36,123 bases of DNA from Deltaproteobacteria bacterium (lineage in GTDB: Bacteria; Myxococcota_A; Polyangia; HGW-17). Made by a program: the position numbers and the translations under genes. Below are positions 1-36,123 of the stretch, piece by piece. The notes below the pieces were generated by a model, which made no database searches, was not told the origin of the DNA, and saw only the letters and a list, made by a program, of their open reading frames with translations. The DNA lies in contig JAQICJ010000296.1 of the NCBI GenBank assembly GCA_027858615.1, positions 1 to 36,123 on the forward strand. The letters are read 5' to 3'. How positions within the stretch are numbered: the stretch's first letter is position 1; each line of letters opens with the position of its first letter.

Positions 1-237
1 TTTCTTGGTAAAAGAAAGGCTACTTACAATATTTATATGTATTTTCCCTGACAACACTTGAATTTTAAAACTCGATACCCCAAGAAAAATAAGTAAGAGC
101 AAAGGAATTGAAACTACAACCCCAAACCGCCAGAATTCAATTCCGGATTTTTTCTTTCGATTTTGTTTCAATTTGTCCAGAAAAGATTTCCGTTTTTTCC
201 TTTTTTTTCTGGAACGGGATATTTTTTTTATATTCAT
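1..237 (-). CDS. Partial ORF running off the left edge; basic N-terminus followed by one TM segment; possible FtsI/PBP N-terminus by synteny
   Basis: Open frame from ATG at 237 to window edge: MNIKKISRSRKKRKKRKSFLDKLKQNRKKKSGIEFWRFGVVVSIPLLLLIFLGVSSFKIQVLSGKIHIN...; lies just downstream of rsmH-ftsL on the same strand, the usual ftsI position. Too short for a family call. Confidence 0.45.
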   Translation of the reverse strand, partial: MNIKKISRSRKKRKKRKSFLDKLKQNRKKKSGIEFWRFGVVVSIPLLLLIFLGVSSFKIQVLSGKIHINIVSSLSFTKK

Positions 238-251
238 GATATTAATCTCAA

Positions 252-454
252 TTAGTTAGTTCCCATCCCAGAATGGGGGTTTTTGACTGAATAAGAAATT
301 TGACTCAGATGCAAGGAGTAACTTCGCAGACATAGTTGATACTATTTCAAGAAGTTATGACAAAGCAGATGAGATAAATTTCCGTGTTCAGACGATGACC
401 TTCCTTTTTGGGATGGGAACTAGTTAGTTCCCATCCTGGTTCGGGAACTAGTTA
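252..454 (+). repeat. Dispersed MITE-like/REP-like repeat, copy A (full length, plus extra terminal palindrome 422-454)
   Basis: AGTTCCCATCCCA at 258-270 and inverted TGGGATGGGAACT at 409-421; body matches copies at 8688-8851 and 23531-23655. Confidence 0.85.
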
Positions 455-927
455 TTGTAGGAGCTTTGGATTTTAATGTATTTAATCTGTTCAGGGGCAA
501 CTTCTTCCCAATTTGATTCTTTCAATTTGGCATCGATGGATTGTTTGCTTTTCAAATAAGAATATTCCAGTTCAAACATGGCCTTTTTTTTGGAAAGTCG
601 CTGCATCAGCCTGGTTTGGGCTGAGAGTTGATAACTTATTATTTTTTTTCTTGAATTTACATGGACAGAAACAAGGGCGATGAGAACACAAATTCCAATA
701 AAAACAAAAATTGAAACCAGGATCATCGGTTTGGAAAAGGTAAATTTGAAAATATTCCTTTCGCTATCATTGTTTTCCTGTTTTTCAAAAGGATCGTCTC
801 CATAAGGCCTGGTAATTTTATCATCTTTGTTATTGGATGAAATCTCCGGAGTTCCCGGTAAATTCTGATCTGAGGAAGAAGTAGCCAAATCTTTAAACTC
901 CTCGGTGCCGAACAGCTTATTGTTCAT
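448..927 (-). CDS. ftsL: FtsL-like division protein (small bitopic membrane protein)
   Basis: Directly follows rsmH with an 11-nt overlap when started at MNNKLFG (AAGGAGG upstream); one TM (FSKPMILVSIFVFIGICVLIALVSV) and a short extracytoplasmic helical region. Assignment mainly by synteny and topology. Confidence 0.55.
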   Translation of the reverse strand: MNNKLFGTEEFKDLATSSSDQNLPGTPEISSNNKDDKITRPYGDDPFEKQENNDSERNIFKFTFSKPMILVSIFVFIGICVLIALVSVHVNSRKKIISYQLSAQTRLMQRLSKKKAMFELEYSYLKSKQSIDAKLKESNWEEVAPEQIKYIKIQSSYNN

Positions 928-1972
928 TTGCTTTTTCCTCCTTTCGTTGCAAATATCTGAGTTTTGCACTGCGGGATCTGGGATTTTCTTTGATTTCAGA
1001 CTGTTCAGGTTTGATTGGCCCTTTAGTTAAATAGAGACTTTGAGGTAGTTGAGATTTGGTAAGGGGAATACCGGAGGGAATGTCATTTTCCGGATGAGCC
1101 AGTTGGGTGAAACAGTTTTTAACCAGCCTGTCTTCAAGGGAATGAAAGGTGATAGCAGCAAAAATCCCACCTGGTGCAAGAAATTCGGGTACTGTTTCCA
1201 GCAATTTTTCAATTTCAATTAATTCTTCATTTACCCAAATTCTCAGAGCTTGAAAAGTTTTTGTTGCTGCATTCAGACCAGGTTGTTTCTGTTTTTTTAC
1301 CCGTCTGACAATTTGTGCCAACTCATTGGTTGTTTTTATTTTGCCCGTTTGAAAATCATGCAGAAGGGCTTTGGCAATGCGAGCCGCTTCTTTTTCTTCG
1401 CCATATTTTTTCAGAATGAATTTCAATTCCTGATAATCAACAGATTTAAATTTATCGGCCAGAGTAAGTTTTTGTTTTTGATCCATGCGCATATCCAGAG
1501 GACCATCTTTGGAAAAACTGAATCCTCGGTGTGCTGTATCAAGTTGGTGGGAAGATACTCCGAAATCAGCGAGAACAAAATAGACTTCACCCAGGGACAA
1601 TTGGTTCATGATTTGTCGAAATTTTGAAAAAGGAGAATGAATAAAATGACTGGGGCAGGGCCAGTTACGGTTTTTATTCCAGGCGATGGCATCAAGATCA
1701 CGATCTATGCCGATGATTAACGATGGCTTGTTTGCGTTTTCAACTAACAGTTCAAGGTGACCACCTCCGCCGAGGGTACAATCTACAATAGTTCCCCCTG
1801 GGGGGATTTTGTCGGCAATTTTCATGATTTGTGAGGTGAGAACCGGATTATGTTTGAATTTCAAAATTTCCTCCGACCCAAGATTACCCTCAAAATTCAA
1901 TGGGGGCAAATTTTTGCGAAAATTCCCATTTAAGCAAATTTCTAATTGAGAAAGCATTTTTCGGAGATACAA
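917..1972 (-). CDS. rsmH: 16S rRNA (cytosine(1402)-N(4))-methyltransferase
   Basis: HNPVLT...GGTIVDCTLGGGGHLELL, GIDRDLDAI, FGVSSHQLDTAHRGFSF..DGPLDMRM, ITFHSLEDRLVK: RsmH/MraW motifs. Confidence 0.96.
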   Translation of the reverse strand: MYLRKMLSQLEICLNGNFRKNLPPLNFEGNLGSEEILKFKHNPVLTSQIMKIADKIPPGGTIVDCTLGGGGHLELLVENANKPSLIIGIDRDLDAIAWNKNRNWPCPSHFIHSPFSKFRQIMNQLSLGEVYFVLADFGVSSHQLDTAHRGFSFSKDGPLDMRMDQKQKLTLADKFKSVDYQELKFILKKYGEEKEAARIAKALLHDFQTGKIKTTNELAQIVRRVKKQKQPGLNAATKTFQALRIWVNEELIEIEKLLETVPEFLAPGGIFAAITFHSLEDRLVKNCFTQLAHPENDIPSGIPLTKSQLPQSLYLTKGPIKPEQSEIKENPRSRSAKLRYLQRKEEKANEQ

Positions 1973-2022
1973 AATACCTTATGGATCCTGAATTGGGGAA
2001 ATACAATTTTTGCTGAGGGATA

Positions 2023-2940
2023 TTGTTGGATTTCAATAAAACGATTGCAAAAAAAATAATTGTGGTTAAATTTTTCTTCATGTCAATCGGTGTTCTTTAC
2101 ATGATTATTTCGTCCTTCATATTCAGCATTGCTTACACTTTTATCAAACAGGCTTCCATTGCAGTTGGATTTTGGCAGACGGTGATGTTTCGCTCTCTGA
2201 TTGGACTGGTTTTTGTCATTGCCTATATGAAATTTAAAAATGACAGACTCATCAAAAATAAGGACAATTGGAAACTTCTGTTTTTGAGGGGGTTTTTGGG
2301 AGCAAGTGCCATGATTTTGTATTTCTATGCTCTTAAAAATACAACTTTGGCCAGTGCTACCTCCTTGCATTTTACCCATCCTCTGTTTACAACAATTCTT
2401 GCCATCTGGCTTTTAGGTGAGGAATATAATTTACATAAAATAGGTTTGGTGATATTGGCTCTGGTTGGTGTTCTCATGATTTTCAGACCAGGGCAAGGTG
2501 TATTATCTCTTGGTTCTCTTGCCGCTCTTGTTTCCGGTTTTCTGGCTTCAAGTGCTTATATGACCATCAGAAAAATAGCCAAGAAGGAACACCCTTTGGT
2601 GATAATGGGTTCATTGGCGGCAGTGGCCATTGTTTTTTCTTTACCCGGAACAATAATGTATTGGGAACAACCTTCTTCATATATCTGGTTTGCTTTATTG
2701 ATGGCAGGTGTTTTGACTACTCTGGCTCAATTTTTCATGACTCTGGCCTACACCAGCGAGTCAGCCTCCTATGTAGCCGCTTTTTCATTCATAACCATAT
2801 TCTGGTCCATGCTGCTGGGAAGAATAGTTTTTGGAGAACTTCCTTCTTTTATGGAAACTTTCGGAATTATTCTGATTTTCTCATCCATGGTTACTCTGGT
2901 TGTGTTAAGAAATCGCAGAAAAAAACATTTACCGGTGTAA
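2023..2940 (+). CDS. EamA/DMT family transporter
   Basis: About 10 hydrophobic segments with two EamA-like halves (FLRGFLGASAMILYFYALKNTTLASATSLHFTHPLFTTILA). TTG start 2023 behind GAGGGA is one option. Confidence 0.88.
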   Translation: MLDFNKTIAKKIIVVKFFFMSIGVLYMIISSFIFSIAYTFIKQASIAVGFWQTVMFRSLIGLVFVIAYMKFKNDRLIKNKDNWKLLFLRGFLGASAMILYFYALKNTTLASATSLHFTHPLFTTILAIWLLGEEYNLHKIGLVILALVGVLMIFRPGQGVLSLGSLAALVSGFLASSAYMTIRKIAKKEHPLVIMGSLAAVAIVFSLPGTIMYWEQPSSYIWFALLMAGVLTTLAQFFMTLAYTSESASYVAAFSFITIFWSMLLGRIVFGELPSFMETFGIILIFSSMVTLVVLRNRRKKHLPV

Positions 2941-2987
2941 GCAACTTTATTGGTTCCACTTCAAAACTTGTGTGTTAGAGGTTTAAT

Positions 2988-4076
2988 TTGTCAAAAAAAA
3001 GAAAACATCCGGGAAAACCGGAAACAAACAAAAATAAATTTTTCCAATGGTTGAAAAAAAGAAAAATTAAAAAAAGGGGTAAAGGTGCTGCCTCTGAATT
3101 GAAATATATTCAAAAATCCTGGTTCGCCGACAATCGCAACGGCTGGTTGAAATTAAAGAAAAAATTGTATTTTCCTGATAGATATAAAAGTGATATTTCT
3201 CAGCAAAACAACAGTAAAATAACTGATTTGCTGGAGCGTTGGAAAATTTCTCTGAAAAAAAATGAAAATATAGAACCAATTGTTGAAGAAATGGAAAAAT
3301 TTCTTAACCAGCAGGTTAAACAATACAAGAGAAATATTGTCTGGAGTTATATCAAGTCGTTTTTAATTGCAGCCTCCATTGCTTTATTTTTAAGGGCTTT
3401 TGTTTTTGAGCCTTTCAGAATTCCTTCAGGATCAATGATTCCAACTTTGCAAGTCGGGGATCATATTTACGTAAACAAATTTATTTACGGGTTGAGAATT
3501 CCTTTTACAGATTCTCCACCTCGCCATTTTGCCAACTGGTCTCTGCCTGCAAGAGGAGATATAATAGTTTTTATTGAACCTCTCAATAATTCTGAAGACT
3601 GGATAAAGAGAGTCGTCGGTCTTCCCGGAGATCATATTCGTTTTGATTATCAGAAACGCCAAATCTATTTGAAGCCAGGAGGCAAGGGAGATTGGATAAA
3701 CGTAAAAAGGGAAAAACTGAAACAAGAATGTAATTATATGGATAAGAATGAAAAATCAGGTGAAAACTGGCATCCGGGCAGACCTTGCGATATTTACACT
3801 GAAACACTGGGAGAACATAAATATCAAATAATTTATGAGCAGCAGCCACGTTACAATCCCCACCTGTTGCGGGAAAAGTGGATCGTCTCCAAAGATTGTG
3901 TGTTTGTAATGGGAGACAATCGGGACAATAGTGAGGACAGCAGATTTTTATCCCTCGACGGTGAGGCGGCTCCTTGCATACCTCTCAACAACATCAAAGG
4001 GAGAGCCGAATTTATCTGGTATTCCCCCGGTCCCAAGGGGCAGCGTTGGGAAAGAATTTTTAACAGGATCAAATAA
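2988..4076 (+). CDS. lepB: Signal peptidase I with long N-terminal extension
   Basis: FEPFRIPSGSMIPTLQVGDHIYVNKFIYG; RGDIIVF..DWIKRVVGLPGDHI; VFVMGDNRDNSEDSRF: S26 boxes including Ser and Lys catalytic regions. TTG start. Confidence 0.95.
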   Translation: MSKKRKHPGKPETNKNKFFQWLKKRKIKKRGKGAASELKYIQKSWFADNRNGWLKLKKKLYFPDRYKSDISQQNNSKITDLLERWKISLKKNENIEPIVEEMEKFLNQQVKQYKRNIVWSYIKSFLIAASIALFLRAFVFEPFRIPSGSMIPTLQVGDHIYVNKFIYGLRIPFTDSPPRHFANWSLPARGDIIVFIEPLNNSEDWIKRVVGLPGDHIRFDYQKRQIYLKPGGKGDWINVKREKLKQECNYMDKNEKSGENWHPGRPCDIYTETLGEHKYQIIYEQQPRYNPHLLREKWIVSKDCVFVMGDNRDNSEDSRFLSLDGEAAPCIPLNNIKGRAEFIWYSPGPKGQRWERIFNRIK

Positions 4077-4356
4077 CCCCCATTCACTTAGGAAACTACC
4101 GATTCTTTTTTTCCTTTAACATACACTTGGCTGATTCTATTGAGTATGTATTTTTACTTTTGAAATTAGGGGTATTTATGATATCAAAATATCTGTTGAA
4201 AAATTCCTGTTCGGGTTAAGATCATTTTTATTTTTCAGATAGATATTGACGATACATTTGGTTTCGTCATTTGCAACAAATCTGATTTTTGGAGAAATAC
4301 CAATTCGATCCTCCATATTTGTCCGGAGGATTTTTTTGAAAGGATATGAATAAAAC

Positions 4357-4695
4357 ATGACAACTTACGAAAATTGCTCAGAAGATACCGATTTAACTTC
4401 AGTTGCTATTCTCGACTCTATTTTTGAGATGGAGCAGGTAGTAGTTATTCTTGATAAAGAAGGGATACCTTGGCAGGTTATAGAGCATGATGATATATTG
4501 ATGAAGAATTTTTCAAACAATATAGGTCATTCTACCTTGCTGGTTGAGGTGGGCAAAGAAGAGAAAGCCATTGCCTTTCTCAAAAAGTTCAGGGATGAAA
4601 ATCTCAAAGGGCATGAATGCAGTGAATGTGAATTATGGTTGGGTCCTAATATTGATACCTGCCCAGGTTGTGGAACAGAGCAGGAAACTGAATAA
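4357..4695 (+). CDS. DUF2007-like protein with C-terminal zinc ribbon
   Basis: N-terminal region TSVAILDSIFEMEQVVVILDKEGIPWQVIEHDD resembles DUF2007; C-terminal CSECELWLGPNIDTCPGCG. Confidence 0.65.
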   Translation: MTTYENCSEDTDLTSVAILDSIFEMEQVVVILDKEGIPWQVIEHDDILMKNFSNNIGHSTLLVEVGKEEKAIAFLKKFRDENLKGHECSECELWLGPNIDTCPGCGTEQETE

Positions 4696-4716
4696 AAAAA
4701 AGAATAGAGGAACATA

Positions 4717-6489
4717 ATGGAAAAATTCAGCGTAGCACCGGACAAACCCTGGTTTAAGCCTGAGAGCGGTTGGGAAGACAAAATACCGACAAATCTTGAA
4801 TTTCCGGTTAAAACTGTAGACCGCCTGGTTGAAGATGCGGCTCAACGTTGGCCTGACAAGCTGGCAGCGAGGTTTTTGGGAGAGGATATGACTTATGGCG
4901 AATATAACCAAAGAGTCAATAAATTCGCTTCATCTCTGGCTCAACTGGGATTAAAAAAAGGTGAAACAGTTGCGATTTTGTTGCCCAATTCATTTCAGTT
5001 TATGATTGCCTACAATGCTGTATTGCGTGCAGGAGGCATTGTTTCTGCCATCAATCCTACTTACAAACCTCTGGAAATCAAACATCAGATGGAAATTGTC
5101 AATGCCAGTTATCTTATTTATCTGGATGTGCTTTATGAAGACAAGATAAAACCAATTCGCAAAGATCTGAATCTTAAATTCATTATTGGTTCCAATATAG
5201 GTGATTTTTTACCCTGGTTTAAAAGAAAACTGGGTGCTTTTCTAAAAAAATTGCCGGTTGCCAAACTTCCTCCCGAATCCATGCAGTTTATGGAATTGCT
5301 GAAAACAAACAAGGAGCCTCCTTTGGTCAGGATTGATCCCCGCAAGGATTCGGCTGTTTATATCATGACAGGGGGCACTACAGGTATCCCCAAAGCGGCT
5401 ATTCTTTCCCATTTCAATCTGTACAGCAACGCCATGCAGATACAAGCCTGGTTTTTTAAATCACAGCCGGGAATAGGAAATCTAGGTATTCTTCCCTTTT
5501 TTCATGCTTTCGGCATGACTACAATTTTAAATTTAACTCCCCTTTTCGGGGGATATATTCATCTTTTTCCCAAACCTCCCAAGACTCCAGAGCTGCTTAA
5601 AGTTATCCAGAATGAATCTCCCAAAGAGGGCTTTATTTTCGTCGGTGCCGAGGTTCTTTTTCAGAGGATAGCCGACTTTGAAGATCTGGATAATTATGAT
5701 ATTGAGGGCAAGCTTTTTCTTAATGTAAGTGGGGCGGGGCCTTTGCATAAAGATATCCAGGAAAGATACGAAGAAAAAACAAATGCTCCCCTGGTTGAAG
5801 GTTATGGTCTCACTGAGGCTGGTCCTGTGGTTACTGTCAATCCACTGTGGTGTGATGAAGAACAGAGACGCTCAGGAAGTATCGGTCTGCCTCTTCCTGG
5901 AACTGAGATAAAGATTGTTCATAAAACTGATTACACTAAAGAACTGGAACTAACCGATGATCCTGAAGACAGGGAAAATGTTGGAGAGTTGGCGGTTTCT
6001 GGTCCTCAAGTCATGTTGGGTTATTTGAATAATGAACAGGAAACCAATGCTCATATTTTTGAAAAAGACGGCAAGCGCTGGTTGCTTACCGGTGATATAG
6101 GCTATATGAATCATCAGGGACAGGTAACCATTCTGGATCGAAAAAAAGAGTTGATTAAGTACAAAGGCTATTCAGTTTTTCCCAAGGATGTGGAAAATCT
6201 TATAGGTCGACATGAAGCAGTCAATGAAATAGCGGTTGCCGGTCTCCCTGACGAAGATACCACCGAGTTAATCAAAGCCTGGATAGTTCTCGAGAAAGAA
6301 TTTGAAGGCAAAATATCCGAAGAAGATATCATTTCCTGGTGCAAAGATAATATTACCCATTATAAAGTACCTGCTCATATTGAGCTTATCGATGAAATTC
6401 CAAAAAATCTGGTTGGAAAAGTTTTGAGAAGAGTTCTGCGCGAAAATGATCCAATCTGGAAGAACTATTTCCTGGAACATGAAAAATAA
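4717..6489 (+). CDS. Long-chain acyl-CoA synthetase / AMP-binding enzyme
   Basis: YIMTGGTTGIPKAAILSHFNL, EGYGLTEAGPVV, WLLTGDIGYMNHQGQVTILDRKKELIKYKGYSVFP, VGKVLRRVLRE. Confidence 0.94.
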   Translation: MEKFSVAPDKPWFKPESGWEDKIPTNLEFPVKTVDRLVEDAAQRWPDKLAARFLGEDMTYGEYNQRVNKFASSLAQLGLKKGETVAILLPNSFQFMIAYNAVLRAGGIVSAINPTYKPLEIKHQMEIVNASYLIYLDVLYEDKIKPIRKDLNLKFIIGSNIGDFLPWFKRKLGAFLKKLPVAKLPPESMQFMELLKTNKEPPLVRIDPRKDSAVYIMTGGTTGIPKAAILSHFNLYSNAMQIQAWFFKSQPGIGNLGILPFFHAFGMTTILNLTPLFGGYIHLFPKPPKTPELLKVIQNESPKEGFIFVGAEVLFQRIADFEDLDNYDIEGKLFLNVSGAGPLHKDIQERYEEKTNAPLVEGYGLTEAGPVVTVNPLWCDEEQRRSGSIGLPLPGTEIKIVHKTDYTKELELTDDPEDRENVGELAVSGPQVMLGYLNNEQETNAHIFEKDGKRWLLTGDIGYMNHQGQVTILDRKKELIKYKGYSVFPKDVENLIGRHEAVNEIAVAGLPDEDTTELIKAWIVLEKEFEGKISEEDIISWCKDNITHYKVPAHIELIDEIPKNLVGKVLRRVLRENDPIWKNYFLEHEK

Positions 6490-7816
6490 TCACTTATATT
6501 TTCCAAAAAAAAACAAAAACAAGGGTAATCTGGTTATTTACGGCGGTAGAATTATAAATCCTGCTGTCAATTTGGATTTGGAACCAGGTTTGGTGGAAAT
6601 CAAAGATGGAATTATTACCAGGGTTGAAGCTTTTTATGGTGACTGCAGACCGGTTTTCTCCGGTCAAATTATCGATGCCTCCGGTTTGATAATCATGCCG
6701 GGATTGATCGATTTGCATGTTCATTTGCGAGAACCTGGCAACCCGGAAAAGGAAACGGTTGCTTGTGGAACTCGAGCAGCTGCAGTTGGAGGATTTACCA
6801 CTATCTGTTCCATGCCCAATACCGTGCCTGTTCCTGATCGAGTAGAACATCTGCAGTTAATCAGGAACCTTTATGAAAAAGAAGCCTGTATCAGAGTTGT
6901 GCCAGTTGCTTCGGGTTCACTGGGAAGAAAAGGGAAAAAGCTGGTTGATCTTGAAGCTTTGCGTACTGAGGGAGTGAAGGTTTTTTCCGATGACGGAGAT
7001 CCTTTTGCAGATTTGAATTTGCTCTTCGGTCTCCTTGAATATTCTGCCAGAACCGGAATTATTGTCTCAGATCATTGCGAGACCCCTTTTCTTGCCAAAA
7101 AAGGAGCAGTGAACCAGGAATTGGCAAAACTCAATCCGAATCTCAGTGGCCAAGGTGCTATTTCAGAAGTACTGCAACTGGCCAGAGGAGCAACACTATG
7201 TGAGTTAACCGGAGGCCGTTATCATGCTCAACACCTGTCAAGTGCTGATTCTGTGGATATATTGCGCTGGGCTCAAAATAAAAACCTGCCTTTGACAGGA
7301 GAGGTAACTGTTCATCATCTTCTTCTCAACCAGGAAAGTATCGCCGAACAGGGAACTTTGGCAAAATGTGCTCCCCCTCTGCGGACAGAAGAAGACAGAA
7401 AGGCACTGGTTGCAGCAGTTAATCAAGGACTGGTGTCTGCCATCGTCACCGATCACGCCCCTCATACTTTAAAGGAAAAGTCATTGCCCCTGAATGAAGC
7501 TCCCTTTGGAATTGCAGGTTTGGAAACTGCTTTTCCCCTTGTTTTTTCTTTGGTTGAAAAAGGAGAGTTCTCTTTGCAGAGGATGATTGAGTTGTTTACT
7601 TCAGCTCCTGCCAATGTTTATGGTTTTCAGCATATTGGTGATCTAAGCCCCGGCAAATCAGGAGATGTTGCTATTTGTGACCCCGAGAGTGAATTTGAAA
7701 TTTCAGCAGATTTTTATTCCCGAGGGAAAAACAGTCCTTTTGCAGGCCGAAAAGCCAAGGGAAAGATTAAATACACAATTTGTGAGGGAAACATTGTCTA
7801 CTCCAATCCGCAATAA
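6479..7816 (+). CDS. pyrC: Dihydroorotase
   Basis: GLIDLHVHLREPGNPEKETVACGTRAAAVGGFTTICSMPNT; SDHCET; VTVHHLLL; AIVTDHAPHT. Probable ATG at 6479 overlaps the preceding gene by 11 nt. Confidence 0.94.
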   Translation: MKNNHLYFPKKNKNKGNLVIYGGRIINPAVNLDLEPGLVEIKDGIITRVEAFYGDCRPVFSGQIIDASGLIIMPGLIDLHVHLREPGNPEKETVACGTRAAAVGGFTTICSMPNTVPVPDRVEHLQLIRNLYEKEACIRVVPVASGSLGRKGKKLVDLEALRTEGVKVFSDDGDPFADLNLLFGLLEYSARTGIIVSDHCETPFLAKKGAVNQELAKLNPNLSGQGAISEVLQLARGATLCELTGGRYHAQHLSSADSVDILRWAQNKNLPLTGEVTVHHLLLNQESIAEQGTLAKCAPPLRTEEDRKALVAAVNQGLVSAIVTDHAPHTLKEKSLPLNEAPFGIAGLETAFPLVFSLVEKGEFSLQRMIELFTSAPANVYGFQHIGDLSPGKSGDVAICDPESEFEISADFYSRGKNSPFAGRKAKGKIKYTICEGNIVYSNPQ

Positions 7817-8498
7817 CATCTTCGCTGAATTGACTCATTTACTTGCTTTTATCCTAAAAGAGACACGGGAGTTCGATCTTCATCAAATTTTGCCCGGAGC
7901 CAGAACTCAATTCTTCAGAAAGAAGGGTAAAACAATCATTGAAGATCATTTCTTTGAAACCAGAATGTGTCTGTTTGAAGAGTGGTTTTTGCTTGAAAGA
8001 CCAGTTGTACAAAACCAAACACCGGCCGAGGTACTGGTGAGAAATCAACTGAGAAGGCACAATCCAGAAAAGATGCGCAAAATAATCCTCATGGCCAATT
8101 CTCATAATTCGGTTTTCGAAATTCTCAGCAATTGGAAAAAAGACAATTTTTATGTCCGGGATATTTTATATGGAAGCGATTGGCATATTCACCATCATCC
8201 GCCTTTTGCCACAATTGAGCCTGGGCAGTTTTTTGAAGGCAGGTTGGTCAATTTTACCGGGGAAAACAGACTTTTTCCTGGCATTATAGTTTATCCCACT
8301 CTGATTAAAGAAGAAATAGACTCTCTGACAACATTTTTAACAGCTCGCGGGTTTAAAAAAAGACAAATTATAGATCTTCTTTCAAAATTGCTCATAAAGG
8401 CTCACCGCTATTCACATCTTAAAATCAAAAGGTTTTTCAATCCTTCCGATCCAATGGTCAAGGTTGAACTTGACCACGTACTTGAATTTAAGGAGTAA
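7782..8498 (+). CDS. Conserved-looking protein of unknown function, translationally overlapped with pyrC
   Basis: Open frame to 8498; GTG at codon 40 of the supplied ORF (7782) overlaps pyrC; His-rich segment SDWHIHHHPPF. No family recognised. Confidence 0.7.
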   Translation: MRETLSTPIRNNIFAELTHLLAFILKETREFDLHQILPGARTQFFRKKGKTIIEDHFFETRMCLFEEWFLLERPVVQNQTPAEVLVRNQLRRHNPEKMRKIILMANSHNSVFEILSNWKKDNFYVRDILYGSDWHIHHHPPFATIEPGQFFEGRLVNFTGENRLFPGIIVYPTLIKEEIDSLTTFLTARGFKKRQIIDLLSKLLIKAHRYSHLKIKRFFNPSDPMVKVELDHVLEFKE

Positions 8499-8687
8499 AC
8501 TCTCAGATTCCTTTTCCCCTGAATAATTCAGCAATTTCAGCCTCAGCCAATCACACCTATTATGAGATGATGACTGTTTGAATCTTTACTCTGTTCCAGT
8601 CGTCAACTTCTTTGCTAAACTTTTTTGAAAATTATCCGAATTAATAAGTAGAGACTTAATGGTTTTTTGAAAATTCTGTTCTTAAAT

Positions 8688-8851
8688 GGTTCTCATCCCA
8701 AAAAGGGAGGTCACCGTTTGCGGACGGAAGTTGGAATGATCTGTTTTGTCGCAACTTCTTGAAATTGTACCTAATATGTCTGCGAAGTTACTTCGCGCAT
8801 CTCAATCCAACTTTTTCCTCAGCCAAAAACCTCCATTCTGAAATGAGAACT
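8688..8851 (-). repeat. Dispersed repeat, copy B1 (full length, inverted)
   Basis: Reverse complement gttctcatttcagaatggaggtttttggctgaggaaaaagttggattgagatgcgcgaagtaacttcgcagacat...caagaagttgcgacaaaacagat...ggtgacctccctttttgggatgagaac aligns end to end with copy A. Confidence 0.85.
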
Positions 8852-8925
8852 GTCTGAGAAGTTACTGGGTACATCTGAGGCAAACTTTTTCCTCAGCCAA
8901 AAACCTCCATTCTGGGATGGAAACT
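8851..8925 (-). repeat. Dispersed repeat, copy B2 (left portion only, tandem to B1)
   Basis: Reverse complement agtttccatcccagaatggaggtttttggctgaggaaaaagtttgcctcagatgtacccagtaacttctcagac. Confidence 0.8.
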
Positions 8926-8950
8926 AAATAAGATTGTACGAAAAGGAAGT

Positions 8951-9343
8951 TTGGTTTTGAACGAATATAATTTGATATCACGAGTGGAAATTACCGAAAA
9001 ATTACCTGTATATATTCAAGAGCTTGATCATGAAATCAACCTGACAATAAATTTGATCAAAACAGGTAAAGAGGCAAAAGCTGTAGTCAGTTTTAAAAAC
9101 AATATGGAAGCTTTGGCAAATTTAATCGAATTGATAAATGTTTTATGCCAGGTTGGTGTTTTTGAACAAAATACTGTTTTTTTTGATTTTCAAAATCAAC
9201 TTTCCCTTTATCTTGATAAATTAATCTACGCTCATGATGAAGGAAATCTCAAAAAAATCGGGAAGATTCTAGCTTCTGAAACAGATGATATTTTCCAAAA
9301 GATTTTAAACATTCATTCTGGGAGAATCACTGAAATATTCTAG
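8951..9343 (+). CDS. Small helical protein of unknown function upstream of a histidine kinase
   Basis: 130-aa ORF, likely TTG start behind AAGGAAG; predominantly helical; 28 nt before the kinase gene. Confidence 0.6.
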   Translation: MVLNEYNLISRVEITEKLPVYIQELDHEINLTINLIKTGKEAKAVVSFKNNMEALANLIELINVLCQVGVFEQNTVFFDFQNQLSLYLDKLIYAHDEGNLKKIGKILASETDDIFQKILNIHSGRITEIF

Positions 9344-9371
9344 GTTTTGCATAAACAAGAAAGGCAAGAAA

Positions 9372-10367
9372 ATGAAGTCCGAACTTGATAAGATAATAAA
9401 ATTATTAGGCTCAATCGATCAGAAACTCCAGTTATTCACAGATGATTCTGAGATGGAGGGCAATGATGAAAATCAGGAAAAGAGCTGGTCAAACACCTCA
9501 ACAGAAATTGCCAGCCTGGAAAAAAAATTGGAACAATCCCGTTCCAGACTTCTTCATGCAGGAAAAATGTCTTCCCTGGGTTCACTTACAGCAGGAATTG
9601 CCCATGAGTTGAACAATCCCCTGACTTGGGTCAAATCCAATTTGCAGATAATTGAAACAAAATATATGGACAGACTACAAAAGTTTGTAGGGGTGGTAGA
9701 AAAAGTTATCAGCAGTGAAGATCTGGAATCACTTGATGAGGTACGGCAGATATTGACCGGTGCTCTAAACAATTATAAAATTAAGTATATTGTAGAAGAT
9801 ATGAGAGACATGTCTGTTGAAAACCAGGAAGGGGTCGAAAAAATGAAGAAAATCGTTTCCGGTATCAAGTCTTTTGCCCGTAACGAGGATGAAGACATAG
9901 GGGAGTGTTCTCTGGTTGATGCAGTTGAATCAGCCCTTACCATCGGATACAACCAGGTCAAGTATGTAGCAGAAATAATTAAGGAATATGATGATCCTTC
10001 TCCTTCCTGCATGGGCAGTTCTTCCAAGCTTTCCCAGGTTTTTTTGAATCTGATTGTCAATGCGGCTCAGTCTATGCAACTAGAAAAAAACAAAGATCCC
10101 GAAATGCGGGGAAAATTGTGGTTGCGGGTAAAATCCAATGATGAGAAAGTCATAGTTGAAATTGAAGACAACGGGACAGGAGTAAGCAAGAGGATCAGGA
10201 ATAAAATTTATCTTCCATTCTTCACCACTAAAAAGAGCGATGCTGGTACCGGTTTGGGCTTGCATATAGCGAAGCAGATAATTAGTGAGCACCAGGGAAC
10301 AATCAATCTGGTTGACAAGAAAGGGAAGGGAGCTAAATTTGTAATTGGCCTCCCAGTAATTGAATAA
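9372..10367 (+). CDS. Soluble sensor histidine kinase
   Basis: H-box MSSLGSLTAGIAHELNNPLTWV; N-box VFLNLIVNAAQSM; G-boxes IEDNGTGVSKRIRNKIYLPFFTTKKSDAGTGLGLHIAKQII. No TM segment seen. Confidence 0.95.
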   Translation: MKSELDKIIKLLGSIDQKLQLFTDDSEMEGNDENQEKSWSNTSTEIASLEKKLEQSRSRLLHAGKMSSLGSLTAGIAHELNNPLTWVKSNLQIIETKYMDRLQKFVGVVEKVISSEDLESLDEVRQILTGALNNYKIKYIVEDMRDMSVENQEGVEKMKKIVSGIKSFARNEDEDIGECSLVDAVESALTIGYNQVKYVAEIIKEYDDPSPSCMGSSSKLSQVFLNLIVNAAQSMQLEKNKDPEMRGKLWLRVKSNDEKVIVEIEDNGTGVSKRIRNKIYLPFFTTKKSDAGTGLGLHIAKQIISEHQGTINLVDKKGKGAKFVIGLPVIE

Positions 10368-10437
10368 TCCCATCTCAAACAGAATATCACCTTAAGGTGA
10401 CTTGAATTTGAATGATAGAACTAAAAGGTTGAAACAA

Positions 10438-10893
10438 ATGAACAAAATTCTTCTGCTCGACGATGAAAAACCAATTTTAGGAGTTTTGAAAAGAGTTTTT
10501 TTTGATAAGCCGTGGGGAACTTATACAGCATCAGATCCTGAAGAGGCTTTGCAGATGGTAAAGGAAAATAATTTTGCAGTTATTATTTCTGATTTCAAAA
10601 TGCCCAAAATGAATGGTCTTGAATTTTTGACCAAAGCCCGGGCTATCAGTCCTGACAGCGTAATGATGGTTTTTAGCGGTTATGCCGAATCAGAAGCAAT
10701 TTCAAAAGCAATCGATGATGGAATCTTGTCTCGTTTTATCCCCAAACCCTGGAATAATACCGAACTTTACGGCATTATAAAACAAGGCCTTGAACGTTAT
10801 GAACTGGCTAAGAAAAACAAGGAATTATTTAAAACTGTTCAAAGGCAAACCAGAGAAATAGTCCGGTTGAAATTAAAGATAGACAAACCCTGA
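10438..10893 (+). CDS. Single-domain response regulator (receiver plus C-terminal coiled coil)
   Basis: KILLLDDEKPIL, VIISDFKMPKMNGLEFL, MVFSGYAE, RFIPKPW; no recognisable output domain. Confidence 0.9.
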   Translation: MNKILLLDDEKPILGVLKRVFFDKPWGTYTASDPEEALQMVKENNFAVIISDFKMPKMNGLEFLTKARAISPDSVMMVFSGYAESEAISKAIDDGILSRFIPKPWNNTELYGIIKQGLERYELAKKNKELFKTVQRQTREIVRLKLKIDKP

Positions 10894-10920
10894 TTACCCC
10901 CCCCCACACTAATTGTTGTT

Positions 10921-12843
10921 TTATTCCAGATTGATTCTTTTCATATCCATTCCTCCCACATATCCATAAGAAACATGTTTGTCAAAGCCTGTAACTATTA
11001 ATCCTACCGGTTTTTCAGAGCGGATTACGTGGTAGCCGTCATCCTGAAAGCCGGGGTTTATGTTTTCTCCGGGAGGCAATTCGGGATTAATAATGGGATA
11101 GGAAAGTTGACAGTTGATGATTTCGTATGTATCTCCCTGATCAATTTGTCCAACGCAATTGGATGTGTGTTTTTGGCAATTATAGGTATTGATATCCAGA
11201 TAATCAAGGGTGAGTTCATTTTGTGAAGGAGAAATAATGGTTATAAAATCAAAGGCATATTTGTCGGGAGTGAGGAAGACATAATCCTGACGCCATTGTT
11301 CTACCGGTGGAATCATGACAAAAGAAGGATCTCCACCCGGTAGATCCAGGGGAATATTTATTGAACCCTGTCCTTTTCTGAATTGAGCAATGAAAAGGGG
11401 TTTGTCAGCTCTAATGACAGGATCACAGTCTGAATCTATGGTGCGAAATTCTCCGCGGTTTAGAATAAAATAATTATTGGGGGATGGCAAAGTTGTAAAG
11501 ATGGTAGTATTGTCACTCAGAGCCATGATTCTGAATATATCTCCCTCTTCCATCACTATGTTTTCTCCTCCGGCTGCAGCAATTGCAGGAGTTCTGGGCG
11601 GGTTTCTGACAGCGACAAATTCCATGCCGGCGGCACTTGAAGGAAATAACTGATGTTCCAGATGATCTGCACAGCAATACCGATCATAAAAAGTATTCCA
11701 GACTGGAACATCTGAGGCTTCACTGCCGGCAAAAACAGCTACAGGTTTGTTGCTTTGAACTGTAGTTCCGGTGAAGTCAGCTTGGAAGGCATCGGTTTCA
11801 AGATTGAGGACCTCGTATTTTTGCAGATCGAAAGTAATGGTATCACCTGCTTTGGCAGCCGGAATCCACAGGTTGTCACCAATAATATCTGTGGACAACT
11901 TGAGGGTGAGGTTGGTTCCGGGCTCGGTAGCAATTATAGTGAGAAAAGTACGCAAGTTCTGGTTGAAATTATTGTTGGGGTTGTCTGTTTTAGCTATAGT
12001 TTGAGGCCAACTCAGAACCAGATAGTTATTATCAAGGGCACTTTTAGGAAAAAGAATGGAAGCATCATTGGAAAAGACATCGACATTTTCAAGGGGGTTG
12101 AACTGATAGGCAGCAATGGGCAGGTTGGAGGTGATTCGGTAACTTGCGGTGGTGTGAGCACTGTGGGTTCCGGTATTGAAAGTTCCTTCAGGACTGCCGT
12201 CTACTTCCCGGGAAGGGAGATTGATAATTTCAAGACCTTCAGGGGGAACTTGAATTTCGTCAATTTTGTTGATATCAGCCGGCCATCCGGCCTCTGCCAG
12301 ATTTGTATCAACCCAGACTGTGGCAGTGAGATTTCCAGGGTTGGAAACTACCACACTGAATTGCTGAGCTGCGGCGTTTCCACTTGAAACTACAGCATTG
12401 TCAAGGTCAACTGCCCAATATTCACAACCAAGATAACTGCGGTTTTTCCGGGCTTCCAGACAGGCCTGTAAACATTGACCGTAACTGCAGACATAACCTT
12501 CCTTGGCAGGGCATTCATAAAGAGGAGTTGCCTCAGAACCTGTTTCATTGCAAACAGATACCTTGTTTTCCTGACAAATTCTGCTGCCTGGTTTGCAATA
12601 CAAACAACCTTCATCCGGAACACAGATTTGACCGAATTTTGAACAATCCCTGTATTCGTATTTTCCCGAAGGATGGGTACAGGTGGCCTGTTTTCCTTCA
12701 ATACAATAAATTTTGTCAACTTCACAACTGCCAGTAACTTCTTTTTCAGATTCACAGGAACTAAAGACTGAAATTATCAGAACCAGGCAGATAAAAAATA
12801 AATAGTTGAGGCTGTTGAGTTTAAAAACTAAAAGAGGTTCCAT
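10921..12843 (-). CDS. Predicted lipoprotein, IgGFc-binding-domain-like
   Basis: Signal peptide and lipobox ...LFFICLVLIISVFSSC; Cys-rich region, then FSVVVSNPGNLTATVWV...PIAAYQFNPLENVDVFSNDASILFP typical of IgGFc-binding-like domains. The supplied ORF start (12972) overlaps the upstream gene; Met at 12843 or 12852 gives a clean signal peptide. Confidence 0.82.
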   Translation of the reverse strand: MEPLLVFKLNSLNYLFFICLVLIISVFSSCESEKEVTGSCEVDKIYCIEGKQATCTHPSGKYEYRDCSKFGQICVPDEGCLYCKPGSRICQENKVSVCNETGSEATPLYECPAKEGYVCSYGQCLQACLEARKNRSYLGCEYWAVDLDNAVVSSGNAAAQQFSVVVSNPGNLTATVWVDTNLAEAGWPADINKIDEIQVPPEGLEIINLPSREVDGSPEGTFNTGTHSAHTTASYRITSNLPIAAYQFNPLENVDVFSNDASILFPKSALDNNYLVLSWPQTIAKTDNPNNNFNQNLRTFLTIIATEPGTNLTLKLSTDIIGDNLWIPAAKAGDTITFDLQKYEVLNLETDAFQADFTGTTVQSNKPVAVFAGSEASDVPVWNTFYDRYCCADHLEHQLFPSSAAGMEFVAVRNPPRTPAIAAAGGENIVMEEGDIFRIMALSDNTTIFTTLPSPNNYFILNRGEFRTIDSDCDPVIRADKPLFIAQFRKGQGSINIPLDLPGGDPSFVMIPPVEQWRQDYVFLTPDKYAFDFITIISPSQNELTLDYLDINTYNCQKHTSNCVGQIDQGDTYEIINCQLSYPIINPELPPGENINPGFQDDGYHVIRSEKPVGLIVTGFDKHVSYGYVGGMDMKRINLE

Positions 12844-14833
12844 TAGCTGCATTAGATTTCCAGTATGTTTGGGAAAGATAGCGATAAGTAAAATTGTTAA
12901 AATCAAGATTGGGTACAAGAATTGTTTGGATGTGCCAGTAAAGTTGACCAACCGGAAGAGGAGGTACTCCATCTACGGTTTGAAGACGGGGCAGGGAAAA
13001 ACTGCTTAATTCTCCATTTAAAAGAATATGCCAGAAGCGATCACCCGAAGGAAATTGAGTGATTTTGATTTGAGAAAAGGTTGGTTTGATCACACTACTC
13101 TGAAAGGAAAAACGATTATTTTCAGGAGGGGCTCCGTCTGGGGATATGGGAGTGGGAATACCGAGAAAATCATCAACTTCAAAGGAAGAAGAACCGACCA
13201 GATTTTTTTTGAATACTTGAGAAAAAGGATAGGATCCCTGAGTATTTGCTTCTGCATAAATGGAGTAGGTGGCATCACTCAATTCTCCATAAATCTGCAT
13301 CTGATTTTCGAAAATCAGGGGAGATGTAGCGTCAACAGTGGTTTGAGTAGAATCTTTTCTGATGATATATCCATCAACACCGAGATCTGTAATCAACTTT
13401 ACTTTATATTCAAGGGGGCCGTTTTCTGCATCAAGGGGAGGCGGATTATCGAGATCTACTTGAATGGTGTGATTAAGAAACCTGTCTATTCTGATTTTAG
13501 TAGTGAGATTTTCTCCGGCTCCGGCAAAGATATTACGGACAATTCCGTAGGATACCGGGATGAAATCACTGCCGTCGGCATTCTGGTATCCTGCCAGAGC
13601 ATAAAGAGCAAAAGAGCCAGGATAAATAGTCAGGCTGAAAGGAAATCCAAATTCATCAACGCAACTTGAAGCTTCTGTCAGAGTGTATACTTGGGGTGAG
13701 GCAACGGAGTAACTGCCCAGAGTCTGGTAGATTTTAACCGCCCGATGATAGCCTGGAGGAACAGGATCGGGAACCATGATATCCCAATCGCAACTGTATT
13801 CGAATTCTGCATCCTGGAAAAGAACAGCACCGGTGAGATGAGCAAAAACTTCGTTGGGAACTCCCGGGATTCCGCCGGTGGGATTGGAAGGCGGATCAAA
13901 GGGAGTCAGAAAAAGAGTGATTTCAGAACTGTTGAATCCAATTATGGAATATATTTCAAATTCTTCATGAGCGACAGTTACCATTTGTTGTCCCTGAAGA
14001 TCCGGAGAAGCAAAAGTAATTTGACCATCGCTGTTAGTCCTTCCCTGAAAAGGAGTGCTGATATTCGTGCCGAGCATGACAAAGGCGTTTGCAATTGGTT
14101 CTTTGCCATAAATATTAAGGGCAGTGATCGTAAGAGAACCGGAAATTTCCTCTCCATTCATGCCTCCATAAGCTGGATCGGTAGTATCGTAATAAAGGAA
14201 AGCGTTTTCGGTGATCAGGGGTGATGCTTCTGAACTGATAACTTCAAAGTCGACTTCTCCTGGAGGATGGGGTGGCGTTTTGGTGATCAGTTTGTTGTTG
14301 GAGACGAGATTAATATCCAGCAGTTGCTTGCCGCCGAGATAATAGGTTTGATCAGGATTGAATTCATTTTCAGGAGATGAAATTTCTACATAGGTGCCTC
14401 CGGACATGGAACCGGAAGCTGGGGTAAAGGTAAAACGATCGTAAAAATAACCGTTTCCCAGAGTAGTTTTGGTCATGTCAGAGTTTTGGGCTGTAACATT
14501 GACATAACCTGTCATACCGGCAGGAACACTCACCATCATTCTGTTCTGGGCAATAAAAACTGTGTTGCCGGGATCAGCCCAATGCTCTCCAAAGAAGATT
14601 CTAGTTCCCTCTTCAAATCCAAATCCCCTGATGGTGACAGTGTTACCTCCCTTGACTGGGCCGTGGTTTGGTTCTATTTTAGTTACTCTGAAAGAACTGT
14701 CAGGACCGGCATCAGGTTGATTGTTGTTCTGGTTGTTCGAGTTCCAGCCTTCTTCACTTGGAGCTGTTTCACATCCGAAACTGGAAAAAAGAAAGAACAA
14801 AGATAAAATGTAAATTAATCTTTTGAGAATCAT
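12821..14833 (-). CDS. Predicted lipoprotein with IPT/TIG domain(s)
   Basis: Lipobox LFFLFSSFGC; Asn-rich linker; VTKIEPNHGPVKGGNTVTIRGFGFEEGTRIFFGEHWAD and FTFTPASGSMSGGTYVEISS. Confidence 0.88.
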   Translation of the reverse strand: MILKRLIYILSLFFLFSSFGCETAPSEEGWNSNNQNNNQPDAGPDSSFRVTKIEPNHGPVKGGNTVTIRGFGFEEGTRIFFGEHWADPGNTVFIAQNRMMVSVPAGMTGYVNVTAQNSDMTKTTLGNGYFYDRFTFTPASGSMSGGTYVEISSPENEFNPDQTYYLGGKQLLDINLVSNNKLITKTPPHPPGEVDFEVISSEASPLITENAFLYYDTTDPAYGGMNGEEISGSLTITALNIYGKEPIANAFVMLGTNISTPFQGRTNSDGQITFASPDLQGQQMVTVAHEEFEIYSIIGFNSSEITLFLTPFDPPSNPTGGIPGVPNEVFAHLTGAVLFQDAEFEYSCDWDIMVPDPVPPGYHRAVKIYQTLGSYSVASPQVYTLTEASSCVDEFGFPFSLTIYPGSFALYALAGYQNADGSDFIPVSYGIVRNIFAGAGENLTTKIRIDRFLNHTIQVDLDNPPPLDAENGPLEYKVKLITDLGVDGYIIRKDSTQTTVDATSPLIFENQMQIYGELSDATYSIYAEANTQGSYPFSQVFKKNLVGSSSFEVDDFLGIPTPISPDGAPPENNRFSFQSSVIKPTFSQIKITQFPSGDRFWHILLNGELSSFSLPRLQTVDGVPPLPVGQLYWHIQTILVPNLDFNNFTYRYLSQTYWKSNAANGTSFSF

Positions 14834-14867
14834 ACTAATCCTTATGAAAGGTTCCGGATAAATAGAA

Positions 14868-14923
14868 TAGTTAAGTAGTTCCCAGCCAAAAACACCACTT
14901 CTGGGATGGAAACTAAGTAGTTC
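14868..14923 (-). repeat. Dispersed repeat, copy D (short internally deleted derivative)
   Basis: Reverse complement gtttccatcccagaagtggtgtttttggctgggaac: left end joined directly to a terminal GGGAAC motif; shares agtggtgtttttggctgg with copy C. Confidence 0.7.
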
Positions 14924-15081
14924 TATTATAGCTGATAATCCATAAATATCTAGTTACTGTTTCTGGAGATGGAAATTGCTGGTTTTGTTTATCCTGTTTC
15001 AATTTAAAAAAACAGATTACAAAAATGAAGATATAATTTGTATTGTCATTGGGTTTTTCAATAGCAATAAAAGGTCAAATA

Positions 15082-15771
15082 ATGAATTCAATTAATTTAA
15101 AACAGGTTTTTGCAAATATTGCAAAAAAATATGAGCAGGTAAACCATTTCATTACCTTTGGACAAGATAAAAGATGGAGAAAAACAGCTGCTTTGATGGC
15201 GGCAAAAGGGGGTGGGGATAAATGGGTTGATGTTTGTACGGGCACCGGAGAAATGGCGGTTTTGCTTGATAAAATATCTCCAGGATCAACACAGGTTTAT
15301 GGAATAGATTTCACCAAAGCCATGCTTGTTCAGGCCAGGAAAAAAAACAGTTCCGTAAAATTTATCAAAGGCAGTGCCGAGGATCTGCCTTTTGCCCAAA
15401 GTGAAATTGATTTGATCACAGTTTCCTTTGCTGTGAGAAATCTCAATCTGGAACCGGAAAAATTCAAGCAAACCTTATCAGAGTTTTATCGAGTTCTCAA
15501 AAAAAATGGTAGACTTGTATTGTTGGAAACCTCAATTCCTGACAATATGCTGATCAGGAAAATGTTCTTTTTTCTGGCTCCGAAAGTAGCCAAGGTAACC
15601 GGGCATTTATTAACTGGGGAAAAAGAAGGATATGAATATCTGGGAAATTCCATTTCTGAGTTTTATCAAGGCAAGGATTTGAACAATATTTTGAGAAAAA
15701 CAGGTTTTTCCAGTGCAATTTGCAAACAACTGGCTCTGGGAAGTGTTGCCATCCATATTGGAACTAAGTAG
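15082..15771 (+). CDS. ubiE: UbiE/MenG family methyltransferase
   Basis: VFANIAKKYEQVNHFITFGQDKRWRKTAA, WVDVCTGTGEMAVLL, YGIDFTKAMLVQARKK, GSAEDLPFAQSEIDLITVSFAVRN. Confidence 0.93.
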   Translation: MNSINLKQVFANIAKKYEQVNHFITFGQDKRWRKTAALMAAKGGGDKWVDVCTGTGEMAVLLDKISPGSTQVYGIDFTKAMLVQARKKNSSVKFIKGSAEDLPFAQSEIDLITVSFAVRNLNLEPEKFKQTLSEFYRVLKKNGRLVLLETSIPDNMLIRKMFFFLAPKVAKVTGHLLTGEKEGYEYLGNSISEFYQGKDLNNILRKTGFSSAICKQLALGSVAIHIGTK

Positions 15772-15835
15772 TTCTAAGCAGTTCTGAATGTTTTCCTATG
15801 CAAAAAGGAAGGCTTTTGTCTGAACATGGAATTAT
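15763..15835 (-). repeat. Dispersed repeat, copy F (right-end fragment, inverted)
   Basis: ggaactaagtagttct...gcaaaaaggaaggcttttgtctgaacatggaa compared with the reverse complement of copy A: agttcccatcccaaaaaggaaggtcatcgtctgaacacggaa. Confidence 0.65.
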
Positions 15836-15924
15836 GCTTTTAATTTGTTTTCAAATCGTTATAATATAAAAATCAATCCAATCTGTAACTAATCTTATTG
15901 AATTTATCCCTTGAAGGAGGAAAA

Positions 15925-16428
15925 ATGTCTGAAAACAAAACTGTAGATATATTGAAAAGTGCTATTTTATTGGAAATGCGTGGTATTGCTTTTTACAGCC
16001 AGGTTGCATCTCAAACTGATAACGATCAGGTGAGGGAATTTTTCGAAATGATGGCAAGGGAAGAAGAAGAACATCGAGATATCCTGAAAAATCAACTGGG
16101 TTTTTACAGTTCAGAACATAAATTCAAAAAGGATTCCTGGTCTTCGGATAAAAACTCCCAGGTAGCCGGGAAAATAATGAATGAAAAAATTATTGGTAGT
16201 ATTTCAGCTGCAGGCTATGAAGCTGCTGCTATCGGAGCTGCAATCAATATGGAAAAAGCAGCAGTAGATCTTTATTCACAACGAGCCCGTGAAAGTAATG
16301 ATCCAGTTGAAAAAGTTCTTTACAAGTGGCTTTCGGAATGGGAAAGCGTTCACTTGACTGAATTGCAGCAAATGGATAAACAATTAAAAGAGAGTATCTG
16401 GACAGATAATAATTTCTGGCCTTTTTAA
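15925..16428 (+). CDS. Rubrerythrin/ferritin-like protein
   Basis: SAILLEMRGIAFYSQVA...FFEMMAREEEEHRDIL and AINMEKAAVDLYSQRA...WLSEWESVHLTEL: paired E/EXXH-type helices. Strong AAGGAGG before ATG 15925. Confidence 0.85.
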   Translation: MSENKTVDILKSAILLEMRGIAFYSQVASQTDNDQVREFFEMMAREEEEHRDILKNQLGFYSSEHKFKKDSWSSDKNSQVAGKIMNEKIIGSISAAGYEAAAIGAAINMEKAAVDLYSQRARESNDPVEKVLYKWLSEWESVHLTELQQMDKQLKESIWTDNNFWPF

Positions 16429-16470
16429 TTTTCAGAAAAACAATTCATTTTCCCACCTGCAGGTTTAATT

Positions 16471-17463
16471 TTGTCGAAACCCATTCATTCTTTCCCGCAA
16501 TTAAATATTTTCTTTTTTTTATTTCTCAACTTTTTTTCGGTTTCAGGTTGCCACCAGGATTCCAAGGAAGAAGATTCTTTTCAGGGAATCTGGTGGGGAA
16601 AAGCGACCATCTCACCCTTTGGAGCCAGAGCAGGTCATACTACTGTGGTTCATGAAGATAAAATTTTTCTCATGGGAGGATTCACTCTCGAAGAAAACCA
16701 GGCGGTCGCTCTCAATGATGTTTGGGTTTCAGAGAATGGAATTAATTGGGGACAGTTGCTTGCAGATGCCCCCTGGGCACCCAGAGCCAACCATTGCAGT
16801 GTTGTGTTTGCAGGAAGAATATATGTAATTGGAGGCAATGAAGACACTGAATATTATGGAGATGTTTGGAGTACAGCCGACGGAATAAACTGGACACTGG
16901 ATTCCACTCCTTTCTCAGACAGGATGGGCATGGAATGTCTTGTTTTTGAAAATAAAATCTGGGTGATGGGCGGAGTGGATTATTCCGGTATTGCCGAAAT
17001 CTGGAATAGTGCTGACGGTTTGAATTGGCTAAAGCAGCCTGATCCTCCCTGGGAGGGCAGAGCTCACTTCTCCCTGGATCTGTTCAAGAACCAGATTATT
17101 CTAACCGGGGGCAATGTATACAGTTCAAAAACCTTCAATGACGTATGGCGGAGTACTGATGGAATCAGTTGGGAATTACTTTCCGAGTCCTTGCCTGTTG
17201 AATATCTTTATGGCCACAGGACTGTTGTTGAAGGGAATAAAATCTGGATTTCAGGTGGAAATGGAGCTATGGATCAACTTCTGGTTTACGAGGAAGGACA
17301 ATGGCATAAAATTCACATGGAAAGTCCATTTTCTGCGAGAGCCTATCATACAATGTTGATATTCAAAGATAAAATTTGGTTACAAGGGGGAACCTTCAGC
17401 GACGAGATGACTTTGAACCTCAGGGATGACATCTGGTTTTCAGGACCGGGACTGAACCAATAA
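16471..17463 (+). CDS. Predicted Kelch-repeat lipoprotein
   Basis: Lipobox FFSVSGC; repeated RAGHTTVVHEDKIFLMGG, RANHCSVVFAGRIYVIGG, RMGMECLVFENKIWVMGG, RAHFSLDLFKNQIILTGG, RAYHTMLIFKDKIWLQGG. TTG start. Confidence 0.9.
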   Translation: MSKPIHSFPQLNIFFFLFLNFFSVSGCHQDSKEEDSFQGIWWGKATISPFGARAGHTTVVHEDKIFLMGGFTLEENQAVALNDVWVSENGINWGQLLADAPWAPRANHCSVVFAGRIYVIGGNEDTEYYGDVWSTADGINWTLDSTPFSDRMGMECLVFENKIWVMGGVDYSGIAEIWNSADGLNWLKQPDPPWEGRAHFSLDLFKNQIILTGGNVYSSKTFNDVWRSTDGISWELLSESLPVEYLYGHRTVVEGNKIWISGGNGAMDQLLVYEEGQWHKIHMESPFSARAYHTMLIFKDKIWLQGGTFSDEMTLNLRDDIWFSGPGLNQ

Positions 17464-17487
17464 CGAGAACCGGGACTCAGTTTCTGC

Positions 17488-17919
17488 TTAATTGTTCCAG
17501 AGGGGAAGCTTTTTGTTGTCTACAAATTCGAGATAGTCCCGAAGTATTTTTTTATGGTCAAAAACCAGATTGGCAACGGTTCTTGGATTGACCAGGTGTG
17601 CTTTTTTTGCGTCATCACCCGCTACTGGAACCCCTTCGGCTTTAGCCAGAAAAACAGTGGAGATTGTATGTTGACGGGGATCCCGTTGGGGATCTGAATA
17701 GGTATGAAATTGAAAATAAGGCTCCACATCCAAAGAAGTTTCCTCTTTGGCTTCGCGGACAGCAGCATCCCAAAGGGCTTCGCCTTCATCAACAAATCCT
17801 CCTGGCAGAGCCATTCCGAAAGGGGCATTTTTTCTTTCGATCAAGACAATATAGGTGGTGTTGTTGTTTTCAATTTCAATGATTATATCTACAGTGGGCT
17901 TGGGATTTTTATATTTCAT
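17488..17919 (-). CDS. NUDIX hydrolase
   Basis: Nudix box [27 protein letters not shown]. Confidence 0.95.
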
Positions 17920-17928
17920 TTGATCTTA

Positions 17929-17961
17929 TCCTCTTTCAAGATTAATACTAAAGAAAGAGGA
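17929..17961 (-). promoter_or_regulatory. 9-bp inverted repeat that would sequester the Shine-Dalgarno of the NUDIX gene
   Basis: Minus strand TCCTCTTTC-tttagtattaatctt-GAAAGAGGA-taagatcaa-ATG: the 3' arm contains the predicted SD. Confidence 0.5.
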
Positions 17962-18053
17962 ATCTTAGTTCAAGAAAAATTTATTCTCTCTTTCCAATTT
18001 GAAATCAGAACTACTAAATCCTAGGAATGGGAATTGTTAAAGGAGTTGTTAAA

Positions 18054-18554
18054 ATGGCTGTTTTGCCTGTTGTAAAATATCCGGATCCTCTTTTACATGA
18101 GAAATCCAAAAATATTGAAGATATAAATGACGAAATAAAAGAACTGGTCAGTGACATGGCTGAAACGATGTATGCAGTAGAAGGAGTCGGATTGGCAGCT
18201 GTACAGATTGGCAAACTACTAAATCTTTTTGTAATAGATCCTGTTTATGCCGGTGGTACTGAAAAAGATCCGGTTCTGGTTTTTATAAATCCCAAAATCA
18301 TCAAGAAAGAAGGTTTCATCAAAGAAGAAGAAGGTTGCCTCTCTTTACCTGGTGTTTTTATCTCTTTGAAAAGATCAGTTCGAACAGTTGTAAGAGCTCT
18401 CGATCTGGAAGGAAATGAATTTGAGATGGAAGGAAAGGGTCTTTTGTCCAAAGCCTTTCAACATGAGTTTGATCATCTTCATGGAACTCTTATAATCGAC
18501 AAAGTGGGAAAATTGAAGCGTAAAATTGCCATGAGGAAATTGGAAACCGACTGA
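18054..18554 (+). CDS. def: Peptide deformylase
   Basis: EGVGLAAVQIG, EEGCLSLPGV, QHEFDHLHG. Confidence 0.96.
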   Translation: MAVLPVVKYPDPLLHEKSKNIEDINDEIKELVSDMAETMYAVEGVGLAAVQIGKLLNLFVIDPVYAGGTEKDPVLVFINPKIIKKEGFIKEEEGCLSLPGVFISLKRSVRTVVRALDLEGNEFEMEGKGLLSKAFQHEFDHLHGTLIIDKVGKLKRKIAMRKLETD

Positions 18555-18700
18555 TTTGTCTTCTAACGGGTTTTACCCTTAACCAAAATTGTTGAAATAT
18601 TGGACAAAGGCGGGTAATGGAGTAGAATACAATTTTGCCAGTTCCCTGAAATATTCCTGCTGTGAGTCGGGAACAAAATTAACCCCGGAGGACAAGATCC

Positions 18701-21700
18701 GTGTTCATTAAAATAAAATGGAAATACCTGTCCATTTTGATTTTTACGGCAATCTTAATGTTCTTTTCTTTTGTGGGATGGAACTATGTCCAATCCAATT
18801 ACAATGGCAAAGCATTGGCACGTTTAATCATGAAAGGTTTCAACAAAAACAGGCGGGGCAGAATGGAGCTCGGTGCTGTTTACTGGAGGCCTGGAGCAAT
18901 AATTGACTATCTTACCGGCATGCCTGCCCAGGTAAGGATTGAAAAAATAAAACTCTATGACGCTCGCGGCAATCTGGTGGTTGATGTTCCAGAAGCAAAG
19001 GGATGGATTTATCTTTCTCCCCTCCAGGAAAACTTGAGTCTGAAAGTTGAAAATATCCAAGCTTCTTCCGGCACAATCAATATAAAAACCATAAAATCCC
19101 CTGACCGGGAAGGAACGGAAATTGGCCTTCTGGGTCTGTTCAATACTGTCAGAAAAACAAAAAAAACCAAAGATACCGGGGAAAAGAAAAAACCTGACCG
19201 GCAATGGTTTATTTCTGTCAATAATTTTGATCTGGAAAACCTTGCACTCAATGTTGATCTGCCTGCACTCCAAATGCAGGTTAAAGGCGGCAAAGTAAAA
19301 GGCGGATATATTTTCTACGGCAGCCCCAGTAAAACAATCCCCTTAAAATTCCATTTTCAGGCACTGCCAGTTGCCAAAGAGGCTAAAGTCGCACTTTTCG
19401 GCAAAGAACACCATTTTGAAAAGATCAAATTCTACACCGGTTTCATGGATGAAAGAGCCCCCATGAATATACATTTTGCAGTGAGTGCCAGGGAAACAAC
19501 TTCTGATTCTCCGGTTTGGGCTTTCGCCCATCTTGGGGATCACGGAATCAAGGTGGATGCAGTGGCACGAAAAGCAGCTGCAATAGCTTCCCGTTATATT
19601 CCTCTCATCAAGCTGGATGATCAGGAAAATTCCCGGGCAGTTATAAAGATCAGAGGAACAGTAGCCGAACCTGAAGTTGATATTTATGGTGAGGGCCTTT
19701 ATTTCAAAAATCCCTGGGGTTCTCCAGTAAACAATCTTGAGGGTTGGCTGGTTTTTCGCAAAAGTGACTTTGGTTCAGTGATGAAATTCAAAAATATTTC
19801 GGGAATAACCGAAGGAGCAAAACTTGAAGCCAACGGAGCCTGGGATATGTCCACCGGTAAAATTTTTTCCCGGATCAAAGGGTTTGATCTCGATCCATCT
19901 TCTTATCTTCCTCCAGATATAGCTGGGCAATTTCCCAATAAAATCAGAGGCAGTATCGATATCAGAACTGTTTTCCCCGAGGTTGAATATGTTTTGTTCG
20001 GCTGGCAATTGCAAGGTAAAGGTGGGGTGCTGGCACAATTAAATACTACCGGAGAATTCGCCTATGAAGATCGCAATGTAAATATTTATGAAGCCACCTT
20101 GAAATCGGATGAACTTGGTATAAATGTGGATGGTAAAATTTCCAAGGAAGGAAAAATCAAGTTGCAGGCCTCAGTTCATGGTACCAGGATGGGCAATATC
20201 CTTGGTCGTCTGGGACTCTCTCCCTATTTTTATGCAAGCAGTTTCAAGGGAAGCATCTCCGGCCATCTTAATGACCCGGTAGCTCAAGGCAATATGACTC
20301 TGGGTGGAATTCGGGTTGCAGGAGTAAAATTTCCTTATGCCAGTGGTTTTATCTTTTTGAACAAGGAAAAACTTTCTCTTGGAGGAGGACAACTGGCCGC
20401 AGGTAAGGGCAAAATTTACACCAGGGCGACGGTTACCTGGGAAGACGGAATTCGGCTTTGGGCTCAGGGAAAAATTGACCAAGTCAAGCCCGGCAGCTTA
20501 ATGAAAAATAAAAATATTTCCGGACAAATTGACGGCAAGTTCAAAATAGCGGGAAAACCGGGAAATCTCAATGGTTATATCCATCTCAAAAGCAAAAAAG
20601 GCGAAGCCTATAAGCTCGAATACGCTAATTTTGACAGCAGGATTAAACTAAAAAACAATACTTTGGTTATTCCTGAAACCGATTTTCAAATTCAAAATTC
20701 CAAGGTGGTGGCAGGAGGAAAAATTGATCCTGAAGGAAAGATCGACCTGAAATTGCACTTGTCCGGTCTCAAAGTTGATCAGGCAAAAACTCCCGTCAAG
20801 GGTATTTTGAAAGCGAAGATAAACATAGGGGGTACTTATAAGAATCCTGTTATTAGAGGTCGGGTGGCCTTGGAGGAACCCTCACTTTTTGGCAAAAAAT
20901 TACCTGAGGATGGTGTTGTTGTCTTTTCCCGGATCAATCAGCAGAACGTGTTTCAGGGCAATATGTTTTCATTATTTGAGATAAATGGCAGCTATCAAGG
21001 AATATCTCCATTCAAAATAAAAATGCATACCGATTTTGAAGATCTTGATCCCAGTATTTTTCTGCCGGGGAGATTGCTGGCTGCCTATGGAATCAAAGGA
21101 AAAATAAGTGGAAAAGGTAATTTGAAATATGAATCTTCCCAGTTGCCTGAGGCTAATTTGGAGATCAGTAAACTGGAGATGGAAATAGAAGGGAAAACAA
21201 GTCCCTATTTGCCTGATAAGAAATCCCGCAAAATCAAGTTGAGTAAAACTGCCAGGTTGAATTATAAAAACAATCGTTTAAAAATTGAAGATTTCAATCT
21301 CAAAGGGTCAGATACCGATATCAAAATAGGTGGTTTTGCAGACAGTGGCAAACAATATATCGGTATTGACGGCAAGTTGGATCTGGAATTGATTCCCTAT
21401 TTTCTCACCGACAATCTTATTTCGGACATGCAGGGACAATTGCTGACCAAAATGAGGATAAATGCCGAAAGCAAAGGAGGAATCAGTGCTGAAGGGACTG
21501 TTTACTTTGCCGGCAATAAAATAGGTTTTAAAGAGTATGAACAAAAAGTTACATTGAGATCGGGTAAATTGATTTTCAAGGATAGCAAACTTTTTTATGA
21601 TAATATCCGAGTGGTTTTAAATGAAGAAGAAGTTATTGTGAAAGGAGTTTCCCAACTTGACAAATTCTTGACACCTCAAGATATAGATGCCAGCATCAAA

Positions 21701-23035
21701 GGGAATGTTTCCATCAAACTCCTTGATTCTTTCATGCCCGGTAGTTTTTATTCTGCTACTGGACGAGCCCGGGTGGATATAGACTTGGAGGGAGAAATCA
21801 AGGATCCAGTTGTTCAGGGAAAAGTACTCCTTGAAGAGGACAATCGCTTGTTGCTCAGATCAGGGCGTGATTTGAGAATTGCCAAAGCCAGCAGAATAAA
21901 TTTCAGAAAAAACCGGTTTGAATTGAAAAATTTCAAACTTTTCGTGGAAGATGGATATGCTCTTATGAATGGCGGTTTTACCTGGAAAAATGGTAGACCT
22001 GTTAATACTTCAATCGATATTAAATTGCGCAATCTGGTTGAACGGTCTTCCTCCTATACAGTGGAGTTGATGGGAGATCTGCAACTTGCTTCCGCCGGAG
22101 AGGGACCCTTGAGTCTTTCAGGTTCCTTAGATGTGCTCAATGCAAAATATACCAAAGATTACAGGGTTAATCTGATGAGTAAACTTCTGACTCCGGTTCA
22201 AAGAACTTCTGAGTCCGGTACTTCTTTTCTGGAACAAAATGAGTGGTTGTCTGAAATGAATCTCGGCCTCAATGTTCAATTATCAGGTAATGTGGAAATT
22301 GACAATAACTTGTCTCAGACCAGACTTGAAGGGGTGGTTCAAATAGGTGGAAATGTGGGTTCTCCCAAAATAGGCGGTATTATCTCTTTGGTGGGAGGGA
22401 CCTTCCGCATTCCCATGCTCAGGGGTTCATATGAAATCAAGGAAGGGATGATTGATTTTGATAAGGCCAAACTGGTGGGACATGAAAAAAATGAACCTTA
22501 TGTAGATCTGGTAGGAGAAATGGTTTTTACAGATCGATTGGATAATGAGCACATCATAACTTTGAATATCCAGGGATTTGTTTCCCAGTTGAATCTGCGC
22601 TGGAGTTCTTCCAGCGGGCTCAATTCAACTCAGGTTCTGATGTTATTGATGCTCAATCGTACTCCGGAGGAAATCAGACGGGGAGAAACAGGCGGGCTTC
22701 CAGATCTCGGAGGCATGTTTGAAGGATATGTTCCCTTGAATCTCCAGTTAGGAGTAACTTCGGATTCAGTAAATGTTTATGTCAACAAGAAATTCCTTGA
22801 TGAACATTTGCAATTGAAGGGAAATATGGAAGTTGGCTTTATGGGCAATCAAAAACAGGAAGCTTTTTTGATTTTCAGAATTCACGATCAGTTAAAACTG
22901 CAGGGTTCTGCCAGAAGAAAAATATATGAAGAAGAAACCACTTCTTTGCAAAATGAGAATGAAACCAGAGGGCGAATTGAGTTGAAATATAAAATTAATC
23001 TTAAAGGTGCCTGGAAAGATATCTTGGGATATTGA
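18701..23035 (+). CDS. tamB: TamB/DUF490-family inner membrane-periplasm protein
   Basis: 1444 aa, N-terminal TM, repetitive beta-rich AsmA/TamB-like body, C-terminal region RIELKYKINLKGAWKDILGY. GTG start after GGAGG. Confidence 0.88.
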   Translation: MFIKIKWKYLSILIFTAILMFFSFVGWNYVQSNYNGKALARLIMKGFNKNRRGRMELGAVYWRPGAIIDYLTGMPAQVRIEKIKLYDARGNLVVDVPEAKGWIYLSPLQENLSLKVENIQASSGTINIKTIKSPDREGTEIGLLGLFNTVRKTKKTKDTGEKKKPDRQWFISVNNFDLENLALNVDLPALQMQVKGGKVKGGYIFYGSPSKTIPLKFHFQALPVAKEAKVALFGKEHHFEKIKFYTGFMDERAPMNIHFAVSARETTSDSPVWAFAHLGDHGIKVDAVARKAAAIASRYIPLIKLDDQENSRAVIKIRGTVAEPEVDIYGEGLYFKNPWGSPVNNLEGWLVFRKSDFGSVMKFKNISGITEGAKLEANGAWDMSTGKIFSRIKGFDLDPSSYLPPDIAGQFPNKIRGSIDIRTVFPEVEYVLFGWQLQGKGGVLAQLNTTGEFAYEDRNVNIYEATLKSDELGINVDGKISKEGKIKLQASVHGTRMGNILGRLGLSPYFYASSFKGSISGHLNDPVAQGNMTLGGIRVAGVKFPYASGFIFLNKEKLSLGGGQLAAGKGKIYTRATVTWEDGIRLWAQGKIDQVKPGSLMKNKNISGQIDGKFKIAGKPGNLNGYIHLKSKKGEAYKLEYANFDSRIKLKNNTLVIPETDFQIQNSKVVAGGKIDPEGKIDLKLHLSGLKVDQAKTPVKGILKAKINIGGTYKNPVIRGRVALEEPSLFGKKLPEDGVVVFSRINQQNVFQGNMFSLFEINGSYQGISPFKIKMHTDFEDLDPSIFLPGRLLAAYGIKGKISGKGNLKYESSQLPEANLEISKLEMEIEGKTSPYLPDKKSRKIKLSKTARLNYKNNRLKIEDFNLKGSDTDIKIGGFADSGKQYIGIDGKLDLELIPYFLTDNLISDMQGQLLTKMRINAESKGGISAEGTVYFAGNKIGFKEYEQKVTLRSGKLIFKDSKLFYDNIRVVLNEEEVIVKGVSQLDKFLTPQDIDASIKGNVSIKLLDSFMPGSFYSATGRARVDIDLEGEIKDPVVQGKVLLEEDNRLLLRSGRDLRIAKASRINFRKNRFELKNFKLFVEDGYALMNGGFTWKNGRPVNTSIDIKLRNLVERSSSYTVELMGDLQLASAGEGPLSLSGSLDVLNAKYTKDYRVNLMSKLLTPVQRTSESGTSFLEQNEWLSEMNLGLNVQLSGNVEIDNNLSQTRLEGVVQIGGNVGSPKIGGIISLVGGTFRIPMLRGSYEIKEGMIDFDKAKLVGHEKNEPYVDLVGEMVFTDRLDNEHIITLNIQGFVSQLNLRWSSSSGLNSTQVLMLLMLNRTPEEIRRGETGGLPDLGGMFEGYVPLNLQLGVTSDSVNVYVNKKFLDEHLQLKGNMEVGFMGNQKQEAFLIFRIHDQLKLQGSARRKIYEEETTSLQNENETRGRIELKYKINLKGAWKDILGY

Positions 23036-23090
23036 AAAATCTTGATTGCATTTTATCTCTGAAACAAGAACTATAATAGAAAGGTTGCAA

Positions 23091-23540
23091 ATGAAATATA
23101 TTATCGGAATTGGAACCTATGCCGGTGGTGATGATTCCATAGGTTTGAAAATTATCGAATATATGGATAAAAATTATCCCCGGAGAGATTTTAAACTTAT
23201 TGACATGTCCGACAATGGCCTCAATATTTTTGCCTATCTCAACCAGGATACCAGCAGTATTCTTCTGGTTGATTGTGTAAAAATGGGCAAACAACCTGGA
23301 GAACACATGTTTTTTACCCTCGATCAGGTGGAAAGTAGCAAAGAATTGGCAAATATTTCCACTCATGAAGGTGATATGATTAAAATATTCAACCTGGCCA
23401 AACAACTTGACTACAAAATACCTCCGGTAAAATTTCTGGGAATTGAACCTTTAGAGATTAATACAACCATGGAATTATCCCCTTTGCTTGCTTCTAAAAT
23501 CCCCCAATATGTTAATTTGATCCTTGAGGAAACTAGTTAG
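23091..23540 (+). CDS. M52-type hydrogenase maturation protease
   Basis: MKYIIGIGTYAGGDDSIGLKIIEYM, LLVDCVKMG, ISTHEGDM: positions matching the acidic/acidic/His metal-binding pattern of HyaD/HybD-like proteases. SD AAAGG before ATG 23091. Confidence 0.8.
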   Translation: MKYIIGIGTYAGGDDSIGLKIIEYMDKNYPRRDFKLIDMSDNGLNIFAYLNQDTSSILLVDCVKMGKQPGEHMFFTLDQVESSKELANISTHEGDMIKIFNLAKQLDYKIPPVKFLGIEPLEINTTMELSPLLASKIPQYVNLILEETS

Positions 23541-23655
23541 TTCCCGTCCCAAAAGTGGTGTTTTTGGCTGGAGAAGAAGTTTGCCTCAGATGCGCGCAGT
23601 AACTTTGCAGACATAGTAGATACTATTTCAAGAAGTTACGACAAAGCAAATCCTG
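23531..23655 (+). repeat. Dispersed repeat, copy C (left two-thirds)
   Basis: aactagttagttcccgtcccaaaagtggtgtttttggctggagaagaagtttgcctcagatgcgcgcagtaactttgcagacatagtagatactatttcaagaagttacgacaaagcaaat aligns with copy A. Confidence 0.85.
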
Positions 23656-23683
23656 TTTTTAGATCAGAGGGGGTTCTGGCAGC

Positions 23684-24403
23684 TTATTCCAGTTGTTCGA
23701 GGGTTTGAAATTTGATTACTGCGGCCAGGCAGGCCGTATCAGCTCTCAAGGTGTATTTGCCCAAATTGAGAGCAAAAAAACCTTCATCAAGAGCTGTGTT
23801 TATTTCTGCTTTGGTAAATCCACCTTCAGGTCCTACCAGGAGAGCACTGTCACCTTGTTTGGGACGAGGGTTGGCTTGCTGATTTTTCAGGGTGAAAATA
23901 AATTTATTGTTTAAATTGCTTGTTTTTTGAAAAATTTCAGTAAAGTGGAGGGGAGAATGGAGATGGGGCAGGTAGCAGCGGCCTGATTGTTCTGCTGCTG
24001 AAATAATGATTTTTTGCCAACGCGTCTTTTTGCCTTCAAAAGCAATGGGAGGCAGAACAGAATTTTCAGATACTACCGGGATTAGTTCATTTACTCCGCT
24101 TTCTACAGCCTGGCGCAAAATAGCAGGCAGAGTCTTTTTTTTGACCAGACTGAAATACAAAAAGAGGCGGTTGGCTGCTCGGGGAACTTTCTTGACTTCA
24201 TCCGGGCTGATTCGAAGTTGACAGTGATTACGATTTATCTTTTCGAGACTGGCTTCAGTCCTTTGTCCGTGACCGTTAAAAATTCTGAAACGGTCATTTT
24301 GTTTTACCTTGAGTACGTGAATCAGGTGGTGGCTTTTGATGGAATCGGTTTTAACCAGTTGATTTGGTAGCAGATCCTCAAGAGGAAGGTATATATTATA
24401 CAT
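23684..24403 (-). CDS. rsmE: 16S rRNA (uracil(1498)-N(3))-methyltransferase
   Basis: LLVGPEGGFTKAEI...FFALNLGKYTLRADTACLAAV; N-terminal HHLIHVLKVKQNDRFRIFNG. Confidence 0.94.
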   Translation of the reverse strand: MYNIYLPLEDLLPNQLVKTDSIKSHHLIHVLKVKQNDRFRIFNGHGQRTEASLEKINRNHCQLRISPDEVKKVPRAANRLFLYFSLVKKKTLPAILRQAVESGVNELIPVVSENSVLPPIAFEGKKTRWQKIIISAAEQSGRCYLPHLHSPLHFTEIFQKTSNLNNKFIFTLKNQQANPRPKQGDSALLVGPEGGFTKAEINTALDEGFFALNLGKYTLRADTACLAAVIKFQTLEQLE

Positions 24404-24404
24404 G

Positions 24405-25709
24405 TCAGGGCTTGGCGGCTATGGAATTGCTGATGGAGGCAGGAGAAGCAGGATGGGAACAAAATGATTCTTCATGTTGATCAATTATGTGTTTCCAGTC
24501 AAATTTATTTTGCGCCAGTTTAACTCCATTTTCTATCAATTGATTTCTTAATTTATCGTTCTCCAGAACAGCGAAGAGATTTTCGTGAAATTGAGCCACA
24601 TCGTTTTCAGGGAAAAGAAATCCGTTATGTCCATTTGCAATCACCGAAGGAATTCCCCCGCTTTCGGTGGCAATGATCGGTAAGGAAGCAGCATTTGCCT
24701 CACATAAGACCCTTCCCATTGTTTCGGCATCTTCAAGCCCGGTAATGGGATCTTTGTAAATAATGGAAGCCAGGGTGAATACATCGGCAGCCCAGTAATA
24801 TGGCGGCATTTTTTCGTAGGGAACAGCTCCTACAAAGGTAACATGTTCGTCAATGCCCAGGGTGTAGGAAAGTCTTCTCAGTTGAGCCAGTCTTCTTCCT
24901 TTACCGACAATGACCAGATGCAGATTGTTGGTCTCAGGTTCAGCAGCAGCCAGAGACGTAATCAGAAAATTGACTCCTTTTTTGTCCACAAGCCGACAGG
25001 CGGTAAGCAGGATTTTGCGGTTCCAGGGCAGTCCAAGCTCCTGTCTCAATCGTTTTTTGTTGATGAAATCGGGTTTTTTGAAGAAATTGCTGTCTACACC
25101 ACCGGTAACTATATCGATGTTTTTTGCTTTGACTCCGGCATTTTGTAACAAGTTTGAAGTGTAGCGGGAATTTGCCAATATTTTGGTGCAGGCTTTGGCA
25201 GCTTTTATTGTTAATTCCAGCCTTTTTTCTCTGAACAGAATTTCAACCAGTTCGGGTTTGTCCATTTTTTTAAAGAAATCATGCAACCTTTTTTCCAGAT
25301 AGGGATTTGAGGCAAGTCTACTTCCGGGACGAAAAGGGTAAGCTATCCAAGGTCTCATGATATCGTTGCCGACAGAGCGACAGATGGTCGGAATGGAGGC
25401 AAGTTTTTGAATAATACCGTAAAAAACCGTACTGGAATAGATGAGATCGGGGTTGAATTTGTCAATATGTTTGAGGAGGGTCTGCAGATTGAAAAAATAA
25501 CCCACTCTGGAAAGAACCCGATGGATGGGAAATGGAAAAGAGGCATCACAATCAGTATATTTTGAAGAGTTGTTTTCAGCTCTGTAGGTAAGAACACAGA
25601 TTTCATCTCCGGACTCATAGAGGTGTCTGGAGAGTAAGATGGCATGGGTTTGCATTCCTCCAATGGAAGGGGGAAACTCTGTCAGGACAAGCAGAATGCG
25701 CCTTTTCAT
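24405..25709 (-). CDS. Glycosyltransferase family 4
   Basis: EFPPSIGGMQTHAILLSRHL; LANSRYTSNLL; LLTACRLVDKKGVNFLI; ETMGRVLCEANAASLPIIATESGGIPSVI. Confidence 0.92.
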   Translation of the reverse strand: MKRRILLVLTEFPPSIGGMQTHAILLSRHLYESGDEICVLTYRAENNSSKYTDCDASFPFPIHRVLSRVGYFFNLQTLLKHIDKFNPDLIYSSTVFYGIIQKLASIPTICRSVGNDIMRPWIAYPFRPGSRLASNPYLEKRLHDFFKKMDKPELVEILFREKRLELTIKAAKACTKILANSRYTSNLLQNAGVKAKNIDIVTGGVDSNFFKKPDFINKKRLRQELGLPWNRKILLTACRLVDKKGVNFLITSLAAAEPETNNLHLVIVGKGRRLAQLRRLSYTLGIDEHVTFVGAVPYEKMPPYYWAADVFTLASIIYKDPITGLEDAETMGRVLCEANAASLPIIATESGGIPSVIANGHNGFLFPENDVAQFHENLFAVLENDKLRNQLIENGVKLAQNKFDWKHIIDQHEESFCSHPASPASISNSIAAKP

Positions 25710-25782
25710 ATTAAATGGATTCCTTGAAGTTGAGTTTTGTTGTAAAGTTCTACCGGGATGCAGTTTGGAGAAAAAACTGTTC

Positions 25783-26763
25783 TCAGGTGTAAAGTTTTAA
25801 TCTGCATTTTTTGCACCAGTGAAAGAAATCATGATTTTTATAAGCGTTGGTAATATCCTCTATTTTATCTCTTCCGGTCTTGAAAATAAAATGCTTATTG
25901 GAAGGAAAATGAGAGCAGAATCTATATTTGAACTTGATATATTCAGGTGTACCTTTGTAAAGAGCAAAACGAAGCTCCAAAGGTTGATGGCGATAGGGAC
26001 AAAGTTCCGAACCTTGTCCGGTTCTGAAACCTTCAATAATTTTTTCTCCGGTAATTTTGGTTTTAAAAGCAACAGGCAGAGAAAGATTAGCAACACCTTT
26101 ATCAAGAATTTCAATTACATTTTTTTTTGTCTCCTTTATCTTGTCTGCGCCAAAATCTCCAGATTGATTATTCATTAGTTTAAGGGATATGCTCCAAGAG
26201 TTGTCAGGTTTGATGATATCGGCAAATTTTTCAAGTTCCCCCCGCAGGTATTTATGATTAAGGATAAATTTAAACCTTTTGTGCCAGGGTTTTTGTCCTA
26301 GTTTGATAATATTGTCCAGATAAAGCTCAAAAGGAAAGCCGTGAGTCATATCAAGCCAGTATTTCTCGTCAAATCCGGCTGAAGTATGGGTAAGAACCAT
26401 TTTTTCCCAGGGCATCTTTTCCAGGGATAAGTTATCTCTGCGTTTGGCTGAAAATTGGAAGGATGTAAATAAATAGATGTATTTGCCAACCCAGGGAGCA
26501 ACCCGTTGCAGAAATTTATCGATTTGGGGCAAAAGAATTGGTTCCCCACCGGAAACATAAAGATATTTTGGCTTGTATTCCCGAATGATTTCGGAATAAG
26601 TATCTAAAATCAAAGAAAGGTTTTCATCTCTCAACTTGGTGAAAAAATTGTTTTTTTTCCAAGTGCCACACCATTTGCATTGAGCTTTGCAAGGCTGGGG
26701 GATCTGGATTCTTATTGCTTTGAACAAATCAGGTTCTCCTGAAAGGACTGGTTTCCTTGGCAA
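25783..26763 (-). CDS. Radical SAM protein with extra C-terminal cysteines
   Basis: IRIQIPQPCKAQCKWCGTW (CX3CX2C) and LYVSGGEPIL; C-terminal Cys at ELCPYR, YRFCSH and HWCKKC. Confidence 0.9.
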   Translation of the reverse strand: MPRKPVLSGEPDLFKAIRIQIPQPCKAQCKWCGTWKKNNFFTKLRDENLSLILDTYSEIIREYKPKYLYVSGGEPILLPQIDKFLQRVAPWVGKYIYLFTSFQFSAKRRDNLSLEKMPWEKMVLTHTSAGFDEKYWLDMTHGFPFELYLDNIIKLGQKPWHKRFKFILNHKYLRGELEKFADIIKPDNSWSISLKLMNNQSGDFGADKIKETKKNVIEILDKGVANLSLPVAFKTKITGEKIIEGFRTGQGSELCPYRHQPLELRFALYKGTPEYIKFKYRFCSHFPSNKHFIFKTGRDKIEDITNAYKNHDFFHWCKKCRLKLYT

Positions 26764-26963
26764 GGAAATCAGGCTTTAATTTGATTGACTTCGGGGAGGA
26801 GATAAAAAGTAATTCAGCCTTGATGTATACAATATTAAAATATATTTGCAAGAAGAGATCTGCAATTTTGCCTGGAAAATAAGTAGTGTTTTATCAATAG
26901 AAAAAATTGGCAGGAAGATGGAAAATGGTGGAAAGGGATGAAAAACAGAAAGTAGTGGACTGA

Positions 26964-28073
26964 TTATTTGGATGCAGGTTCACATCCGGCCATGCCACAG
27001 CTTTCTCCGGAGCTACAGCATTCACAGGAAGGATCGCCCATGCCCATAAGGTCGAAGCAGCAACAGGTATTGCCATTACAGGAGTTGCCACATTCGCCAC
27101 AGTTATTGGGATCAGCTTCGGCAGCACCGAGCATGCTGGAAGCTATGGTGATTTTGCAGCCGTCGCCACAGCATTCTTCGGTGCAGGTATACATCTGCAT
27201 GCAGATGCCGTTGGCGGGATCGTGAGTAAACCCGGTGCCAGAGAATTCGCCTCGGCAGATTTCTCCGCTGGTGCCACAGGTGCATTGACCACTTTGGCAT
27301 CCGTTGCTGGTGCCGCAATTGTTGTTGCATTCTCCACAATTAGTGGGATCGTTGTCGAGGTCGGCACAATAATTGCCACAGCAGGATTCGCCGAAGTCGC
27401 AGGCTTGATCGCCACACATGCATTGTCCATCAGTACAGGAAAGACCCGTGCCGCAAGCATTTCCACAGGCGCCACAATTGTAGACGTCGGTGCTGAGATC
27501 TTTGCAGGAGTTGGAACAGCAGGTCATATCGCCAGTACAGGCGGAAGTGGTACCACAAGCACATTGTCCGTTTACGCAGGCATTGGCATTTTCGTCGTCA
27601 CATTCGTAAGCACAATCACCGCAATTGTAAAAATCAGTGGAGGTGTTTTTGCAGACATAGGAACCGGCTATTTGACAGCAGGTTTCATTGTTTGAGCAAG
27701 AAGTGCCTGCTGAAGCACAAGCATCGGTACAACTGCCGTTTATGCATTCTCCCGAACAATAATTGCCGCCACTGCCACAATTGTTTTCGTCATTGAATAG
27801 ATCTACACAACCTCCGTCGTAACACTCATGGTTGTCATCACATGGGCAGGGTTCAACACAAGTGGAATGTTCATCACTTTCACCGACGCAGATTTTGTCT
27901 TCGGGGCAATAGGAGGAACAGGCTCCGGTATTGTTGTTGGTGTTGTTGGTGTTGTTGGTGTTGTTGATGTTGTTGGTGTTGTTTTCATTGTTGCCATCAC
28001 TATTGGTGCTGGCACACCCTGAAAGTAACACAATACTAGAAATTAAAATAAGGCTCAGTCGAAAAACTCTCAT
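26964..28073 (-). CDS. Cysteine-rich repeat lipoprotein with Asn/Thr linker
   Basis: MRVFRLSLILISSIVLLSGC lipobox; NNTNNTNNTNN linker; repeated NCG.C...C....C..GQC.CG...C.....CC...C.DL units. Confidence 0.88.
   Translation of the reverse strand: MRVFRLSLILISSIVLLSGCASTNSDGNNENNTNNINNTNNTNNTNNNTGACSSYCPEDKICVGESDEHSTCVEPCPCDDNHECYDGGCVDLFNDENNCGSGGNYCSGECINGSCTDACASAGTSCSNNETCCQIAGSYVCKNTSTDFYNCGDCAYECDDENANACVNGQCACGTTSACTGDMTCCSNSCKDLSTDVYNCGACGNACGTGLSCTDGQCMCGDQACDFGESCCGNYCADLDNDPTNCGECNNNCGTSNGCQSGQCTCGTSGEICRGEFSGTGFTHDPANGICMQMYTCTEECCGDGCKITIASSMLGAAEADPNNCGECGNSCNGNTCCCFDLMGMGDPSCECCSSGESCGMAGCEPASK
27931..27983. repeat. 9-bp tandem repeat (GTTGTTGGT-type) encoding NNT units
   Basis: ttgttgttggtgttgttggtgttgttggtgttgttgatgttgttggtgttg. 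Confidence 0.85.
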
Positions 28074-28292
28074 TGGAAACTCCTTTCTTAGCTGTACCAA
28101 TTTAATACCATAATTACCTTTTAAAGCAAGAATACTTTTAATCAAAAATAAATTATTTTATAACTGCAGCCTGTTGATTTACGGTCAAGTAGGAGGATTG
28201 TCGGCTCAAGTTTTTCCAGGTTAAAGATGTAGGCTTCTCTTTTGAAGAGGGCTTGGCAGGACATTATGGAGGAAGATTGCCAAAGGAGTTGT

Positions 28293-29180
28293 TTACATGG
28301 GGATGGTGGGAATACAATAAATTGAGGTGTTTCTGGAAGGCGGTTCTTGTGAGTCTTTTACCTGCATGTTGATAAAGTAGCCGTTGATGGTGGTGCCGTC
28401 GGGCAGGGTAACACTTGATGCATCTGATACATCTTCAACTGTACCCGATAATTCACCATTTTCACTCAATTGGAGGGCGCCGGGAAATCCCCAGGAATTG
28501 ATGTAGTCTGAAAATCCTGCAGGAGGGTCGATTTCAGTCCATAGATGGGGTTTTAATCCTCCCCTCGCCTGCAAAGCTGCGTTATAGGATACATAAGGAA
28601 TCAATACCGGCAAAATGATAATCTTGACCATCATAAAGGTATAAGTGTTTTCTCCAAAGATTTCCAGAGGAGCAATCTCAATTGTAAATGTCAGTTCTTT
28701 ATCTGCATAGTAGGGTGGAGTTGTAGAATCAGTAACTCTGAAAACAAGATTGAGATCAGCAGGAAGATCAGTTGTTCCTATGATAGTGCCGTCAGCTGTC
28801 AGGGTCAGGCCCTGAGGTAATTGTCCGTTGATAATTTGCCAGCCGTAGGGTTTGGCTCCGCCTTCAGCTTCAAGTCTGGCTTGGTAAGAATGGCCGTTTT
28901 CACCGGAGGGCAATTCGGTGGTGGTGATTTGCAAAAGATTATTTTCATCGGTAACACATTTTCCTGCCTCACAAAGTTGAGATTCTGGACAAGATTGCTT
29001 TGTGAAGCCTGTGCCGGTGGAGTTGCATACTAAAATATCTCTTTGGTTATCTGGATCACAAAAGCTCGAATTGGCCAGACATTCTTTCTCCACAGCATTG
29101 AAATCGCAACTTGGAATTAAGAGCAGACAGGATAAACTAAAAAGGAAAGAAAAAATAAAAATTTTATAATGATTGAGCAT
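28293..29180 (-). CDS. Predicted lipoprotein with He_PIG-like putative Ig domains
   Basis: Lipobox LLLIPSC; ITTTELPSGENGHSYQARLEAEGGAKPYGWQIINGQLPQGLTLTADGTIIGTT and second copy YNAALQARGGLKPHLWTEI. Confidence 0.82.
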   Translation of the reverse strand: MLNHYKIFIFSFLFSLSCLLLIPSCDFNAVEKECLANSSFCDPDNQRDILVCNSTGTGFTKQSCPESQLCEAGKCVTDENNLLQITTTELPSGENGHSYQARLEAEGGAKPYGWQIINGQLPQGLTLTADGTIIGTTDLPADLNLVFRVTDSTTPPYYADKELTFTIEIAPLEIFGENTYTFMMVKIIILPVLIPYVSYNAALQARGGLKPHLWTEIDPPAGFSDYINSWGFPGALQLSENGELSGTVEDVSDASSVTLPDGTTINGYFINMQVKDSQEPPSRNTSIYCIPTIPM

Positions 29181-29238
29181 AGGTTTTAGTTCCAATAGCA
29201 GGTTAAATTTCCTACTCGAATTGTGTTCAGTCTAGTAA

Positions 29239-31572
29239 TTATGAAGTCTTCTGTTTTTTTGAGGATGAAATCCGCTTCCTTGTATAGAATAATATAATCA
29301 ATAACAATAATATAACAGCTGTTGAAGATGTTCCAGTAATAAAAAGACATTGGCATCCGCAACCCAGAGCACTGGTTTTTTTGGCGATTTTAGCCGGAGG
29401 ATAGACTTTTAAAGATTTTCTGGAGCAGGCGCCAAAGCGATCACAAATGGAAAAATGAATTTCCTCACCTGTGGAGGGCAAGTTGGCATCCACTTTTACG
29501 AAATATTTTCTGATCTGATTATTTTCAACTTCCCAGAGGGGAGAAAAGAGGGAATCCTTATCGGGATCTTTGCTGGGGCGAGCATCAATTGTAACAGGGG
29601 TTATGACTTTTTGCCCTGGTTGCAACTTTTCCCCGTTGACAGTGAAAATAATTTGGGGAGGATGGTTATTGCTGGCTTTTTTTATGGAAAACTTTTCTAC
29701 TTCCGGTGTTTTGTAAGGGGTGTTGTCGCTTCCTGTTTTCAAAATAAATCTGTAGTTTTTTGCCTTAAAACGTTCAATAACTTGAGTTCTAATGAATTCA
29801 AGCCCGGTTTTGGCAGGTCCTTCTATTTTGTAGCCATTTTCTGAATAAGGGAGGCAACGGTTCAAAGTCAACTCAACTCCTGCAGGGAGGGAATGGTACA
29901 AAGAAAACTTGTTTTCATCTTCTTTGGATTGCTCCAGCCACAAATTGCCTGTGGCTATGGAGTAATTTTTTTTGGCAAAGGGTTTGAGATCAATACTGCC
30001 GTCGGGATTGGCTCTGATGAGCCGATAACCCCAGTAGCCGTTATCCTTGCGTGAAGAAGCAGCTGTGGTAATTTTGACGAAACTCAAATCTTTTTCAAGT
30101 TTAATGTCTCTGATTTTATCGCCTTGTTTATATATATTCTGATGATCTTTGTGGATATGCCCCGAAAAAAAATAACCTCCGTATTCAGCCAGAAGTTTCA
30201 GCAATTTTATTGCCGAGTTATCGGTAGTAGTTTCGATTTTTCTGTTGTCTTTGGGATTTGAGTCCCAGTCGTCATCGAAATTCCATTCTTCAAAGTGGCC
30301 GATGCCGATTGGACTGGTGGGAAAAGGTTCATTTTTATGATAGGGAGTTTTGTCCAAATTTCCCCTTGGATCGTGGTGGGAAAAGATAAGAGGAGTTAAC
30401 TTGTTATTGCTGGCAAACTTGAGTTCATTTTCAATCCACTTCAAAGATTTTTCTGACAGATAACCTCCATAGTTATCAACTGCAGGAGCACCCAGATGAT
30501 AGTCAAAAAGTTTGATATATATGGAAAAACTGTGTCTTCTTTCAGGAGTTCCTCCATATGAGTTGATGAAAATAAGATGGAATTTCCCTATGGATTGAGA
30601 ATACTCAAGGGGCCCGAGGATCTTCTTCCAGAATACAAGTCCGTCACTGTCAAGGTTGTTAAAGATTATGTTTTTCAAATCGGAATACATGCAGGTGAGA
30701 AAATTCCAGATTTTTATCCAGTCATTTTTGTTTTTGGGAAAAAGTTTACGGCATTTTAAAAAGCCGAAGGAGATTTTACTGAAGGAGGGTAGATTGATAT
30801 TGTATTTGGCATAGCCGTCATGATTGCCGGGAATCATGAAAGTACTGAATCCGCTGCGACTAAAAAGATCAAAAGCTTCCTGGTATTCTTCTGCAAAATC
30901 AAGTCCGAAGAGAAGGTCCCCGAGATGAACTGTGAAATCCGGATTCAACAGTCGGATCTCAGCGAGCCCTTGATAAGCGATAGAGAGGTTTTCTTTGTCC
31001 TGATCATGGTGGGGAAAAGATGCAGGGGCTTTTAATCCATTTTGCAGTTTCCAGGAAGGATCGCGAAGCTGGTGATCAGAAAAGAGCAGAATTGAAAAAC
31101 TCTGTTCATGAGGATTAAAGTGCCCTAGATTGCGTACGGCATTGGGTTCACGGGTTTCTATGTTTTTATTTGTTTTGGAGAACAAAGTTATTTTGAGGTG
31201 ATAAGTTCCCCGGGGAAGATTCTGGGGAGTAAAAGCAACAGTCCTGTAAAGAACTTGTTGTGGCTTCAGTTTGTATGCTTTGCTGGAAAATTTTTTGATT
31301 ATGTAATCATCAAGACATTCATTGGCGGGAATCAGGGTGATCTGGGTCGGTTTTTTTGCTGTCCAGATGGCAAAACGTTTGCCGGATGTAACTACGGCAG
31401 GGTGCCCAAGGGTGGGAGAAAGCAAATTTTCCAAGCGGGAAACCACTTGGGCTTTTTGTTTGGCATAAGGTTGATACAGAAAGGATGGATCCGGCAAATC
31501 TCCGGGAAGTGAGGGCTTTTGTCCCATTTGAACAGGAGTATTGAGTAATAGGATTATGAGAATTAACAGCAT
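29239..31572 (-). CDS. Secreted metallophosphoesterase with C-terminal MYXO-CTERM-like anchor
   Basis: FSDHQLRD, HLGDLLFGLDF, PGNHDGY, FSHHD, FSGHIHKD; N-terminal signal; C-terminus LGCGCQCLFITGTSSTAVILLLLIILFYTRKR. Confidence 0.88.
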   Translation of the reverse strand: MLLILIILLLNTPVQMGQKPSLPGDLPDPSFLYQPYAKQKAQVVSRLENLLSPTLGHPAVVTSGKRFAIWTAKKPTQITLIPANECLDDYIIKKFSSKAYKLKPQQVLYRTVAFTPQNLPRGTYHLKITLFSKTNKNIETREPNAVRNLGHFNPHEQSFSILLFSDHQLRDPSWKLQNGLKAPASFPHHDQDKENLSIAYQGLAEIRLLNPDFTVHLGDLLFGLDFAEEYQEAFDLFSRSGFSTFMIPGNHDGYAKYNINLPSFSKISFGFLKCRKLFPKNKNDWIKIWNFLTCMYSDLKNIIFNNLDSDGLVFWKKILGPLEYSQSIGKFHLIFINSYGGTPERRHSFSIYIKLFDYHLGAPAVDNYGGYLSEKSLKWIENELKFASNNKLTPLIFSHHDPRGNLDKTPYHKNEPFPTSPIGIGHFEEWNFDDDWDSNPKDNRKIETTTDNSAIKLLKLLAEYGGYFFSGHIHKDHQNIYKQGDKIRDIKLEKDLSFVKITTAASSRKDNGYWGYRLIRANPDGSIDLKPFAKKNYSIATGNLWLEQSKEDENKFSLYHSLPAGVELTLNRCLPYSENGYKIEGPAKTGLEFIRTQVIERFKAKNYRFILKTGSDNTPYKTPEVEKFSIKKASNNHPPQIIFTVNGEKLQPGQKVITPVTIDARPSKDPDKDSLFSPLWEVENNQIRKYFVKVDANLPSTGEEIHFSICDRFGACSRKSLKVYPPAKIAKKTSALGCGCQCLFITGTSSTAVILLLLIILFYTRKRISSSKKQKTS

Positions 31573-31788
31573 AATTAAACCAATGGATAGAAATAGGATT
31601 TGGATAAATCCCGGATTAATTTGAAAGTCCTGATTCCGGATCTGTTTTGTCTGGGTCTATAAATAGCCTGAATTTAATCCTAATACAAGATTGAACCGGG
31701 AACTATTTGACAGTTATTTTAGAGGGGTTGAATTTTAGAGGGAAGCAAAAAGATTGAACGGAAACTAAATGTTAAAAGAATAGAGCAA

Positions 31789-32433
31789 TCAATCATCTTC
31801 GAGATTATTGCCATTGTTGTCTTTATCCGGATGTTTTTCATTTTCTTCGTAGTTTTTGTCAGATTGCTTGCCATGGATATGGTTGTATTCCTGTTGAGCC
31901 TTGTCAATCAGGTCTTCAAAGGGTTCTTCTTCAAACTCATAGTCTTCATCTGGAATGTACTCATCATCTTCAAGATCCAGAGTGTTTTCCGGGAAGGCAA
32001 TGATGGGAGTTTCCTTATTGTCATAATTGACATAAAGTCTGGTTTTATTTTGAGTTTGCAGTTCATTTTTGCCTAGATTTATCATGCGCTTGGGCAAGTC
32101 TTCAAGTTCTCTGAGCAGAGCATCTTTTGCTTCATCTTTAAGCAGCAGGGTATTGGAGTCTTTGAATAGACTCAAGATGGCAGCATCCTCCGGACTGAGA
32201 TTTTCCTTGAGCCAATGCCAGCCAATGGGTGTTTGGGTTGAAACATCGTCCCATTTCAGCCAGTTTCCCTCCTGGTTGGAATTAGGATCTTTGGCTTTGA
32301 AAGTGCCGTCGTCATCTACTTCTGTAACAATATAAGGGTTTCCAATTATATAATTGTGACCGTTGCTGTTTTTAACCGGATAAATAATGCTTCCTGTTTT
32401 CAAAGGAATATTAGTCATATATATGATCTCCAA
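31789..32433 (-). CDS. Hypothetical protein with acidic low-complexity C-terminus
   Basis: 214-aa ORF; N-terminal KTGSIIYPVKNSNGHNYIIGNPYIVTEVDDDGTFKAKD, C-terminal Asp/Glu/Asn-rich. No family recognised. Confidence 0.6.
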   Translation of the reverse strand: MEIIYMTNIPLKTGSIIYPVKNSNGHNYIIGNPYIVTEVDDDGTFKAKDPNSNQEGNWLKWDDVSTQTPIGWHWLKENLSPEDAAILSLFKDSNTLLLKDEAKDALLRELEDLPKRMINLGKNELQTQNKTRLYVNYDNKETPIIAFPENTLDLEDDEYIPDEDYEFEEEPFEDLIDKAQQEYNHIHGKQSDKNYEENEKHPDKDNNGNNLEDD

Positions 32434-32880
32434 AATGGAATAAATTGGTTTTTGAACTGTCGGAATTGAATCAGTTCAGTCTGTTATTATCATTGCAGAG
32501 CTTGAAAGCCAAAAATCAGTTTTATTGGAATTCCTGCAGTGAGAGGGAACTCACCAGATTTATATAAACTGGAGTTCAATAAATTTATGATTTTTGCCTT
32601 AGTTTTTGTTAGGATATAACTGTTTTTCAGCAATAATCCTGCAAAATAACTGTTCTGATCTTGGCAGATAGAAAGTATTTAACATAAAAACAAAATAAGT
32701 AAAACAAAGGGCAGTTAAAATATATCAATTTTGTTCTTTTGACTAGTAACTATTTGAGAACAACTTGAGAACAGCGCAACGAAACTGGGTTATAAACTCT
32801 GCGGATCTGTTTATGAATTTTAAGAGAGGGGAAAATTAAAACGGGGAGGGACTAAAAATTTACTTATCTTGAGACAGGAA

Positions 32881-34359
32881 TTAAATTTTGTTTTTGGCAA
32901 GGTACTCGAGAGTGCCTGCCAGAAGATCCCAGAATTTTTCTACTGCTTTAATACTGACTTTTTCATCAGGGGAGTGAGCTCCATGAATTTCAGGACCAAA
33001 AGATATCATTTTAATTCCAGGATATTTTTCGCCGATAACACCGGTTTCCAGACCTGCATGAATTGCTTTGATTTCTGGATCCTTGTTGAAGATTTCCTTG
33101 AAAACAGTTGAAACAGCTTCAAGCAAAGGTGAATCCATGTCTGGTTGCCAGCCGGGGTAGCCTTCACTGAGTTCGACTCTGGCTCCGCAGCGTTTTCCTA
33201 TAATTTCACTGGTTTCTTGAATCTCTTTGATGACAGGTTGGACAGAGGAGCGGGAACTGACAGTAATTTGAATGTCTTTTTCACTGGTTTCAACAATGGC
33301 TATGGTTGTACTCGATTCTACCAGATCAGGAAGATCCTGGCTCATGGTAAGAACTCCGGTGGGCAGAGTCAGAACCAGATCGATCAAATTGACAGAAAGT
33401 TTCCGGCTCCAGACTTGGGCGGGAAGACTTGTTTCCTTGAGTTCAAGAGCCATATTCACATCTCTTTTGCCATATTCAAGTTTTATAGTATCGAAAGTAT
33501 CCTGCAGCATGGTTTTGACTTCATTCAACTTGTCGGATGGTACGGCTATTGTAGATACAGATTCCCGGGGAATGGCATTGTGAGCAGTTCCGCCATTGAA
33601 ATTGGAAATATGGAAGGTGAAATCTTTTTTTGCTATTTTTTTGAGCAGACGGGAAAGAATTCTGAGAGCATTGGCTCTATTTTCATGGACATTCAGCCCT
33701 GAATGACCTCCGCGCAGTCCTTTGACTCTGACATCAAGACCTTTGCAATTTGAGGGGCATTCAGTTTTTTCCAGATCAAAGTAAAATTCTGATTCAGCAC
33801 CTCCGGCACAGCCGACATAAACTGCTCCATCTTCTTCGGAGTCGAGATTCAGCATTAAGCGTCCTTCAACAAAATCAGATTCAAGATTGAAGGCTCCGGT
33901 CATTCCGGTTTCTTCGTCAACTGTAGCCAGAATTTCAATGGGGCCGTGGACTAAATCTTCATCAAGAAGAGCGAGTCCAGCTGCCAGACCAATACCATTG
34001 TCAGCACCCAAGGTTGTGCCTTTGGCAGTAATCCATTCTTCACCTTCGGATGTTTCTCGCATAAGCTCGATTGAATCTGTTTTGAAACAGTGTTTGGTGT
34101 CATTATTTTTTTCGCAGACCATATCCATATGTCCCTGAATAACAACTGTTGGAGCATCTTCATGTCCTTTTGATGCAGGAATTTTCATCAGGATGTTTCC
34201 AATTTTATCTTTTTTGGTTTCGATTCCATTCTTTTGGCCGAGTTTCATCAACCAACTGATAATTTTTTCTTCATTTTTGGAACATCGTGGGATTTTAGAC
34301 ATTTCAGCAAAGTATTTCCACATACTTTGGGGTTTAAGTCCTTCAATTGCTTTAGTCAT
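32881..34359 (-). CDS. pepD: Aminoacyl-histidine (Xaa-His) dipeptidase
   Basis: PTVVIQGHMDMVCEKN, TTLGADNGIGLA, VDEETGMTGA, GLRGGHSG, GLETGVIGEKYPGIKMISFGPEIHGAHSPDE. Confidence 0.95.
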   Translation of the reverse strand: MTKAIEGLKPQSMWKYFAEMSKIPRCSKNEEKIISWLMKLGQKNGIETKKDKIGNILMKIPASKGHEDAPTVVIQGHMDMVCEKNNDTKHCFKTDSIELMRETSEGEEWITAKGTTLGADNGIGLAAGLALLDEDLVHGPIEILATVDEETGMTGAFNLESDFVEGRLMLNLDSEEDGAVYVGCAGGAESEFYFDLEKTECPSNCKGLDVRVKGLRGGHSGLNVHENRANALRILSRLLKKIAKKDFTFHISNFNGGTAHNAIPRESVSTIAVPSDKLNEVKTMLQDTFDTIKLEYGKRDVNMALELKETSLPAQVWSRKLSVNLIDLVLTLPTGVLTMSQDLPDLVESSTTIAIVETSEKDIQITVSSRSSVQPVIKEIQETSEIIGKRCGARVELSEGYPGWQPDMDSPLLEAVSTVFKEIFNKDPEIKAIHAGLETGVIGEKYPGIKMISFGPEIHGAHSPDEKVSIKAVEKFWDLLAGTLEYLAKNKI

Positions 34360-34373
34360 GATACCTCCATAAA

Positions 34374-35897
34374 TTATTCTGAGTTGTTCATAGGGTTAGG
34401 GGTGAAGATTTCACTGGATTTCAAGGGATTGTTCTCCAGATCATATCCACCAAATACTACAGTATATGTTCCTGAAATATTAAAAGCTTTTGCCTTTTTG
34501 CGGGGATTATTCAAATTTGTTTCGTAGAGCTTTTGCAGACTGATATTGTTATCAGATTCAACGATGGAAACCATTTCAGCTGTTTCCACCAGGTCGTTGT
34601 TGTTTTCGCCTCCCCAGAAGAGAAGATATTTGCCCTGCTGGGTGATTTTGCCGTTTTTGCGAGGCAACAGATCAATGTTCTCATATTGCTGCAAACTTCC
34701 ATTTTGTTCTTTATAATAATACAGATCGCTCAACACAGTGCCATCAGAACTTTCACCGCCGAAAAAAATGACAGTGTTGTTTTTTGTTTTTATTGCCTGG
34801 GGATTGTTGATAACCGGAAAAGAAGGGAGAGTATTCCATAAAGAGTTGAAATAAAGACCATCACTTTCTGAATTGATAGCTATTTCCATGGTTTCTGCCG
34901 GACCATTTCCACCAGCAATAATGATTCCCGGATTTTCATCACCAGAACTGAAGACTGCTGCTACAAAACCGGGACGCCAGTTAGACCAATCGAATGATTT
35001 GGTTTTGATGGTAATTGTTGAATAGGTCGGATTGGAATATATCTGGAAAAGGTAAATACCTTCATTTGGTCCTTCAGGTGTTTCTCCCCCAATCAGGAGG
35101 AAAACGTCGAGCAATTCCAAGCCTTCATATTCGTTATAAATTTCATTGAAAGGACCGAGGCGGAGAACTTGAGCGTGAGTAAGGGGAGGAGGTGCATCTT
35201 CGGGCAGGGTCAATTTGGTGGACCCACAGGTAGAACAACTGGTTGAATAATAGTAGAGATCATCCGTGATGATGCCATCGGTTGTAGTACCGCCGAAAAG
35301 AAGAATGGTTGAACTGGACAGGGCCATGACTGCAGGATAAGCTACAGGAGCAGTAAGATAATTCAAACGATAATTGGCATGAAAAAAGGGGTCGTAAAAC
35401 CAGACTTCATTGACTGGAGTGCCATCTCGCATGCCTCCGAAAAAAATCTCTCCTGTTGTTTCTGTCAGAAAACCCTCGGAGGTATTAAACAGGGTTGCAT
35501 GAGAAACTCCGCTGTCCGGCAGAGAATTTTCTTCATTCAACAGATTGAATTTGTCAACTTCTCCAAAATAAATACTCAAGGGATCGGGATAATCAACTGC
35601 CGCAAATGAATTTGAAGAACCATAGGCAATTAGATTATCACTATCGTCATAACCCCTGACTTTTATTTTGCTTACGTCCCCTAAGTTGACCTCAAAAGTA
35701 GATTTTAGTTTGAATTCATCACTGACATCATATTCTTTTACATTATCATTGATGGTAATTGTAAGTCTTGAAATCTGCTGTAAAAACTGGGGATCATCCT
35801 GGGTTTTCAGGTTGAAACTGAGAGAATATTCTTCCTGACAGGAAGTAAATGCCCATAAAACAGCCAAAAATAATGTAACCAGCCTAAAATTTTTCAT
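34374..35897 (-). CDS. Predicted Kelch/galactose-oxidase-like lipoprotein
   Basis: Lipobox FLAVLWAFTSC; repeated ILLFGGTTTDGIITDDLYYY, VIFFGGESSDGTVLSDLYYY, YLLFWGGENNND, TVVFGGYD. Confidence 0.85.
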   Translation of the reverse strand: MKNFRLVTLFLAVLWAFTSCQEEYSLSFNLKTQDDPQFLQQISRLTITINDNVKEYDVSDEFKLKSTFEVNLGDVSKIKVRGYDDSDNLIAYGSSNSFAAVDYPDPLSIYFGEVDKFNLLNEENSLPDSGVSHATLFNTSEGFLTETTGEIFFGGMRDGTPVNEVWFYDPFFHANYRLNYLTAPVAYPAVMALSSSTILLFGGTTTDGIITDDLYYYSTSCSTCGSTKLTLPEDAPPPLTHAQVLRLGPFNEIYNEYEGLELLDVFLLIGGETPEGPNEGIYLFQIYSNPTYSTITIKTKSFDWSNWRPGFVAAVFSSGDENPGIIIAGGNGPAETMEIAINSESDGLYFNSLWNTLPSFPVINNPQAIKTKNNTVIFFGGESSDGTVLSDLYYYKEQNGSLQQYENIDLLPRKNGKITQQGKYLLFWGGENNNDLVETAEMVSIVESDNNISLQKLYETNLNNPRKKAKAFNISGTYTVVFGGYDLENNPLKSSEIFTPNPMNNSE

Positions 35898-36123
35898 CTT
35901 TTAATCTTCTCCTTAAACCTATTTACTTTTTATATGGTTCTCAATATAAATCAAGTAATAATTATTCCCGATCCGGGTTAGGGATTTAACTCTTTCTCCC
36001 CCACACTCCATTTTTCCCCACACTTCATTTTTTTCCACTTTTTTCCATAAAATCATTGCCAAAACTGCCGATTTTCAGCCCCCAAAATACACTTGTCCCT
36101 TTAATTATTCCACCCTCAAAATT

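Follow-up and report, generated by a model that had tools for sequence, protein, structure and literature searches.

A MITE family that duplicates TANNTA and is enriched at stop codons in a draft Deltaproteobacteria genome

The short repeat whose ends coincide with gene ends in the 36,123-nucleotide stretch of DNA analysed here (the window, which is one contig of a 3.67-Mb draft assembly in 312 contigs) is a MITE family, about 162 bp in length, that duplicates the sequence TANNTA. It is very probable that this MITE is non-autonomous, that the G at its terminus rebuilds a TAG stop codon from the end of the TANNTA target, and that its ends lie on stop codons mainly as a by-product of the target motif and of the survival of insertions.

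The 3.67-Mb draft genome contains 624 matches to the pattern GTTCCC(A/G)TCCCA (20 with a reversed control), which forms the terminal inverted repeats at either end of the element, and these roughly 600 ends correspond to roughly 300 copies. Among the 110 copies whose ends could be paired, 80 have the modal length of 162 bp and 52 are flanked by identical 6-bp sequences, 49 of which have the form TANNTA. This target sequence is strictly palindromic, and C/T before it and A/G after it are mildly favoured (preferred motif (C/T)TANNTA(A/G)). The copies have the properties of MITEs: they are short (mostly 162 bp, against a usual limit of 200-600 bp), non-coding and without an internal transposase ORF, and they have a target-site duplication and a high, dispersed copy number. 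Forms of 36-41 bp have perfect 6-bp duplications at several independent sites; the mini-elements of 22-41 bp consist of scarcely more than two ends and are unusually small for mobile elements. Tandem arrays, in which neighbours have one TANNTA in common, are frequent (32 ends at the sampled loci), as though insertion were drawn to the place where two ends meet. Xer/dif-like recombination was considered, as the ends and the 6-bp core resemble a recombination site, and was rejected; the 6-mer differs between sites yet is identical on both sides of an element, so duplication is the better fit.

The interior of the MITE is absent from the 28 related genomes compared. Matching ends are present in a few genomes of the same order, the named relatives with the same ends being Myxococcota and "Deltaproteobacteria" MAGs. 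The GC-rich relatives in this order carry a near-identical end, TAGTTCCCA(T/C)CCCAGA..., joined to different interiors (at L068, L069 (G010), L085 (G011) and L103 (G008)), from which it is probable that both the end and its transposase predate the MITE. No transposase with matching ends was found in the sampled regions among paired ends 0.4-6 kb apart, single-ended copies and two DDE_Tnp_1 loci. Just one DDE_Tnp_1 gene is intact (L212, which looks IS1380-like); it was rejected as an autonomous partner because it is without MITE ends, and the protein homologies beside the relatives' elements (G010, G011 and G008) include no transposase.

Table 1. Elements, target duplications, scar and associated stop codons in the window
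Feature	Position	Strand	Basis or remark
TAGTTA, left target duplication of first array	253..258	.	sequence; identical 6-mers at 421-426 and 449-454
Full-length 162-bp MITE copy, GTTCCCATCCCAGAA...TTTTTGGGATGGGAAC	259..420	+	modal length
TAGTTA separating MITE from 22-bp mini-element	421..426	.	sequence
22-bp mini-element GTTCCCATCCTGGTTCGGGAAC, two ends only	427..448	.	
TAGTTA, right target duplication	449..454	.	sequence
TAG stop of FtsL-position ORF (target TA + mini-element G)	448..450	-	
FtsL-position ORF, 173 aa, downstream of rsmH (TIGR00006)	448..969	-	no Pfam/NCBIfam match
Degenerate element array, ends GTTCTCATCCC...GGGATGGAAAC, then TAAATA	8688..8930	.	
TAAGTA, left target duplication	14872..14877	.	
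36-bp mini-element, perfect 6-bp target duplication	14878..14913	.	
TAAGTA, right target duplication, then GTTC	14914..14919	.	
Scar TAAGTA-GTTC-TAAGCA-GTTC, without element	15765..15784	+	
UbiE TAG stop	15769..15771	+	TIGR01934 match 223/223, to last residue
TAGTTA target at M52 protease stop	23534..23539	.	sequence
MITE copy, far end lost, ~112 bp left	23540..23651	+	
TAG stop of hydrogenase maturation protease M52 (HycI/HupD-type); target TA + element G	23538..23540	+	TIGR00072 matched to 144 of 145

The sequence-only reading of the window had noticed three ORFs that stop inside element ends (Table 1), and it located them correctly: the TAG of the FtsL-position ORF is the complement of 448-450, the M52 protease gene closes with gag-gaa-act-agt-TAG (23526-23540) and the UbiE gene with gga-act-aag-TAG (15760-15771). 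The FtsL-position and M52 protease genes do stop in an element end, but the UbiE gene stops in a scar that contains no element. The proposal that the ends supply the stops also holds, except that the element contributes no more than the final G; the preceding TA belongs to the host target (TANNTA, then G).

Genes were called on about 770 kb with a home-made codon model rather than a standard annotator, and the element copies were sampled from these stretches (about 265 non-tandem ends, not an exhaustive set). In this sample 109 termini face the 3' end of a gene. The stop is at T-ANN-TA plus the element's G (which we call frame C) in 28 of them, occupies the first three bases of the target in 13 (first-half stops) and, in 66, has the element farther downstream, and two genes read into the element; this last frame is almost absent (28 versus 2, p = 9e-7). 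When the copies were tabulated against stop codons, in the sampled ~770 kb and with our own gene calls, the enrichment of element ends at stops that the sequence-only reading implied was found: 16 of the 56 double-ended sites touch a stop, compared with 38 among the 464 free (unoccupied) TANNTA sites at which an insertion would leave genes intact (p = 4e-5), and frame C alone accounts for 11/56 double-ended sites versus 22/464 free sites (p = 3e-4).

Empty sites were rebuilt by scripted joining of both flanks. In 11 of the 12 frame-C readings (14 of 15 when looser flanks are admitted) the rebuilt site has its stop, TAA or TAG, at an unchanged codon position, and first-half stops are retained in 6/6 readings. 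At the FtsL-position ORF the TAA of the empty site has become TAG, and the ORF has 173 codons before and after. The M52 copy has lost its far end, so its own empty site is not reconstructible; the family-profile matches extend to the end of UbiE and to within two residues of the end of the M52 protease. Since the stop is kept at the same codon in the rebuilt sites and the profiles match in this way, the terminal TS* and TK*, which had been read as caps added by insertion, are native residues inside the target, the ANN codon lying within the duplicated sequence. The M52 protease orthologues of three relatives have C-termini that are 2-3 residues longer and are too divergent (44-61% identity) to fix the native stop, and the UbiE relatives are too distant for a comparison of C-termini.

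The UbiE site, which has only two TANNTA-like 6-mers each followed by GTTC (Table 1), belongs to a wider group. The pattern TANNTA-GTTC-TANNTA has 16 occurrences genome-wide (3 with the reversed control), at 14 loci besides UbiE; the 6-mers are identical at 12 of these 14, and the unit is sometimes present twice in succession. Such a scar looks like the duplication together with four bases from the very end of the element, a remnant that imprecise excision might leave. The scar loci lie exactly on stop codons in 10 of 14 cases, compared with 16/56 for elements (p = 0.005), a concentration for which the motif alone does not account, and collapsing the scar unit leaves the stop unchanged at all ten of these stop-sited loci. 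At one locus (L220; G000:C73:9474-9489) two convergent genes end in a single scar, TAACTAGTTCTAACTA, each with a TAG in the equivalent frame, and both genes end in TAA once the site is collapsed.

The free sites were also weighted by a motif learned only from non-stop insertions. The motif-weighted expectation is that 12-16% of tolerated insertions would be at frame-C stops, and 20% are observed there (p = 0.06-0.29); in a smaller sample the prediction was 22% and the observation 20%. Because the prediction is near the observed frame-C share, the stop association is mostly due to the target motif together with the removal of insertions that break genes; there may also be a small remainder. It is improbable that the machinery actively seeks gene ends or stops beyond the DNA motif, for example via transcription, translation termination or the structure of 3'-end DNA: the frame-C stops alone fit the weighted expectation, and the general preference for gene 3' ends that had been suggested is not seen, with 149 termini facing 5' sides against the 109 facing 3' ends. 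Pooling the two stop positions nevertheless leaves a residual excess (p = 0.008-0.07) that points in that direction, as do the ten scars on stops. A somewhat different idea, which we retain as a possibility of low probability, is that stop codons are a safe harbour and a preferred niche of the element: its palindromic target would match stops on either strand, and insertion and the GTTC scars of excision would both rebuild TAG and would both be harmless at the ends of genes.

The sequence-only reading had also raised tolerance through benign stop replacement. In the form considered here, an insertion near a gene end would make the protein shorter or longer, and its last few residues would be encoded by the element. 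The outcome is indeed benign, but replacement is largely refuted by the empty-site reconstruction, in which the native TAA or TAG stays at its codon in all but one of the twelve frame-C readings, and the profile matches of UbiE and the M52 protease argue against it as well. We consider it very improbable, even with one frame-C case on contig 80 in which reconstruction moves the end of the gene 42 nt downstream, the two ends that read into the element, and the precedent of a Coxiella MITE that extends enhC (PMC5896051), all of which count in its favour. It is similarly very doubtful that copies are retained as functional parts that, from a position just after stops, would for example terminate transcription or stabilise mRNA 3' ends. 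One end does have a short sequence resembling a hairpin, CCCAGAAGTGGG, with TTTTT after it, but there are as many copies near 5' ends, the orientation bias among the typed 3'-facing ends (L ~60, R ~42) is not significant, and the MITE has no match to an Rfam family.

The reading of the stop-codon ends as mainly a by-product of motif and survival can be put as a sequence of steps. The copies would be members of one non-autonomous DNA transposon family, usually of 162 bp but also of 36-41 bp and in one 22-bp form, moved by a putative transposase acting in trans, probably by DDE-type cut-and-paste. This enzyme would cut TANNTA, preferably as (C/T)TANNTA(A/G), with a 6-bp stagger, and such a cut would leave an identical TANNTA on either flank. 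Stop codons often fall within the target, in the arrangements T-ANN-TAA and T-ANN-TAG, and because G is the first base at both element ends, TAG is rebuilt there at the same codon in either orientation. Insertions within genes would be lost, selection presumably acting as the filter, and those between genes or on stops would persist; the overlap of the motif with stops, combined with this survival, would make the stop-codon ends mainly a by-product. With a motif that overlaps stops and an end base that restores them, an element of high copy number may spread through a gene-dense genome and leave the proteins unharmed, in a way that can be counted. Annotators should also be aware that, in this lineage, a TAG stop frequently includes transposon DNA.

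In the openly available papers we found no description of the family, of its TANNTA target or of the stop-regenerating geometry. Two related phenomena are already known, namely repeat-supplied stops (BOX) and dual targeting of a palindrome and of the element's own end (IS30). In Streptococcus pneumoniae, insertion of the BOX repeat supplies the stop in 36 CDSs without clear truncation (PMC3049150). BOX elements resemble the present family in being short, MITE-like repeats with inverted ends that supply the stops of many genes; they differ in their modular A/B/C boxes, in host and apparently in end sequence. No statement of a stop-containing palindromic target or of a regenerated stop was found in the BOX paper (PMC3049150), whereas stop regeneration is traced here to TANNTA and the terminal G, and this geometry may also explain the stop codons encoded by other repeats, such as BOX, without gene truncation. 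RUP elements (IS630 type) insert at TA-containing sites, and RUP and Correia elements are, like ours, non-autonomous, 100-160 bp long and bounded by inverted repeats with TA at the ends (PMC2229807). Their IS630/Tc1-type duplication is however the 2-bp TA and not a 6-bp TANNTA, and their ends, compared without a tool, differ from GTTCCC(A/G)TCCCA. IS30 has two kinds of target, palindromic hot spots and positions adjoining its own inverted repeat (PMC9333248). The reuse here of the TANNTA between two ends, which gives tandem arrays, is reminiscent of this, but IS30 makes a 2-bp duplication and has its own transposase, in contrast to the 6-bp duplication and the lack of any element-borne transposase seen here, and we do not claim membership. 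Cyanobacterial small dispersed repeats are only a few tens of bases long and apparently mobile; the 22-41-bp forms described above derive, by comparison, from a larger MITE by deletion and have the same 6-bp duplications.
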